From Lachnospiraceae bacterium UBA3772 (lineage in GTDB: Bacteria > Bacillota > Clostridia > Lachnospirales > Lachnospiraceae), in contig DFFQ01000040.1 in the NCBI GenBank assembly GCA_002371025.1, positions 1-60,399 of the forward strand: a stretch of 60,399 bases of DNA, read 5' to 3'. A model generated the notes under the pieces. The model made no database searches. It saw only the letters and a program-made list of their open reading frames with translations, and was not told where the DNA came from. Of the stretch, positions 1 through 60,399 are shown one piece after another. The translations under genes and the position numbers were made by a program. How positions within the stretch are numbered: the stretch's first letter is position 1; each line of letters starts with the position of its first letter.

Positions 1-1
1 G

Positions 2-3000
2 TCCATTTATTATTCTGATGATGATAAAGCGTTGAAAAAGTTTTTAAAAGACATGGCTATTTTGACAAGAGAGGTTGCAGAGTTCACATTAGAATTTAGA
101 GAAGAATTAATAAGTGAAAAATATGATGAATTAGATAATTCTGTTTTTTATAGGTTCCTTCATCGCGATACAACTATTTATGGATGGGATGATACAACTA
201 ATTCCGAGGAGGATAATGAGAAGTGTAAAACTTTGGATGACTTGAGAAAAAAATATCCAAATTTAACTCGGGGAATCCAAAAGCACGTTATTGTTTATGA
301 TTCGTTTAAAGATTTTTTTGATGATATGGTAGGAACGGCAGGGGATCTTTGTTATCTGTCGGAACTTGGAAGTGACTACATTTCTTCGTTTGTTTTAGAA
401 AAAAATATATTAAATATTACACCGAGTGGATGGGAAGCATATAACAAAGTGTTTGGAAACGCAGGAGATATTTTATGGGGGATTTCGACTTCTATAGGGA
501 TAATAGATGCCCTTGGTGATTTTTTTTCGGGGGACTGTGCAACTGGAATTGAAAAATTTTTTGATGTTGGATTCACTTCAACTATTGCTTATTTTCTGCC
601 AAAGGCTGCAACTCCACTAATTGTAGAAGGAGCTTTAACTTGCTTTGCTAGCGGTGGAGTTGGCATTTTGGGAGGGTTATTATTAGTTGTTGGCGGAGGA
701 TATCTAATATGCAAAGCTGTTGAAAAAGGTGGGGAATTTTTATGTTTTGGTTATTCTTGGTTCCTAGATCAGGTAGAATTTGATATAGATTATTTTTGGG
801 GAGAGTCCATTAAGGCACATTGGCTCAGGGATCCTCTCATCCTCGACCTTAATGGCACAGGCTTCGTTACTACCATGAACAAGGATGGAGTCCATTTTGA
901 TCTTAACTGTGATGGATTTGCAGAAAGAATTAACTGGACAACAGAGAATGGCTTGCTGGCATTAGATCTTAACGGTAATGGAATGATTGATGACGGTGGA
1001 GAAGTGTTTGGAGATTCAACTCTTCTTTTTGATGGAAGCCGTGCAAAGAACGGTTTTGAAGCTCTTGCCCAATATGATCTGAATAAGGATGGAATTATAG
1101 ATGAAAATGATGAAATCTATGAAAGATTAAAAGTATGGGTTGATGCTAATGCAAGTGGTGAATCTGAAGAAGGAGAATTAAAGTCTCTAAAGGAACTTGG
1201 AATCAAGGCGATAAATCTAAATTATGAAGCTGTCAATGAGAAGACAGACACAGAAGTTGTTATAGGAAATCGCGCTACTTATGTTAAAGAAGACGGTAGT
1301 GAGATGGCTATAGGTGAGATGTGGGTTGCGCCAGCATTAATAGATTCTGTCGAAAAAATGACTCCTGAAATAGCAGAAAAAATGGATGGACTTCCGGATG
1401 TAAGAAGTTACGGAACAGTTAGTTCTCTTCATTCTGCTATGGCAAAGGATGAGACAGGCGAATTAAAGGAACTGGTAGAACAGTTTATAAATGCAGATAC
1501 TTATGATGAAAAATTAAAAATTACTGATTCAATATTATACTTCATATGTGGAGTTAAAGATATAGATGACAGTAAAATGTGGGGATATGCTAAGGAAAAA
1601 GAGCTTAAAGTTATTGAAAGAATGACAGGTGAGGAATATATAGACCATGAAGGAAGCAGATATCCTAATAATGCTGCAGGACCAATCCTTTCTGAGCTCT
1701 ACAAAGATATCCGAAATATGTATTGTATATCCATGGTTGGTAGTGAAGCTTCAGATCTTTTAAAACTGCTTTTAGTTTTAGAAAAAGATGGAAACACAGA
1801 AATAAATGTAGATATGATAAATCTTGCCATAGGTATAGGATATCAGACAGGAAGTGTAAGTGAGAGACAAATAGCCAGCGTTTGTAGTTATTTAAGCTAT
1901 TTCGGAGCTCATTATCTTAACGACCTGACACCTTTTATTAAGATAAGAGAATATGTTGGTGAATATATTCCTGAATGTCTTGATTACCTTGATGCAAACA
2001 TTATGAGCGCAATATACGGTACTGCTGAAGGTGAACGTCTGTTAGGAAATAAAAATGCAGATCTTATTTATGGATTAGATGGAGATGACGAAGTCTACAG
2101 TGCTGACGGAAATGATGTAGTTTTCGGTGGTACAGGAAATGATAAGATATCCTCCGGCTTAGGAGATGATATCCTTATAGGAGGAAAAGGTGACGACAGA
2201 TTAACAGGAGATAAAGGCGCAGACATCTATATCCATGAAAGAGGCGATGGAAGTGACATTATCGACAATCGTGATACTTCCATATATAGAACATCAGACA
2301 AGCTGGTTTTAAAAGGAGTAAAAATATCAGATATAAATATTGTAAGAGATGGATATAATCTCTTGGTAATAGATAAAATTGCCAATGAAACAATAACCAT
2401 TGAAGGTGCTTTCTATTCTGCTGATGGAAGGCAGTATCTTGAAAATATAGAACTTGATGACGGACTTCTTGGAAAAGAAGATATTGAAAAACTCTCACTC
2501 CAGATAAAAGGAACGGATGAAAACGATAAAATAATTATGCCACAGGCAGCATATAATTATTCTGCATGCGAAACAATCGATGCAGGTGATGGAGATGATA
2601 CTGTTTATGCTAATGTTGGAAATGATGTGATCATTGGTGGAAAAGGTAACGATGAGTTAGCTGGTGGTGAAGGCATAGATATCTATATCCATGAAAGAGG
2701 CGATGGAAATGACATTATTGATAATGTTGATCATTCTGAATATAGGACCAGTGATAAGCTAATATTAAAAGGTGTTAAAGCAGCAGATGTAGAAATATAT
2801 AGAGATTGTTATAATCTGGTGATTAAAGATAAAATCAGCGATGAAACTGTTACTATAAAGAATGTGTTCCATTATGATTATTTGAGTGGAACTGCTTGCC
2901 TTGAAAATGTCGAGTTGGATGATGTGACTTATAACTTTGAAGATTTAAGGCGTTTTACATCGGTCATCAAATTGGGTGATGATTCTGATTATGTTATAGG

Positions 3001-4639
3001 TAATGAAGAGACCTATGCATACTCTGCTGATGAAACTTTTTATGCCGGTGGAGGCAATGATTATATTTATGGAGAAACAGGAAATGATATTATCCATGGG
3101 GAAAAAGGAGATGATCATCTTTGTGGAGGCGTAGGAAATGATACAATCTACGGCGGAGACGGAGATGATACAATCTATGGAGATGAAGGGGATGATAGTC
3201 TTTTCGGTGGAGCCGAAAGAGATAAAATCTATGCTGGAGACGGAAATGATTTTATTTCTGGAGGAACAGATAATGATGTATTAGAAGGTGGAAGTGGAGA
3301 TGATACATATTATTATAATCTTGGGGACGGAATAGATGAAGTAACAGACATTGAAGATGATAAAGTCAGCTTTGATGTAGAAAGATATAACAACGATAGA
3401 TTTATCTTTGGTAATGGAATCAAACGAGAAGATATAGTTAGAAGTAGACATTTTAATGATCTTATAATCAAGTATTCAAATGATGATCAGATTACTATTA
3501 AGGACGCCTATGATCTTTCTGCTAATCATTATATAGAGTCATTTGAATTTGAAGATGGATCTATAATGTCATTTGATGAAATCTACAGCGGGTCTAATAA
3601 TCAGTATGTAACATATGGAACGGATACTGATGATAATATCTATTCCGAAGTAGATGGACGAGCTGTTTATGGCCTTGATGGGAATGATGAACTGAGTGGA
3701 GAATTCAGAAATTCTGTTTTAATCGGTGGCAAAGGTAATGACACTTTACGTGGTGGTCAGGGTGAAGATATTTATGTTTTTAGCCACGGAGATGGAGTTT
3801 ATTCTATTTATGAAAAGGCATATACATTTGAAGAATATAATAAGATATTCTTTGATGAGAGTGTGTCCATAGATGATCTTCATGTTGTCATAACGGGTCA
3901 TGATGAAAGAAATTTAACATTTATCTATTCTGATAAAGATGCGGTAACAGTATATGATGCACTGTATATGCCGGGGGCATTTGGAGTAGATGATGTTGCA
4001 TTTAATAATGCTGTTTATGAAATTGACTATGTAAGTAAATGCCTTTACTTAAAGGAATTTGTAAAGAAAGACCTTGTAACAGGAGAGAATATAACTGTAT
4101 ATGTTCCAAGACCACAAGAAGCAATTGCAATAGACGGACCAATAATGGAAGACGGACCTGTTGTTGTAAATGGACCTGTTGTAGTTAATGGGCCGGTATT
4201 GATGAGCGTTGAACCGATGCCTGAAGATGATTCCGAGTATATCAGTATTGAACCTGAAGTAGAGGAAACATTCGAAGAAGGACCAGTAGCGATATTAGAA
4301 CCAGTAAATGAGCAGAAAAATGAAAATGAGATACCTGTTTCATTGAGTGTACCTGTCGTTGCTGAACCACAGCTAATAGAAAGCGGTGCAGCGGAATATG
4401 ATCCTTCTATAGATGACCTTTATCTTGAAGCTGAAGGAATTATGAAGGAGATACCGTTCCAGTATCGCGTGATTCATTCGAAAGATGCAGAAACAGGTGA
4501 AGATATAGAAATCATGGATATGACAGGGATGGTTGTTCAGGATATGTCAGAGGGATCATACATTGAATATGTGGATGTACCTCAGGAGATAACGGTTGGA
4601 CCTTCTCCAGATGAAGGAAATATCTGGGTTTGTATGTAA
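2..4639 (+). CDS. RTX (GGxGxD calcium-binding repeat) protein, 5' end outside the window
   Basis: This is a secreted calcium-binding RTX protein, probably a toxin, bacteriocin or large surface protein exported by the ABC/HlyD pair just downstream. The frame is open to the left edge. The first possible start in view, a TTG at 32, has no ribosome-binding site, so the true start lies upstream and at least about 1,545 residues are present here. Counting from that TTG, residues about 145-255 are a hydrophobic Gly/Ala-rich stretch that could insert in a membrane. Residues about 270-430 contain EF-hand-like loops (DLNGNG, DLNKDG). RTX blocks lie near 673-746, 850-898, 1004-1100 and 1212-1258, separated by beta-rich spacers with a recurring IYIHERGDG motif. 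The C-terminal region carries short GPVVVN repeats and an acidic, proline-containing tail. RTX family membership is clear; target and activity are unknown. Confidence 0.9.
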   Translation, partial: SIYYSDDDKALKKFLKDMAILTREVAEFTLEFREELISEKYDELDNSVFYRFLHRDTTIYGWDDTTNSEEDNEKCKTLDDLRKKYPNLTRGIQKHVIVYDSFKDFFDDMVGTAGDLCYLSELGSDYISSFVLEKNILNITPSGWEAYNKVFGNAGDILWGISTSIGIIDALGDFFSGDCATGIEKFFDVGFTSTIAYFLPKAATPLIVEGALTCFASGGVGILGGLLLVVGGGYLICKAVEKGGEFLCFGYSWFLDQVEFDIDYFWGESIKAHWLRDPLILDLNGTGFVTTMNKDGVHFDLNCDGFAERINWTTENGLLALDLNGNGMIDDGGEVFGDSTLLFDGSRAKNGFEALAQYDLNKDGIIDENDEIYERLKVWVDANASGESEEGELKSLKELGIKAINLNYEAVNEKTDTEVVIGNRATYVKEDGSEMAIGEMWVAPALIDSVEKMTPEIAEKMDGLPDVRSYGTVSSLHSAMAKDETGELKELVEQFINADTYDEKLKITDSILYFICGVKDIDDSKMWGYAKEKELKVIERMTGEEYIDHEGSRYPNNAAGPILSELYKDIRNMYCISMVGSEASDLLKLLLVLEKDGNTEINVDMINLAIGIGYQTGSVSERQIASVCSYLSYFGAHYLNDLTPFIKIREYVGEYIPECLDYLDANIMSAIYGTAEGERLLGNKNADLIYGLDGDDEVYSADGNDVVFGGTGNDKISSGLGDDILIGGKGDDRLTGDKGADIYIHERGDGSDIIDNRDTSIYRTSDKLVLKGVKISDINIVRDGYNLLVIDKIANETITIEGAFYSADGRQYLENIELDDGLLGKEDIEKLSLQIKGTDENDKIIMPQAAYNYSACETIDAGDGDDTVYANVGNDVIIGGKGNDELAGGEGIDIYIHERGDGNDIIDNVDHSEYRTSDKLILKGVKAADVEIYRDCYNLVIKDKISDETVTIKNVFHYDYLSGTACLENVELDDVTYNFEDLRRFTSVIKLGDDSDYVIGNEETYAYSADETFYAGGGNDYIYGETGNDIIHGEKGDDHLCGGVGNDTIYGGDGDDTIYGDEGDDSLFGGAERDKIYAGDGNDFISGGTDNDVLEGGSGDDTYYYNLGDGIDEVTDIEDDKVSFDVERYNNDRFIFGNGIKREDIVRSRHFNDLIIKYSNDDQITIKDAYDLSANHYIESFEFEDGSIMSFDEIYSGSNNQYVTYGTDTDDNIYSEVDGRAVYGLDGNDELSGEFRNSVLIGGKGNDTLRGGQGEDIYVFSHGDGVYSIYEKAYTFEEYNKIFFDESVSIDDLHVVITGHDERNLTFIYSDKDAVTVYDALYMPGAFGVDDVAFNNAVYEIDYVSKCLYLKEFVKKDLVTGENITVYVPRPQEAIAIDGPIMEDGPVVVNGPVVVNGPVLMSVEPMPEDDSEYISIEPEVEETFEEGPVAILEPVNEQKNENEIPVSLSVPVVAEPQLIESGAAEYDPSIDDLYLEAEGIMKEIPFQYRVIHSKDAETGEDIEIMDMTGMVVQDMSEGSYIEYVDVPQEITVGPSPDEGNIWVCM

Positions 4640-4657
4640 TTTAATAATTATTTTTTT

Positions 4658-4691
4658 AGGGCATTTTTCTTTATTTAGAAAATGCCCTTTT
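4658..4691 (+). terminator. Intrinsic terminator/attenuator between the RTX gene and its exporter
   Basis: AGGGCATTTT (4658-4667) pairs with AAAATGCCCT (4679-4688) and a short T-run follows. It lies inside the apparent RTX-exporter operon, so it may reduce transcription into the transporter genes and leave more cargo than exporter message. Confidence 0.7.
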
Positions 4692-4709
4692 TAATGGGAG
4701 TAACAGTTA

Positions 4710-6854
4710 ATGAATATAACAGATAGTAAAGATAATTCAGCATATGTGTGTTTTATGATAATACTTAAGCTGCTAAAAGCTGAAAATCATGATAAGGATT
4801 TAGAAGTAAAACTTAAAGCAGCAGATGATAAAGGAGTATTCATTATAAAGACTGCAAAAAGGATGGGGCTTAAGGTAAGATATGCAGCATTTAAAGATAA
4901 GATAATGAAAGATCTTACAGTTCCTGTGATGGCAGCATCTAAGAATGGAGAATTTCTTATAATCCTTGGAAAAAAAGAAGATAAATACATTATTATGAGG
5001 CCTTCTCATGGTAAATCGGAGACTGTAAGTAAGGAAGAACTTTATGAAATAATAACAGGTAAATGTATAATTCTGGGGAAGAAAGTTACTGATGTAGATA
5101 GTGATGAAATAAGTGGAAAGAAGTTCGGATTTAACTGGTTTATACCTACTATAATCAAGTTTAAGAAACAGTTTATCACTGTTCTTATAGCGGTACTTTT
5201 TATTCAGATTTTGGGAATATGTACACCCTTAATGACGCAGGTGGTAGTAGATAAAGTCCTTACACATAGAACACTTAATACATTATATACCATATCTATT
5301 GGGATTCTTATTGTCTATATTTATGAACTGATGATAAGTATCTGTAAAGCATATCTCTTTGTACATACAACAAATAGAATCGATGTGATCCTGAGTCAGA
5401 GACTATTTAAACACTTATTTTCACTTCCACTCAAATATTTTGAAAGCAGGAGAGCTGGTGAAACTGTAGCAAGAGTAAGAGAGCTTGATCAGATAAGAAA
5501 TTTCCTTACGGGAACTCCGCTTTCTTCTATGATAGATGTATTATTTATCATAGTCTATATTGTAGTGATGCTGTTTTATAGTAAGTTATTAACACTTATA
5601 GTTATTCTGGCAATACCTTTATTTGCATTACTTTCAGCTATAATAACCCCTTTATATAAAAAAAGTCTTGATAAAAAGTTTGAGACTGGAGCTGCTTCTC
5701 AGTCTTTTCTTGTTGAAGCTATAAATGGAATTCAGACTATTAAGTCTTTTGCACTTGAAGAAAAATTTGAAGAAAAATGGGGAAATCTGCAGGCAGATTA
5801 TGTAAGAGCAGGATATAAAACTGCTATGATCGGCCATACATCCAGCGTTATAGCAAATTTTATCCAGCATGTACTTGACCTTCTTATTCTTTCTGTAGGG
5901 GCAAAGCTAGTTATAGACCAAAAGTTAAGCATAGGACAGCTCGTAGCATTTAGAATGCTTTCTGGAAGAGTTAGCGGACCGGTGCTTAGGCTGGTTCAGC
6001 TTTGGCAGGAATACCAACAGGCTAAGTTATCAGTTGAACGGATAGGAGATATATTTAATTCTCCAAGAGAAGCTCAGTCAAAACAAAAAATTGAGAAATT
6101 ACCGGATATTAAAGGACGCATTTCATTTAATAATGTGCATTTCAGGTACAGGATTGATGGAAGTGATGTGCTTCACGGAATAACATTTGAATTAAAAGAA
6201 AATAAGATATATGGTCTTGTAGGGCGTAGCGGTTCTGGTAAGAGTACTATATCGAAGCTTATACAGAGGTTATATATACCTCAAAGCGGAAAGATAGCTG
6301 TAGACGGGATGGATATTTCCCTTATAAGGCCGCAGCTTTTAAGAGAGCGTATAGGTGTAGTATTACAGGAAAATTTCATGTTTAATGGAACAGTGGCTGA
6401 GAATATATCAATTCACTGTCCTAATGCGGGAATTGACAGAGTTATAGAAGCTGCGAGGATTGCTGGAGCCAATGATTTTATAATGGAATTAGAGGAAGGA
6501 TATAATACTGTAATAGGTGAAAAAGGAGTTGCTTTGTCCGGTGGGCAAAAGCAACGCATAGCTATAGCGAGAGCCATAATCAATAATCCAAGAATCCTTA
6601 TATTTGATGAGGCAACATCTGCTCTCGATTATGAATCTGAAAGTATCATTCAACATAATCTAAAGGAAATATGTAAAGGAAGAACGGTTCTTATCATTGC
6701 CCATAGACTTTCAACGCTTGCATCTGCAGATGAGATTCTGGTAATAGATAAAGGAAATCTTGTTGAAGCAGGACCTCAGGACAGACTTCTTGCTCAAAAT
6801 GGCCTTTATACTCATTTATATAATAGTCAGATGAGAGGAGAGGTGGATGCATGA
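4710..6854 (+). CDS. Type I secretion ABC exporter, HlyB-like, with degenerate C39-like domain
   Basis: This ABC half-transporter (714 aa) probably exports the adjacent RTX protein in one step. Residues about 1-125 resemble the C39-like domain of HlyB. By eye alignment the catalytic Cys position is Asn9, and the His of the peptidase is also absent (NGEFLIIL in that region), so the domain should bind substrate without cutting it. Residues about 150-430 are the six-helix transmembrane domain. The nucleotide-binding domain has Walker A GRSGSGKST (about 504-512), Q-loop VLQEN, signature LSGGQ (about 609-613), Walker B LIFDEATSALD (about 630-640) and an H-loop AHR. It starts 70 bp after the RTX stop, across a terminator-like hairpin, and its end overlaps the HlyD-like gene by 4 bp (ATGA), so those two are translationally coupled. 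A bacteriocin exporter with peptidase activity is less likely because the catalytic residues are missing. Confidence 0.92.
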   Translation: MNITDSKDNSAYVCFMIILKLLKAENHDKDLEVKLKAADDKGVFIIKTAKRMGLKVRYAAFKDKIMKDLTVPVMAASKNGEFLIILGKKEDKYIIMRPSHGKSETVSKEELYEIITGKCIILGKKVTDVDSDEISGKKFGFNWFIPTIIKFKKQFITVLIAVLFIQILGICTPLMTQVVVDKVLTHRTLNTLYTISIGILIVYIYELMISICKAYLFVHTTNRIDVILSQRLFKHLFSLPLKYFESRRAGETVARVRELDQIRNFLTGTPLSSMIDVLFIIVYIVVMLFYSKLLTLIVILAIPLFALLSAIITPLYKKSLDKKFETGAASQSFLVEAINGIQTIKSFALEEKFEEKWGNLQADYVRAGYKTAMIGHTSSVIANFIQHVLDLLILSVGAKLVIDQKLSIGQLVAFRMLSGRVSGPVLRLVQLWQEYQQAKLSVERIGDIFNSPREAQSKQKIEKLPDIKGRISFNNVHFRYRIDGSDVLHGITFELKENKIYGLVGRSGSGKSTISKLIQRLYIPQSGKIAVDGMDISLIRPQLLRERIGVVLQENFMFNGTVAENISIHCPNAGIDRVIEAARIAGANDFIMELEEGYNTVIGEKGVALSGGQKQRIAIARAIINNPRILIFDEATSALDYESESIIQHNLKEICKGRTVLIIAHRLSTLASADEILVIDKGNLVEAGPQDRLLAQNGLYTHLYNSQMRGEVDA

Positions 6855-7969
6855 ATAAGCATATTGAAAGACAGTTAAAGACAAGGGAGAAGAATCTTAA
6901 ATTTGATTTTCTTCCTTCTATGATAGAGATAATAGAAAAACCTGCAAATAAGGTGGTTAGTATAATCCTTTTTTTGATAATCAGCTTTATAATAGTTACT
7001 GTTATATGGGCTTGTTTCTTTAAGATAGATATAAGTATCACGGCCCAGGGATCTGTAAGTTATGAAGAAACTGTTGTTAATATTACTTCTTTAAATTCGG
7101 GAGATATCACTTTTGTTGGATGTAAAGAAGGTCATGTAAATGCTGGAGATATCATATGCGGATTTTCATCAGAAGCGGAAGAGGAAGCACTTTTAGATTA
7201 TCAGCATAAACTAAAAGTGGCAGAGATTAAGAAAAAGGTATATGAAGTCTTGTATGAAAAATATAAGGAAGAGAATTATACGTCCTTAGATTTAGAAGAA
7301 CTAAAGGAGAACTGTCTGGATGAGGATCTTATAGAGAATGAAGAAAAAGTAGTAGAAGAGATTGTTGAAGAAAATGATCTGTTCCTTTCAAGACTTGAGA
7401 TAGAAAGTCAGGATAATCAGCTCATTCTAAAGAAAAATCAGATCCTTAGTGTGAGCAAAAATATAAATGAACTCGACTCTGATATAATGGACTTAAATGC
7501 TAAGATCAAAGAAATAAACACAACCCTTGACAGTAAGACTGTAAAGGCATCAAAAACAGGAACTCTCGTTTTACAGGATGATCTATATGAAGGAAAAACA
7601 TTAAAACAGGGAGATGTTATAGGTTATATAATTCCTGAGAATAAAGAATATATATTTACGGCTTATATCGCGGATGAAGACATTGCAGAAATAAAGACTG
7701 GAGATAAGGTGGACATAAAGATTCAGGCTTATTATGAAGACACGCATCAAGTTATATCGGGTGTGATAAGTGATATAGGTGATGTTCCTCTTAAAACCGA
7801 AGAAAGAGGTGCTGTCTATAAGGTAGAAATAATACTGAGTGAGGATGTATCAAATCTTAAATTAGGTATGGAAGGTACTGTAGATATAATAACAGGAAAA
7901 AGAACTGTGATGGATTATTTCCTCGAACCATTGATTGATGGGGTTAAGGGAAGTATAAGGGAAAAATGA
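6851..7969 (+). CDS. HlyD-family membrane fusion/adaptor protein of the RTX exporter
   Basis: This 372-aa protein is the adaptor partner of the upstream ABC exporter. It has a charged cytoplasmic N-terminus, one transmembrane helix at about residues 35-60 (VVSIILFLIISFIIVTVIWA), a lipoyl/barrel-sandwich half, a long Glu/Lys-rich helical hairpin (about 110-230), the second lipoyl half (KTVKASKTGTLVL) and a beta-barrel C-terminus. The ATG overlaps the ABC gene stop, as is usual for co-produced subunits. No outer-membrane TolC homologue is nearby, which fits a one-membrane cell where the adaptor would project into the wall. The 372-aa length is somewhat short for the family; proteobacterial HlyD is nearly 480 aa. 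Family assignment is firm; pairing with the RTX protein is inferred from adjacency. Confidence 0.88.
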   Translation: MNKHIERQLKTREKNLKFDFLPSMIEIIEKPANKVVSIILFLIISFIIVTVIWACFFKIDISITAQGSVSYEETVVNITSLNSGDITFVGCKEGHVNAGDIICGFSSEAEEEALLDYQHKLKVAEIKKKVYEVLYEKYKEENYTSLDLEELKENCLDEDLIENEEKVVEEIVEENDLFLSRLEIESQDNQLILKKNQILSVSKNINELDSDIMDLNAKIKEINTTLDSKTVKASKTGTLVLQDDLYEGKTLKQGDVIGYIIPENKEYIFTAYIADEDIAEIKTGDKVDIKIQAYYEDTHQVISGVISDIGDVPLKTEERGAVYKVEIILSEDVSNLKLGMEGTVDIITGKRTVMDYFLEPLIDGVKGSIREK

Positions 7970-7980
7970 TAAAAAAACAA

Positions 7981-8023
7981 CCTCCTCAAGCGGACTAAGG
8001 ATGTCCTTTTGAGGAGGTATTTT
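7981..8023. terminator. Strong terminator between convergent hlyD-like gene and citrate synthase
   Basis: CCTCCTCAA (7981-7989) pairs with TTGAGGAGG (8009-8017), with further inner pairing (GGAC/GTCC), followed by TATTTTTA. A-rich sequence on the left gives T-rich sequence on the minus strand, so it can serve both convergent genes. Confidence 0.85.
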
Positions 8024-8043
8024 TAGTTTAATGAAGACGAATA

Positions 8044-9429
8044 TTATCTTTCATCCATCGGGATATAGGTGTTTTCTGGGGCGATGGACTTATAAGCAGG
8101 ACGGATGATCTTTCCGTTGTTGGCAAGTTCTTCAATTCTATGAGCTGACCAACCTACAATTCTTGCCATTGCAAATAATGGAGTGTAGAGTTCTTTTGGA
8201 AGGCCAAGCATTGAATAAGCAAAACCTGAATAGAAATCTACATTTACACATACACCTTTATACATCTTACGACGTTCAGCAATTAATTCAGGAGCAAGGC
8301 GTGCAACTCTTTCATGAAGAGCAAATTCTTCTTCGAGTCCTTCGTATTTAGCCAGTTCTTCCACATAGCTATGGAATATCTCAGCTCTTGGATCTGATTT
8401 TGAATAAACTGCATGTCCTACACCATATATCAGACCCTGTCGGTCAAAGGCATTTCCATCAAGAAGCGAATTGAGGTAGTCGCTTATGGCGCCTTCATCT
8501 TCCCAGTTTGTTACATGCTGCTTTAAATCTTCAAACATCTCTACTACTTTAAGGTTGGCTCCGCCGTGACGAGGGCCTTTAAGAGATGCAAGAGCAGCAG
8601 CGATTGCTGAGTATGTATCCGTCTGAGTTGATGTAACAACGTGAGTAGTAAAGGCTGAGTTGTTACCTCCGCCGTGATCCATATGAAGTACGAGAGCTGT
8701 ATCAAGAGCTTTTGCTTCTATATCACTGTATTCTTTATCCGGTCTAAGCAGATGGAGTATATTTTCTGCTATACTGCCTTTTTGAAGGGGCTTATGAATG
8801 ACCAGACTGTCATTTAATTCATAGTGTCTATAGGCCTGATAACCGTAAATGGCGATCATAGGAAAAAGTGAAATCAGCTGCATGCTCTGTCTAAGAACAT
8901 TTGGAAGACTGATATTATTTGCCATGTCATCGTATGGATGAAGGGTAAGGAGGCTTCGCATCATTACATTCATCATATCTGATCCGGGAGCTTTCATAAC
9001 AACGTCGCGGACGAAATTCTTTGGAAGGCTTCTGTAGAATATAAGCTGATCTTCAAAGAGCTTTAATTCTTCTTTATTTGGAAGTTCGCCAAATAATAAA
9101 AGGTAAGCAATCTCTTCAAATCCGAAACGATTTTCTTTTTTATAGCCTTCGATAAGATTGTGGATTTCATATCCTCTGTAGAAAAGGCGACCATAGTCTG
9201 GTAGCTCTTCGCCGTCAACAAGTTTCTTGGCACGTACTTCGGCTACATTTGTAAGTCCGGCCAGTACGCCCTTACCATTGAGATCACGGAGACCACGCTT
9301 TACATTATATTTTGAGTAAAGCGAAGAAGGGATCTGATCGTTTAGTTTTGTCTTTTCTGCCTCTGCATATATTTCTGGAGTAATCTCAGAATATGCATTA
9401 ACTTCCTTGATTGTAATCTCTGCTGCCAA
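8044..9429 (-). CDS. gltA: Citrate synthase
   Basis: The enzyme condenses acetyl-CoA and oxaloacetate to citrate, probably to feed 2-oxoglutarate/glutamate synthesis in an anaerobe. Family motifs are present: MDHGGG, GPRHGGAN (active-site His region), and GVGHAVY followed by SDPRA, where the oxaloacetate-binding Arg of DPRA is kept and the GHRVY of many homologues reads GHAVY. The best start is a TTG at 9429 (MAAEITIKEVN), seven bases after an AAGGAGG-type site, giving 461 aa. A longer in-frame reading from 9516 would overlap the upstream rsmH stop and has no comparable ribosome-binding site. It lies 67 bp downstream of rsmH on the same strand. No aconitase or isocitrate dehydrogenase is in the window. 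A 2-methylcitrate synthase activity cannot be excluded from sequence alone. Confidence 0.93.
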   Translation of the reverse strand: MAAEITIKEVNAYSEITPEIYAEAEKTKLNDQIPSSLYSKYNVKRGLRDLNGKGVLAGLTNVAEVRAKKLVDGEELPDYGRLFYRGYEIHNLIEGYKKENRFGFEEIAYLLLFGELPNKEELKLFEDQLIFYRSLPKNFVRDVVMKAPGSDMMNVMMRSLLTLHPYDDMANNISLPNVLRQSMQLISLFPMIAIYGYQAYRHYELNDSLVIHKPLQKGSIAENILHLLRPDKEYSDIEAKALDTALVLHMDHGGGNNSAFTTHVVTSTQTDTYSAIAAALASLKGPRHGGANLKVVEMFEDLKQHVTNWEDEGAISDYLNSLLDGNAFDRQGLIYGVGHAVYSKSDPRAEIFHSYVEELAKYEGLEEEFALHERVARLAPELIAERRKMYKGVCVNVDFYSGFAYSMLGLPKELYTPLFAMARIVGWSAHRIEELANNGKIIRPAYKSIAPENTYIPMDER

Positions 9430-9496
9430 ATTGTTTCCTCCTTTTTTCAACCTTATAGATAATTCCATTAAATGGATAATATACTGAGCTTTCTTT

Positions 9497-10567
9497 TTAT
9501 TCCCTGTTTGAAACAAGAATCGCAGTTCTTAATTTTGTAGAATGCGCCCTTGGATTTCTGTAACATTCTTCTTTTGAAGGACGTATTACAATATCCTCTA
9601 TATCTTCATATATGTGAGATATTTTTCCTTCTTTAAATATTTTTTTAACCATTCTGTCTTCACCGGAATGGAAGGTGAGTATGGCAATCCTGCCGCCGGG
9701 AGCCATAATATCAGGTAATTTATTTAAAAATTCATATAATACTTCAAATTCCTGATTAACTTCTATTCTTAAAGCCTGAAAAACCCTTGCATAGGTTTTT
9801 CTGTAAAGCTCTGCCTTTTCATCTTTATCAAGTGCTTTTGTTTCTTTATTTTTATCAAGAGCATTACGTATTAAAGTACAGAGTTCTTTTGTTGTTTTTG
9901 GAACCTTGTTAAGATGCTGGGCTTTGTCTAATTCCTTTGCTATATCTGTAGCAAAGTGTTCGTCAGAGTTTTCTATCAGGATACTTATAAAATCCTCTGG
10001 ATCTATATCTTTTAAAACATCGGCCGCACTTTTTCCTTTTTCAGGATTAAATCTTAAATCTAAAGGACCGTCTTCTTTCCAGGTAAATCCTCTTGAGGGA
10101 TCGTCTATCTGCATTGATGAAACTCCAAGATCTGCTAAAAGAAAATCAAATGGTCCGTATTCTGATGCAACTTTATCTATATCCCTGAAATTGATATGTA
10201 CAGGGGTAAAATCCTTCTCATCAAAGCCTTTTTTTCTTATTCTTTCAGTGGTCTTTTTTATCTCTATGGGATCAATATCAAGACTTACTAAATGTCCGGT
10301 ATGATCAAGTTTTTCAAGCATTTTTGTTGTATGCCCGCCGTAACCTAAGGTACAGTCGATTCCTTTTTCTCCTTCCTTTATCTTAAGAAACCTAAGAATC
10401 TCATCTACCATAATAGGGATATGGGTTCCTGCAGGAGTGATACCTTTATTAATCACATGTTCCTGCTGGGACATATATTTTTCAGGATTTAATTCCTTAT
10501 ATTTTTCATTAAAATGTTTTGGATATTTGCCGCTGTAATGTGGGCGGCGCTTATGTTCATTTGTCAT
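9497..10567 (-). CDS. rsmH: 16S rRNA m4C1402 methyltransferase RsmH-type, with N-terminal extension
   Basis: This SAM-dependent methyltransferase (356 aa) belongs to the RsmH/MraW family, which N4-methylates C1402 of 16S rRNA. The SAM-binding region reads DCTLGYGGHT instead of the commoner DGTLGGGGHS. The conserved DLGVSSMQ and RGFTW blocks, LDLRF, and a C-terminal LTFHSGEDRMVK are all present. The first roughly 45 residues, Lys/Tyr/Pro-rich (HKRRPHYSGKYPKHFNEKYK), precede the usual start region (HIPIMVDEIL), so the protein is longer than the common length of about 310 aa. No division or cell-wall (dcw) genes flank it, unlike canonical mraW. It may therefore be a second, diverged paralogue. 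Family assignment is firm; the exact target base is inferred. Confidence 0.88.
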   Translation of the reverse strand: MTNEHKRRPHYSGKYPKHFNEKYKELNPEKYMSQQEHVINKGITPAGTHIPIMVDEILRFLKIKEGEKGIDCTLGYGGHTTKMLEKLDHTGHLVSLDIDPIEIKKTTERIRKKGFDEKDFTPVHINFRDIDKVASEYGPFDFLLADLGVSSMQIDDPSRGFTWKEDGPLDLRFNPEKGKSAADVLKDIDPEDFISILIENSDEHFATDIAKELDKAQHLNKVPKTTKELCTLIRNALDKNKETKALDKDEKAELYRKTYARVFQALRIEVNQEFEVLYEFLNKLPDIMAPGGRIAILTFHSGEDRMVKKIFKEGKISHIYEDIEDIVIRPSKEECYRNPRAHSTKLRTAILVSNRE

Positions 10568-10717
10568 TTGTTTCCTTTATTGCATTAAATAATGCTTTTA
10601 AATTTTTCATACAGATGAATATTATTATAACAGATTTTTTGGATTCTTTTCAAATTCTTTCGATTTTTTTTCATTCTTTCCCATGTAAAAGAAAAATATT
10701 GAAAATGTGGCTAGCGG

Positions 10718-10746
10718 TTGACTTTTTACTGTGTAAGTGATAGCTT
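10718..10746 (+). promoter_or_regulatory. Candidate sigma-A promoter for proS
   Basis: TTGACT (10718-10723) is followed after 17 bp by a weak -10, TAGCTT (10741-10746). The leader to proS is about 85 bp. I saw no T-box signature in it. Confidence 0.45.
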
Positions 10747-10835
10747 TTTAATGTTAGGCTTATATTAGGATAAGTCTCGGAATCTAGCAGATATTACTTA
10801 AATTTAGATTCGTTTTATTTAGGAGGTAACTAAGG

Positions 10836-12569
10836 ATGAAACTTGCAAATCTTGTAGGAGATCGTTTCAAAGAAAGACCAGCTGATTGCGTTGTTGACAG
10901 CCATGCCCTTATGGTACGTGGCGGTTATATCAAATATGTTGCAAATGGAATTTATTCATCATATATGCCGCTTAAGCGTGTTACAAAAAAAATCGAGCAG
11001 ATCATGCGTGAAGAGATGGATGCAATAGATGGACAGGAAGTATCATTTCCTGTTGTAATGCCTGCAACACTCTGGCAGGAATCAGGACGTTATTCAAGCA
11101 TTGGATCAGAGATGGTTCGTTTCACAGATAGAAATGATACAGGTCTTGTACTTGGAATGACTCATGAGGAAGCTGCAGTACAGCTTGTAAAGGACTTTGC
11201 AAAGACATATGCAAGATATCCTTTTATGATATATCAGATCCAGACAAAGTTTAGAGATGAGGCTCGTCCAAGAGCAGGTCTTATCCGTGTTCGTGAATTC
11301 ACAATGAAGGACGCATACTCATTCCATACAAGTCAGGAAGATCTTGAGGATTATTACGCTAAAGCTTATAAGGCTTATGACAGAATCTATGCTAGATGCG
11401 GTGTTCCAGAAGTAATCGCTGTTAAGTCAGACTCAGGTATGATGGGAGGAAGCGTATCACATGAGTTTATGCTTCTTACACCAATCGGAGAAGATTCTAT
11501 CGCAATCTGTGATGAATGTGGATACAGCGCAAATATGGAAGCTGCGCCATCAATTATTGAAGTAAATCGTGATGAAGTTTCAAATGATATAGAAAAGGTA
11601 GCAACTCCAGATCAGGAATCTATTGAAGATGTATGTGCATTCCTTAATGTCCCTGTAGAAAAGAGCTGCAAGGCTGTTGTATATCAGAAGAACTCAGATG
11701 ATTCTTATGTAGTTATCTTCCTTCGTGGAGATCTTGAAGTAAATGAAACCAAGGTTACTAATTTTATCGGAGATAACATTCATCCAGCAGTTATCACAGC
11801 AGAGTCAGGACTCTGCGCTGGTTACATGGGACCATTTGGACTTGATGCCAAGTGCACAGTTCTTTATGACAGTTCTCTTAAGGGTGCAAATAACCTTGTT
11901 GCAGGCGGAAATGAAACAGGCTTCCACTACACAGGTCTTGATATGGAAAGAGATGTAAAAGATGCAGAGTTCGGTGATTTCGCAAAGATCATTGACGGCG
12001 GCATCTGCCCTAAGTGCGGTAAGAAGCACATTCATATCCACAGAGGTATTGAAGTTGGTAATATCTTCCAGCTTGGTACAAAGTATACAGAGTCTATGAA
12101 TATGACATATGTAGATGAAAAGGGTGAGAGCCATTATCCTATCATGGGCTGCTATGGTATCGGTGTTGGAAGACTTGCAGCATCAATCTGTGAGGCACGT
12201 CATGATGATTATGGTCCAATCTGGCCAATCACAATTGCTCCTTGGCAGGTACATATCTGTGCGCTTCGTGCTCACAATAATCCAGAAGTTAAGGCAGCAG
12301 CAGATAAGCTTTATAATGACCTTTTAGCTAAGGGCATTGAAGTTATCTATGATGACAGAAAGGCTTCAAATGGTGTAATGTTCTCAGACGCAGACCTTCT
12401 TGGTGTTCCATACCGTGTTATAGTTTCACCTCGTAACTTAGAGGAGAATGCAGTAGAAGTTGTAACAAGAGATAAGTCTCTTCAGGAGAAAGTTAATATT
12501 GATAATGCAGCTGATACAATTGCTGAAATGGTAAGAAAAGCTATAGCTGAAATGAATTCAGTTCAGTAA
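10836..12569 (+). CDS. proS: Prolyl-tRNA synthetase (bacterial type)
   Basis: This class II synthetase charges tRNA-Pro. Motif 2 is visible as KFRDEARPRAGLIRVREF, and motif 3 as GCYGIGVGRLAAS near residue 435. The N-terminal TLWQESGRYSS and THEEAA blocks are typical. An editing (INS) domain lies between motifs 2 and 3, with KAVVYQKN and VAGGNETGFHYTG. At 577 aa the protein matches the bacterial type with the INS domain. The ATG follows AGGAGGTAACTAAGG, a strong ribosome-binding site. The gene is read from its own promoter in the 268-bp gap divergent from rsmH and ends before a clear terminator. Codon use is the regular pattern of a highly expressed gene (few rare codons, CTT/GGT/CGT preferred). 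Confidence 0.97.
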   Translation: MKLANLVGDRFKERPADCVVDSHALMVRGGYIKYVANGIYSSYMPLKRVTKKIEQIMREEMDAIDGQEVSFPVVMPATLWQESGRYSSIGSEMVRFTDRNDTGLVLGMTHEEAAVQLVKDFAKTYARYPFMIYQIQTKFRDEARPRAGLIRVREFTMKDAYSFHTSQEDLEDYYAKAYKAYDRIYARCGVPEVIAVKSDSGMMGGSVSHEFMLLTPIGEDSIAICDECGYSANMEAAPSIIEVNRDEVSNDIEKVATPDQESIEDVCAFLNVPVEKSCKAVVYQKNSDDSYVVIFLRGDLEVNETKVTNFIGDNIHPAVITAESGLCAGYMGPFGLDAKCTVLYDSSLKGANNLVAGGNETGFHYTGLDMERDVKDAEFGDFAKIIDGGICPKCGKKHIHIHRGIEVGNIFQLGTKYTESMNMTYVDEKGESHYPIMGCYGIGVGRLAASICEARHDDYGPIWPITIAPWQVHICALRAHNNPEVKAAADKLYNDLLAKGIEVIYDDRKASNGVMFSDADLLGVPYRVIVSPRNLEENAVEVVTRDKSLQEKVNIDNAADTIAEMVRKAIAEMNSVQ

Positions 12570-12665
12570 TATGATATTATCTTTTGGATGAAAAAGAATA
12601 GGTTAATTTAGTACTGTGATCATTTAATACTGTACTGCATTAAATTTGGATAAATATGAATGGAA

Positions 12666-12697
12666 AATGACAGAATATTTATATTCTGTCATTTTTT
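12666..12697 (+). terminator. Intrinsic terminator downstream of proS
   Basis: AATGACAGAATAT (12666-12678) and ATATTCTGTCATT (12681-12693) form a perfect 13-bp stem with a 2-base gap, followed by a run of T. Confidence 0.88.
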
Positions 12698-12743
12698 TAA
12701 ATGATAAAATCTTTTAGTAATTATTCATTTGTGGGAGGAAAAA

Positions 12744-14705
12744 ATGTCAAATATTAATAATGATAAGAATGGTAAAGAATTTAAACCATTCGTTTCAGCT
12801 GATCAGGTACTTCCTGAGATGACTCCTGTGGCCATCATAGTAGGTATCATTTTAGCGATTGTTTTCGGTGCAGCTAATGCTTATCTTGGCCTTAGAGTTG
12901 GTATGACAATTTCAGCATCAATCCCAGCAGCTGTACTTTCAATGGGAATAATCCGAGTTATCATGAGAAGAAACTCAATCCTTGAAAATAACATGGTGCA
13001 GACAATAGGTTCAGCAGGTGAATCTCTTGCGGCAGGTGCAATATTCACACTTCCAGCTCTTTTTATGTGGGCTATGGAAAATAAAGAGATTGCAAAACCT
13101 TCACTTATAGTTATTTCTGTGATCGCACTTTGTGGTGCGGTGCTTGGTATCATTTTTATGGTGCCTCTTAGAACAGCACTTATAGTTGAGGAACATGGAG
13201 TACTTCCTTTCCCTGAAGGAACTGCTTGTGCAGAAGTTCTTCTTGCAGGAGAAGAAGGCGGAGAAAAGTCAAAAATTGTTTTCTCCGGCCTTGGTATTGC
13301 TTCAATCTATAAATTTGTAGCTGATGGTCTTAAACTTTTCCCATCAGAAGTTCATTGGGAGATAGCTCCTCTTAAAACAGGTTTTGGTATGGATGTGCTT
13401 CCAGCTCTTGCAGGTGTTGGATTTATCTGCGGAAAAGAGATATCAGCATTTATGTTCGCTGGTGGTATCCTTGGCTGGTTTGTTATCATTCCGCTTATTT
13501 CACTTTTTGGACTTGATTCAGTAGTTCATCCTGCTGCAGATCCAATAAGTCAGTTAGGATCATTTGGTATCTGGAAGAATTATGTTAAATATATAGGAGC
13601 CGGAGCTGTTGCAGCAGGTGGAATCATTTCACTTCTTAAGACTCTTCCAACAATAGTAAAGACTTTCTTAAAGACAATCAAGGGATTTGGACATAAGGAA
13701 GAGGTAGTTACAAGAACAAATAAAGATCTTCCTTCAAAGGTTCTTCTTATCATGGCACTTGTTATCATTATAACAATAGTTGCTATCCCAGCTATTCCGG
13801 TTGGTATTATAGGAGCTCTTTGTATTGTAGTATTTGGATTCTTATTTGCAACTGTATCAAGCCGTATGGTAGGACTTGTTGGTTCATCTAATAATCCTGT
13901 ATCAGGTATGGCTATAGCTACACTTCTTCTTGCTACAGCTATTCTTAAAGCTACAGGACATACAGGATTTGCCGGTATGACAGCAGCTATCTGCATTGGT
14001 ACGATTGTTTGTATCATTGCATGTATGGCAGGAGACATTTCTCAGGATTTAAAGACAGGTTACATAGTTGGTGCTACACCTTATAAGCAGCAGATTGGTG
14101 AGATTATTGGTTCCGTTGTTGCTGCAGGAACAATTGGTGCTGTAATGTATCTTCTTAATGAAGCTTATGGCTTTGGTACACAGGAATTACCTGCTGCCCA
14201 GGCTTCACTTATGAAAATGGTAGTTGAAGGCGTTATGCATGGAACTCTTCCTTGGGGACTTGTTCTTTCAGGAGTTGGAATTGCAATAATGATCGAGTTA
14301 CTTGGTCTGCCGGTTCTTCCAGTTGCCATCGGCCTTTATCTTCCAATACATCTTTCTGCTCCAATCTTTATTGGTGGTATGATAAGATGGTTCTTTGATA
14401 GAAAGCTTTCATCAAAGGATGAAGAAAAGAAAAAGAAGGCAAAACGTGCGGCAGACAACGGAGTTCTTTATTGCTCAGGACTTATTGCAGGTGAAGGACT
14501 TGTTGGTATCCTTCTTGCAGTTTTTGCAGTTGTAAAGGTATCTGGTGGACAGACAATAGCAGAAAAGATCAATCTTGCAAAAGAAGGACAGGACGCATTC
14601 CTTGGAAATGTTCCAGGTATCATATTCTTTATTCTTCTTTCTGCTACTATCGTATTATTTGCAGCAAAGAAATCTAAAGTTAAAGAAAAATCAAAAGAAG
14701 ATTAA
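12744..14705 (+). CDS. OPT-family oligopeptide transporter
   Basis: This is a large polytopic membrane protein (653 aa) of the OPT superfamily, which takes up small peptides or, in some members, metal chelates by ion symport. About 14-16 hydrophobic segments can be picked out. Conserved stretches include ANAYLGLRVGMTISASIPAA near the N-terminus and a repeated pattern in the second half (SSNNPVSGMAIATLLLATA). An Asp/Lys-rich cytoplasmic loop (DEEKKKKAKRAADNG) lies near the C-terminus. The start is the ATG at 12744, with GGGAGG at 12733-12738; the TTG 15 bp upstream lies before that site and is rejected. The dipeptidase PepD lies two genes downstream, which suggests a role in peptide nutrition. 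Substrate is unknown. Confidence 0.9.
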   Translation: MSNINNDKNGKEFKPFVSADQVLPEMTPVAIIVGIILAIVFGAANAYLGLRVGMTISASIPAAVLSMGIIRVIMRRNSILENNMVQTIGSAGESLAAGAIFTLPALFMWAMENKEIAKPSLIVISVIALCGAVLGIIFMVPLRTALIVEEHGVLPFPEGTACAEVLLAGEEGGEKSKIVFSGLGIASIYKFVADGLKLFPSEVHWEIAPLKTGFGMDVLPALAGVGFICGKEISAFMFAGGILGWFVIIPLISLFGLDSVVHPAADPISQLGSFGIWKNYVKYIGAGAVAAGGIISLLKTLPTIVKTFLKTIKGFGHKEEVVTRTNKDLPSKVLLIMALVIIITIVAIPAIPVGIIGALCIVVFGFLFATVSSRMVGLVGSSNNPVSGMAIATLLLATAILKATGHTGFAGMTAAICIGTIVCIIACMAGDISQDLKTGYIVGATPYKQQIGEIIGSVVAAGTIGAVMYLLNEAYGFGTQELPAAQASLMKMVVEGVMHGTLPWGLVLSGVGIAIMIELLGLPVLPVAIGLYLPIHLSAPIFIGGMIRWFFDRKLSSKDEEKKKKAKRAADNGVLYCSGLIAGEGLVGILLAVFAVVKVSGGQTIAEKINLAKEGQDAFLGNVPGIIFFILLSATIVLFAAKKSKVKEKSKED

Positions 14706-14711
14706 TTTATG

Positions 14712-14740
14712 ATATGTGGCAGGTCTCCTGCCACATATTT
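14712..14740 (+). terminator. Hairpin terminator after the OPT transporter
   Basis: ATATGTGGCAGG (14712-14723) pairs perfectly with CCTGCCACATAT (14727-14738). The T-tract is weak (TTATTAT), so termination may be partial. Confidence 0.65.
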
Positions 14741-14790
14741 ATTATGTGCCATATATTTACTTTGTGCGCCCGTGTTTATTTGCGTGGATA

Positions 14791-14819
14791 TTGACATATC
14801 GTAAAATAAGGTCGATTAT
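14791..14819 (+). promoter_or_regulatory. Candidate promoter for the PqqD-like gene
   Basis: A perfect -35 TTGACA (14791-14796) is followed after 17 bp by GATTAT (14814-14819). The predicted transcription start near 14826 leaves a very short leader and supports the ATG at 14838 over the one at 14826. Confidence 0.55.
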
Positions 14820-14837
14820 ATAAAAATGGAGATAAGA

Positions 14838-15185
14838 ATGAAGGAAAAAAAGAATTTCCTGGAGTATATTTATACCATAGCGGAAGATAAGAAATTTACA
14901 ACCAATGAGAAGACGGGAATAGTTACTATTAAAGTTGAAAATAAAGGGTTTTATAACCGTATTGCTCAGAAGTTTTTTCATAAACCTAAATATAGTTTTA
15001 TAGATCTGGATCAATATGGAAGTTTTTTCTGGCTTTTATTAGATGGCAAAAAGGATGTAGGTCATATCATAAAAGAAATGAAAGAAGAATTTCCAGAGGA
15101 GAAAGATACAATGCAGGACAGAGTCTGCAGATTTATTGCAACTCTTGTACATAATAATTACATTAAAAGATGTGATAATAAATAA
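14838..15185 (+). CDS. PqqD-like small protein, orphan
   Basis: This 115-aa protein looks like a PqqD-family (RRE-like winged-helix) domain, the fold that binds precursor peptides in many RiPP pathways. The segment from about residue 50 on, with IDLDQYGSFFWLLLDGKK, VGHIIKEMKEEFP and RVCRFIATLVHNNYI, matches the pattern 'D..G..IW.ll dG..tv.eI...l...f....e.v..fl..L...g.i'. The first 45 residues are a charged lead-in unlike free PqqD. The ATG at 14838 follows GGAGATAAG. No radical SAM maturase, precursor peptide or peptidase of a RiPP pathway is adjacent; its neighbours are a peptide transporter and PepD. It may act on targets encoded elsewhere or have been recruited to another role. Confidence 0.6.
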   Translation: MKEKKNFLEYIYTIAEDKKFTTNEKTGIVTIKVENKGFYNRIAQKFFHKPKYSFIDLDQYGSFFWLLLDGKKDVGHIIKEMKEEFPEEKDTMQDRVCRFIATLVHNNYIKRCDNK

Positions 15186-15210
15186 AGATTAATATAAATG
15201 GAGGTGCCAA

Positions 15211-16650
15211 ATGGCAGTTTTAACAGGACTTGCTCCAGAAGGAGTATTTAAATATTTTGAGGCAATCTGCGGTATTCCTCACGGATCAGGAAATACAAAG
15301 ATGATCAGTGATTATGTGGCTGATTTTGCAAAAGAAAGAAACCTTAAGTTTATTCAGGATGATTCCAACAATGTGATCATATTTGCAGACGGAACAAAAG
15401 GCTATGAAGATCATGAGCCAGTGCTTCTTCAGGGACATCTTGATATGGTGTGCGAGAAGGCAGAAGACTGCAAAATTGATATGGATAAAGAACCTTTAGA
15501 GCTTTGCTTAAAGGACGGTATTATTTCAGCAAATGGAACTACGCTTGGAGGAGATGATGGAATCGCAGTTGCATATATGCTTGCTATCCTTGATGATGAA
15601 ACAATTCCTCATCCACCACTTGAATGTGTATTCACTGTAGATGAAGAAATCGGTATGCTGGGATGTGCAGCTCTTGATATGTCACCACTTAAAGGAAGAA
15701 AGATGATCAACCTTGATTCAGAAGAAGAAGGTTATTTCCTTGTTTCATGTGCAGGTGGTGTAACAGCAACAGCTCATTTCGGAATTGAAAGAGAAGAATA
15801 CGAAGCTTGCCCATTAAAGGTAGTATTAAATGGCTTAAAAGGCGGACATTCCGGCGTTGAAATCAACAAAGGACGTGGAAATGCCAATACCCTTATGGGA
15901 CGTGCTCTTTACCTTGCCCGTAAGGAAGTAAAGGATCTTAAGATTGTAACTATTGCCGGCGGACTTAAGGACAATGCTATTCCAAAGTCATCAGAAGCTA
16001 TAGTTGTAACAAAGGATCCAAAGAAGCTTATTGCTGAAATTGAAAAGATCGAAAAGATCTATAAGAATGAATTTGTTACTACAGACAGTGATATAGCTAT
16101 CAAGGTTTCAGAAACAGAAAACAGCCTTGTTCCTATGAATGAAAAGACAACAAAGAATATCATTACAGCTCTTATGATGCTTCCAGCAGGAATCCAGAGA
16201 ATGAGCTTTGATATAGAGGGACTTGTTGAAACATCCCTTAATTTAGGAATCTTAAAAACAAATGATTCTGAAGTTACTATGTCTTATTCAGTTAGAAGTT
16301 CTGTTGAATCAGAAAAGAATGAACTTATTGATAAGATGACATGTCTTGCAGAGGCACTTGGTGGAAATGTTACTACTATGGGTGCTTATCCTGCCTGGGA
16401 ATATAGAAAAGATTCACCACTTCGTGATCTTATGTTAGAAGTTTATAAAGAACAGTACAATAAAGAACCTATAGTTCAGGCTCTTCATGCTGGCGTTGAA
16501 TGTGGTCTTTTTGCTGGTGGACTTCCAGGGCTTGATGCAGTGTCAATAGGACCTGATATGACAGATATCCACACATTTAACGAATCTATGTCAGTTGATT
16601 CAGTTAAGAGAGTTTGGGATTATATTCTTGAATTACTTAAGAGGCTTTAG
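15211..16650 (+). CDS. pepD: Aminoacyl-histidine dipeptidase (PepD/M20C family)
   Basis: This cytosolic metallopeptidase (479 aa) of family M20C cleaves dipeptides such as Xaa-His. The di-metal site motifs are present: LLQGHLDMV (His and Asp), TLGGDDGIAVAYML (bridging Asp), FTVDEEIGMLGC (Glu-Glu catalytic pair), MINLDSEEEG, and the C-terminal HAGVECG with a terminal IHTFNES region. The length fits PepD. The ATG follows GGAGGTGCCAA after the PqqD-like gene (25-bp gap), so the two may be co-transcribed. Together with the OPT transporter it suggests a peptide uptake and breakdown module. The gene is followed by a strong terminator. Confidence 0.95.
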   Translation: MAVLTGLAPEGVFKYFEAICGIPHGSGNTKMISDYVADFAKERNLKFIQDDSNNVIIFADGTKGYEDHEPVLLQGHLDMVCEKAEDCKIDMDKEPLELCLKDGIISANGTTLGGDDGIAVAYMLAILDDETIPHPPLECVFTVDEEIGMLGCAALDMSPLKGRKMINLDSEEEGYFLVSCAGGVTATAHFGIEREEYEACPLKVVLNGLKGGHSGVEINKGRGNANTLMGRALYLARKEVKDLKIVTIAGGLKDNAIPKSSEAIVVTKDPKKLIAEIEKIEKIYKNEFVTTDSDIAIKVSETENSLVPMNEKTTKNIITALMMLPAGIQRMSFDIEGLVETSLNLGILKTNDSEVTMSYSVRSSVESEKNELIDKMTCLAEALGGNVTTMGAYPAWEYRKDSPLRDLMLEVYKEQYNKEPIVQALHAGVECGLFAGGLPGLDAVSIGPDMTDIHTFNESMSVDSVKRVWDYILELLKRL

Positions 16651-16735
16651 AAACTGTTTGTATAGTTTATAAACAAAAAAATCAAATGATATTTGTGAAA
16701 TTGTAATATATACACAAAATAACGTGGGTGATAAT

Positions 16736-16784
16736 ATGTGAATCGAGGAACTTTAACGTAAAAGTTGCTCGGTTCGCATTTTTT
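16736..16784 (+). terminator. Long hairpin terminator after pepD, with a LacI-type palindrome at its tip
   Basis: ATGTGAATCGAG (16736-16747) and AACTTT (16749-16754) pair with AAAGTT (16761-16766) and CTCGGTTCGCAT (16768-16779). There is one G-G mismatch and two G-U pairs, and TTTTTT follows. The tip, AACTTTAACGTAAAAGTT (16749-16766), closely resembles the sequence at 18046-18059 upstream of the ABC operon, so the same DNA may also be an operator for the LacI gene that begins 39 bp later. Confidence 0.75.
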
Positions 16785-16822
16785 ATGGTGTAACTTATAC
16801 AAAAAGGTAGGTAAGAGGACGA

Positions 16823-17854
16823 ATGATCACAATAAAAGAAATAGCTCAACATCTTGGAGTTAGTCCTACCACTGTATCCAATGTCGTTCGTGGAAAGACT
16901 AAGGAAGTATCAAAAGAGAATATTGAAAAGATTCAGAACTATCTGAAGGAAGTAAATTATATACCTAACATGACAGCGAGAAATCTGGCACAACAAAAAT
17001 CCAATATAATCGGAGTTGTCCTTAAGGTACGTAAAGAGAGAACAACACATATATTTACAGATCCATTTGTTGCAGAGATGTTAGGCGGTATTGAAGAGGT
17101 AGTTCGTAAAGCTGGTTATTCAATGATGGTAAGAATCTCTGATGATATTGAAGAAATCCTTGATTATGTAACAACCTGGAATGTTGATGGTATGATCCTT
17201 TTCTGTATGCTGAATGATGACGCAATCCGTGTCCAGCAGCAGTTTAAAAAGCCGATTGCATGTGTAGATGCATATATCAGCAAGGAAGTAGAAGATAAGT
17301 TTGGAGATAAATTTATCAATATAGCTCTTGATGATGAAGAAGGTGTTTATAACTGTATTTCATATCTGATAGATAACGGCCATAGAAAGATTGGATTTTA
17401 TTCGGACAATATTGAAGGAGTTAATGCAGCCAGATTACGTGGTTATAAAAGGGCGCTTATGGATCATGGCATAAAACCTTCGAAGGATGATATGTTTAAA
17501 TTTGATCCTTCTGTAAAGATGCATGATATAAGCTTAAATAAGTTGATCGATAAAGCAAAAGACTACACAGCAGTTTTTTGCACATCTGATATGTATGCAG
17601 TTGAACTTATGAATGGATGTATCCTTAAAGGGATAAATGTTCCTGATGATCTTTCCATAATCGGGGTTGATGATACTCTTATTTCAAAAGTAGCAAGACC
17701 ACAGTTAACTACACTTCATCAGTCTCCTAAAGAAAAGGGGAAACTTGCAGCGGTAAAGATCATGGAATTTATCAATGGTGAAAATGCAGAAGAGCATCAG
17801 ATCATTTTAAAATCACATCTTGTAATTAGAAACAGTGTGAAAAATATAAAATGA
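16823..17854 (+). CDS. LacI/GalR-family transcriptional regulator
   Basis: This 343-aa sugar-responsive repressor has an N-terminal helix-turn-helix (TIKEIAQHLGVSPTTVSNVV) and the hinge segment YIPNMTARNLAQQKSNIIGVV. The periplasmic-binding-protein-like effector domain follows, with DGMILF, GHRKIGFYS, FCTSDMYA and the DD(T/L) loop IIGVDDT. It is encoded immediately upstream of, and in the same direction as, the sugar ABC operon, so it is probably a local regulator of that uptake system. A CTTTAACGNAAAAG sequence occurs both just upstream of this gene (16751-16764) and between the promoter and first gene of the ABC operon (18046-18059), which suggests autoregulation plus operon control. The sugar cannot be told from sequence. 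Confidence 0.93.
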   Translation: MITIKEIAQHLGVSPTTVSNVVRGKTKEVSKENIEKIQNYLKEVNYIPNMTARNLAQQKSNIIGVVLKVRKERTTHIFTDPFVAEMLGGIEEVVRKAGYSMMVRISDDIEEILDYVTTWNVDGMILFCMLNDDAIRVQQQFKKPIACVDAYISKEVEDKFGDKFINIALDDEEGVYNCISYLIDNGHRKIGFYSDNIEGVNAARLRGYKRALMDHGIKPSKDDMFKFDPSVKMHDISLNKLIDKAKDYTAVFCTSDMYAVELMNGCILKGINVPDDLSIIGVDDTLISKVARPQLTTLHQSPKEKGKLAAVKIMEFINGENAEEHQIILKSHLVIRNSVKNIK

Positions 17855-17928
17855 CATATATGCTAAAAACACTTTCTGAATTTGTAAAAAACTATTAAAA
17901 ATATCAATTTAATATGGAAATTATGAGA

Positions 17929-17956
17929 AAACGGGTGCACATTTGCGCCCGTTTTT
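17929..17956 (+). terminator. Terminator after the LacI gene
   Basis: AAACGGGTGC (17929-17938) pairs with GCGCCCGTTT (17945-17954) and runs into TTTTT. It separates the regulator from the ABC operon. Confidence 0.85.
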
Positions 17957-17998
17957 GATTGCTTTTAGTGAAATTTTGTGAAAAAGTAGTCACAAGTA

Positions 17999-18026
17999 TT
18001 GAAAATGAACAAAGATGTAGTATGAT
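17999..18026 (+). promoter_or_regulatory. Promoter of the sugar ABC transporter operon
   Basis: TTGAAA (17999-18004), a 16-bp spacer and TATGAT (18021-18026) form a good sigma-A-type promoter. The predicted start point near 18033 precedes the putative LacI operator. Confidence 0.65.
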
Positions 18027-18045
18027 GAAAATAACACAATAAATA

Positions 18046-18059
18046 CTTTAACGCAAAAG
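18046..18059 (+). promoter_or_regulatory. Putative LacI-family operator downstream of the ABC promoter
   Basis: CTTTAACGCAAAAG has the form CTTTnnCGnnAAAG, a palindrome centred on CG as LacI-family sites are. It differs in one base from the sequence at 16751-16764. Its place just after the predicted transcription start suits a roadblock repressor. Confidence 0.55.
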
Positions 18060-18087
18060 GTTAAATAAAAGGAGGGGTTTACGACCT

Positions 18088-19371
18088 ATGAGAAAGGGAA
18101 AATTTTTGGCCCTTGTACTGGCAGGCGCTATGTCGCTTTCGCTTGTGGCATGCGGAGGATCTGATGGTGGAAATCAGGGATCAGGGGGATCTGAAGGAAA
18201 CGGAGGAGGCTCTTCTGCTTCTGAAATCCGTTTATTAAACGGAAAACCGGAAATTGATGATCAGCTACAGAAACTGGCTGCTAAGTATAAAGAAGAGACT
18301 GGTAATACAGTCAATGTAGAAACAATCGGTGGAGATACAAGTGCATCAGATATCTTAAAAGGATATTATCAGGCTGAAAATATGCCGGACATTTTTGTTA
18401 TCGAAGCTAATCAGGTGTCAACTTGGGATGGGCTCCTTGTAGACATGACTGGTGAAGATTGGACAAAAGAAACAGAATATGAACTTGTAGACACTAATAT
18501 GGGAACAATTGGATGCCCATATACAATCGAGGCAACAGCGTTAGGATATAATGCCGACATTTTACAGAAGGCAGGAATTGATCCTAAAACACTTACAGGA
18601 CCAGATGCTTATAAAAATGCCTTTGAAATACTTGATTCAAAGAAGGAAGAACTTGGTCTTGATGCAGTAGTAGGCTATTGCGCTGAAGTAGCAAATCTTC
18701 AGTGGTCATCAGGAACACACATTTTTGCACAGTATCTTGATGCAGGACTTGATCAGAATGATACAAAGTATATCGACCTTCTTAATAATGGTGGTCAGTA
18801 TGATGATGCGCGTCTTAAGAACTTTGCTAAATTCATGGAGATGGTAGCTCAGTATTCAGATCCAGATCTTCTTATCGATGGTACCTATGATAATCAGGTA
18901 GGACGTTTCAGTCATGGTAAATATGCATTTATCACACAGGGGTCATGGGTAGATCTTTCTGAAGCAGATTTTGAAGTTGGATTTGCACCATATGCTTTTG
19001 AAAATGGTATTGATACTATCATTGCCGGGGCACCTTCTTACTGGTCAGTTTATAAAGATGGTAAGGTTGATGCGGCTAAGGCATTCCTTAACTGGTGTTA
19101 TACAGATTCAGCAGAACAGATCCTTGTTGAAGAAGCCGGACTTATCAGTCCAGACAAAGACTGCAAATATAAAGCTGCAAATAAATATGCAGATTCTATT
19201 AAAGAATATATGGATGCAGGAAAGACATCTGGCTGGCATACAATGTTAAAGAAGGATGGTCTTCAGAATCAGACAGGTCAGGTATTTGCTGATTTTGCTA
19301 AAGGTTCACTTGATGTTGATGGTTTCTGTTCAACAATAAAACAGGTAACAGAGTCATTTTACGCTCAATAA
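18088..19371 (+). CDS. Sugar ABC transporter substrate-binding lipoprotein
   Basis: This extracellular solute-binding protein (427 aa, family 1 type) captures a carbohydrate for the two permeases that follow. It has a lipoprotein signal peptide with lipobox LVAC (Cys at residue 25), then a Gly/Ser-rich linker (about 26-48) and a two-lobed binding fold. Typical segments are LLNGKPEIDDQLQKLAAKY at the start of the mature protein, MPDIFVIEANQVSTW, IGCPYTIEATALGYN and ITQGSWVDL. The ATG follows GGAGGGG. The operon lacks its own ATPase, so a shared MsmX-type ATPase encoded elsewhere is expected. The ligand is not identifiable. Confidence 0.93.
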   Translation: MRKGKFLALVLAGAMSLSLVACGGSDGGNQGSGGSEGNGGGSSASEIRLLNGKPEIDDQLQKLAAKYKEETGNTVNVETIGGDTSASDILKGYYQAENMPDIFVIEANQVSTWDGLLVDMTGEDWTKETEYELVDTNMGTIGCPYTIEATALGYNADILQKAGIDPKTLTGPDAYKNAFEILDSKKEELGLDAVVGYCAEVANLQWSSGTHIFAQYLDAGLDQNDTKYIDLLNNGGQYDDARLKNFAKFMEMVAQYSDPDLLIDGTYDNQVGRFSHGKYAFITQGSWVDLSEADFEVGFAPYAFENGIDTIIAGAPSYWSVYKDGKVDAAKAFLNWCYTDSAEQILVEEAGLISPDKDCKYKAANKYADSIKEYMDAGKTSGWHTMLKKDGLQNQTGQVFADFAKGSLDVDGFCSTIKQVTESFYAQ

Positions 19372-19413
19372 AGTATGAGCTTATTTGAAAAAAGATGAAA
19401 GGACAGGTGAAAA

Positions 19414-20490
19414 ATGGGTAAAAAAAATGTAATTTCACCACAAAGAAAAATAGGTTCTATGATCGGACTTTTCGGTGGGCTCGCTTTAATAATCCTTGCA
19501 CTTATTATGGATTTTCAGAAGTCTAGTTCAACGATCCGCGGACCGCTTCTTATTATCGGTGCTGTAGCTTTACTTTGCGGAGTATATTTCTTTCCAACAT
19601 TAAAGCATCACCGTGCAGTAGTATATATAATATTCTTATTCCCATTACTTTTTGCATTTGCGGTAACTGTAGTTATCCCGCTGGTGCTGGGTATCGGATA
19701 TTCATTTACAGACTGGAATGGTATCAGACTTACAAAGAATGTTGGGTTTGATAATTATATAAGTATGTTTAAACAGCCACAGTTCATGTGGTCAATCTTA
19801 CTTACATTCCTTTTTGTAGTATTAAATATGGTACTTGTTAATTTAGTATCATTCCTTCTTGCCTTACTTTGTACATCAAAGTTAAAAGGTGAGAGTTTCT
19901 TTAGAGCAGCATATTTCCTTCCAAACCTTATTGGTGGTATTGTACTTGGTTACATCTGGCAGTTTATCTTCAGCCAGGTTCTTACCAAGCTTACAACAGC
20001 ACTCTTTGATAACCATTATTCTATTCTGTCTGATACAAAGACAGCGTTTATGGGTATCATCGTGGTTTATATCTGGCAGTATGCAGGTTATATCATGCTT
20101 ATTTATATAACAGGTCTTAATACAATACCTGGTGATGTAATTGAAGCATCAGCAATTGATGGAGCAAAACCATTCCAGCAGCTTATGCAGGTAAAGATTC
20201 CTATGCTTGCACCAACAATCACAATCTGTACATTCCTTACACTTACAAATGCGTTCAAGATGTTCGACGTTAACCTTGCGCTTACAAATGGTACAGGATC
20301 AGTTGCAAACTTCATGGGATCATACCTTACAAAGGGTACTCAGATGATAGCCCTTAATATCTATGACACAGCGGTTATTAATAATAACTATGCCGTAGGT
20401 GAAGCAAAGGCGGTATTCTTCTTCATCATACTTGCTATTGTATCTATTATTCAGGTACGAGTATCAAATAAGAAGGAGGTAGAACTGTAA
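19414..20490 (+). CDS. Sugar ABC transporter permease (MalF/UgpA-like) with extra N-terminal helices
   Basis: This integral membrane subunit (358 aa) forms the translocation path with the next gene product. The EAA-loop contacting the ATPase is visible as EASAIDGAKPFQQLMQVKIPML near residue 247. Before the usual first helix (VVYIIFLFPLLFAFAVTVV) there is an extension of about 65 residues with two further hydrophobic helices (GLFGGLALIILALIMDF and GPLLIIGAVALLCGVYFF). Common family members lack this extension and run to about 290-300 aa. The stop overlaps the next start by one base (TAATG), so translation is coupled. Confidence 0.92.
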   Translation: MGKKNVISPQRKIGSMIGLFGGLALIILALIMDFQKSSSTIRGPLLIIGAVALLCGVYFFPTLKHHRAVVYIIFLFPLLFAFAVTVVIPLVLGIGYSFTDWNGIRLTKNVGFDNYISMFKQPQFMWSILLTFLFVVLNMVLVNLVSFLLALLCTSKLKGESFFRAAYFLPNLIGGIVLGYIWQFIFSQVLTKLTTALFDNHYSILSDTKTAFMGIIVVYIWQYAGYIMLIYITGLNTIPGDVIEASAIDGAKPFQQLMQVKIPMLAPTITICTFLTLTNAFKMFDVNLALTNGTGSVANFMGSYLTKGTQMIALNIYDTAVINNNYAVGEAKAVFFFIILAIVSIIQVRVSNKKEVEL

Positions 20491-21359
20491 TGAGTCGTAA
20501 TGAAAGTATCGTAGCCAGGATCATAAAAATGATCATAGCCATAATTATAGCTATTTATGTTCTGTTTCCTTTTGCGCTTGTTGTAATAAATTCATGTAAA
20601 CAGACAGCAGACATAACAGCAGATCCAATCGGATTCAAAGGTGTAAGTTTTACTCAGCTCATCAGCAATTTAAAGGGCGTTATAACCAACACACACTTCA
20701 GTTTCTGGAGTGCATTCGGTTTCTCAGCTTTGATAACTGTATGTTCACTGATACTTCTTGCGATGTTCGGTGGCATGGCAGCCTGGGTAATATGCCGAAA
20801 TAAGACCTGGTGGTCAAGAGTAATATATTTTGTATTCATTGCATCAATGATCATCCCATTCCAGGTAGTAATGCTTCCTCTTATCTCAACATTCAGAGAA
20901 ACAGGTAAGTTTATCGGAATTAAGATGCTTCAGTCAGTTCCAGGACTTGTATTCGCATATCTTGGATTCGGTGGTGCCATGACAGTATTCATCTTAAATG
21001 GTTTCATAAAGGGAATTCCTATAGCTCTTGAAGAATCAGCATCTATTGATGGATGCTCACCAGAAAGAGTATTTTTCAATATCATATTCCCACTTCTTAA
21101 ACCGGTAATAACAACAGTGTCTATCCTTAATGGTATGTGGATCTGGAACGACTACCTTCTTCCATCACTTATGCTTGGACAGAATGGAGCAGTAAAGACA
21201 CTTCCAGTAGCAGTACAGGCATTCGTTGGATCATACGTAAAAGAGTGGAATATGATTCTTGCAGCAGCACTGCTGGCTATCGTACCTATGATAATCTTAT
21301 TTATCATAGCTCAGAAGCAGATCATGGATGGTATGATCGAGGGAGCTGTTAAGGGTTAA
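20490..21359 (+). CDS. Sugar ABC transporter permease (MalG/UgpE-like)
   Basis: This is the second permease (289 aa) of the sugar transporter. It has six hydrophobic segments and the EAA-loop EESASIDGCSPERVFFNIIFP near residue 180, with the usual KGIPIALEES lead-in. The C-terminus FIIAQKQIMDGMIEGAVKG is typical of this family. It starts on the last base of the preceding permease's stop codon. A terminator lies 60 bp beyond the stop, so the following YesL-like gene may be only partly co-transcribed. Confidence 0.94.
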   Translation: MSRNESIVARIIKMIIAIIIAIYVLFPFALVVINSCKQTADITADPIGFKGVSFTQLISNLKGVITNTHFSFWSAFGFSALITVCSLILLAMFGGMAAWVICRNKTWWSRVIYFVFIASMIIPFQVVMLPLISTFRETGKFIGIKMLQSVPGLVFAYLGFGGAMTVFILNGFIKGIPIALEESASIDGCSPERVFFNIIFPLLKPVITTVSILNGMWIWNDYLLPSLMLGQNGAVKTLPVAVQAFVGSYVKEWNMILAAALLAIVPMIILFIIAQKQIMDGMIEGAVKG

Positions 21360-21418
21360 TAATACCTTGATGCGAAATTTTAATATTGCTATAATTGTTT
21401 TAGCAATTATTAGCCAGA

Positions 21419-21449
21419 AGAGACCAGGCGTGTTGCGTGGTCTCTTTTA
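21419..21449 (+). terminator. Terminator after the ABC permeases
   Basis: AGAGACCA (21419-21426) pairs with TGGTCTCT (21438-21445) and TTTT follows. A second small hairpin (TAATTG/CAATTA) precedes it. Confidence 0.75.
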
Positions 21450-21474
21450 GATTAAAATATAACCGGGGGATAAT

Positions 21475-22314
21475 ATGGGCGGACTTTTTGATGTAGATGG
21501 ACCGATTATGAATGCACTACAGGATCTTATGGTTCTGGTGGTACTGAATCTTTTTACAATTCTTTGTTGTATTCCAATTTTTACAGCAGGTGCAGCACTG
21601 ACAGCACTTCATTTTACTATTATGAAGATGAAGAAAGGTAAGTCTGGACTTTATAAATTGTATTTTAAAGAATTTAAGAATAATCTTAAGACTATGACAA
21701 ATACATGGATAATATTATTATTCTTTGCCATTTTCCTTGCATTTGATTATTGGATACTTTATAGGATGGCCAGCGGAGCTGGGGCTGATAATCTTTCAAA
21801 GACAAAGATCTTCTTATTTAATAGTGGTACAGATATGCTGAAGTTCTTATTTTTGTTGGAATATCTTGGTATATTTATATGGTTTGCCATATTTGTATGG
21901 GTTTTTCCTTATGGAGCACGTTTTGTAAATTCGGCTAAAGCCAACCTTCATAATGCACTGCTTTTAGCAACTGGAAAACTTCCAAGGACACTTCTTATGA
22001 TGCTTTTTACCATGCTGGTTCCATTTTTTTTGCTGGTGGCTTTCTTAAAGGTATTTCCGTTGTTTGTAGCTTTGGGAATATCTCTTCCTGCATATCTTTG
22101 TTCATTTATATATGCAGGAGTCATCGATCCTATGGTAAGGAAAGCGAAACTTGCAGCAGGTATTCCTCTTGAAGATGATGAAGAGGATGATGAAAGGGAG
22201 AAGAGATTGTTGGAAGAAGCTGAAGAAAAAGAGAAGAGGTTGTTAGAAGAAGCTGAAGAAAGAGAGACTGCAGGAGAGAAAATAGAAGAGAAACAGACTT
22301 CAGAAAATCAATAG
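21475..22314 (+). CDS. YesL-like (DUF624) membrane protein with charged repeat tail
   Basis: This 279-aa membrane protein resembles the YesL/DUF624 family, usually encoded with sugar ABC transporters whose regulation or assembly it may support (function unproven). It starts with the characteristic MGGLFDVDGPIMNALQDLMV and has about five hydrophobic helices up to residue 220. The last 50 residues are a highly charged tail with two near-identical copies of EKRLLEEAEE (residues about 240-262), predicted to be a cytoplasmic helix or coiled coil. The ATG follows GGGGGATAAT, about 25 bp beyond the terminator of the permease genes. Family placement is good; function is inferred only from context. 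Confidence 0.8.
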   Translation: MGGLFDVDGPIMNALQDLMVLVVLNLFTILCCIPIFTAGAALTALHFTIMKMKKGKSGLYKLYFKEFKNNLKTMTNTWIILLFFAIFLAFDYWILYRMASGAGADNLSKTKIFLFNSGTDMLKFLFLLEYLGIFIWFAIFVWVFPYGARFVNSAKANLHNALLLATGKLPRTLLMMLFTMLVPFFLLVAFLKVFPLFVALGISLPAYLCSFIYAGVIDPMVRKAKLAAGIPLEDDEEDDEREKRLLEEAEEKEKRLLEEAEERETAGEKIEEKQTSENQ

Positions 22315-22365
22315 TTTATCTTAAGTAATTTTTAATAATTTGTAAGTTTTATATTAATAAGTTTA

Positions 22366-22417
22366 GGGTATAGTATACAGCGTGAAATGAAGAGAGCTTT
22401 ATGCTATACTCTTTTTT
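22366..22417 (+). terminator. Possible terminator between the yesL-like gene and the dlt-like cassette
   Basis: GGGTATAG (22366-22373) pairs with CTATACTC (22404-22411) and TTTTTT follows. The 30-base loop can pair further (AGC/GCT). It ends 12 bp before the AAGGAG site of the next gene, so it may act as an attenuator. Confidence 0.5.
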
Positions 22418-22443
22418 ATGTGTTTTTAAGGAGAAAAAAGTCA

Positions 22444-24000
22444 ATGGCATATAATACTAATACATACTTTATATATTTCCTTCCGGCGGTAATGCTTGTT
22501 TACATGCTGACGCCAAAGAAATATAGATATATAACGCTTCTTATTGCAAGTGGAGTGTTTTTTACACTGATAAGTAAATATTTGATCCTTTGGTGTTTGA
22601 TAACAACAGTGGTTACTTATTTTGGAGGACTTCTTATAGATCACTTCAATGTTAAGATGAAGGAGCTTCCAAAGAATGAGAAGATTGAAAAAGAAAAGCT
22701 TCAGAAAAAGGCATTTAGAATTGTATTCTTAAGTGTTTTCATATCAGTAGGAATACTTGCTTTCCTTAAATATACTCAGTTCACTGTTGAAGAGATCAAT
22801 AAGTTGTTTAAAACAACATTTTCAATTAGAAAGCTGGCAATACCTATTGGTATTTCTTTTTATACACTGCAGGCTGTGGGCTATCTTCTGGATGTTTACT
22901 GGAAGAGAATCAAGGTTGAGAAAAACTTCCTCCATGTCTTCTTATTTATGACGTTTTTCCCAACACTTATGGAAGGCCCGATTATGAGATGGGATGATGT
23001 TAAAAATCAGCTCTTTGAAGGGAATCCTATTACAGAGAAAACCTTTGCAAGGGGTGCTGTTCGTATAGGATGGGGACTTTTTAAGAGAATGCTGATTGCA
23101 GACCGACTTGATGTAATGGTTAGAACATTATTCTCAGTAAATAAACATTATGCCGGCGTGATGATTATTTTAACAGCAGTTGTAGTAACAATTCAGCTTT
23201 ATCTGGAATTCTCAGGAACAATTGATATTGTTATCGGAAGCGCTGAGTTATTTGATATCAGGCTTCCAGAGAATTTCCGTCAGCCATTCCTTTCAGAGAA
23301 TGCGGCTGAATTCTGGAGAAGATGGCACATATCACTTGGTGTATGGTTTAAGAATTATATCTTCTATCCGGTATCTACAAGCCAGATGATGAAGAAATGG
23401 AATAAGTTTGGTAAGAAACATTGTTCTAAATACTGGACAATGATAGTTACATCAGCTATAGCTCTTTTCCCTGTATGGATGTTAAATGGGCTTTGGCATG
23501 GACCTAAAGAGACATATATACTTTACGGAGTTTTTTACTTCATAGTTCTCCTGGTAGGAGAGATGTGGAAGCCAGCTGGTCAGGGAATAGCAAAGTCCCT
23601 TCATCTTGATGAAAAGGGTAAAGTTGTAAGATGGTTTAGAATAGCAAGAACCTGGATCATAATCGGTGTAGGTGAAGTGTTATTCAGAGCTGAAAGCTTC
23701 GCACAGTTTAAGGAAATGATGAGAAATCTCTTTGTATCAGATTTCTTTAGAAATATAGAACTTCATAATATGAATCTGGGACTTGATTCCGGCGATTATG
23801 CAATATGTATGCTGGGAATACTTGTTGTTGCTATTGTGGATCTTATGTTAGAGAAGAAACCTGCATTATTTGATGAGGTTCCTGATCTTCCTTTAAAAAA
23901 GAGATGGGCTATATATTATGCGCTTATCCTTGCAATAGTGTGGTTTGGAGCTTACGGAGTAGGTTATCAGCCAGTAGATCTTATATATGCAGGTTTTTAG
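22444..24000 (+). CDS. MBOAT-family O-acyltransferase (DltB/AlgI-like)
   Basis: This polytopic membrane acyltransferase (518 aa) is the likely step that moves an acyl or aminoacyl group from a cytoplasmic carrier across the membrane onto an extracellular acceptor. MBOAT hallmarks are present: the block ENAAEFWRRWHISLGVWFKN and the catalytic His in NGLWHGP (His352). About 11-12 helices are visible, with QAVGYLLDVYW and FPTLMEGPIMRWDD as in DltB/AlgI. The start is the ATG at 22444, preceded by AAGGAG; a longer in-frame reading from 22387 would run across the ribosome-binding site and the terminator. It is the first gene of a five-gene cluster (gap of 15 bp to the SGNH protein) together with a carrier protein and an adenylating enzyme, matching dlt logic rather than alginate acetylation. 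Confidence 0.88.
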   Translation: MAYNTNTYFIYFLPAVMLVYMLTPKKYRYITLLIASGVFFTLISKYLILWCLITTVVTYFGGLLIDHFNVKMKELPKNEKIEKEKLQKKAFRIVFLSVFISVGILAFLKYTQFTVEEINKLFKTTFSIRKLAIPIGISFYTLQAVGYLLDVYWKRIKVEKNFLHVFLFMTFFPTLMEGPIMRWDDVKNQLFEGNPITEKTFARGAVRIGWGLFKRMLIADRLDVMVRTLFSVNKHYAGVMIILTAVVVTIQLYLEFSGTIDIVIGSAELFDIRLPENFRQPFLSENAAEFWRRWHISLGVWFKNYIFYPVSTSQMMKKWNKFGKKHCSKYWTMIVTSAIALFPVWMLNGLWHGPKETYILYGVFYFIVLLVGEMWKPAGQGIAKSLHLDEKGKVVRWFRIARTWIIIGVGEVLFRAESFAQFKEMMRNLFVSDFFRNIELHNMNLGLDSGDYAICMLGILVVAIVDLMLEKKPALFDEVPDLPLKKRWAIYYALILAIVWFGAYGVGYQPVDLIYAGF

Positions 24001-24015
24001 CGAATTGAGGTAATA

Positions 24016-24984
24016 ATGAAAGCATTCAAAAATAAGGTAAAAAACAATTTCATATTGAGATGTATACTTTTTACATCAATACTTCTTGTTCTGCTTTATG
24101 TTCCAAGTTTCATTTTATCTCCTGAGTTTATGACAAGACATGAATTAAACCTTGGAAGAAATGAAGTATATGCAAAAGTTGCAAATGAAAAGGCAGATAC
24201 TATTGATGTGATAGTGCTTGGAGACAGCCTTAGTTATACTACAGTATCTCCAATGCAGATCTGGGAGGATTATGGATATGCAGTTTATGATGCAGGCGCT
24301 CCTGGACAAAATATTAATGAGACATTGGATGTATTAGAAGTTGCACTTAAGAAGCAGCATCCAAAGATTGCTCTTTTAGAGACAAATGAGCTTTACAGAA
24401 AAACAAAAGAAGCAGGAAAGGATTCAAGAATTGCGGAAGTAGTTTACAAGGTCTGTCCTGTATTTAAATATCACAATGTATGGAAAACTCCATTTGTTGC
24501 AAGACTTGGGGATTCATATAAGGGATATATATTTAATACAAAAGTAAAGCCTTATAATGGTGGAGCGTATCTCTTTAGTACAGAGGAAAAGAGATGTGTA
24601 CCAGAGGAAAATGAAGAAACATTTAAAAAGATTAAGAAACTCTGTGATGAAAATGGAGTTAAGCTGGTACTTTATTCAGCTCCTTCTCCAAAGTGCTATA
24701 ACATGCAAAAGATAAATGCTATTCAGGAATTTGCTGATAAGTATGGCATTGATTATATAGAACTTAATAAAGAAACAGAAAGCATTAATATAAACTGGAG
24801 TAAAGATACACGGGATAAAGGTGATCATCTAAATTCTTTTGGAACTAAAAAGACAACAGATTTTATTGCAAGAAAGATAGATTCTTATGGAATATTAGAA
24901 GACAGAAGAAATGATGATAATTTTAAAGATTGGCATGAACTTTATGAGAAATATAAAGCTGCAGAGAGGAAACATGGAATCTGA
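24016..24984 (+). CDS. SGNH-hydrolase-like, DltD-type extracellular protein
   Basis: This 322-aa protein has an N-terminal membrane anchor (about residues 13-33) and an extracytoplasmic SGNH-like domain. The nucleophile block is VIVLGDSLSYTT (Ser71). The block III-like segment is LLETNELYRK. The catalytic His is in GDHLNSFG (His271). DltD in D-alanylation systems has a comparable layout and works with DltB in the final transfer. It sits between the MBOAT gene and the PLP-decarboxylase gene (2-bp gap), so it probably works in the same pathway as acyl transferase or editing hydrolase. Overall similarity to true DltD is limited to architecture and motifs, so 'DltD-like' is a functional analogy. 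Confidence 0.75.
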   Translation: MKAFKNKVKNNFILRCILFTSILLVLLYVPSFILSPEFMTRHELNLGRNEVYAKVANEKADTIDVIVLGDSLSYTTVSPMQIWEDYGYAVYDAGAPGQNINETLDVLEVALKKQHPKIALLETNELYRKTKEAGKDSRIAEVVYKVCPVFKYHNVWKTPFVARLGDSYKGYIFNTKVKPYNGGAYLFSTEEKRCVPEENEETFKKIKKLCDENGVKLVLYSAPSPKCYNMQKINAIQEFADKYGIDYIELNKETESININWSKDTRDKGDHLNSFGTKKTTDFIARKIDSYGILEDRRNDDNFKDWHELYEKYKAAERKHGI

Positions 24985-24986
24985 TC

Positions 24987-26174
24987 ATGGAAATGAATAT
25001 TGAGAAGGCAATTGAGATTGCAAAGGAAGCAAAAAATCCATTTTATTTATTTGATTTTGATATATTTGAGGCAAGAATAAAGATGATAGAGGAAGGGCTT
25101 TGTGGCAGTGCAAAAGTCTGCTATGCCATGAAAGCAAATCCTTTTCTTACAGGAGTTGCCGCAGGTATTCTGGATAGAATTGAAGTCTGTTCATATGGGG
25201 AATATGAGATTTGCAGATATTTGAATATTCCTGCAGAGAAGCTTCTAATTTCAGGAGTATTAAAGAAAAAAGAAGACTTAGCTACTATCATAAATGAGAC
25301 TGATGGCAGATGTATTTTTACTGTAGAGTCATGGAATCAGTTCCTTCAGCTTAAGGATGCTGCAAAGGATAGAAGCATAAATATAATCATAAGACTTACT
25401 AATAAAAGTCAGTTTGGTGTAAATAAAGAAGACATCTTAGAAATGATTAAGGAATCAAAAGATGTGGCAGGTCTTAATGTTAAAGGAATCCATTATTTCT
25501 CAGGCACACAGAAGAAACATCCGGATAAGGATAAGAAAGAACTTCTTATGCTGGATGAGCTTATTAAAGAGATTAAGGAAGTTACAGGACTTGATATAGA
25601 AGAATTAGAATATGGCCCGGGAATTCCTTATTCATATTTTGAAGGCAAGGATGTGCTTCCAATGGGAGATTTTCTTGATACTATCAGCACGACAATTAAG
25701 GAAATGAATTTTAATGGCAGTGTCACCATAGAGCTTGGAAGAGCTATAGCAGCCGTTTCAGGATGCTACTGCACAAGAGTTCTTGATGTTAAGAAAAATA
25801 TAGATACTGATTATCTTATGACAGATGGTGGAATCCATCAGCTGGCTTATGACGGACAGATAAAGGGAATGTATCATCCTTTTATGGAAGTCGTAAGAAA
25901 TCATGAGAATCTTGATCCAGAAAAAGTGTGGACAGTATGCGGTTCACTTTGTACAATGAATGATGTTTTGACAGCAAATATTAAGCTTGGGGATGTCAGG
26001 GTTGGAGACGCGCTGATATTTAAAAATGCAGGAGCTTATTCATTTGCGGAAGGTATGGCATTATTCCTTTCTCATGAATTACCGGATGTATACGGTTATT
26101 CAGTTAAGGAGGGCTTAACAGTAATGAGAAAAGATGTTTTGACATATCCGTTTAATACAGTAAAAAGGAGTTAA
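24987..26174 (+). CDS. PLP-dependent amino-acid decarboxylase, fold type III (LysA/BtrK-like)
   Basis: This 395-aa enzyme has an alanine-racemase-like PLP barrel followed by the decarboxylase C-domain. The PLP lysine is in YAMKANP (Lys49). The LysA-type HxGSQ loop reads GIHYFSGTQ. The phosphate-binding Gly and Arg are in ELGRAIAAVSG. The catalytic Cys and substrate-binding Asp are in GSLCTMND, followed by NAGAYSF. LysA itself normally carries CESxD at that place, so the CTxxD form points away from housekeeping diaminopimelate decarboxylase. The butirosin enzyme BtrK, which decarboxylates glutamyl bound to a carrier protein, is a closer functional model. The gene lies directly before the carrier-protein gene (5-bp gap). 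A free-amino-acid decarboxylase feeding the adenylating enzyme is the alternative. Confidence 0.8.
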   Translation: MEMNIEKAIEIAKEAKNPFYLFDFDIFEARIKMIEEGLCGSAKVCYAMKANPFLTGVAAGILDRIEVCSYGEYEICRYLNIPAEKLLISGVLKKKEDLATIINETDGRCIFTVESWNQFLQLKDAAKDRSINIIIRLTNKSQFGVNKEDILEMIKESKDVAGLNVKGIHYFSGTQKKHPDKDKKELLMLDELIKEIKEVTGLDIEELEYGPGIPYSYFEGKDVLPMGDFLDTISTTIKEMNFNGSVTIELGRAIAAVSGCYCTRVLDVKKNIDTDYLMTDGGIHQLAYDGQIKGMYHPFMEVVRNHENLDPEKVWTVCGSLCTMNDVLTANIKLGDVRVGDALIFKNAGAYSFAEGMALFLSHELPDVYGYSVKEGLTVMRKDVLTYPFNTVKRS

Positions 26175-26179
26175 TTACA

Positions 26180-26413
26180 ATGGAAACAAGAGAACAGATT
26201 ATTGAGATTTTAAGCGAGATTGATGACAGTATTGATTATGAAAATGAGGAAAGATTAGTTGATGATCATCTCCTTGATTCATTTGGTATCATCTCACTGG
26301 TTGCAGAATTAGAAGATAACTTTGATATTCAGATTGGCGCAGAAGAGATGATTCCTGAAAATTTCAATTCAGTTGATGCACTTGCTGCAATGGTAGAGCG
26401 TCTCGCTGAATAG
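26180..26413 (+). CDS. Acyl/aminoacyl carrier protein (DltC-like)
   Basis: This 77-aa acidic carrier protein has the phosphopantetheine attachment site DSFGIISL (Ser34), preceded by DDHLLDSFG as in DltC and peptidyl carrier proteins. Four helices are predictable. It would carry the activated group as a thioester from the adenylating enzyme to the decarboxylase and/or the MBOAT protein. It follows the decarboxylase gene by 5 bp and precedes the adenylating enzyme by 48 bp. Fatty-acid ACP is unlikely because no fatty-acid synthesis gene is nearby and the Ser motif lacks the DSLD of AcpP. Confidence 0.87.
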   Translation: METREQIIEILSEIDDSIDYENEERLVDDHLLDSFGIISLVAELEDNFDIQIGAEEMIPENFNSVDALAAMVERLAE

Positions 26414-26461
26414 TATTTAAATAAATATCTTATAGCATGACTATAAGAAAGAAGTGGCAAT

Positions 26462-27994
26462 ATGAAAGAGAATTTAATTCAGATATTTGAAAAAACAGTA
26501 AATGATTATCCTTCTAATATAGCAGCCATCGATCCTGAAAGAAAACTAAATTATCAGGAATTAAAAGATTTAGCTGTAAGAATGGGTAAGAATATTAGAA
26601 AGAAAGCATGTCTGGATAAAGAAGAAACAGGTTTTCCAGTAGCAATCTTTACAGAAAAGAATATTAATCTTTATGGAGCAGTTCTTGGAACAATGTATGC
26701 AGGAGGTTTCTATGTATATATAAATCCAGAACAGACTGTTTCAAGGATTAATAAGATAATTGAAGTCCTTGATCCTCGTATTATCATTTATTCAGAGGAT
26801 TTAAAGGAAAAGTTTGATGAAACAGGATACGAAGGTGCTTCTGTTTCGATGGAAGAGATAGCTTCTGATTCATGCAGTTTAGAAGATGATATGTGTTTAT
26901 CAACTTACTGCGTAAACAGGGAAAATCCTATTTATGGCATATTTACCTCTGGTTCGACAGGTACACCTAAGTGTGTACTTGTAAGTCAGGGTGCAGTTAT
27001 AGATTTTATTAATCATTTTATAAAAGCTTTTGCTTTTGATCCCTCAGATGTTATCGCAAATCAGGCTCCATTTGACTTTGATGTATCCATTAAGGATATA
27101 TTCACAGCTCTTACAACTGGAGCAGCCCTTCTCCTAATTCCACGAGATTACTTTACTCAACCCCCTAGACTCGTGGACTATATATGCGATAACCATGCAA
27201 CAACCTTAACATGGGCCGTTTCGGCATTATGTATCATTTCCGGAATGAAAGGACTCGATTATCGTCTCCCTACTGATTTAAAAAGAGTTCTTTTCAGCGG
27301 AGAGGTTATGCCGACAAAACAGTTAATGATATGGCAGCAGGCCCTCCCTTCTGTAACATATGTTAACCTTTATGGGCCTTCAGAAATTACCTGTAACTGC
27401 ACCTACTATATTATAGATCATAAGGTGGAGGCTGGGGAAAAGCTTCCGCTTGGTAAAGTTTTTGATGGTAGAAAAGTTGTTCTTTTAGATGAAAAAGGAC
27501 AGGAGATAACAGAGAAAAATGTAAGCGGAGAAATCGCTGTAAGCGGTGAATCCCTTGCAATTGGATATTATCATAATGAAGAAGAGACAAAGAAACATTT
27601 CCAGGAAAGAAATGTAGATGGAAGTTCTATAAGAACTTATCTTACAGGCGATGTAGCATTTATTGCAGACGATGGGGAAATGTACTTTGCAGGAAGAAAA
27701 GATTTCCAGATCAAGCATATGGGTCACAGGATCGAGCTTGAGGAGATTGAAAGAACTATAGGAACATATGACGGCGTTGAAAGATGCTGTGCAAGATATG
27801 ATGAAGAAAAGAGCAGAATCTATCTTTATTATACTGGCGAAAGAGATGGAAGAGAACTTCATGTTGAAGTAAAGAAGAGACTTCCACTTTATATGGTTCC
27901 TAACAAATTCATTCATGTTACAGATTTTATTCTCAACAAGAATGGTAAGATTGACCGCAAATTATTGGAAACCCTTCCAGTAGTTTCAAAATAA
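26462..27994 (+). CDS. Amino-acid adenylating enzyme (DltA-like, AMP-binding)
   Basis: This stand-alone adenylation domain (510 aa) activates an amino or carboxylic acid with ATP and loads the adjacent carrier protein. Core motifs are FTSGSTGTPK (A3, about residue 161), FDFDVSIKDIF (A4), NLYGPSE (A5, about 302), YLTGDVA and GRKDFQIKHMGHRIEL (A7/A8), and NGKIDRK with the catalytic Lys near 496 (A10). In the position where DltA proteins usually read FCGE, a Cys linked to D-alanine selectivity, this protein reads FSGE, so its substrate may differ from D-Ala. Nucleotides about 27,120-27,400 are richer in C (CCC, CTC codons) than the flanks, which may mark a recombined segment over the substrate-pocket region. 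Family certain; substrate unknown. Confidence 0.9.
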   Translation: MKENLIQIFEKTVNDYPSNIAAIDPERKLNYQELKDLAVRMGKNIRKKACLDKEETGFPVAIFTEKNINLYGAVLGTMYAGGFYVYINPEQTVSRINKIIEVLDPRIIIYSEDLKEKFDETGYEGASVSMEEIASDSCSLEDDMCLSTYCVNRENPIYGIFTSGSTGTPKCVLVSQGAVIDFINHFIKAFAFDPSDVIANQAPFDFDVSIKDIFTALTTGAALLLIPRDYFTQPPRLVDYICDNHATTLTWAVSALCIISGMKGLDYRLPTDLKRVLFSGEVMPTKQLMIWQQALPSVTYVNLYGPSEITCNCTYYIIDHKVEAGEKLPLGKVFDGRKVVLLDEKGQEITEKNVSGEIAVSGESLAIGYYHNEEETKKHFQERNVDGSSIRTYLTGDVAFIADDGEMYFAGRKDFQIKHMGHRIELEEIERTIGTYDGVERCCARYDEEKSRIYLYYTGERDGRELHVEVKKRLPLYMVPNKFIHVTDFILNKNGKIDRKLLETLPVVSK

Positions 27995-28027
27995 AATAAT
28001 CTCCTGGGGATTTCCCTTTCCCCAAAT

Positions 28028-28112
28028 AAACTGACAGTTAGCCGAAGTTTAAGGATTCACCGCTCCTTAAACTGTGTTACAATAGTAATTGGCTGTACTG
28101 TCAGTTTTATTT
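28028..28112 (+). terminator. Compound nested hairpin with T-tract after the dlt-like cassette
   Basis: AAACTGACAGT (28028-28038) pairs perfectly with ACTGTCAGTTT (28097-28107), extended by AGCC (28040-28043) with GGCT (28091-28094). Inside, AGTTTAAGGA (28046-28055) pairs perfectly with TCCTTAAACT (28064-28073). The structure ends in TTTTATTTTTTT and lies directly before the ribosome-binding site of the next gene. It is larger than a normal terminator and could be a structured leader. Confidence 0.7.
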
Positions 28113-28126
28113 TTTTGGAGATTATT

Positions 28127-29713
28127 ATGAAGATTTTACTTGTTGCATTAAATGCTAAATATATTCATTCAAATCCAGCGGTTTATTCCCTTAAGGCTTA
28201 TGCATATAAAATGCTGGATCTAAGAAAAGAAGATTCTATAGAGATTGCTGAATTTACAATTAATGACAGATATGAAGATATTATAGCGGGGATAATAGAA
28301 AGACATCCTGACATGATAGGCTTTTCAACATATATCTGGAATAGTGAGATGATGAAAAGTGTGATGAAGGATATAAGACTTATAGATCCTTCTATAAAAC
28401 TTTTTGCAGGAGGTCCGGAGGCAAGTAACGATCCTTTATGTTTTCTGGAATATACGGATATAGTACTTCTTGGGGAAGGGGAAAGGAATTTTACTTTAGT
28501 TGCTGATTGTTTCTTTAATGGAAAAGAGATACCTGTTACAGAATATGATGGAATCTTAACAAGAGATTATAAAGACAGGCTGGTTCCTTCAGAAATGCCT
28601 CAAAGTGAAATGGATCAGATCCCATTTTTATATAATAAATTAGAAGAATTTGATAACAGGATCATTTATTATGAATCATCCAGAGGTTGTCCTTTCAGGT
28701 GCAGTTACTGTCTTTCTTCTTTAGACAGGCATGTGCGGGTCAGAAATATGGATATTGTTCTTCAGGAACTAAAATTCTTTTTGGATAAAAAAGTGAAGCA
28801 GGTTAAATTTATAGATAGAACCTTTAATTTCTCAAAGGAAAGAGCACTTAAGATATGGTCTTTCATTAAGGAAAATGATAATGGAATCACTAATTTTCAT
28901 TTTGAGATAGGGGCAGATCTTCTTTCAGATGAAGAAATAGAGCTTTTATCATCTTTAAGAACCGGCCTTGTCCAGTTAGAGATAGGTATACAGACCACAA
29001 ATAATGATACCATGAAAGAAATAAGGAGAGTTGCTGATAATAATAAGATACTGGATAATGTAAGAAGACTTAGAAAAAATTATAATATAAATATTCATAC
29101 TGATCTTATAGCAGGCCTTCCTTTTGAGGATTATGAGAGCTTTAGGCGGTCTTTTAACGACATTTATCCACTTTACGCAGACCAGTTGCAGTTAGGCTTC
29201 TTAAAGGTGTTAAAAGGCACGTATATGCATCTAAAGAAGGATGAATATAAACTGGTATATATGGATCATCAGCCTTATGAAGTGTTTTCTACAAAATGGC
29301 TTTCCTATGAGGAAAATCTGAAGCTTCATAAGATAGCAGATGCAATTGAGTTATTTTATAATTCACAACTCTTTAGGAATTCTTTAAAATATATGGAGAG
29401 ATGGTTCGATTCTCCATTTGATATGTATGAAGCCTTAGCCGCTTTTCTGGATGAGAAAAAACTTTCTCACATAGGGATCAATGCAAGAAAGAAATATGAG
29501 ATCCTGATTGATTTTGCTTTGGAAAAACTTGAAGGGGTTAAGATAAGAGAAGTTAAAGACATAATAAGATTTGATGAAATGCTCCATATGCATCCTAATA
29601 GAAAAATGACGGCGGATGATCATTTCTTTATTGATGGTAAGGATAGGCATATTGAATTTGATTATGAAAATAAAAATGTAGTAACAAAAGAAGTAAGCTG
29701 GAAAGAAATATGA
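28127..29713 (+). CDS. B12-binding-domain radical SAM protein (DUF4080 type)
   Basis: This 528-aa enzyme starts with a cobalamin-binding-like domain (residues about 1-135: SNPAVYSLKAYAY, IGFSTYIWNSE, LFAGGPEAS, LLGEGE). A radical SAM barrel follows, with the 4Fe-4S motif RGCPFRCSYC (Cys188, 192, 195), then IGIQTTNNDTM and TDLIAGLPFEDYESF. The C-terminal part (about 370-528, ending HFFIDGKDRHIEFDY) is the DUF4080-type extension. The ATG at 28127 has TTGGAG before it; the TTG inside that site, 12 bp upstream, is rejected as a start. It is a single gene behind the compound hairpin. The reaction is unknown; such proteins methylate or otherwise modify substrates using B12 and SAM. Confidence 0.85.
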   Translation: MKILLVALNAKYIHSNPAVYSLKAYAYKMLDLRKEDSIEIAEFTINDRYEDIIAGIIERHPDMIGFSTYIWNSEMMKSVMKDIRLIDPSIKLFAGGPEASNDPLCFLEYTDIVLLGEGERNFTLVADCFFNGKEIPVTEYDGILTRDYKDRLVPSEMPQSEMDQIPFLYNKLEEFDNRIIYYESSRGCPFRCSYCLSSLDRHVRVRNMDIVLQELKFFLDKKVKQVKFIDRTFNFSKERALKIWSFIKENDNGITNFHFEIGADLLSDEEIELLSSLRTGLVQLEIGIQTTNNDTMKEIRRVADNNKILDNVRRLRKNYNINIHTDLIAGLPFEDYESFRRSFNDIYPLYADQLQLGFLKVLKGTYMHLKKDEYKLVYMDHQPYEVFSTKWLSYEENLKLHKIADAIELFYNSQLFRNSLKYMERWFDSPFDMYEALAAFLDEKKLSHIGINARKKYEILIDFALEKLEGVKIREVKDIIRFDEMLHMHPNRKMTADDHFFIDGKDRHIEFDYENKNVVTKEVSWKEI

Positions 29714-29787
29714 TTCTTAGCTTATAATTATAAACACACAAAACAACACACAAATACACAAAAAAACATTTTTAAGGGGGATTAACC

Positions 29788-31659
29788 ATGAAAAAAATAA
29801 TAAAAAAAATACTGGCCTTATCTCTTTCTGTCATGCTTTTGGCAGGTTGTCAGAAAACTGCACCTAATACTGGAGGGAAGAGTGAAGAGGTTAAAAATAG
29901 TAACGTTGCATCTGACGGGGATTATGCTGAGACTTCTGACGGAGTTTCAAAATATGCAGGTAAAACTGCAGATGAGATATTAGCAGATCTTACTACTGAG
30001 CAAAAAGTTTCTCAAATGCTTCAGCCTGCAGTATATATGGTAAGCACAGATATGATGAAAGATCAGTGTTATGGAAGTCTCCTTTCAAAGTTAGAAAGTG
30101 TTTCTTATGCCGAATGGCAGGGAATCGTTGACAGTTATCAGGAGGCAGCACTTTCTTCTGAGGCAGGTATTCCTTATCTTTTCGGACAGGATGATGTACA
30201 TGGAGTTAATTATGCCACAGGAACAGTTATATTTCCTCATAATATAGGAATGGGAGCTGCAAATGATCCAGAACTTATGTATCAGGTGGGACTTATTACA
30301 GCAGATGAAGCTAAACTCTGCCATATGTTATGGAATTTTTCTCCTTGTGTGGCTCAGTCAGTGGATCCAAGATGGGGCAGAACCTATGAAAGTTATGGAG
30401 CTGATCTAAATATCATTAAGAGCTTAAGTGGTGAATATGTAAGAGGTCTTAAGGATGGAGGCCTTGTTGCCTGTGGAAAACATTTCTTTGCAGATGGAAA
30501 TGTTAAGTTTGGTACAGGGGAAGATTCTGATGTAAACAGGCTGATAGATAGAGGAGATGCTGAACTTTCAGATGAAGAAATAAATGAACTTCTTTCAGTT
30601 TATCAGAACCTTATAGATAACGGGGTTCAGACCATTATGATCAGCCACTCATCTCTTAACGGCGTTAAGATGCATGAAAATAAGAAGTATATTGATTATC
30701 TTAAAAATGAAATGGGCTTTAAAGGCTTTATCGTAAGTGACTGGAATTCAGTACAGAATACTTCCGGGGCAACATATAAGGAGCAGCTTATAAATGCCAT
30801 AAATTCAGGTATCGATATGCTTATGGAAGTTGAGAGCTTTGATCAGGCCAAGGTTTATATACTGGAAGCTATTGATGAAGGAAGCATCAGCGAGGAACGA
30901 ATTGATGATGCGGTAAGAAGAATCCTTCAGGTTAAGATAGATGAAGGAATAATGGATGATCCATTTTGCGAAAAAATGAAAACCACTATGGAATCTACTG
31001 GATCAGCAGAATATAGAAAAGTTGCAGAAAGGGCAGTAGAAGAAAGCCTTGTTCTTCTTAAAAATGAAAATGATATACTTCCATTAAAAGAAGGAAGTAA
31101 GGTATATGTAACAGGACCAGCAGCGAACAATGCGCAGGTTCAGTGTGGTGGATGGACTCTTGACTGGAATTCGAGTCCAAATGTGGGAATCGAAGGAGTT
31201 ACCACCATACAGAATGGAATGAAAGATATTTTCCCTGAAAAAAATATTGAAGTAATAACTGAGCCATCCCGTGCTGAGGAAGCTGATGTGATAATTCTTG
31301 TAATAGGCGAAGAATCCTACGCTGAGTGGAATGGAGATACAGAAGATTTAAGCATCACAGGTTCCCTTGGTATAAGATCTAATGAAGGGATGATAAAAAA
31401 GGTAAAAGAATATAATAAACCTGTAGTTACTCTTATAGTTGCAGGAAGACAGGTTCTTATTAAAGATTATATTGATTCCTGGGATGCGGCTGTAATGTGT
31501 TATCTTCCTGGATCCGAAGGCCAGGGTATTGCGAATGTCCTTTGCGGCAATGCTGATTTCAAAGGAAAACTTCCTAGCCCATGGTACGGTAGCGTAGATG
31601 AGATAGGAAGTGGAAAAAGCTGGCTTGATATTGGATATGGTCTTTCTTATTCTGATTAA
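29788..31659 (+). CDS. Glycoside hydrolase family 3 lipoprotein (beta-glucosidase-like)
   Basis: This 623-aa surface-anchored enzyme probably removes glucose units from beta-glucans. Its signal peptide ends in the lipobox LLAGC (Cys about residue 21) and a short linker follows. The GH3 N-terminal barrel shows KVSQMLQPA, FGQDDVHGVNYATGTVIFPH, DPRWGRTYESYG, CGKHFFADG and the nucleophile in VSDWNSVQ (Asp318). The second domain contains SLVLLKNENDILPL, GEESYAEWNGD and LPGSEGQG. The order of motifs is that of exo-beta-glucanase/beta-glucosidase types. The ATG follows AAGGGGGATTAACC. It is monocistronic. Linkage specificity cannot be read from the sequence. Confidence 0.93.
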   Translation: MKKIIKKILALSLSVMLLAGCQKTAPNTGGKSEEVKNSNVASDGDYAETSDGVSKYAGKTADEILADLTTEQKVSQMLQPAVYMVSTDMMKDQCYGSLLSKLESVSYAEWQGIVDSYQEAALSSEAGIPYLFGQDDVHGVNYATGTVIFPHNIGMGAANDPELMYQVGLITADEAKLCHMLWNFSPCVAQSVDPRWGRTYESYGADLNIIKSLSGEYVRGLKDGGLVACGKHFFADGNVKFGTGEDSDVNRLIDRGDAELSDEEINELLSVYQNLIDNGVQTIMISHSSLNGVKMHENKKYIDYLKNEMGFKGFIVSDWNSVQNTSGATYKEQLINAINSGIDMLMEVESFDQAKVYILEAIDEGSISEERIDDAVRRILQVKIDEGIMDDPFCEKMKTTMESTGSAEYRKVAERAVEESLVLLKNENDILPLKEGSKVYVTGPAANNAQVQCGGWTLDWNSSPNVGIEGVTTIQNGMKDIFPEKNIEVITEPSRAEEADVIILVIGEESYAEWNGDTEDLSITGSLGIRSNEGMIKKVKEYNKPVVTLIVAGRQVLIKDYIDSWDAAVMCYLPGSEGQGIANVLCGNADFKGKLPSPWYGSVDEIGSGKSWLDIGYGLSYSD

Positions 31660-31772
31660 TTAAGAGTCCAGTAGTTTATGGTTGGTTTGTTATGACTTGT
31701 AGAACCTAAAGTATCTTCACCTCCCATAAATCTGAAATTTGTGTGACAAATGACTGCCTATATGTGGAATCG

Positions 31773-31801
31773 TTGCCATATTCTTGTTATGATAGTATCA
31801 T
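31773..31801 (+). promoter_or_regulatory. Promoter of the GGDEF-EAL gene
   Basis: TTGCCA (31773-31778), a 17-bp spacer and TATCAT (31796-31801) lie 71 bp before the start codon in the 212-bp gap after the GH3 gene. Confidence 0.55.
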
Positions 31802-31871
31802 ATATAACATAGGGAAGAATGTGAAAAGTATGAATTTTATTATGGTTTAGAATATTTAAGAGGGTGATGTT

Positions 31872-34193
31872 ATGTTAAAAGGGGGACTTGATTTTTTAAT
31901 TCCGAAAGATTATCCGGAATTTAAAGATGAGTTCAACAGAAGAAATTTTAATGCATTAAAATTATTAACTATTATTGGGATGCCTTTATCAGTTGTCATT
32001 TATCTGTCACAGCTGTTTATAATAAATAAGTCGAAAGATCTTACTTTACTCAGCGTTTCAATGTTTTGTTATTTCGCATTTTTATCCATTTTAAGAGCGG
32101 TATTCCTTAAAAAAGAGAATAAGCATATTACATTTATTTTGTACTTGGTAGAGGTGCTGCCGCTTACTATGACCATACTTATGGGAACAGTTTTAGATCC
32201 GGATCATCAGGCACTTACTTTCCTTTTATTTCTTTCATTATTTCCGATTTTTATCTATGACATTCCATGGAGACTTATTGCTTTTGAAACGTTATTTGCC
32301 ATAACTTTTGCGCTGCTTAGTTTCTTTGTTAAGGAAGAAAGAATATTCAGGATGGATCTGCTGCATCTTATGGAATTCTACACGCTGTCACTTACAGTGC
32401 TTATTATTATAATGGCTTCCAGAATAGAAACTGTCAGGATTTTTAATAAAACTTTAAAAATGCTTGAAAGGGATGAGCTTACAGGACTTTTTTCAAGAAA
32501 TGCATTTTTAACTCAGGCAAAGACCATTCTTGAAACGGTTGCGCTATCTGACAGATATCCTGTCATCGTATATATAAATTTCAGAGGTCTTAAACATCTT
32601 AATAATGATTACGGACTTAAAAAAGGTGATGAACTTATATGTTTCATGGCAAATGAGTTAAAGAGACTTTATCCTGAAAGAAATATAGCAAGATTTACTG
32701 CAGATAAATTTGCCCTGATGATATATAGAGATGAATTAAGCTGTATAAAGGAAATGGTTGATAATGTTGAAAAGTGGTTATATGACCTGGTGGAATCCAC
32801 AGGTTATAACGAAGCAAGTTACGAAACCTATACTAAAGGCAGGGTTAAGATCGGCTTTTATGAATATAAGAAGGGTGATAATGTAAATAAATGCTATGAT
32901 CATGCTAAAGTGGCAGGTGACAGCATCATTGAAGATTCAGACAGATATATGGCAGAATATGATATCAACTTCGAAGAAGAAGAAAAAAATAGACATTATG
33001 TTCTGAATAATCTGGATAAGGCAATAGAATCAGGATGGATAAAGGTTTATTATCAGGCGGTTGTAAGATCCCTTACTGGAAGAATATGTAGTGAAGAAGC
33101 TTTGGCCAGATGGGATGATCCTGAAAGAGGAATGTTATATCCTGATAAATTCATTCCATATATTGAAAAGAACAGATCTACCTGGAAATTAGATCTTGAG
33201 ATCTTAAGGCAGGTATTAAAAGATTTTAAGAAGAGAGAAGATGCGGGACTCAGACTTGTACCAATATCCATTAATTTTTCGAGATTTGATTTTGAAAATA
33301 GAAATCTGGCTAAAGAAATCGGGGCTATAGTAGGTACTTCTGGTTATTCTCCGGATCTTATCATTATTGAGATAACTGAAAGTGTTTATTCTGCAGATCC
33401 GGATTTCATAAATAAACAGATAGACAGCCTTCATGCTTTGGGATTCAGAGTATGGATGGATGACTTCGGAAGTGGTTACTCATCTCTTAATCTTCTTCAG
33501 GATACAAACTTTGATCTTATTAAACTGGATATGCAGTTTATGAGGAATTTTGGTAACAGAACTGAATTTATCATGGAAGACATGATAGATATGGCGAGAA
33601 AATGTGGAATCGGTACCCTTGCAGAGGGTATTGAAAAGCAGGAACAGTTTGATCTTATGAGAAGGCTTGGATGTGAAAGGCTTCAGGGTTATTATTTTTC
33701 TAAACCTGTTTCTCTTGAAACTATTATGGAAAGATATAAGAATGGAACAGGAATAGGATTTGAAAATCCTATAAAAGATAGATTCTATGATGACCTTGGA
33801 AAATATAATTTAAATGATCCATTTTCCCTGGATAAAGGTGAAGGTCATATCAAAGTTCAAAAGAATCTGCCTTGTGGTATCCTTGAATTCTTTAATGGTG
33901 ATGGAAGTTATAAATGTATCAGAGCTAATGATGAGTATATTGATTTCCTGAAAACAATAGGATTTATTGAGAATACTGAATGGCATAAAACAGATAATTA
34001 TATGAAACTGGATTTTGTTGCAAGGCCATCAAATGACTTTGTAAAAGGAACGATGGAATGTATAGCTTCTAAAAACTGGGAGAATCTGGTTACTGATGAA
34101 AAAGGCTTTGCTGTAACATCCTATATGCATTGGTTAGAAAAGGATCCTGTTACAGGAAATGACCTGATTATTGTAGTTGTTCTTATGAGTTAA
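31872..34193 (+). CDS. Membrane GGDEF-EAL protein, probable c-di-GMP phosphodiesterase
   Basis: This 773-aa protein has an N-terminal sensor of about six hydrophobic helices (residues about 28-190), then a GGDEF domain whose signature is degenerate (TADKF, residues about 276-280). An EAL domain with intact catalytic elements follows: EEALARW (about 408-414), INFSR, ITESVY, DDFGSGYSS (about 530-538), and LAEGIEKQEQ with LQGYYFSKP. It should therefore degrade c-di-GMP, while the GGDEF half may bind GTP as an allosteric signal. A C-terminal extension of about 130 residues (from CGILEFFNGDG) looks like a PAS-type or other small sensory module. It is read from its own promoter, and a functional Cache-GGDEF cyclase lies 6 kb downstream. 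Confidence 0.9.
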   Translation: MLKGGLDFLIPKDYPEFKDEFNRRNFNALKLLTIIGMPLSVVIYLSQLFIINKSKDLTLLSVSMFCYFAFLSILRAVFLKKENKHITFILYLVEVLPLTMTILMGTVLDPDHQALTFLLFLSLFPIFIYDIPWRLIAFETLFAITFALLSFFVKEERIFRMDLLHLMEFYTLSLTVLIIIMASRIETVRIFNKTLKMLERDELTGLFSRNAFLTQAKTILETVALSDRYPVIVYINFRGLKHLNNDYGLKKGDELICFMANELKRLYPERNIARFTADKFALMIYRDELSCIKEMVDNVEKWLYDLVESTGYNEASYETYTKGRVKIGFYEYKKGDNVNKCYDHAKVAGDSIIEDSDRYMAEYDINFEEEEKNRHYVLNNLDKAIESGWIKVYYQAVVRSLTGRICSEEALARWDDPERGMLYPDKFIPYIEKNRSTWKLDLEILRQVLKDFKKREDAGLRLVPISINFSRFDFENRNLAKEIGAIVGTSGYSPDLIIIEITESVYSADPDFINKQIDSLHALGFRVWMDDFGSGYSSLNLLQDTNFDLIKLDMQFMRNFGNRTEFIMEDMIDMARKCGIGTLAEGIEKQEQFDLMRRLGCERLQGYYFSKPVSLETIMERYKNGTGIGFENPIKDRFYDDLGKYNLNDPFSLDKGEGHIKVQKNLPCGILEFFNGDGSYKCIRANDEYIDFLKTIGFIENTEWHKTDNYMKLDFVARPSNDFVKGTMECIASKNWENLVTDEKGFAVTSYMHWLEKDPVTGNDLIIVVVLMS

Positions 34194-34225
34194 TTACCTT
34201 TTTTTGATGAGGGTATAGATTTTAT

Positions 34226-34264
34226 AAAAAAGATGGACCTGGGTGCTGCAGAACCCGGGTCCAT
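34226..34264 (-). terminator. Terminator of the alanine symporter operon
   Basis: ATGGACCTGGGT (34233-34244) pairs with ACCCGGGTCCAT (34253-34264), with one wobble pair. The T-tract is on the minus strand (34226-34232 read in reverse), so it serves the minus-strand operon that ends at 34284. Confidence 0.85.
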
Positions 34265-34283
34265 TGTTAATTTCAGCTATTTT

Positions 34284-35711
34284 TTAGTTTTTAGCTTTAA
34301 GTCTTTCAAAGTATGAATTTACTTCTTTGGTTACAACAGTGCTAAGAGTCACAAGGGCTATAAGATTAGGGATTGCCATAAGACCGTTAACTATATCGGC
34401 AATTGTCCAGACTGCAGATACAGTCATATAAGGCCCGATGAAAATACAAAAGATATAGAGTCCTCTGTAAAGCTTGATCATATTCTTTTTATGAGGAACT
34501 ATATATTCGAGACATTTTTCTGAATAATAATCCCAACCCAGTATAGTTGTAAATGCAAAGAATACAAGGCACATCATAAGAAGAAACGCACTAAGCTGTT
34601 CAGGGAATGGGAGTCCAAGACAGAAGGCTTTTGATGTGATCTGTACACCTTCAAGTCCTGCAAAAGCTTCTGGAGCTTTAGACTGCATAATGACAATGGT
34701 AAGTCCTGTCATGGTACAGATGATGATAGTATCGATAAATGTACCAAGCATTGAGATGAGTCCCTGGTGAACTGGTTCGTCTGTTTTTGCAGCGGCAGCA
34801 GCAATAGGAGCAGAACCAAGACCAGCTTCATTTGAGAATATACCTCTTGCAATACCTTTCTGCATAGCAAGAAGAATGGCACCAAGAGCACCTCCTGATA
34901 CAGCTCTGAGTCCAAAGGCACTTTCTATTATGGTTGCAAATGCTGCCGGGATTGCAGGTATATGTGTTAAAAGAACCAGAAGACTTATGGCTATATATAT
35001 AACAGCCATAAAAGGTACAACTTTTTCAGCAACAGCTGAAATTCGCTTTATTCCACCAATGAGAACCAAGGCAACAATGGCTGTAAGGATAAAGCCTGCG
35101 ATTACAGTACTCCAGGAATAATCAGTATTAAATATAGTAAAAGCTACATTTTTTGTATCTGGATCAAAGAAATTCTTAATGGCGCTGGTTATACCATTTA
35201 TCTGTGTAAATGTACCTATTCCAAGAAGTCCAACTAAAGCTCCAAGGGTTGCAAATAGATATGCCAGCCATTTCCATTTTTTGCCCATACCTTTTTCTAT
35301 ATAGTAGAAAGGACCGCCGATGATGTGACCATCTTCTGCTGTGGAACGGTATTTAACCGCCAGCATACATTCTGCAAATTTAGTGGCTGTTCCAACGAGA
35401 GCGGCTATCCACATCCAGAAAAGTGCACCAGGGCCTCCGGCTGCAATGGCAGTAGCTACACCTACTATATTTCCTGTTCCGATGGTGGCAGACAGGGCGG
35501 TACAGAGTGCCTGAAAGGCGGATACATCCCCTTCCTTGTTGTCAGATTTGTCTTTTGAAAAGGCGTATTTAAATCCCAGTCCCAGTTTACGGAATTGGAG
35601 TCCTTTAAGCCTTATGGTAAGAAGAAGACCAACTGCTAGAATTGCGCAGATTAATGGAATTCCCCAGACGAAGTCGTCAATCTTTCCAAGAATTGAATTA
35701 ATTTGTTCCAT
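34284..35711 (-). CDS. Alanine/glycine:cation symporter (AGCS family)
   Basis: This polytopic transporter (475 aa) imports alanine or glycine with Na+. The family signature is in GTGNIVGVATAIAAGGPGA (residues about 77-95). Other conserved segments are ALFWMWIAALVGTATKFAE, GGPFYYIEKGMG and RGIFSNEAGLGSAPIAAAAA. About ten to eleven helices are present. The ATG follows AGGAGG. It is second in a minus-strand operon, 21 bp after the SLC13-type permease gene, so the two are probably co-expressed. Exact amino acid preference is not known. Confidence 0.94.
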   Translation of the reverse strand: MEQINSILGKIDDFVWGIPLICAILAVGLLLTIRLKGLQFRKLGLGFKYAFSKDKSDNKEGDVSAFQALCTALSATIGTGNIVGVATAIAAGGPGALFWMWIAALVGTATKFAECMLAVKYRSTAEDGHIIGGPFYYIEKGMGKKWKWLAYLFATLGALVGLLGIGTFTQINGITSAIKNFFDPDTKNVAFTIFNTDYSWSTVIAGFILTAIVALVLIGGIKRISAVAEKVVPFMAVIYIAISLLVLLTHIPAIPAAFATIIESAFGLRAVSGGALGAILLAMQKGIARGIFSNEAGLGSAPIAAAAAKTDEPVHQGLISMLGTFIDTIIICTMTGLTIVIMQSKAPEAFAGLEGVQITSKAFCLGLPFPEQLSAFLLMMCLVFFAFTTILGWDYYSEKCLEYIVPHKKNMIKLYRGLYIFCIFIGPYMTVSAVWTIADIVNGLMAIPNLIALVTLSTVVTKEVNSYFERLKAKN

Positions 35712-35732
35712 GTTACCTTTCCTCCTCTAAAT

Positions 35733-36851
35733 TTATCTTATAAAGAAATATAATGTTAAAAGTATAGCAAGATCTATAAGATTCAAAACAGTAAATGCAG
35801 TTATATACTTAAGCGGGCGAGCTCCTTTCTTCTTAATATATAACTGGAAAGTGATGACACTGGCCATGGAAGCAATCAGGGTTCCAAGACCGCCAAGATT
35901 TGTTCCGATGATCAGTGCGGTTCCTTTATCAGTAAATCCTGAAAGAAGGATGGCGCAAGGAACATTGCTCATTATCTGAGAACAAAGAATAGAGGTGATA
36001 ACCTCGCGACCTTCAATCATTTTCTTAAGGAAATCATATATAGCATCAATTCTTCCGAGATTTCCAATAAGAATAAAGAAGAATACAAATGTAAAGAGAA
36101 GGCTGTAGTTTACTTCTTTTAAAAGTTTAAAGTCATAGATGATAAAGAATAGTAATATGATTCCCAGAAGTATCCAGTAATTTAATACTCTAAGGATTGA
36201 AAGTATGGCTGCTGCAAATAGTATTGAGTAAATGAGTATGGATCTTAAATCAATATTTATCTTTTCTGAAATTCCTGTGGCTGTATCCTCTGATGTTAAA
36301 GGTTCATTTTTAATAAGGAACATCTGCAGCATGATAATAATAAATGAAAGGATGGTATAGAAAGCTGTCAGCTTTATAAATCCCATAAAACTTATATTAT
36401 ATGTTGAAGATAGAAATAAGTTCTGGGGATTACCGAAAGGAGTCAGCATACTGCCAAGGTTTGCAGCAATAGTTTCTTCAACTAAAGATAAGATAATTGT
36501 ATTTTCAGATACTGAATTAAGTACCATCAGAGTAAGCGGCACCATGGTTACAAGGGCCACATCGTTTGTAACAAACATTGAGAGTAAAAATGAAAAAATG
36601 GTAAGAAGAGTTACTGCACGTCTTGCGTGACTTGCGCTGCTAATAAGCTGATGACTTACATAATCAAATGCTCCTGCTTTTTTAAGACCGCAGGTAACTG
36701 CCATAAGGCAGAATAAGAGTACAAGAGTTCTGAAATTAATATAATCTATATATTTTCTGTCCGGAAAAACAAAAAAACAGGATATAAATGCCAGTATTCC
36801 GGATATTATTAGAATAGGTTCTTTACTGAAAATGTTTTTTAGTTTGTTCAT
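35733..36851 (-). CDS. SLC13/ArsB-type anion or dicarboxylate permease
   Basis: This 372-aa permease of the ion-transporter superfamily (SLC13/CitM/ArsB-like) has about ten helices. The conserved reentrant-loop pattern is visible twice: FVTNDVALVTMVPLTL with the later LTPFGNPQNLFLS, and near the C-terminus IMSNVPCAILLSGF with GTNLGGLGTLIASMAS. The length is shorter than classical ArsB or SLC13 proteins (above 420 aa). The start is the ATG at 36851, seven bases after AGGAGG; a reading from 36878 would include that site. It is the first gene of the operon with the AGCS symporter. The substrate could be a dicarboxylate, citrate or inorganic anion. Confidence 0.82.
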   Translation of the reverse strand: MNKLKNIFSKEPILIISGILAFISCFFVFPDRKYIDYINFRTLVLLFCLMAVTCGLKKAGAFDYVSHQLISSASHARRAVTLLTIFSFLLSMFVTNDVALVTMVPLTLMVLNSVSENTIILSLVEETIAANLGSMLTPFGNPQNLFLSSTYNISFMGFIKLTAFYTILSFIIIMLQMFLIKNEPLTSEDTATGISEKINIDLRSILIYSILFAAAILSILRVLNYWILLGIILLFFIIYDFKLLKEVNYSLLFTFVFFFILIGNLGRIDAIYDFLKKMIEGREVITSILCSQIMSNVPCAILLSGFTDKGTALIIGTNLGGLGTLIASMASVITFQLYIKKKGARPLKYITAFTVLNLIDLAILLTLYFFIR

Positions 36852-36928
36852 TTCTTTTCCTCCTAATGATGCCAACACTCCGGATTATAACATGATAAAG
36901 GTGAGGGATAAAAGAAAGATTTTCGCCC

Positions 36929-36957
36929 TTGAAATAAATACTGGATTGTGATATACC
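36929..36957 (+). promoter_or_regulatory. Promoter of the metal ABC transporter operon
   Basis: TTGAAA (36929-36934), a 17-bp spacer and TATACC (36952-36957). The expected start point near 36964 falls inside the Fur-type box. Confidence 0.6.
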
Positions 36958-36961
36958 AATT

Positions 36962-36976
36962 TGAGAATGATTATCA
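36962..36976 (+). promoter_or_regulatory. Fur-family (7-1-7) operator
   Basis: TGAGAATGATTATCA matches the Bacillus Fur-box model TGATAATnATTATCA at all but one base, and overlaps the predicted transcription start. The bases fit Fur better than the Zur or PerR variants known from Bacillus, although the operon looks like a zinc/manganese-type transporter. Confidence 0.75.
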
Positions 36977-36998
36977 AATTTATAAAGGAGTGGAAATT

Positions 36999-38036
36999 AT
37001 GAAAAAGAATCTTATTAAGAAATTTACTGCTTTATTATTAGCAGGATTAATGGCTTTTAGTTTTACTGGATGTGCAGGATCTAAAAAAACAAAAGAAAAC
37101 AGTAATACATCCAGTGCAAATGCTTCTGTAACAAACGCAGATGGAAAAATTAAAGTTGTATGTACGACATATCCGCAGTATGATTGGGTAAGGCAGATAA
37201 TTGGTGACAGGAAGGATGATTATGAATTAACACTTCTTCTTGATAATGGTGTAGATCTTCATAGTTATCAGCCTACAACAGAAGACATAGTAAAGGTTGG
37301 TTCTGCAGATCTTTTTATCTATGTTGGTGGTGAATCTGATGGCTGGGTAGAGGATGTACTTAAACAAAAGACAAATCCTAATTTAAAGACTGTAAATCTC
37401 TTAGAGTCAATAGGTGAAGCTGCAAAGGAAGAAGAGATTAAGGAAGGAATGCAGGCCGAAGAAGAAGAGAAAGAAGAAGGCGAAGGAGAAGAGAAAGTTG
37501 AATATGATGAACATGTTTGGCTTTCCTTAAAGAATGCTGCAGTACTTGTAAATGTTATATCTAAAGAACTTGAAAATGTAGATCCAAAGAATAAAGAAGC
37601 CATCGAAAAAAATGCGGCTGATTATATTAAAGAGATAGATCAGCTTGATTCAAAATATGAAGATGTAGTAAAGAAGGCAAGTAAGAAAGCGGTAGTATTT
37701 GCTGACCGTTTCCCATTCAGATATTTAGTAGATGATTATGGTCTTGATTATTATGCAGCATTTGTTGGATGCAGTGCTGAATCAGAGGCATCATTTGAAA
37801 CTGTTGCATTCCTTTCAAAGAAGGTTGATGAATTAGGCCTTAAGAGAGTACTTGTTATTGAGTCATCAGATGAAAAAATAGCAAACTCTGTAATTTCAAG
37901 TACAAAAGATAAAGATATGAAGATTCTTAAGATGGATTCTCTTCAGTCAATTACAAAAGATGAATTAAATGGAGAGAAGAGCTATCTTGGAGTAATGACT
38001 TCTAATCTTTCAGTTTTAGAAGAAGCACTTAATTAA
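36999..38036 (+). CDS. Metal ABC transporter substrate-binding lipoprotein (ZnuA/cluster A-I)
   Basis: This 345-aa lipoprotein (lipobox FTGC, Cys about residue 24) belongs to the ZnuA-like metal-binding proteins. The first His ligand is in DLHSYQPT (His88). An acidic loop (about 143-171, rich in Glu in place of the usual His-rich loop) leads into DEHVWLS (His172). At the third ligand position, usually HD followed by a Gly/Ala-rich turn, it reads FADRFPFRY (Ala235-Asp236), so that His is missing. Usual ZnuA proteins use three His and often a Glu or Asp. Metal choice may thus differ (Fe, Mn or Zn). The start is the ATG at 36999 after AAAGGAG; the open frame upstream contains the operator. It leads an operon with ATPase and permease. 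Confidence 0.88.
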   Translation: MKKNLIKKFTALLLAGLMAFSFTGCAGSKKTKENSNTSSANASVTNADGKIKVVCTTYPQYDWVRQIIGDRKDDYELTLLLDNGVDLHSYQPTTEDIVKVGSADLFIYVGGESDGWVEDVLKQKTNPNLKTVNLLESIGEAAKEEEIKEGMQAEEEEKEEGEGEEKVEYDEHVWLSLKNAAVLVNVISKELENVDPKNKEAIEKNAADYIKEIDQLDSKYEDVVKKASKKAVVFADRFPFRYLVDDYGLDYYAAFVGCSAESEASFETVAFLSKKVDELGLKRVLVIESSDEKIANSVISSTKDKDMKILKMDSLQSITKDELNGEKSYLGVMTSNLSVLEEALN

Positions 38037-38055
38037 TATTTTTGGAGGATAGTTT

Positions 38056-38772
38056 ATGTCTTATATGATCTGTAAAGATTTAGTTCCGGGCTACAATGGA
38101 AAAGGCATCGTGTCAAAACTTGATTTTTCAGTGAATAAAGGAGATTATTTATATGTTGTAGGGGAGAATGGAGTTGGTAAAAGTACTCTTATTAAGACTT
38201 TGCTCAGCTTAATCCCACCGGTTTCCGGAGAGATCATTCTTTCGGACGGGTTTCAGAGAAGTGATATAGGCTATCTTCCGCAAAGAACAGATGCGCAAAA
38301 GGATTTTCCTGCTACAGTACAGGAAGTTGTTTTTTCAGGAATCCTTGCAAAATCTAAAAGCAAATGGTTCATTAGTAAAGAGGAAAAAAATGAAGCCCTG
38401 GAAACATTAAAGAAAATTGGCATATATGATCTAAAGAATAAATGCTTTGCTGATCTTTCAGGAGGACAGCAGCAAAAGGTTCTTTTAGCCAGGGCTCTTA
38501 CAGCAGCTGGTAAATTACTTGTGCTGGATGAACCGGTTACAGGACTTGATCCTATTGCTCAAAAAGAAATGTATGACCTGATAAATAATCTTAATAAAAA
38601 TGGAGTTACCATCATCATGATCTCTCATGATGTTCATGCAGTTAAGTATGCAACTCATGTTCTTCACATGAGTAATGAAGGCAATTTCTTCGGAACAGCT
38701 GATGAATATAAGGAAAGCGAATTTTGGCTTATGTATCATAAAAAGAAGGAGGCAGTAGTAAATGAGCATTAG
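38056..38772 (+). CDS. Metal ABC transporter ATP-binding protein (ZnuC-like)
   Basis: This 238-aa ATPase powers the metal transporter. Walker A GENGVGKST, Q-loop YLPQR, signature LSGGQQQK, Walker B LLVLDEPVTGLD and the switch His in MISHDV are all intact. The ATG follows TTGGAGGATAGTTT, 20 bp after the binding-protein stop. Its end overlaps the permease gene by 11 bp. Confidence 0.94.
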   Translation: MSYMICKDLVPGYNGKGIVSKLDFSVNKGDYLYVVGENGVGKSTLIKTLLSLIPPVSGEIILSDGFQRSDIGYLPQRTDAQKDFPATVQEVVFSGILAKSKSKWFISKEEKNEALETLKKIGIYDLKNKCFADLSGGQQQKVLLARALTAAGKLLVLDEPVTGLDPIAQKEMYDLINNLNKNGVTIIMISHDVHAVKYATHVLHMSNEGNFFGTADEYKESEFWLMYHKKKEAVVNEH

Positions 38773-39616
38773 TGATATATTTCAAAAATTCTCATATTAT
38801 CTTACATTTCCATTTGTAAGACATGCTATCATAGTTGGAATACTTATAGCTTTTTGCTCTGCTCTTCTTGGAGTAACACTTGTACTTAAAAGATATTCAT
38901 TTATAGGAGATGGACTTTCTCATGTAGCTTTTGGCTCCATGGCTATTGCAACTGTTATCAAACTTACTAATATTTATTATCTGGTAATGCCTATAACAAT
39001 AGTTGCAGCGGTGCTTATGCTTTGCGCCAGCAATAATGCAAAGGTAAAGGGAGATGCGGTTATTGCGATACTCTCTTCAGGAGCACTCGCCTTTGGTTAT
39101 CTGGTGATGAATGTATTTGGAGCATCTGCAAATGTTTCAGGGGATGTTTGTACCACTCTTTTTGGTTCAATATCTATACTTACACTTTCAAGTGGAAAGG
39201 TTTGGTTCTGCCTGGTTGTATGTTTACTTGTATCTGTGGTATATTTTCTTATGTACAACAGGATATTTGCGGTTACATTTGATGAGAATTTCATGGCAGC
39301 AATGGGAGTAAATGTAAAACTTTATAACCTTGTATATGCCATAATAACAGCAGTGATAATTGTTCTTGCCATGGATCTGGTAGGATCTCTCCTTATCACA
39401 GCTCTTCTGGTAATTCCATCTCTTACAGCCATGAGAGTGATGAAAAGTTTTAAGGCAGTTGTTATTTATTCTGCTTTGATCTCGGTAGTAGGTGCCTTTG
39501 TGGGAATGTTTATTGCTATTGTTTCTCCGACATTTCCTGTTGGTTCAACAATTGTAATGGTTGATCTTATAATCTTTATCATACATTGTATTATAAAAAG
39601 ATTTATAAAAAACTGA
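38762..39616 (+). CDS. Metal ABC transporter permease (ZnuB-like, ABC-3 family)
   Basis: This 284-aa permease has about eight to nine hydrophobic helices. The family block SFIGDGLSHVAFGSMAIATV lies near residue 40, and SLLITALLVIPSLTAMRVM near 205. It overlaps the end of the ATPase gene, so translation is probably coupled. A lipoprotein gene follows after 25 bp and may be part of the same operon. Confidence 0.94.
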   Translation: MSISDIFQKFSYYLTFPFVRHAIIVGILIAFCSALLGVTLVLKRYSFIGDGLSHVAFGSMAIATVIKLTNIYYLVMPITIVAAVLMLCASNNAKVKGDAVIAILSSGALAFGYLVMNVFGASANVSGDVCTTLFGSISILTLSSGKVWFCLVVCLLVSVVYFLMYNRIFAVTFDENFMAAMGVNVKLYNLVYAIITAVIIVLAMDLVGSLLITALLVIPSLTAMRVMKSFKAVVIYSALISVVGAFVGMFIAIVSPTFPVGSTIVMVDLIIFIIHCIIKRFIKN

Positions 39617-39641
39617 TAAAAGCCTGGGAGGCGTTGGTCTG

Positions 39642-40304
39642 ATGAAAAGAAAAAATAAAAAGTTAATCTCATATTTTATGATTTTTTCTTTAGTTTTTTT
39701 AAGTGGTTGTGGTGATCCTTCTTCTAATAAGAGAAGCGGAGGGACAGGCACGAAAACTGTTCAGGATGTGCTAGATGAAAGAACAAAGAGTGAAAGCACT
39801 ACTGAAATAACAACCGAAACAAAAACAGAGACTGAGACTGAAACGGAAGTTACAACTGAGGCAAGTACAGCAAAAGCTGCAGATGTTACTGAACCCAAAA
39901 CAACAGATGCTTCAGATGGAGTACTTACATATACCGCAGATCAGATTGATTATGACACTACCAATATGAGTAAGGATATGGTTTATGCAACCATATATAA
40001 TTTCATGATGGATCCTATATCTCATTCTAATGAGATAATTAAGATCAAAGGAAATCTCATTACGTTATATGATGAAAAGACTGGTCAGAATTATCATTAC
40101 TGCCTTATAAAGGATGCTATGGCCTGCTGTCAGCAGGGCATGGAATTTGTATGGGATGATGGAAGTAAAGTATATCCTGATGACTATCCGCCACAGGATA
40201 CAGAAATTATAATAACAGGCAGGTTTGAAACTTATAAAGATTCTCCTGATGATAAATATACTTATTGCAGACTCAGTGATGCAGTCCTTGAAGTAGTAAA
40301 CTGA
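39642..40304 (+). CDS. Small lipoprotein with Thr/Glu linker, end of the metal-transport operon
   Basis: This 220-aa protein has a lipoprotein signal (lipobox LSGC, Cys about residue 25), then a low-complexity Thr/Glu linker (about 50-90, with TETETETE-like repeats), then a compact domain of about 120 residues. That domain contains IIKIKGNLITLYDE, HYCLIKDAMACCQQGMEF and TEIIITGRFETY, a layout of two beta-rich segments with a CC pair that recalls an OB-fold. The CCxxG motif resembles the C-terminal part of YcgQ-type (TIGR03943-like) proteins, but this is only a visual resemblance. Context suggests a role in metal handling at the cell surface. Function unknown. Confidence 0.7.
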   Translation: MKRKNKKLISYFMIFSLVFLSGCGDPSSNKRSGGTGTKTVQDVLDERTKSESTTEITTETKTETETETEVTTEASTAKAADVTEPKTTDASDGVLTYTADQIDYDTTNMSKDMVYATIYNFMMDPISHSNEIIKIKGNLITLYDEKTGQNYHYCLIKDAMACCQQGMEFVWDDGSKVYPDDYPPQDTEIIITGRFETYKDSPDDKYTYCRLSDAVLEVVN

Positions 40305-40368
40305 TTTGAATAAGTGAATTTACAACACAAAATATTTAGATTTTTTTTGTTCTTTTATTTTAATTAAT

Positions 40369-40412
40369 AACCGTAGTGATGTATAATAATTATATATTAC
40401 TGCGGTTTTTTG
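40369..40412 (+). terminator. Terminator of the metal-transport operon
   Basis: AACCGTAGT (40369-40377) pairs with ACTGCGGTT (40399-40407), including a G-U pair, and TTTTTT follows. Confidence 0.8.
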
Positions 40413-40445
40413 TTATTTATTTAGGGGTTTTGGGAGGATAATAAA

Positions 40446-42092
40446 TTGCATTCTATAAGATATAGGCTTATTGGAATGGTGACAGGAATGGTACTTGTAG
40501 TTTCATTATTCCTTGGTTTGATAAATATAAAAAATATCAATAAATTTGAAACAGATGAAGCATCTATGTCCATGAATGAGATGTGTTACAAAAATGGAGA
40601 GCAGGTAAATCTTTTATTGATAAGAGCTGAGGATATTGTTAAATATGTTGGAAGTGCCATGCAAAATTATATCACTGGTCCAAATGACTTGGAAAATTAT
40701 CATTTTAGAAAAAATTTAAAAAAATACATGTCACAGACATTTCTTAATGCAACTGCGGATGTTGATGGGATAGATTCATTTTATCTGCATTTTAATGTGG
40801 ATGAAGTTCCAAATGATGGGTTCTGGTACATTAAAAATGTAAAGACTAAAAAGTATGACTCGGTTAAGATCGTTGATGTTACCAAATATGATGCGAGTGA
40901 TGAAGGCAGAGTCAACTGGTATTATAAGCCTGTGGAAGTAGGAGAGGCCATATGGCTCAGTCCTTATCTCAATGAGAATATAAGTGTATATATGATCTCA
41001 TATTGTATGCCGGTTTATTCTTATGGAAAGCTGGTTGGAGTTGTAGGTATAGATATAAATTTTGACAGCATAAAAGAACTTGTTAAAAATATGACTATCT
41101 ATAAAACAGGATATGCATATATTTCTTCAGGAGAGATAGGAAAGGTATATTATCATCCGGAGATTCCATCAGGTATAAGTGGAGCCGGTGGAGAGATAGA
41201 GTTTACTAATAATGAGGAATTATTAAGCGAAACTTCTACTGGGGATAAGCTGGTGTCATATACCTATTGCGGTGAGAAAAAAGCCCTGGCCTTTGAAACA
41301 TTAAGAAATGGCATGATACTTGTACTGACAGCCCCGACGCAGGAGATTTTTTCAGAACGACAAAAATCCATAATGGAAGCGGTTTCTGTTATATGTATAG
41401 CTTATATAATTGCTTTTATTGTAGTAGTTTCAGCAGCTGAGCATATAATAAAACCTTTGATGAAACTAACTGAAGCGGCGAAGCGTATTCAGGAAGGAGA
41501 CTATGATTTTACCATTGAGAAAAGCTTTGATGATGAGATAGGTGAATTAGCCGAAGCTATGAATGCCTCTCTGGTTAAAATCAATGAATCAGTTTCTACC
41601 ATTAAGAAGATGGCTTATCATGATGAACTTACAGGTGTTAAGAATCATACCGCATATGAAGAAGAGGTGAGGGATTTAGAGGAAGCTATTAAAGATGGAA
41701 AAGCTGAATTTGGAATCGTCATGGTGGATATGAATGGTCTTAAGGCCATAAATGATAACTTCGGACATTCCAAGGGCGATATAGCTATAAGACTTATGAG
41801 CAGTGTGATCTGCGATACATTTGAACATAGTCCTGTTTTTAGAATTGGCGGCGATGAATTTGTAGCAATCCTAAAAGGCAGAGATTATAAGAATAAAGTT
41901 GAGTTATTTGAAAAATTAAAGCCATATCAGAAGGCGAAAGATATAAATGATTCAGAGCCATGGCTCAGCGTCTGTATTGCAGTGGGATATTCTGAATATG
42001 ATCCTAAAAAGGATAAAGAATTCCTGGATGTATTTAAACGTGCAGATGAGGCTATGTATCAGAATAAAAAAGAATTAAAAGCAGGAAGATAG
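40446..42092 (+). CDS. Cache-HAMP-GGDEF diguanylate cyclase
   Basis: This 548-aa membrane protein makes c-di-GMP. A first helix (residues about 9-27) is followed by an extracellular dCache-type sensor (about 35-310, including WYYKPVEVGEAIWLSPY and VVGIDINFD, typical of small-ligand Cache domains). A second helix (about 315-338) and a HAMP region (IIKPLMKLTEAAKRIQEGDY) follow. The GGDEF domain has an intact signature RIGGDEF (Gly468-Phe472) with DELTGVKNHTAYEE at its start. The start is a TTG at 40446, eight bases after GGGAGG; I see no ATG with a site nearby. The ligand is not known. It is monocistronic between two terminators. Confidence 0.92.
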   Translation: MHSIRYRLIGMVTGMVLVVSLFLGLINIKNINKFETDEASMSMNEMCYKNGEQVNLLLIRAEDIVKYVGSAMQNYITGPNDLENYHFRKNLKKYMSQTFLNATADVDGIDSFYLHFNVDEVPNDGFWYIKNVKTKKYDSVKIVDVTKYDASDEGRVNWYYKPVEVGEAIWLSPYLNENISVYMISYCMPVYSYGKLVGVVGIDINFDSIKELVKNMTIYKTGYAYISSGEIGKVYYHPEIPSGISGAGGEIEFTNNEELLSETSTGDKLVSYTYCGEKKALAFETLRNGMILVLTAPTQEIFSERQKSIMEAVSVICIAYIIAFIVVVSAAEHIIKPLMKLTEAAKRIQEGDYDFTIEKSFDDEIGELAEAMNASLVKINESVSTIKKMAYHDELTGVKNHTAYEEEVRDLEEAIKDGKAEFGIVMVDMNGLKAINDNFGHSKGDIAIRLMSSVICDTFEHSPVFRIGGDEFVAILKGRDYKNKVELFEKLKPYQKAKDINDSEPWLSVCIAVGYSEYDPKKDKEFLDVFKRADEAMYQNKKELKAGR

Positions 42093-42097
42093 AAAAA

Positions 42098-42143
42098 TCC
42101 CCTTTAGCTTCTTTGATTTTAAGAGGCTTCAGGGGACTTTTTT
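42098..42143. terminator. Bidirectional terminator between cyclase and TetR genes
   Basis: TCCCCT (42098-42103) pairs with AGGGGA (42131-42136), with inner pairing of AGCTTCTT and AAGAGGCT, and TTTTTT to 42143. The A-run on the left serves the minus strand as well; the TetR stop codon overlaps the T-run. Confidence 0.75.
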
Positions 42144-42711
42144 ATGAGTTTAGTTCGTTACTCATTTGGCGGTAAGCGGCTTTTTCACTGCTATCCAGCA
42201 GAAGTTTTAGGTTTTTGGAGATGTTTTTTGGTTCTTCTTTCATGCCCCCAAGAACCCATTCGGTTACCATACCGCATACTCCGTAGGCAAAGAATCTTGC
42301 AAAAAACTTTCTGGTTCTATGATCCACAACATTTTTTTCGTCAAGAACATTTATGGCATCTTCAAATAATCCTTCCGCAACTTCAATGAAAAAAGTGATG
42401 AGAAAGTAATTGGCGTGCTTTATGGTATTGATAGAAAAATCCTTATCTTTTTTTAGCTGATCTAAGATATTTAATATGCAGGTGTCCCAGTTTTCAAAGG
42501 TTACATCCTTCATATAAGGTTCTATATATTCAGTGGTATAAATCCATTTTAGTAAAGCATACTTATCTTTAAAGTGATAATAGAAAGTCTGTCTGTTAAT
42601 GCCACAGCCGTCAGCAATCTCAGAAATAACAATTTTATCAAAAGGTTTTTCTTTTGTAAGTTTTTTTAAGCTTTTTGTGATAGCCTTTTTAGTAAGAGTT
42701 GATTCAGGCAT
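42142..42711 (-). CDS. TetR-family regulator (DhaS-like)
   Basis: This 189-aa regulator has an N-terminal helix-turn-helix (ITKSLKKLTKEKPFDKIVIS, then IADGCGINRQTFYYHFKDKY) and a C-terminal domain with the segment FFARFFAYGVCGMVTEWVLGG, as in the DhaS/TetR_C_8 subgroup. It is divergent from the two-component genes (100-bp gap). The ATG follows GGGAGG at a spacing of about ten. Its target may be itself or the neighbouring operon; no clear palindromic operator was found in the gap. Confidence 0.88.
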   Translation of the reverse strand: MPESTLTKKAITKSLKKLTKEKPFDKIVISEIADGCGINRQTFYYHFKDKYALLKWIYTTEYIEPYMKDVTFENWDTCILNILDQLKKDKDFSINTIKHANYFLITFFIEVAEGLFEDAINVLDEKNVVDHRTRKFFARFFAYGVCGMVTEWVLGGMKEEPKNISKNLKLLLDSSEKAAYRQMSNELNS

Positions 42712-42736
42712 TTGAATTAACCTCCCATTAGTTTAT

Positions 42737-42766
42737 TTTACATATTATTTTAGAAACCATTATGAT
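42737..42766 (+). promoter_or_regulatory. Promoter of the two-component operon
   Basis: TTTACA (42737-42742), an 18-bp spacer and TATGAT (42761-42766) lie in the divergent gap with tetR. Confidence 0.5.
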
Positions 42767-42811
42767 AAAATTCAAGACAGAAGATGGTTTTTTTATAGTT
42801 AGGGGTGCGAA

Positions 42812-43486
42812 ATGAGAATACTTATAGTTGAAGATGAAATAAGACTGGCAGATACAATAGCAGATATTATTGAAGAGTCAGGAGAAACGGTTGATGTTGA
42901 TAATGATGGCGAAGACGGTTATTATGATGCGGCTTCAGGAATTTATGATGCCATAGTGCTTGATGTTATGCTTCCCCATATGGATGGATTTGAAATCCTA
43001 AGAAAGATAAGAAGTGAAGGAATCATGACACCGGTGCTTATGCTGACTGCAAGGACAGAACTAAGTGACAGGGTTACAGGACTGGAAAGTGGAGCGGATT
43101 ATTACCTCACTAAACCCTTTGAAAATGAGGAACTATTAGCGGCGCTGCATGCCATTATGAGACGAAAGGCAGCGGATATAATACCAGATGAGCTTACCTT
43201 TGGAGATATAAAGCTTTCTCCTTCAACAGCCGAATTATCCTGCAAAGGAAAGAGCATTAAGCTTAATGCAAAAGAATTTGAGCTTATGCGCTATCTTATG
43301 ATCAATGGCAGTAATATCATTTCTAAAGAGACTATTATAAATAAGATATGGGGATATGATTCAGATGCAGGAGATAATAATGTTGAGGCTTATATATCAT
43401 TTTTAAGAAGAAAGTTAGACAGCCTTAAAGCCAATGTTTCCATTTCAGTAGTAAGAAAAATGGGTTATCATCTAGAGGAGAAATGA
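42812..43486 (+). CDS. OmpR-family response regulator
   Basis: This 224-aa regulator has a receiver domain with acidic pocket (EDE near residue 8-10), phospho-acceptor Asp in VLDVMLPHMDG (about residue 51), conserved Thr in MLTART and Lys in YLTKPF. The winged-helix DNA-binding domain at about 125-224 contains LNAKEFELMRYLM and the C-terminal RKMGYHLEEK. Its stop overlaps the kinase start (ATGA), so they form a translationally coupled pair. Confidence 0.95.
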   Translation: MRILIVEDEIRLADTIADIIEESGETVDVDNDGEDGYYDAASGIYDAIVLDVMLPHMDGFEILRKIRSEGIMTPVLMLTARTELSDRVTGLESGADYYLTKPFENEELLAALHAIMRRKAADIIPDELTFGDIKLSPSTAELSCKGKSIKLNAKEFELMRYLMINGSNIISKETIINKIWGYDSDAGDNNVEAYISFLRRKLDSLKANVSISVVRKMGYHLEEK

Positions 43487-44796
43487 TGAAAAAATCAAAA
43501 AATCCGGTTATAAATAAATTAAAAATGAAATTCATTTTGATCATGATGATCATCGTGGTCTTATTTCTTGGTGCCATTTTTACATTTCAATACCTGATAC
43601 AAAAAAAGGCCATGGAAACTGAGAACTGGTCTGCTCTTTCAAAGGCTATTGAAGATTTTGAATTTCCTTTTAATATGAAGCCTGGTGAAGGAGAAAGAAT
43701 TGAAAGAGATCGTAAGGAAGGGGAAATTCCCTTTGGACAGAGTAAAGGCATGGGAAGAAGGGTGGCAACCATAGTTGTTTCTGTGGATTCTTCCGGGGTT
43801 ATAACCAAGGTGAAAAATGACATCTTCTACGTATCAAACAGTGACATAACCAGCCTTGTAAAAAATTATCTTTCAGATGAAAAAGAGTATCAGCATCTTT
43901 CGGATTATGACTTTATATGTATGAAAAAGGAATTGGATAATGGAGAGATACTTATATCATTTGCTGACATTTCAAATGATATTAAGGCCCTGAATCATAT
44001 TCTTATTAATGCGTTAAAGATAGGTCTGGTTGTATTTGTTGTAATGCTTATTGTGGCAGTATTTCTTTCAAAATGGGTTACTTATCCTGTCGAAAAAGCT
44101 TGGAATGACCAGAAAAGATTTATTGCTGATGCATCTCATGAATTGAAAACGCCTCTTACCGTAATAATGTCAGGAACTGATATGGTGAGGCGTTCATTAA
44201 AAAAAGATGAGGAAAAAAATAGAAGAGATTTAAAAAGACTGGATAATATACATTTTGAATCAGAAAGAATGAAGGAACTCATCGGTGAATTGATTGAAGT
44301 TGCAAGAGGAGATATGGATCAAAAGACTGTCTTTGAGGAAGTAAGTCTTACTGAAGTTGCAGAAGATGCAGTACTTTCATGGGAAGCAATATACTTTGAA
44401 GATAAGAAGACGCTTACTGCAAGTGTTGAAGAGGGCCTTTTAATTAAGGGAGACAGGACGAAACTCAGACGTCTTATGGATATTTTGATTGATAATGCAA
44501 AGAAATATAGTTATGAAAAAAGTGAAGTAACTCTAAATCTTAAGAAGTGGAAATATAAAGGAATAAAAGAAGGAATACTTCTTTCTGTTACTGATCATGG
44601 AGCTCCACTAAGTGAAGAAGAAATATCACATTTGTTTGAAAGATTCTACAGGGCGGATAAAACCAGAGAAGCAACCAATGGGTATGGTCTTGGACTTACA
44701 ATAGCAGAGGGGATTGCAAAAGAGCATAAAGCACGTATTTGGGCGGAATCTGATGGAAAAGATTTGAATAAATTTTATGTATTTTTTCCGGTTTAG
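43483..44796 (+). CDS. Sensor histidine kinase paired with the OmpR regulator
   Basis: This 437-aa kinase has two transmembrane helices (about 14-34 and 170-192). The extracellular loop of about 130 residues has a Gly/Glu/Arg-rich stretch (PGEGERIERDRKEGEIPFG). The phospho-acceptor is His219 in DASHELKTPL, the N-box is LIDNAKKYSY, the G1 region TDHGAPLS and the G2 box GYGLGLTIAEG. It overlaps the regulator gene by 4 bp. There is no HAMP-like domain clearly visible between helix 2 and the dimerisation region; the spacing is short. The signal is unknown, perhaps an antimicrobial or wall stress. Confidence 0.93.
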   Translation: MMKKSKNPVINKLKMKFILIMMIIVVLFLGAIFTFQYLIQKKAMETENWSALSKAIEDFEFPFNMKPGEGERIERDRKEGEIPFGQSKGMGRRVATIVVSVDSSGVITKVKNDIFYVSNSDITSLVKNYLSDEKEYQHLSDYDFICMKKELDNGEILISFADISNDIKALNHILINALKIGLVVFVVMLIVAVFLSKWVTYPVEKAWNDQKRFIADASHELKTPLTVIMSGTDMVRRSLKKDEEKNRRDLKRLDNIHFESERMKELIGELIEVARGDMDQKTVFEEVSLTEVAEDAVLSWEAIYFEDKKTLTASVEEGLLIKGDRTKLRRLMDILIDNAKKYSYEKSEVTLNLKKWKYKGIKEGILLSVTDHGAPLSEEEISHLFERFYRADKTREATNGYGLGLTIAEGIAKEHKARIWAESDGKDLNKFYVFFPV

Positions 44797-44798
44797 TG

Positions 44799-44827
44799 TT
44801 TACATAATTCTGTATTTGTTATATAAT
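44799..44827 (+). promoter_or_regulatory. Promoter of the M23 peptidase gene
   Basis: TTTACA (44799-44804), a 17-bp spacer and a perfect TATAAT (44822-44827) lie directly after the kinase stop codon. Confidence 0.75.
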
Positions 44828-44870
44828 TAATATTTATTACGAAAATGTTACAACAATTTTGGAGGTTGAA

Positions 44871-46112
44871 ATGACTAAGAAGAGAATAGTAAGGGCGGCT
44901 ATGTCATGTTTGCTTGCTGCATCACTTGTCTTACCATTAGGAATTAACAACATAAATGATCTTTCCATCGTTAAGGCGGATGACCTTGATGATGCAAGAA
45001 AAGAAAAAGAAGAAGCAGAAGCAAAGAAAAAAGAAGCAGAGGATAAATTAGCTACTCTTAATAAAGAAGCAGAGGACACCAATGCTGCCATAGAACAGCT
45101 GGATGTAGAAATTAGTGAATACAATGCAATAATAGCTGATCTAAATGAGCAGAGAAATAAATTACAGGCACAGCTTTCAATTACTGAGATGAAACTTCAG
45201 AATGCTCATATTATGGAAACAAATCAGTATGCATCAATGAAAAAACGTATGCAGTACGCATATGAAAATGGTGATATTGATTATATATCAGCTCTCATTT
45301 CAATTGAGGATTTTGATAGTATACTTAATCAGTCTGAATATGTAGAACAGGTTTCATCTTTTGACCAGGAGCAGCTTAATAAGCTTATAGCAATTAAGCA
45401 GGATATTGCTGATGGTGAAGCTGAGATGCAGAAAAAGTTAAAAGAGGTAAATGAGGTAAAAGCTGAAAATGAGGCAAATCAGGGTGCTCTTCAGGTACTT
45501 CAGGATGGAAAGAAGGAAAAACTTGGAGAATATAATATGCAGATTTCGGAAACAAATGATCTCATTACTGAACTTGATGAAGATATTGAAACAAAGGCAA
45601 GTGAGATCGCAAGTTTAGAAGCAGAAGTAGAAAGAAAGAGACAGGAAGCAGCAGAAGCAGCGGCAGCAGCGGCTAATTCATCTGATGGTGAAGATAGTTA
45701 TGTGCCTGTTATCAGTGGCGATGGAACAATATGCTGTTGGCCTTGTCCTTCAAGTTATTATATTTCATCATATTATGGTCCTAGAGATACTGGTATTTCA
45801 GGTGCTTCAACATATCACAGAGGAGTAGATATTGGAGCAGACTACGGTGTTTCAATTGTTGCAGCAGGGGACGGTTATGTAGCATCAACTGGTTACAGCT
45901 ATATAAGAGGTAATTATGTAATAATAAGCCATGGTAATGGTTTATGTACCTTATATCAGCATATGTCAGGCTTTGCTGTTTCTTCTGGTGAAAATGTATC
46001 AGCAGGACAAACAGTAGGATATGTTGGTGAAACAGGAGTTGCATCGGGGCCACATCTTCATTTTGAAGTATGGGTAAATGATGATCCTGTTAATCCACTT
46101 GGTTATTTTTAA
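44871..46112 (+). CDS. Coiled-coil M23 family metallopeptidase (EnvC/NlpD-like)
   Basis: This 413-aa exported murein hydrolase or hydrolase activator has a signal peptide (about 1-36, MTKKRIVRAAMSCLLAASLV, cleavage near VKA-DD). Two long coiled-coil segments follow (about 37-110 and 155-270, very rich in Glu, Lys and Ala), and a C-terminal LytM domain. The zinc ligands appear intact: YHRGVDIG (His316, Asp320) and HLHFE (His395, His397). The start is the ATG at 44871, preceded by GGAGGTTGAA; the TTG 12 bp earlier overlaps that site and is rejected. The layout matches EnvC-like regulators of cell separation. With the metal ligands present, direct cleavage of peptidoglycan cross-bridges is likely. 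It has its own consensus promoter and terminator. Confidence 0.92.
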   Translation: MTKKRIVRAAMSCLLAASLVLPLGINNINDLSIVKADDLDDARKEKEEAEAKKKEAEDKLATLNKEAEDTNAAIEQLDVEISEYNAIIADLNEQRNKLQAQLSITEMKLQNAHIMETNQYASMKKRMQYAYENGDIDYISALISIEDFDSILNQSEYVEQVSSFDQEQLNKLIAIKQDIADGEAEMQKKLKEVNEVKAENEANQGALQVLQDGKKEKLGEYNMQISETNDLITELDEDIETKASEIASLEAEVERKRQEAAEAAAAAANSSDGEDSYVPVISGDGTICCWPCPSSYYISSYYGPRDTGISGASTYHRGVDIGADYGVSIVAAGDGYVASTGYSYIRGNYVIISHGNGLCTLYQHMSGFAVSSGENVSAGQTVGYVGETGVASGPHLHFEVWVNDDPVNPLGYF

Positions 46113-46129
46113 AATCAGGAACTTTAGAG

Positions 46130-46164
46130 AATCCCGTTTCGTTTAATACGAGACGGGATTTTTT
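46130..46164 (+). terminator. Terminator of the M23 peptidase gene
   Basis: AATCCCGTTTCG (46130-46141) pairs with CGAGACGGGATT (46149-46160), with one G-U pair, followed by TTTT. Confidence 0.85.
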
Positions 46165-46170
46165 GCGTAG

Positions 46171-46251
46171 GCAACGAGCCAAGTACCTATACCTGTGCTT
46201 GCACAAAGGTATAGGTATTTGGCGACTGCTCGACATCGAGCAACTTGTTGC
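46171..46251. repeat. Branched palindromic element (possible dispersed repeat or structured RNA)
   Basis: Outer GCAAC (46171-46175) pairs with GTTGC (46247-46251). Inside are two hairpins. One is GCCAAGTACCTATACCT (46178-46194) with AGGTATAGGTATTTGGC (46207-46223), tipped by GTGC/GCAC. The other is TGCTCGA with TCGAGCA (46227-46242). Together this looks like a three-way junction. It lies outside any gene. Only one copy is in the window. Confidence 0.6.
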
Positions 46252-46342
46252 GAGAGGAAGTAGATTTATTAATAAAATGTTGACAATGTTACGAATATGA
46301 TATAATTTTGTTACAAAAGTATTACAAAAAAATGCGGAGGTA

Positions 46343-46717
46343 AAAAAAGAAACAAAGGAAGCAGAGAAAGAAACAAAGGAAAAAGTAGATAATATTAAAC
46401 TGAAGGCACAACCTTCAATTGCTGAGGGACTGTATCGTGGTACTAAAATTGTTGAAATAAGCCCGGGTGTATTTGAAGAGCAGCCAGTAGATCAGGATCA
46501 GATTGATATTAAGGATGCTGCTGATTACGAAGGAGTGGCTGAGCCAAAGCCAGAGCCAGAAAAGGGTCCTATTATTGGACCTGATGGATATCCTGTTACT
46601 GGACTTGATGAAGATCCTGTTACTGGACCTGATGAAGATATCGAATTAAAGACAAGTGAAAATGAACCTTTAGAGGAAGATGGTGAAACAGTTGATCCTA
46701 TTAAGTATTATAATTAA
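46343..46717 (+). pseudogene. Start-less coding remnant with GPDG/PVTG repeats
   Basis: An open frame runs without stop from 46301 to 46717 and has clear protein character: KETKEAEKETKEKVDN, PSIAEGLYRGTKIVE, then an acidic proline tail with GPIIGPDGYPVTG and DPVTGPDED. There is a promoter-like TTGACA (46280-46285) and TATAAT (46301-46306) with an unusually short 15-bp spacer, and a GGAGG at 46336-46340. No ATG, GTG or TTG follows in frame until a GTG at 46535, which has AAGGAG directly abutting it. The likeliest reading is that a deletion removed the start codon and signal peptide of a small secreted protein. A non-standard start (AUU or AUA) is the alternative. Its tail resembles in style the GP-rich C-terminus of the RTX protein. 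No function is claimed. Confidence 0.45.
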
Positions 46718-46731
46718 ACATTAATAAAAGT

Positions 46732-46771
46732 AATAAGGTTGATGCATTTTAAACATCAACCTTATTTTTTT
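46732..46771 (+). terminator. Terminator after the coding remnant
   Basis: AATAAGGTTGATG (46732-46744) pairs perfectly with CATCAACCTTATT (46754-46766) and is followed by a T-run. Its quality suggests the unit upstream was once a real gene. Confidence 0.85.
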
Positions 46772-46887
46772 GGGGTACAAAAAATTCTAGGTGTTCCTTT
46801 TCTTTACAAAACTCCAATTTTGTCTAATTACAAAGAAAAATTAAAGTTTTATTATACCTAATGAAAATAAAGATTGGAGGTAATAGC

Positions 46888-48996
46888 ATGAAGAATTTTG
46901 GGAAAACTGTCGTACGTTGCAGAATGCTTATCATAATTGTTGGCATTTTACTTTTAATACCTTGTGCGATCGGATATCTCAAAACGAGAACCAATTATGA
47001 TGTCCTTACTTATCTTCCAAAGGATATTGAGACTATGAAAGGACAGGATATCCTGGTTAAGGATTTCGGAACTGGAGCGTTCTCGGTTGTAGTAGTAGAA
47101 GGGATGCCTGATAAAGATATAGAAAAATTACAGGCAAAATTAGAAAATGTTGATCATGTAAAGAAAGTCGTCTGGTATGGTGCTTTAGCAGACATATCAA
47201 TACCTGAAGAACTTCTTCCTTCAAAGATTGAATCAAAGATAGAAAACGGCGACTGCAAGCTGATGATGGTAATTTATGATTCAACAATGTCATCGGATGA
47301 GACAATGAATGCAGTTGAGGAAATAAGAAAAACAGCTGGTGAGCAGGTATTTCTCAGCGGTATGTCAGCAGTAGTTGTAGATACTAAGAATCTTTGTGAT
47401 AAAGAAGTCCCTGTTTATGTAGGAATAGCAGTACTTATTACATTTATAGTTCTTTCACTTACAATGGATTCATTCCTTATACCTGTTTTTTTCCTTTTAA
47501 GTATAGGAATGGCTGTTGTATATAATCTGGGTACTAATTTTATATCAGGTGAGATCTCATATATAACTAAGGCTTTGGCTGCGGTACTTCAGCTGGCAGT
47601 TACAATGGATTACTCAATCTTCTTATGGCACAGTTATTGTCAGGAGAAGGCAAAATATAGAGATGATAATGAAAGAGCAATGGCAGATGCCATTAACAGT
47701 ACTTTTTCATCAGTAATTGGAAGTTCAATAACTACCGTTGCTGGTTTCGTAGCACTTATGTTTATGAGCTTTACATTAGGACTTGATCTTGGTGTTGTAA
47801 TGGCTAAGGGCGTAATACTTGGTGTTATAACATGTGTAACAATACTTCCTTCACTTATCCTTATCTTTGATAAGGCCATATCAAAGACAACTCATAGATC
47901 ACTTATTCCTGAGTTTAAAAAGCTTCCAAAGGTAATAGTTAAGTATTCATGGATTTCTATTTTGTTATTTGCAATCCTTATAATTCCTGCTCTGCATGGT
48001 TATAAGAATACAAAGGTATATTACAATCTGGATACTTCTCTTCCAAAGGATTTAAAGAGTATCACTGCAAATGAAAAATTAAAAGAAGAGTTTAATATGA
48101 ATTCAACTCATATGGTTCTTTTCGATTCAAATATGAGTGAGAAAGATATCAATAAACTCATTGCAGATATTAAAGAAGTTGATGGAGTTAAAGCAGTACT
48201 TGGACTTGAATCTCTTATGGGACCTACATTCCCTAAGGAAATGATCCCTGACAGCATTATGGAAGTATTTGATAATGGTGAATACAGAATGATGCTTATT
48301 ATGTCAGAGTATGCAGTTGCTTCAGATGAAGTTAATGCACAGTGTTCATCCATCAATAAGATCATTAAGTCTTATGATTCAAAGGCAATGCTCGTAGGAG
48401 AAGCTCCTTGTACAAAGGATCTTATTGATATAACAAATACAGACTTCAACAAAGTAAATACAGTTTCCATCGGACTTGTATTCCTTATTATCTTCTTTGT
48501 ATTTGGCTCAGCAACACTTCCAATCATTCTTATATGTGTTATTGAGTTTGCGATATTTATCAATATGGGTATTCCATATTACGCAGGAACTGTTCTTCCT
48601 TTCGTTGCTTCTATAGTAATTGGTACTATACAGCTTGGATCAACAGTTGACTATGCAATCCTTATGACAAACAAATATAAGGAAGCAAGATTAAGCGGAT
48701 TAGAGAAGAAAGAAGCTATACAGCAAGCGCTTACAACTTCCATGACATCTATAATTGTCAGTGCTCTTACTTTCTTCGGAGCTACATTTGGTGTAGGTGT
48801 TTATTCAGAAATAGATATGATCAGTGCTCTTTGTAAATTAATGGCACGTGGTGCCCTTATCAGTATGATAGTTGTAATCACTCTCCTTCCTGCAGCATTA
48901 AGAGTACTTGATGGTCTTATTATTCATACAACAAAAGGTCTTAGAGGCCTTAAAAAAGATAACAAATCTGATACTGATGCAATTGCTTCAGTATAG
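46888..48996 (+). CDS. MMPL/RND-family membrane transporter
   Basis: This 702-aa permease of the MMPL (RND-like) family has two similar halves, each with one helix, an extracellular domain and about five helices. The sterol-sensing-domain-like stretches are at about residues 180-330 (LTMDSFLIPVFFLLSIG, LAVTMDYSIFLWHSY) and 530-680 (GSTVDYAILMTNKYKEAR). The Asp in TMDYS and TVDYA are the usual proton-relay positions. The start is the ATG at 46888 after TTGGAGG. A lipoprotein gene with YhgE-like repeats follows after about 25 bp, and the pair probably forms one export or envelope system. Cargo (lipid, peptide or drug) is not known. Confidence 0.9.
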   Translation: MKNFGKTVVRCRMLIIIVGILLLIPCAIGYLKTRTNYDVLTYLPKDIETMKGQDILVKDFGTGAFSVVVVEGMPDKDIEKLQAKLENVDHVKKVVWYGALADISIPEELLPSKIESKIENGDCKLMMVIYDSTMSSDETMNAVEEIRKTAGEQVFLSGMSAVVVDTKNLCDKEVPVYVGIAVLITFIVLSLTMDSFLIPVFFLLSIGMAVVYNLGTNFISGEISYITKALAAVLQLAVTMDYSIFLWHSYCQEKAKYRDDNERAMADAINSTFSSVIGSSITTVAGFVALMFMSFTLGLDLGVVMAKGVILGVITCVTILPSLILIFDKAISKTTHRSLIPEFKKLPKVIVKYSWISILLFAILIIPALHGYKNTKVYYNLDTSLPKDLKSITANEKLKEEFNMNSTHMVLFDSNMSEKDINKLIADIKEVDGVKAVLGLESLMGPTFPKEMIPDSIMEVFDNGEYRMMLIMSEYAVASDEVNAQCSSINKIIKSYDSKAMLVGEAPCTKDLIDITNTDFNKVNTVSIGLVFLIIFFVFGSATLPIILICVIEFAIFINMGIPYYAGTVLPFVASIVIGTIQLGSTVDYAILMTNKYKEARLSGLEKKEAIQQALTTSMTSIIVSALTFFGATFGVGVYSEIDMISALCKLMARGALISMIVVITLLPAALRVLDGLIIHTTKGLRGLKKDNKSDTDAIASV

Positions 48997-49020
48997 AACG
49001 GAGTAGAAAGGATTGATAAT

Positions 49021-51297
49021 ATGAGAAAAGTAAGCAGTAAAAAAATAATTGCAGCTGGTCTTTGTTGTTCACTTGTTATTACAACAGTTGGATGTTCTAC
49101 ATTAAATAATGTAAACAGAGAAGTTCCTCAGGTAGAGACTTTAGCTTCGGATACTGATGCATCAAATCTTACAGATGTAATATCAGATTCTCTTAGCTTA
49201 AATGCACCTCAGAACGCCGATAAGGATGAGACTGTATATGTTCTTGCAGATGCTAATGGTAATGTAAATAAGACCATCGTTAGTGACTGGTTAAAGAATA
49301 GTGATAAATCAGAATATCTTTCAGATGTTTCAGACTTAAAGGATATAAATAACGTAAAGGGCGATGAAACATTTGAACAGAACGGAAAGAGTATCAAATG
49401 GCATGCAAATGGCAATGATATTTATTATCAGGGAACAACAGATAAAGAAGTCCCTGTAGCTGTAAAGGTTACATATTATCTTAATGATAAAGAGATAAAG
49501 CCAGAAGATCTTGCCGGAAAGAGTGGTACTGTAAAGATCAGATTTGATTATATCAATAAAGCAAAAGAAAAGGATTGTTATGTTCCTTTCATTATGGCTA
49601 CAGGATTCATGCTTGATGCTGATAAGTTCACTAATGTAAATGTAACAAATGGTAAGCTTATTTCAGATGGCGGACGTTTTATCATAGTTGGTATGGGTAT
49701 GCCAGGATTAAAGGACAGCCTTGGAATTGAATCTGAAGGATTCAATATTCCTGACTATGTAGAAGTAACAGCAGATACATCATCATTTAGCATGGCTATG
49801 GCTGTAACAGTTGCAACAACTACAGCTCTTACAGATAAGGATCTTGATGTAAAGACTCTTGAAGAAAAAATTGACTCCCTTTCAGGTGAATATAATAAAG
49901 GAATGGGAGATCTTGTTAAAGGAATTAAAGATTATACAGATGGTGCAGCCAAGGTAAATGATGGCGTGGCTCAGGTGTATGACGGAACAACAGCAGTTAA
50001 AGATGGTGCAAGTCAGATAAAGGATGGTGCCAGTGCACTTTCAGACGGAATTAATCAGATCAATGATCAGGTTCAGGATATCAGCCTTCCAAGCGTTAAG
50101 GGAATGGCAGGAAATATGTCTGAAGAAGAAAAGCAAAAGTCTAAGGAAACTATTATGAAGGAGGCATCACGTCTTGGTGCTCCATCAGAAGAAGAGCTTA
50201 CAGCATCAATGACGAAGAGTGTTACAGATGCAGTATATGGAAGTATCAATGACTCAGCACCTGAATTAAAGGCAGTTACTGAGGCAGCTGCGGCAGATCC
50301 AAATTATGGAGCTGCAAAAGTAATTGGTGAGACCGGGGCAGCTAAAGGTGCCGCTCTTGGAAATGGTGCTTCTTATCTTGGATCAGATGGAAAAGCACAT
50401 ACATTAAAGGAAGATGCTTATGCGGCAGCTAATTCAGTTGATGCAGATACAGCTCTTGCAGCAATTAATTCTTTAACATCAGATGAGCAGAAAGCAAGCA
50501 TTGCTTCACTTGAGTCACAGCTTATAGAAGCAAATGTAGCTTTGCAGTTACAGCAGATTGCAGAGGCAAAGGGTATTACAGTAGAGCAGTTATTACAGGC
50601 AGCACCAGAGACAAAGGACCAGGTTACTGCAGCAGTTAGAAGTGAAGTAGAAAGCCAGATGGCAAATCTTTATGTTTCACTTTATAAAGCAGGTTATGGT
50701 TCAGGTTATGGAACTGGCTTTGCCACAGGTTATGGCACAGGTTATGCAAATGAGTATGCAAATCTTGCAGGTGAGTTCAGCAATGTAATGGGTAATGTTA
50801 AGACAAACCTTTCATCTGTACTTTCTGGAACAGGGGAAACAATTAAGTCAATGTGTGAAGCATATGCTCAGGCAGGTGCAAATGTAACTCTTAATACAGT
50901 TGATGAAAAAGTTACAGCATTTGGTGCAAAACTTGATACACTTAAGGGGGCAATGAACCAGGCAGCTGACGGATCTGACAAATTAAAAGTTGGTTCATAT
51001 TCACTTTATGATGGAACAGTAGAACTTAACGACGGAGCTGAGACTCTTTATTCAGGATCTAAAGAACTTACATCTAATAATGTTAAGTTAAATGATGGAG
51101 CTGATAAATTAGGAGAGGCAACATCTAAGATTGTAGAGGCTATTAATAGTGGAGAGGCTGATATGGATGATGTTCTTGGTAAACTCAATACATTAAGAGA
51201 TTTATCTGAGGAATATCAGAGCTTCACTGGCCTTTTGGATGGTAAGTCTGGTAATGTAAAATTCATTATTAAAACTGATGGGGTAAGTGAGAAATAA
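49021..51297 (+). CDS. YhgE/Pip-like repeat lipoprotein paired with the MMPL transporter
   Basis: This 758-aa protein has a lipoprotein signal (lipobox TVGC, Cys about residue 25), a beta-rich N-terminal domain (about 60-285) and then heptad-like repeats of the type DGAxxVxDG (about 300-355 and 655-710: VNDGVAQVYDG, VKDGASQIKDG, LNDGAETLYSG), as in the YhgE/Pip phage-infection protein family. Between them lies a long Ala-rich helical region and a Gly/Tyr tract (GYGSGYGTGFATGYGTGYA, about 560-580). The C-terminus is short and soluble, so unlike YhgE it has no C-terminal membrane helices. It likely serves as an extracellular partner or scaffold for the MMPL permease. Confidence 0.72.
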   Translation: MRKVSSKKIIAAGLCCSLVITTVGCSTLNNVNREVPQVETLASDTDASNLTDVISDSLSLNAPQNADKDETVYVLADANGNVNKTIVSDWLKNSDKSEYLSDVSDLKDINNVKGDETFEQNGKSIKWHANGNDIYYQGTTDKEVPVAVKVTYYLNDKEIKPEDLAGKSGTVKIRFDYINKAKEKDCYVPFIMATGFMLDADKFTNVNVTNGKLISDGGRFIIVGMGMPGLKDSLGIESEGFNIPDYVEVTADTSSFSMAMAVTVATTTALTDKDLDVKTLEEKIDSLSGEYNKGMGDLVKGIKDYTDGAAKVNDGVAQVYDGTTAVKDGASQIKDGASALSDGINQINDQVQDISLPSVKGMAGNMSEEEKQKSKETIMKEASRLGAPSEEELTASMTKSVTDAVYGSINDSAPELKAVTEAAAADPNYGAAKVIGETGAAKGAALGNGASYLGSDGKAHTLKEDAYAAANSVDADTALAAINSLTSDEQKASIASLESQLIEANVALQLQQIAEAKGITVEQLLQAAPETKDQVTAAVRSEVESQMANLYVSLYKAGYGSGYGTGFATGYGTGYANEYANLAGEFSNVMGNVKTNLSSVLSGTGETIKSMCEAYAQAGANVTLNTVDEKVTAFGAKLDTLKGAMNQAADGSDKLKVGSYSLYDGTVELNDGAETLYSGSKELTSNNVKLNDGADKLGEATSKIVEAINSGEADMDDVLGKLNTLRDLSEEYQSFTGLLDGKSGNVKFIIKTDGVSEK

Positions 51298-51319
51298 TCA
51301 CTTTAAACAAATAAAACAA

Positions 51320-51360
51320 AAATAAGCCCTAGGGGAAACATTCCCCTAGGGCTTATTTTT
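51320..51360. terminator. Bidirectional terminator between YhgE-like gene and glycosyltransferase
   Basis: AAATAAGCCCTAGGGGAA (51320-51337) pairs perfectly with TTCCCCTAGGGCTTATTT (51341-51358), an 18-bp stem with a 3-base loop. A/T tracts on both sides suit both directions; the glycosyltransferase stop codon begins at 51359. Confidence 0.9.
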
Positions 51361-52387
51361 AATTAAATCCGATAAGTTTTTGAGATATCTTATATCCGAT
51401 CTTTATTATAAATGTTCCTATTTTTGATCTCATCTGCATTGCAAGGCCTAGTATATGACGGTTGACATATTTATACTGACCCTGTTTTTGATCTTTAAGA
51501 AATTGCCATAATTCATCTCTTTTAGCCAGAGCTTCAGGAGAACCATCCTTAAGAAGAAAGGAAGTGGATACTGCCATCATTACAGCTAGATACTGACTTA
51601 AATAACGTCTTAGCTTTTTGTTCTCAATGGTACGGAGAGGATGATCCTTAATAAGGATCTTTGTTACTAAAAGCTGCTGATCAATTCGGTTTATCATATT
51701 TTTTTCATTTACGGATTGATCATCTCTTCCTATGAAATAATGATAAAGATCCACGTCTATGTAGTAAAGCTTCTTCATATATGGAAGAGGATGATATACA
51801 TAAATATTATCTACGTAGAAGGTATGCTTTGGAAGAGTCAGACCTGTATGACGTAGAAGATCTGTGCGGTATATTACGGAATGCATAAGAATGTTTTTCC
51901 AAGGCTTGAATTTACCAATCTCGTCCCATGTAAATGAAGTGCGGCTTGGCATGATACCGCGGTAAGTGATGCGTTTTTTCTTCTTCTTGCCAAGTTTTTC
52001 ATAAACATAATCAGAAATAAGCATATCAAATTCTGTATCAAGCTTTTCATTTTCTTCAAGAAAAGTAAGGATTACTTTTAAAGCTTTCTTTCCAAGCCAG
52101 TCATCGCTGTCTAAAACTTTAAAGTATCTACCGGTAGCATTTTTAAGACCGGTCATTACTGCATCTCCATGTCCGCCATTTTCTTTATGGACGACTTTTA
52201 TTAAGTCTGGATAGTCGGAGGCATATTTATCTGCTTTTGCAGCTGTTCCATCGGTTGAACCATCGTCAACGATTATTATTTCTATACAATCTTCGTTTAT
52301 AAGACAGGATTTAATAGCTCTGTCCATATAATTCTCAGAGTTATAACAAGGAATAGCGATTGTGAGAATCTTATCTTTTTTTTCCAT
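51359..52387 (-). CDS. Glycosyltransferase family 2
   Basis: This 342-aa GT-A fold enzyme starts with LTIAIPCYNSENYMDRAI. The nucleotide-sugar site is IIIVDDGSTDGT and the metal-binding DxD is in KVLDSDDWLG (about residue 93). It has no obvious transmembrane helices in its C-terminal region, so it may act at the membrane on a lipid-linked acceptor or make a surface polysaccharide. It lies 24 bp after the PAP2 gene on the minus strand, and the two are probably co-transcribed, which suggests glycolipid or lipoteichoic-acid metabolism. Donor and acceptor are unknown. Confidence 0.92.
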   Translation of the reverse strand: MEKKDKILTIAIPCYNSENYMDRAIKSCLINEDCIEIIIVDDGSTDGTAAKADKYASDYPDLIKVVHKENGGHGDAVMTGLKNATGRYFKVLDSDDWLGKKALKVILTFLEENEKLDTEFDMLISDYVYEKLGKKKKKRITYRGIMPSRTSFTWDEIGKFKPWKNILMHSVIYRTDLLRHTGLTLPKHTFYVDNIYVYHPLPYMKKLYYIDVDLYHYFIGRDDQSVNEKNMINRIDQQLLVTKILIKDHPLRTIENKKLRRYLSQYLAVMMAVSTSFLLKDGSPEALAKRDELWQFLKDQKQGQYKYVNRHILGLAMQMRSKIGTFIIKIGYKISQKLIGFN

Positions 52388-52411
52388 TAGAAAAACCTCA
52401 TTTCATTTGTT

Positions 52412-53068
52412 TTAATCTGTATTATCCTTCATGCTTTTGCCTTTTGTTAAATATTGAGGTAGGACATAAGTAAGCAGAAAGAAAACAACTGCCATAAAAA
52501 AGGCTGATATAACATCAATAACTGAATGTTGTTTTAATAACATGGTTGATAAAATAATAAGAACTGAAAGAATTACTATAAGCACACATCTTAATCGACT
52601 CTTTGCAAAGCGCTCATTCAGTAAGAGGGCAGTTGTGACACAAAGAGTGTTATAAACATGAATGCTTGGTAATACATTTGTTGGAGTATCTGTGGTCTGC
52701 AGATGCTTTACAAGATCAGTGAAAAAATTATCTCTTGGATATACTGCAGGACGCAAATCTAAAGCATTTGGATATATATAAGAAACTATTAGAAACATCG
52801 TCATTCCGCAGGTAAGAAACCACGCCAGACGGTTGAATTCTTTACGTTCAAATAATATAAAGTATGCCACAGTTACAAAGATATAAGCAAACCATAAAAG
52901 ATAAGGAACTATAAAAGCTTCTATAAATGGGATCTTATCATCTAATGAGCAATGGATATAATTAAAGTTTACATCATTTCTTTTTTCAAGATAGATGAAA
53001 CAAATGAAGTATACTGGGATGTAAAGCCCCCATAAAACGAATGAATATTTCTTAAAAAATGTTTTCAT
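52412..53068 (-). CDS. PAP2-superfamily membrane phosphatase
   Basis: This 218-aa membrane protein has six hydrophobic helices and the PAP2 motifs: PSIHVYN (PSxH) near residue 145 and LLKQHSVIDV near 183, with LRP as the reduced first motif. Such enzymes remove phosphate from lipid phosphates such as phosphatidate or undecaprenyl pyrophosphate; some transfer head groups. It is the first gene of the pair with the GT2 enzyme. The ATG follows AGAGGAATT. The spacing HSVIDV instead of the usual HxxxD is still consistent (His-Ser-Val-Ile-Asp). Confidence 0.82.
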   Translation of the reverse strand: MKTFFKKYSFVLWGLYIPVYFICFIYLEKRNDVNFNYIHCSLDDKIPFIEAFIVPYLLWFAYIFVTVAYFILFERKEFNRLAWFLTCGMTMFLIVSYIYPNALDLRPAVYPRDNFFTDLVKHLQTTDTPTNVLPSIHVYNTLCVTTALLLNERFAKSRLRCVLIVILSVLIILSTMLLKQHSVIDVISAFFMAVVFFLLTYVLPQYLTKGKSMKDNTD

Positions 53069-53195
53069 AATTCCTCTTTTAGTTTCTTAAAATATGCATT
53101 TACTATGATAATTTATACAGTGTTTTATGTCAAAATAAAATATATTAAAAATGTCTTAATTTTTTATTGTTTTTTTAAAATAGTGTAATACTTCA

Positions 53196-53224
53196 TTGAA
53201 TGAAATCATTATTTTTACTATAAT
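53196..53224 (+). promoter_or_regulatory. Promoter of the ppk operon
   Basis: TTGAAT (53196-53201), a 17-bp spacer and a perfect TATAAT (53219-53224) lie 52 bp before the ppk start, in the 207-bp gap divergent from the PAP2 gene. Confidence 0.75.
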
Positions 53225-53275
53225 GTAAAGGTATTGTTGGTGCTTTAAGGGGTTTAGGTTATTTGGAGGTTTTTT

Positions 53276-55354
53276 ATGGGTGAACAATTATATGAAAACA
53301 GGGAACTCTCGTGGCTCAGGTTTAATGAGAGAGTTCTGGAAGAATCAGAGGATGAACGTACTCCGTTATGCGAGAGACTTAGTTTCGTATCTATATATCA
53401 GACTAATCTTGATGAATTCTTTATGGTAAGAGTTGGATCTCTTCATGATGAGATGCTTCTTGATGATGAAAAAGATAATAAGACCAATATGAAGGCCAGT
53501 GAACAATTAGAGGCCATAAGGGAAAAGGTTAAAGGCCTTAATATACGTAAGGATGCATCTTATTCTAATCTTATGAATAAGCTTCAGGATCAGGGAATTC
53601 ATCTTATTGATTTTGCAAGGCTTAATCAAAAGGAAGGGGATTTTCTAAAACAATACTTTGAATCCGAGATCCTTCCGCTGCTTTCACCGATCACGGTAAG
53701 TAAGAAACAGCCATTTCCATTTATAAAAAATAATGAAATCTGCGCAGTTGCAGTACTTGAGACAAAAGCAAATAAGCAAAGACTCGGAATTGTTCCTTGT
53801 AATAATGGAATGTTTAGAAGACTTATACAGATTCCGGGAAATAAAGGATATTATATGCTGGCGGAAGAACTGATATTACATTTTCTTCCAAGTGTATTTC
53901 AGGGATATGATGTTACAAGCAAGTCTCTTATCAGAGTTACAAGAAATGCTGATATTGATGCAGATAAGGTATATGATGAAGAATTAAATTATAGAGATCA
54001 TATGGCAGAAGTTATCAAGATGAGAAAGAAGCTTACCCCTGTAAGAATGGAATATACGAGAGATCTTGATAAGAAGGTTCTTAACCGTATGAAGAAATAT
54101 CTGAATATTGATAAGGATATGTTATTTAAGTTGAACTCACCACTGGATCTGTCATTTGTATTTGATATTCAGGATATCCTTCGAAAGAAAGAAGAATTAT
54201 TTTTCAGTAAGCGTGTGCCTCAGAAGTCTCCGGCATTTGATGAGACGAAACCGCTTATTCCGCAGATAATTGAAAAAGATAAAATGCTATTTTACCCTTA
54301 TGAAAGTATAAGGCCATTTCTTAATATGCTTCATGAGGCTGCAAATGATCCAGAGGTCGTTTCTATCAAGATGACCCTTTACAGATTGGCTAAACACAGT
54401 AAGGTTGTTGAATATCTTGTGGAAGCTGCAGAAAATGGCAAGCAGGTAGATGTTTTAGTTGAACTTAAGGCAAGATTTGATGAAGAAAATAATATAGAAT
54501 GGTCCAGACAGTTAGAGCAGGCTGGATGTCATGTGATCTACGGGCTTGATGGACTTAAGGTTCATTCAAAACTCTGCCTTATCACTAAGAACAATAATGA
54601 TGGTGTAAGATATATAACTCAGATCGGCACCGGAAATTATAATGAGAAAACAGCGAGACTTTATACAGATATCTGCATAATGACTGCAGATGAAAGAATA
54701 GGTAAAGAGGCAGCTCTTATCTTTAAAAAACTGAGTCTCGGTGAGGTTATGGAGTCTGTGGATCAGCTTATGGTTGCTCCAAAAAATCTTCAAAACAAGA
54801 TAATTGATAAAATTAATAGAGAAATAGAGGTTGCAAAAAACGGTGGAGAAGCTTATCTTGGAATAAAGATAAATTCACTTACTGATAAGAAAATCATAGA
54901 CAGGTTGATCGAGGCCTCAAAAAATGGGGTGAAGATCGATATGGTCATCCGTGGCATTAACTGCCTTCGTTCTGGTATTCCGGGAAAGACTGATAATATA
55001 AGAATAATCAGTATCGTAGGAAGATTTTTGGAACACTCTCGTATTTATATTTTTGGTAAAGGTGAAAGAGAGGAGATGTTTATCTCTTCTGCTGACTTTA
55101 TGACCAGAAATACTGTTAGAAGAGTGGAAGTTGCTATGCCTGTAAAGGATGAGGATATAAGATCAAGGATCAGAGATATATTTAATATTATGCTTCAGGA
55201 CAATTTTAAGGCCAGAGTTCAAAAGCCGGATGGAAGTTATCCGTATGTTGCTCATGAAGCACCGCTGATCAATTGCCAGGAAATATTTTATGACAAGGCT
55301 TATCAGGCAGTAGGAAGCGAAGTTAAAGATTTAGATGAAAAAGAAAACAGATAA
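53276..55354 (+). CDS. ppk: Polyphosphate kinase 1
   Basis: This 692-aa enzyme makes inorganic polyphosphate from ATP. The N-terminal domain starts with YENRELSWLRFNERVL. The phosphorylated His is in GLKVHSKLCLIT (His430), and the ATP-binding and catalytic regions SIKMTLYRLAKHSKV, RYITQIGTGNYNEKTARLY and RGINCLRSGIPG are intact. The length is normal for Ppk1. The ATG is preceded by TTGGAGG, and a consensus promoter lies upstream. The last 20 bp overlap the start of the histidine kinase gene, so kinase and Ppk may be co-regulated. No exopolyphosphatase (ppx) gene is in the window. Confidence 0.96.
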   Translation: MGEQLYENRELSWLRFNERVLEESEDERTPLCERLSFVSIYQTNLDEFFMVRVGSLHDEMLLDDEKDNKTNMKASEQLEAIREKVKGLNIRKDASYSNLMNKLQDQGIHLIDFARLNQKEGDFLKQYFESEILPLLSPITVSKKQPFPFIKNNEICAVAVLETKANKQRLGIVPCNNGMFRRLIQIPGNKGYYMLAEELILHFLPSVFQGYDVTSKSLIRVTRNADIDADKVYDEELNYRDHMAEVIKMRKKLTPVRMEYTRDLDKKVLNRMKKYLNIDKDMLFKLNSPLDLSFVFDIQDILRKKEELFFSKRVPQKSPAFDETKPLIPQIIEKDKMLFYPYESIRPFLNMLHEAANDPEVVSIKMTLYRLAKHSKVVEYLVEAAENGKQVDVLVELKARFDEENNIEWSRQLEQAGCHVIYGLDGLKVHSKLCLITKNNNDGVRYITQIGTGNYNEKTARLYTDICIMTADERIGKEAALIFKKLSLGEVMESVDQLMVAPKNLQNKIIDKINREIEVAKNGGEAYLGIKINSLTDKKIIDRLIEASKNGVKIDMVIRGINCLRSGIPGKTDNIRIISIVGRFLEHSRIYIFGKGEREEMFISSADFMTRNTVRRVEVAMPVKDEDIRSRIRDIFNIMLQDNFKARVQKPDGSYPYVAHEAPLINCQEIFYDKAYQAVGSEVKDLDEKENR

Positions 55355-57302
55355 AAAGTTTTATGTAAGTATGCGTGGTTTTATCCGTGCGTCTATCATA
55401 ATACTTGTACTTGCGATAATAACATTTATTAGTGCTCTTATGATCAATCTCATTGGGCGGAGTGGATCCAGAAACCTTATTGATACTACCATGGAAAATG
55501 CAAGGAAGTTGTCAGAAGAGGTTGGGGAGATTGGAATAAGCAATATCTCAGGAAATAACAGGATCCAGTATGAAACTGAAACTATGGCGTCCCTATATGA
55601 TGGAAGGGTAATGATCATATCAAGAGATTATAAGATCTTAAGAGATACATTTTCAAATAAGACAGAAAAAGGCGATAAGAATTACGGGACTTATATCATC
55701 AGTGGAGATGTAATGGAGGTAATGACCCAGAAGTCTGAGAGTAAGAATTTTATTGCCGGAAGCGTGGCTCAGGTTATGTATCCTATCAAGGACCAGGCAG
55801 GGGAAGTAACTGGAGTCGTTGTTTTAACATCTTCCATTAAGAGGATAGAAAAAGTATATAAGGACATATCTGAAAAACTTATCGCAGTAGGAGTTATCCT
55901 TGTTATTCTTTCTATGTTTGCTGCAGTTTGGATTTCCAAGGTATCAGTTAAAGATATTGATAGAATTGCAAAACAGATCAGGCAGGCGTCAGATGGAAAT
56001 CTTGATACCCAGATAGTAGAAAAAGGATTTAAAGAAACAAGATATCTGGTGCGAAATTACAATGCGGTGCTTAGTAAACTGGCATCGGCAGATTCATCCA
56101 GACAGGAATTTGTTTCAAATGTGTCCCATGAATTAAAGACACCGATCGCATCCATGAAAGTACTGGCAGAATCCATTTTAGGAAATGAAAATACTTCAGT
56201 TGATGATTATAGAGAATTTATGACAGATATAGTTGCAGAGATTGATCGAGAGACCACAACTATAAACGATCTTCTTATTCTTGTTAAAACTGATAAGCAG
56301 AATACTGTAATGAATTTTAAGCCGGAAAATATTAATGGACTTATTGATGTTATCTTAAAGAGGGTTACTCCTCTTGCTGAAAATAGAGGAATACGTCTTA
56401 CCTACGAAAGCTATAAGGATGTGGAAGCTGACGTAGACAGCGTTAAATTCTCAATAGCAATATCAAATCTTGTAGAAAATGCTGTTAAATATAATGTAGA
56501 TAATGGATGGATTAAGATTTCTCTTAATGCTGACCATAAATATTTCTATGTTAAGGTTGCAGATTCTGGAGTCGGCATTCCAGATGATGCAAAAGATAAA
56601 GTGTTTGATAAGTTCTACAGAGTTGATAAAGCAAGAAGCCGTGATACAGGTGGAACAGGACTTGGACTTTCAATATCAAGAAATGTAGTTAATGCTCATG
56701 GCGGAACTATAAGACTTTATAGTGAATCAGGAAAGGGAACTACATTTACAGTGAGAATTCCGATTAAACATGAAACATCTGTTGACCAGAGTAAATCAAA
56801 ATCAAAAAGTAAACATGGCATCACCACCGCACTGATGATGCTGGTTATGGCATTTTCTCTTGTGGGATGCTCCATGGGAGGACGTGTTAAGGAGACTGTT
56901 TCAGTAGGACTTGAAGAAGAGATAAGATCTTCTGATGGTAATAAGATAAGGATTTATTATTCCGATGGAGAGAGACTTCTTTCCAAGGAAGATAAGTATT
57001 CTTTAAAACAGCCGGATAATGTTTCCGTATCAATAGAGGAAGTAATGTCCCAGATAGAGTTTCCGCAGACTCTGTCTTACAGTGGATATATCATGGCTAG
57101 TAAGAATACGGTGTCTTTAAGTTTTACTGCTGATGAGTCTTTATCCAGGGAAGAACTGCTTCTTAATAAGGCAGCGGTTGTAAATAGTCTTTCCCAGATA
57201 AGGAATATAGGAGATATTGTTATTACCGTTAATACTATGAATGGTGGAGATATAGAGAAATCTACCTATACTGATGCATCATTTTATTATTACGGAAATT
57301 GA
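55335..57302 (+). CDS. Sensor histidine kinase fused to a lipoprotein-like GerMN domain
   Basis: This 655-aa protein begins as a normal sensor kinase: a helix at about 18-40, an extracellular Cache-like sensor (about 45-175), a second helix (about 183-203), HAMP, phospho-acceptor His265 in SHELKTPIASMK, N-box LVENAVKYN, G1 ADSGVGIPDD, and G2 GGTGLGLSISRN. After the ATPase domain (ends about residue 480) comes a Ser/Lys linker, then a stretch that is exactly a lipoprotein signal (TALMMLVMAFSLVGC, Cys512). An extracytoplasmic domain of about 130 residues follows, resembling GerMN (GLEEEIRSSDGNKIRIYYSD to the C-terminus). No stop codon or ribosome-binding site separates the parts. The start overlaps ppk by 20 bp. 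No response regulator gene is adjacent. Confidence 0.82.
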   Translation: MKKKTDKKFYVSMRGFIRASIIILVLAIITFISALMINLIGRSGSRNLIDTTMENARKLSEEVGEIGISNISGNNRIQYETETMASLYDGRVMIISRDYKILRDTFSNKTEKGDKNYGTYIISGDVMEVMTQKSESKNFIAGSVAQVMYPIKDQAGEVTGVVVLTSSIKRIEKVYKDISEKLIAVGVILVILSMFAAVWISKVSVKDIDRIAKQIRQASDGNLDTQIVEKGFKETRYLVRNYNAVLSKLASADSSRQEFVSNVSHELKTPIASMKVLAESILGNENTSVDDYREFMTDIVAEIDRETTTINDLLILVKTDKQNTVMNFKPENINGLIDVILKRVTPLAENRGIRLTYESYKDVEADVDSVKFSIAISNLVENAVKYNVDNGWIKISLNADHKYFYVKVADSGVGIPDDAKDKVFDKFYRVDKARSRDTGGTGLGLSISRNVVNAHGGTIRLYSESGKGTTFTVRIPIKHETSVDQSKSKSKSKHGITTALMMLVMAFSLVGCSMGGRVKETVSVGLEEEIRSSDGNKIRIYYSDGERLLSKEDKYSLKQPDNVSVSIEEVMSQIEFPQTLSYSGYIMASKNTVSLSFTADESLSREELLLNKAAVVNSLSQIRNIGDIVITVNTMNGGDIEKSTYTDASFYYYGN

Positions 57303-57322
57303 TTTTAAATGTGCGGAGGATT

Positions 57323-59866
57323 ATGTTAAAAAGGCCATTGGCGCTATTCCTTTTTCTGTTTATTATGGGAGAGGTAATAGTTAGATTACTGTTAAGTAAT
57401 TTATTATGGATAATACCCATCACTTTGTTGACGGGAGTGATAATTAGAAGAGGCAGAAAATATATGACCGGAGAAATCCGCGTCGTATATTTCCTGCTTT
57501 TTTTTGGTCTGCTTTTAGGAAGCGGCCATGGAGCATTGTATTACTACCTTAGATTTAAGGAAGTTTCTGGGCTGAAACATTTGCTAAATGAAGAAATAAA
57601 ATGTGAAGGAGAAGTTTTAAGTATAAAAGAGGGGGATGGATATAAGAGCTATGTTATTAAGGTTAAAGAGGGCAAGGTGGTTTTTTTTGAGAAGGACTTA
57701 GATGGGAAGATTTCGTATGGGAATATTCTGGACGGTGAGATTCTGGACGGTGAGATTCTGGACGGTGAGATTCTGGACGGTGAGATTCTGGATGGGATGA
57801 GAAGGGATGTTTTGGAAAATTGCATTACAGGAAGCGAGCCGCTGCCTGGGGATATAATTCTTATAAAAGGTCATCTTAATGAGATAAAAAAAGCATCTAA
57901 TCCAGGAAGCTTTGACAGAAATGCGTATTATAAAAGTAAGGGCATAGACTATTTTGTTTCAGGAGAAATTGTTGGGATTAAAAGAAAAAATAGCATAAAG
58001 AAAAGCCTGTATATAATAAAGAATAATATGAAACAGGCACTGTATTCAGTACTTCCCGAAAAAGAGGCGGGGCTTTTATCTTCGATGCTTTTGGGGGATA
58101 AAGAGGGAATTGATAGAAAAGATTATATCATTTATCAGATGAATGGCATGGCTCATATGCTGGCAATTTCCGGACTTCATGTATCTCTTGTAGCAGAGGC
58201 ATTTTTCTTTTTCTTCATGTTATTGTTAAGGAGAAGAAGAGGAGCTGCTGTACTTACCATTGTTATCATTCTTTTATATGGCTCCATCACCGGATTTGCT
58301 GAGGCCACAAGCCGGGCTGTTATTATGATGATAGTTATAATGGCTGGAAGAGTGTTTTCATCTGCGGCAGATACTCTTACCAGTCTATCAATTGCGCTTT
58401 TTATTAATGTCATCATTAATCCTTATTCTATCTTATCCAGTGGATTTATCATGAGTTATCTTGCGGTAGCAGGAGTTCTTATCAGCCAGGTGTTTTATAA
58501 GTTGATTTTTAAAAATGAAAGATTCCTGATGGTGCCCCTAAAATTTAGAAAATATCTGAAATATTTTATAAAAACACTTCTTATGGGAATCATTTTAAAT
58601 GCCATAATGCTTCCAGTTATTTTGAATAATTATTATGGAATCCCCGTTTTTTCCTTTTTGATAAATATGTTTCTTGTGCCGCTTTTAAGTATTGCACTTA
58701 TCTTTGGATTTGCAGCAGGTGGAGTATATCTGCTGCTTATAAAAATAAGCAGGATTAGAAAGATTTGTATTATTTTGGCTCTTCCTGCCAGATGGGTATT
58801 AAATCTTTATGAAACAGTTGGAAGAATCGTGATTAAGCTTCCAGGGTCTTATATAACTACAGGCCACATTGGAACTACAGGCGTTATTATAATATGCCTT
58901 ATCTTTTTTATCATTACAGCATTTATTTATCATTCGCTGCGACATAGCGCACTTCGTAAAAAACCAGGGAAAATAGAAAATAGTAAAAGAAGAAAATATG
59001 TGCTGACTTTATCTATTTATATCTTTATGATGATGATTTCCGTTGGAACAGTAAAAATTATAAATCAATGTCGGGAGTTAGTTTTATTCCTTGATGTTGG
59101 GCAGGGGGATTGCTGTATCGTCCATACAAGAAATGGAGGAAATTATATATTTGATTCCGGTTCAACAACTGTAAGGGATGTGGGTTACAGGACTCTTATT
59201 CCAGCGCTTAAATATTATGGGATCGATAAGATAGATGTGATATTTGTGTCACATACAGATGAGGATCATATAAATGGGATAATCGAACTTATTAATCTTT
59301 CAGATATCGAAAAAATCAAAATTAAGAATATCGCTTTTGCTAAAGGAACTGCAGAAGATGAGAATATGAATGCAGTCCTTTCATGGATAGATAAAAAAGA
59401 AGCAAAAGGAGACCGTGGCACGAATGTTTTATATCTAAATGCCGGGGATGTGATAAGCAAGGGAGGACTTAGTATAAGCATCCTGTATCCTTCTGTGGAA
59501 GAGACAGATGAAAACAGCGGCAACGACTATTCCTTGGTGGCTGATCTTAGATATAAGAATCTGGAAGTCTATTTTACAGGTGATATCAGCTCAATGGTTG
59601 AAGAAAAGCTTGTAAATCTTATTATTGGAAAAAAAGAAAAATCAAAAGCTGGTGTCAGAATTCTAAAGGTTCCGCATCATGGTTCAAAGTATTCTTCCTC
59701 GGAAGCTTTTCTTAAAAAAGTAGATTGTGACATAGCTGTAATATCAGTAGGAGAGAATAACTTTTATGGACATCCTCATAAGGAAGCTTTGGAGAGACTG
59801 GAGGAGGCAGGATGTAAGATTTATCGAACGGATATGGCAGGGGGGATAACAATCTATATTGATTGA
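57323..59866 (+). CDS. comEC: ComEC/Rec2-family DNA-uptake channel protein
   Basis: This 847-aa protein has an N-terminal OB-like domain (about 60-200, includes the EILDG repeat), the ComEC membrane core of about eight helices (about 230-540: GLHVSLVAEAFF, EATSRAVIMMIVIM, SGFIMSYLAVAGVLISQ), and a C-terminal metallo-beta-lactamase domain with LDVGQGDCCIVH, SHTDEDHINGI (His644 region), and VPHHGSKYSSS. In naturally competent bacteria it conducts single-stranded DNA across the membrane. The start is the ATG at 57323, with GCGGAGG at 57313-57319; the TTG at 57299 is before that site. It follows the kinase gene by 20 bp. No other competence gene is near. Confidence 0.92.
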   Translation: MLKRPLALFLFLFIMGEVIVRLLLSNLLWIIPITLLTGVIIRRGRKYMTGEIRVVYFLLFFGLLLGSGHGALYYYLRFKEVSGLKHLLNEEIKCEGEVLSIKEGDGYKSYVIKVKEGKVVFFEKDLDGKISYGNILDGEILDGEILDGEILDGEILDGMRRDVLENCITGSEPLPGDIILIKGHLNEIKKASNPGSFDRNAYYKSKGIDYFVSGEIVGIKRKNSIKKSLYIIKNNMKQALYSVLPEKEAGLLSSMLLGDKEGIDRKDYIIYQMNGMAHMLAISGLHVSLVAEAFFFFFMLLLRRRRGAAVLTIVIILLYGSITGFAEATSRAVIMMIVIMAGRVFSSAADTLTSLSIALFINVIINPYSILSSGFIMSYLAVAGVLISQVFYKLIFKNERFLMVPLKFRKYLKYFIKTLLMGIILNAIMLPVILNNYYGIPVFSFLINMFLVPLLSIALIFGFAAGGVYLLLIKISRIRKICIILALPARWVLNLYETVGRIVIKLPGSYITTGHIGTTGVIIICLIFFIITAFIYHSLRHSALRKKPGKIENSKRRKYVLTLSIYIFMMMISVGTVKIINQCRELVLFLDVGQGDCCIVHTRNGGNYIFDSGSTTVRDVGYRTLIPALKYYGIDKIDVIFVSHTDEDHINGIIELINLSDIEKIKIKNIAFAKGTAEDENMNAVLSWIDKKEAKGDRGTNVLYLNAGDVISKGGLSISILYPSVEETDENSGNDYSLVADLRYKNLEVYFTGDISSMVEEKLVNLIIGKKEKSKAGVRILKVPHHGSKYSSSEAFLKKVDCDIAVISVGENNFYGHPHKEALERLEEAGCKIYRTDMAGGITIYID
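57722..57796 (+). repeat. In-frame 15-bp tandem repeat inside comEC
   Basis: Five copies of a 15-bp unit (GAGATTCTGGACGGT), coding for EILDG; the first is NILDG and the last ends GATGGG. It lies at residues about 134-158, in the OB-like domain. Units 2-4 are identical at the nucleotide level, which suggests recent expansion. Confidence 0.95.
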
Positions 59867-59943
59867 CGTGGGCGTTTCCCTTTTTGAATGATTATTTCGC
59901 AGATAGTAGATGGCTCGGTTGAGTAGAGGACTGGGATATTGTT

Positions 59944-60399
59944 GGCAGACACAGAAGTTAAAAATGAAGGATGTGTCTGCCGGAAGAAGTGATAAGGCAA
60001 GGAAAAAAAGAAGAAAAGGCAGACACAGAAGCCAAAAACGAAGGATGTGTCTGCCGGAAGAAGTGATAAGGCAAGGAAAAAAAGAAGAAAAGGCAGACAC
60101 AGGAGCCAAAAATGAAGGATGTGTCTGCCGGAAGAAGTGATAATGCAAGGAAAAAAAGAAGAAAAGGCAGACACAGAAGCCAAAAACGAAGGATGTGTCT
60201 GCCGGAAGAAGTGATAAGGCAAGGAAAAAAAGAAGAAAAGGCAGACACAGAAGCTAAAAACGAAGGATGTGTCTGCCGGAAGAAGTGATAAGGCAAGGAA
60301 AAAAAGAAGAAAAGGCAGACACAGAAGCCAAAAATGAAGGATGTGTCTGCCGGAAGAGATGATAAGGCAAGCTGAAAAAGAAGAAAAGGCAGACACAGA
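59944..60399. repeat. 74-bp tandem repeat array with internal inverted repeats, continues past the window
   Basis: The unit beginning GCAGACACAG recurs at 59945, 60019, 60093, 60167, 60241, 60315 and 60389, always exactly 74 bp apart. Each unit contains GGCAGACACA and TGTGTCTGCC, a perfect 10-bp inverted repeat (in the first copy 59944-59953 and 59972-59981) around an 18-base spacer, then a purine-rich stretch (GGAAAAAAAGAAGAAAAG). Copies differ at a few positions, for example GCCAAAAACG and GTTAAAAATG in the loop. The array is cut by the window end. The 77 bp between comEC and the array show nothing recognisable. I take it as non-coding; the stop-poor minus strand is a by-product of the unit's composition. 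Confidence 0.95.

Follow-up and report, generated by a model that had tools for sequence, protein, structure and literature searches.

Why should a gene cluster that otherwise resembles a dlt operon carry a pyridoxal phosphate (PLP) decarboxylase, and which group would such a cluster place on the cell surface? In Firmicutes, the D-alanyl esters of teichoic acids influence both resistance to cationic peptides and recognition by the host, and the Lachnospiraceae, to which the source genome of this DNA belongs, are a major family of the gut and rumen. The window analysed is a stretch of 60,399 nucleotides from contig DFFQ01000040.1 of Lachnospiraceae bacterium UBA3772, and the cassette occupies positions 22444-27994 of its + strand. 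The gene content and its conservation, the catalytic residues, the folds and a distinct adenylation pocket are established here, and searches of an open-licence library found no description of the cassette. The system is probably one of carrier-fed envelope acylation with on-line decarboxylation, in which an acidic amino acid would be loaded by its side chain, decarboxylated on the carrier and esterified to an envelope polymer. Below, DC denotes the fold-III PLP decarboxylase, ADL the amino-acid adenylating enzyme and ACP the carrier protein. The features of the cassette are as follows.

22444..24000, + strand: MBOAT acyltransferase, 518 aa (PF03062; matches DltB structures, E 2e-21)
23497-23499, + strand: MBOAT His352 (from alignment)
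23980-23997, + strand: C-terminal LIYAGF acyl-tyrosine motif of the MBOAT, with Tyr515 (from motif)
24016..24984, + strand: SGNH protein, 322 aa, predicted to be membrane-anchored and extracytoplasmic (AlphaFold model; conserved G69, S71, H271)
24226-24228, + strand: Ser71 of the SGNH protein, in GDS
24826-24828, + strand: His271 of the SGNH protein
24987..26174, + strand: fold-III PLP decarboxylase (DC), 395 aa (PF02784 and PF00278; BtrK best match by sequence and fold)
25131-25133, + strand: DC Lys49
25950-25952, + strand: DC Cys322, in CTMND
26180..26413, + strand: phosphopantetheine carrier protein, 77 aa (PF00550)
26279-26281, + strand: carrier Ser34, within LLDSFG
26462..27994, + strand: amino-acid adenylating enzyme (ADL), 510 aa (PF00501)
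27092-27094, + strand: ADL Lys211 (from pocket alignment)

All five open reading frames are present, separated in order by 15, 2, 5 and 48 bases, and the cluster is thus as close-packed as the first-pass annotation had described. The residues named there (His352, Lys49, the Cys of CTMND and Ser34) are found as well, with His352, Lys49 and Cys322 conserved in alignments. Pfam cut-offs were exceeded by the MBOAT, the DC (both domains), the ADL and the carrier, the last barely so (22.4 bits vs 20.8). The gene order MBOAT-SGNH-DC-ACP-ADL is unusual, as relatives usually show ADL-DC-ACP-MBOAT-SGNH. Scans for promoters and terminators gave sites at no more than the level of shuffles (28 vs 25.8 and 2 vs 3.2).

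A relative of the DC is present in 49/250 genomes of the same family; 48 sampled genomes besides the source genome carry one, every one from a different genus. A DC relative is also on record for the harmless commensal Extibacter muris. The co-occurrence of the five families, which had been put forward as a check, was borne out, with all four partners near the DC in 42 of the 59 loci examined (33/49 for the DC loci of those 48 genomes), in counts for which the genomes are not independent of each other and the profiles were built from the same loci that were counted. The ADL lies within 300 bp of the DC in 56/59 loci and a carrier is near it in 55/59, followed by the MBOAT (47/59) and the SGNH protein (46/59); the remaining 12 and 13 loci show no MBOAT or SGNH, respectively, within 4.5 kb, some of them at contig ends. 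Because the open reading frames were called mechanically, some short genes may have escaped notice. Given this conserved linkage to the partner genes, the DC was rejected as a chance neighbour. Several loci (e.g., L081, L082 and L089) keep ADL-DC-ACP without a nearby MBOAT or SGNH, and clustering of up to ten genes per side found no polymer-synthesis gene consistently linked, most single genes there being unannotated. Both observations would fit a cassette that produces a small glycoconjugate, secreted or lipid-linked, instead of modifying a wall polymer, with loading and decarboxylation as in the preferred explanation. This destination is nevertheless distinctly improbable, since most loci hold MBOAT and SGNH genes alongside the trio and since the MBOAT-SGNH pairs described in the available portion of PMC12148441 acylate envelope polymers.

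Like the Dlt system, the cassette unites an adenylating enzyme, a carrier, an MBOAT and an SGNH-type protein in one operon, with an acyl relay in which the MBOAT would receive the group from the carrier and hand it to the extracellular transferase. Unlike Dlt, it adds a decarboxylase, has another ADL pocket, bears its own C-terminal acyl-tyrosine motif on the MBOAT and lacks a DltD of PF04914. Every Dlt model matched by the cassette stayed below its cut-off, including DltA (TIGR01734, 278 bits vs 560), DltB (TIGR04091, 139 vs 375) and DltC (PRK05087, 41.6 vs 68). PF04914 was not found in the source genome, whose assembly is 87% complete, so the absence of a canonical dlt operon there is uncertain. 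Among the 250 genomes, DltD exceeds its cut-off in 13 and is therefore rarer than the DC, which suggests that many Lachnospiraceae may bear a different, unrecorded surface amine.

The ADL pocket (D207, V208, K211, T250, W251, L277, S279, L303, C311, N312, K496) is conserved across 52 cassette ADLs and unlike that of 10 DltAs, the codes being D V K. W. S L C N in the cassette vs D L M V S. C T V A in DltA. The FSGE motif, to which attention had been drawn as a departure from the FCGE of DltA, holds up on this wider sample, with Ser279 in 51/52 cassette ADLs vs Cys in 9/10 DltAs. These comparisons bear on the proposal that the locus performs ordinary D-alanylation and that its PLP enzyme is a racemase supplying D-Ala. 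Some relatives of the DC are indeed named alanine racemase in public records, and the DC matches PF01168 above the cut-off (30 vs 24 bits). However, it possesses the C-terminal domain PF00278, a catalytic Cys and a BtrK-like fold, and the ADL has neither the D-Ala pocket typical of DltA nor the Cys within it. In addition, PF04914 exceeded its cut-off at 14 places, and the DC was absent from all 10 of those dlt loci that were fetched, while G082, G090 and G152 hold both systems. D-alanylation with a dedicated racemase is thus extremely unlikely, and both plain D-alanylation (given the sub-threshold Dlt models, the pocket and the dlt loci without a DC) and an alanine racemase were rejected as candidates. 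Other relatives appear in public records as diaminopimelate decarboxylases; both names would need correcting if the preferred reading is true.

The alanine-racemase fold of the DC, with catalytic Lys and Cys, was confirmed from model and alignment: Lys49 is retained in 57/57 aligned cassette DCs and Cys322 in 56/57, and D326, Y288, T323 and E355 are conserved further. Five NCBIfam models match the DC, the best being lysA (TIGR01048), and the NspC model TIGR01047 is not among them. That best match, together with the known role of lysyl groups as cationic modifications of the envelope, would accord with a dedicated diaminopimelate (DAP) decarboxylase and export of lysine. However, the score of 151 bits lies below the cut-off of 298, and the DC is not the sole LysA candidate of the source genome, a point on which the first-pass annotation had made its proposal depend: a separate LysA-like gene scores 278 bits, just under the same cut-off. 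An NspC is encoded on contig C128 (457 bits vs 409). Both compared DAP-recognition residues are replaced. The Arg of the RPxxY stretch, which we take to be the DAP-binding R343 of PMC7857480 (matched by position, not by number), is Tyr in 56/57 cassette DCs vs Arg in 19/19 LysA-model hits, and the catalytic Cys is followed by Thr or Ser in 56/57 vs Glu in 18/19, the comparison set being the 19 best TIGR01048 matches from 21 genomes, of which 5 exceed the cut-off. The pocket Lys of the ADL would also be expected to repel lysine. Lysine export is accordingly very improbable, and the DC was rejected as a LysA or NspC.

The nearest solved structure to the DC is BtrK, and the comparison drawn in the first-pass annotation is sound on this point: BtrK is the best PDB match by sequence (E 2e-25) and the rank 1 PDB fold match of the model (pLDDT 93.6; TM 0.88), at an identity of only 23%. 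BtrK and SbnH also have Thr after the catalytic Cys. Cassette DCs and those of congeners form one split (support 0.85) apart from LysA and NspC; this split excludes BtrK and SbnH too, and BtrK is no closer than SbnH or Methanocaldococcus jannaschii LysA (mean distances 4.39-4.41) in a FastTree of trimmed columns, where three PDB sequences are aligned stretches only. The butirosin system BtrJ-BtrI-BtrK resembles the cassette in that its carrier is paired with a fold-III PLP decarboxylase whose fold is nearly that of the DC; it differs in that its product is an antibiotic side chain and not an envelope group, and in that the cassette activator is an AMP-forming enzyme, BtrJ being an ATP-grasp ligase. 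BtrK decarboxylates Glu held on the carrier BtrI, according to the available text of PMC7857480.

A precedent for the activation step is offered by vicenistatin biosynthesis, in which VinL is the carrier and VinO the decarboxylase. In the accessible part of PMC11253843, VinN is an AMP-forming enzyme that activates an Asp derivative, 3-methylaspartate, as a beta-amino acid, and the same logic is proposed for the cassette. The signature given there comprises Asp235, bulkier residues at 236 and 301 and a beta13-beta14 loop shorter by one residue. With the pocket mapped by eye onto GrsA numbering, D207, V208 and S279 of the ADL agree with the first three of these positions, Asp occupies position 235 in 50/52 cassette ADLs, and position 239 (Lys211) is Lys in 50 and Arg in 2 of the 52. 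In NRPS glutamate codes, Lys239 is the partner of the acidic substrate group. DltA residues D197, L198, C268/269, T297 and V301, as numbered in the same part of PMC11253843, fit columns D, L, C, T and V, which cross-checks the mapping. However, the loop of the ADL is not shortened as in VinN, for no gap relative to DltA was found in columns 309-318, in a comparison made without the VinN sequence. With Asp235 kept and the loop unshortened, the sequence also allows ordinary alpha-carboxyl activation. A further difference is that vicenistatin uses its aminoacyl group as a macrolactam starter unit, without export.

The order of the two reactions is a separate matter. The DC might act first on the free amino acid, converting Glu to GABA or Asp to beta-alanine, after which the ADL would activate the product and the same group would be exported. 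The two genes adjoin, both orders yield the same product, and the Asp at position 235 offers a possible contact for the amine. However, an amine would meet repulsion from Lys211, a nearly invariant residue that calls for an acid partner, and BtrK, the closest structure, works on a carrier-bound substrate (PMC7857480, in the portion available). Moreover, the compared DC sites lack the basic residues that FigC and SbnH have for distal carboxylates: the position of FigC Arg387, a predicted binder of such groups located here by counting along the SbnH sequence, is Glu355 in 56/57 cassette DCs, which disfavours a free distal carboxylate. Glu355 could also bind a distal amine. Decarboxylation of the free substrate therefore appears unlikely. 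The idea that the DC yields a diamine in free form, which is then attached to the carrier, was dropped by reasoning, since adenylation requires a carboxyl and a diamine has none.

On chemical grounds, decarboxylation must be confined to a side-chain-linked carrier substrate or to a stage before loading. In the preferred reading, on-carrier decarboxylation, the ADL would adenylate the side-chain carboxyl of an acidic amino acid (likeliest Asp or Glu), with Lys211 holding the free alpha-carboxylate, and would load the amino acid on the phosphopantetheine arm at Ser34 of the carrier. The DC, as in BtrK, would then bind the free alpha-amine as an aldimine and cleave off the alpha-carboxylate. Asp would thereby become a beta-alanyl thioester and Glu a GABA thioester, in either case with the primary amine free. 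By homology, Tyr515 in the LIYAGF of the MBOAT would take this acyl group over from the carrier, and Ser71 of the SGNH protein would pass it to a polymer hydroxyl outside the cell. The predicted outcome is a cationic omega-aminoacyl ester where Dlt puts D-Ala. If this is true, the chemistry of the cassette unites carrier-bound decarboxylation with MBOAT-SGNH export, both of them known modules.

The export half was described at first as Dlt-like, and this stands in part: an MBOAT and an SGNH fold are present, while the acyl-tyrosine motif of the MBOAT is PatA-like and family models do not place the SGNH protein in DltD. His352 is invariant in 21/21 aligned MBOATs, of which 4 are DltBs, and the alignment favours a start at 22444 over 22387. 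A loose form of the C-terminal motif occurs in 104/109 MBOATs scoring above 250 bits in the fetched loci and in 0/10 DltBs. Sequence searches with the SGNH protein found no Pfam family, nothing significant in the PDB (best E 0.79) and no match to PF04914 or TIGR04092 (DltD). However, the AlphaFold model of this protein (pLDDT 89) resembles SGNH/GDSL hydrolases (best E 2.7e-6, TM to query of about 0.4), with G69, S71 and H271 invariant or nearly so among aligned relatives. The N-terminal helix of the model (residues 2-33) reads as a membrane anchor. According to the portion of PMC12148441 available, PatA of the peptidoglycan O-acetylation pair PatA-PatB has an invariant MBOAT His, a C-terminal FXYXXF acyl-tyrosine motif and an SGNH partner with a catalytic Ser. 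The corresponding features are present here in LIYAGF with its Tyr and in the SGNH fold with its catalytic Ser and His. Unlike PatA, whose donor is acetyl-CoA, the cassette likely draws on the loaded carrier, as the linked carrier suggests an acyl donor other than acyl-CoA. The source genome encodes one protein of PF00884, which we take to be the family of LtaS, and homologues of the PF04464 glycerophosphotransferases, which make teichoic-type acceptors possible.

The exosortase-A-associated TIGR03098 and TIGR03099, an AMP-forming ligase and a fold-III decarboxylase that are presumably used together in one locus (the exosortase link is taken from the model names), also match the cassette, but at scores far under their cut-offs (157 vs 592 and 149 vs 478 bits). 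Within the Lachnospiraceae, ADLs were sorted by eye into pocket classes, and the DC is not missing from most clusters of orthologues, the outcome against which the first-pass annotation had guarded: it adjoins 52 of the 64 class A ADLs, with 12/64 lacking it. The class A clade has a support of 0.25, rising to 0.98 once its four nearest neighbours join, in a FastTree of trimmed columns, and three ADLs of class A2 lack Asp at position 235. Four relatives of the same pocket class have a formyltransferase in place of the DC. A further possibility, put forward tentatively, is a large unrecognised Lachnospiraceae radiation of carrier-fed MBOAT-SGNH systems, in which an acidic aminoacyl-carrier would be tailored before export by exchangeable enzymes that set the charge of the surface ester, other pocket classes carrying other groups. 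Were this so, the enzyme between ADL and carrier would fix that charge: a decarboxylase would give a cationic group, a formyltransferase an anionic one, and neither a zwitterionic one. Class B ADLs also carry Lys211 and have the DC in 1/27, the class numbering 27 or 29 according to whether L223 and L224 (code DAK...V) are labelled other or class B. They are accompanied by a transglutaminase-like protein that is seemingly extracytoplasmic.

Five open reading frames on the + strand of the window almost abut one another at 22444-27994, confirming the five-gene cluster noted in the first-pass annotation:

22444..24000, + strand, MBOAT protein (PF03062)
24016..24984, + strand, SGNH protein
24987..26174, + strand, fold-III PLP decarboxylase (DC; PF02784 and PF00278)
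26180..26413, + strand, carrier protein (ACP; PF00550)
26462..27994, + strand, amino-acid adenylating enzyme (ADL; AMP-binding enzyme, PF00501)
upstream of the cassette, DUF624 protein
downstream of the cassette, B12/radical-SAM protein

The second protein had no Pfam match; it contains a GDS motif, and its predicted model (pLDDT 89) shows an SGNH/GDSL fold and an apparent membrane-anchoring helix at the N terminus. No curated NCBIfam model scored above its cut-off for any of the five proteins. Of the loci compared, just the near-identical L004 and L005 also carry the flanking DUF624 and B12/radical-SAM genes.

The DC was found (E <= 1e-30) in 49 of 250 Lachnospiraceae genomes, own genome included, every one from a different genus; G160, the sole other genome of the same genus in this sample, had no match at this threshold. 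In a second sample, a cassette-type DC was present in 6 of 12 congeners, accompanied within the short fetched stretch by the carrier in six and the ADL in five. At E <= 1e-25, the DC was matched in 7 of the 398 genomes sampled from the phylum (own included); these include two loci from outside the family with the full cassette (L129 and L130) and a further family member with ADL-DC-ACP (L131), while profiles grown from the window proteins detected no partners at the weaker matches L132-L134. All DC loci of the family sample were fetched and every ORF was scanned with profiles built up from the five window proteins. Across 59 DC loci (the window, 49 family loci, three from the phylum sample and six named records), an ADL lies within 300 bp of the DC in 56, and the carrier (55), MBOAT (47) and SGNH (46) are found nearby, with all four partners in 42 loci and in 33 of the 49 family loci. 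The commonest gene order is ADL-DC-ACP-MBOAT-SGNH. Incomplete loci number 17; a contig end is close by in L048, L049, L073, L087, and L090, and MBOAT/SGNH were not found within 4.5 kb in L060, L063, L081, L082, L085, L089, and L131, though the sequence continues. At L046 (6492-8514), an OmpR-type response regulator and a histidine kinase, assigned by Pfam at this locus only, come after the SGNH gene, which suggests that expression of the cassette is regulated. Genes of similar size to this pair occur in L050, L051, L052, and L077.

The best PDB match of the DC is BtrK, both by sequence (E 2e-25) and by fold (TM 0.88), with M. jannaschii LysA close behind. In the tree, the DCs of the cassettes and of the congeners form one split without BtrK, SbnH, LysA, and NspC (support 0.85). 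Own genome also encodes a separate LysA-like gene, scoring 278 bits against the lysA model vs. 151 bits for the DC, and an NspC above cut-off (457 bits); the DC differs from both enzymes. In the tree, BtrK lies no closer to the cassette DCs than do SbnH and M. jannaschii LysA. Substrate-defining residues of fold-III decarboxylases were compared as described in PMC7857480, taking the Arg of the RPxxY stretch as the DAP-binding Arg of that source. This position is Tyr288 in the window DC and Tyr in 56 of 57 cassette DCs, and the Arg is kept in all 19 LysA-model hits (five of them above cut-off). Directly behind the catalytic Cys, 56 of 57 cassette DCs have Thr/Ser where 18 of 19 LysA-model hits have Glu; BtrK and SbnH have Thr there. 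Glu355 takes the FigC Arg387 position in 56 of 57 cassette DCs, against Met in 20/20 LysA rows and Phe in BtrK. The window DC also lacks the ~14-15-residue loop found after Arg136 in BtrK, SbnH, and LysA (gap between Arg136 and Gln142), and the cassette consensus is equally short. Given Tyr288, the Thr/Ser after Cys, Glu355, and the missing loop, the pocket would offer no binding site to a distal carboxylate or amino acid group, as would suit a substrate held in thioester linkage.

The ADL pocket, read at the equivalents of GrsA positions 235, 236, 239, 278, 279, 299, 301, 322, 330, 331, and 517, is D V K T W L S L C N K in the window; its D, V, K, W, S, C, and N are nearly invariant (48 to 52 of 52 cassette ADLs). 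In contrast, six of ten DltAs have D L M V S L C T V A K. The FSGE motif, previously taken as a departure from the FCGE of DltA, has its Ser in 51 of 52 cassette ADLs, compared with Cys in 9 of 10 DltAs. Judged by these residues, the ADL is distinct from DltA and the adenylation pocket sets the cassette apart from the Dlt system. DltD (PF04914) was above cut-off in 13 of 250 family-sample genomes, three of them weakly, and, unlike the cassette, all 10 PF04914 places fetched (of 14) were without DC. At the level of whole genomes, DltD and DC are both present in G082, G090, and G152, each with a strong DltD match, and in G112 with a weak one.

In PatA, the acyl group is borne on the Tyr of a C-terminal FXYXXF motif, and in Dlt systems the acyl-bearing motif is on a separate microprotein, DltX, as described in PMC12148441. 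The window MBOAT ends in LIYAGF. Of the 109 MBOATs that scored above 250 bits in the fetched loci, including those beside other ADL classes, 104 end in a loose form of the motif, compared with 0 of 10 DltBs. By this motif, the cassette MBOAT resembles PatA in its acyl shuttle, although PatA uses acyl-CoA and the cassette MBOAT stands with a carrier. The Dlt-like interpretation is retained in outline, with its export half corrected. Another MBOAT-carrier-ligase cluster of own genome includes an SGNH-like protein (L125, G000:C129, 8024-13697); the ligase of this cluster belongs to the acyl-CoA-ligase type and carries an additional C-terminal region, nitroreductase-like by eye. A third MBOAT accompanies an SGNH protein that bears a weak likeness to DltD (21 of 150 bits; L113, G000:C120, 819-3168); no carrier or ligase was found on its contig of 3475 bases.

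PLP decarboxylases act on a carbon that bears both a free amine and a free carboxylate, so that an alpha-linked thioester could not be decarboxylated. The ADL would instead activate the side-chain carboxyl, leaving the alpha-amine and alpha-carboxylate free, and the DC would then decarboxylate the carrier-linked substrate, as BtrK does. VinN activates the side-chain carboxyl of 3-methylaspartate, with Asp at position 235 binding the beta-amine (PMC11253843). As cassette ADLs share this Asp, an Asp substrate giving a beta-alanyl product may be slightly favoured over Glu giving GABA; however, the shortened loop of VinN was not found when the cassette ADL was aligned, which counts against this reading. 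Lys211 of the ADL (GrsA position 239) fits an acidic partner. Three ADLs (class A2; classes were set by eye from pocket residues) have IAR in place of DVK, hence no Asp at 235; two adjoin a DC, and the genome of the third (L230) has DC, carrier, MBOAT, and SGNH on another contig (L093). The proposed export of an amine group other than D-Ala is supported in outline, with substrate, step order, and polymer putative. What is new is the combination of two known modules in a conserved arrangement, of which no description was found in the open-licence literature searched.

The ADL search matched 100 of 250 family-sample genomes (E <= 1e-70). After addition of places lacking from earlier fetches, 119 ORFs over 350 aa were counted in this sample, and the following picture is read solely from pocket letters and neighbours. 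Class A (DVK..S.CN) comprises 55 ADLs, 43 with DC, four with a formyltransferase, and eight with neither, and the 61 belonging to neither A nor A2 have a DC beside one (L079). With all loci pooled, a DC adjoins 52 of 64 class A ADLs. Among class A loci with neither enzyme, L236 lies at a contig end, and the DC of its genome is on a different contig (L048). A DC belonging to a different cassette is encoded in the genomes of L204 and L176, as well as in that of the formyltransferase locus L170.

PF00551 formyltransferases in class A cassettes without DC
L166, 2-850
L167, 3448-4302
L168, 7556-8440
L170, 7422-8303

Each formyltransferase adjoins the carrier; three of the four occupy the usual place of DC, exactly between carrier and ADL. 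The ADL subclade holding them has 11 members (four with formyltransferase, five with neither enzyme, two with DC). Of the 29 class B ADLs (DAKC and like; e.g., L180, L185, L188, L191, L193, L195, L197, L199, and L201), 22 have an Ig-like/transglutaminase-like protein nearby, vs. 1 of 55 in class A (L066, 10604-11644). Many of these proteins have a strongly hydrophobic N-terminal stretch, and only some match loose catalytic-triad patterns. L079, where DC adjoins a class B ADL, combines DC with this architecture: within a single frame (7312-10656; 1114 codons), the DC is followed by a linker, a hydrophobic segment, and Ig-like and transglutaminase domains, which may reflect either a genuine fusion that tethers DC to the membrane or a misassembly. 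A separate group of single ADLs (L220, L226, L233, L234, and L235) shows the codes DIFFWWALLDK or DIYFWWALLDK and is accompanied by a carrier; within 5 kb, an MBOAT is present at L233 alone.
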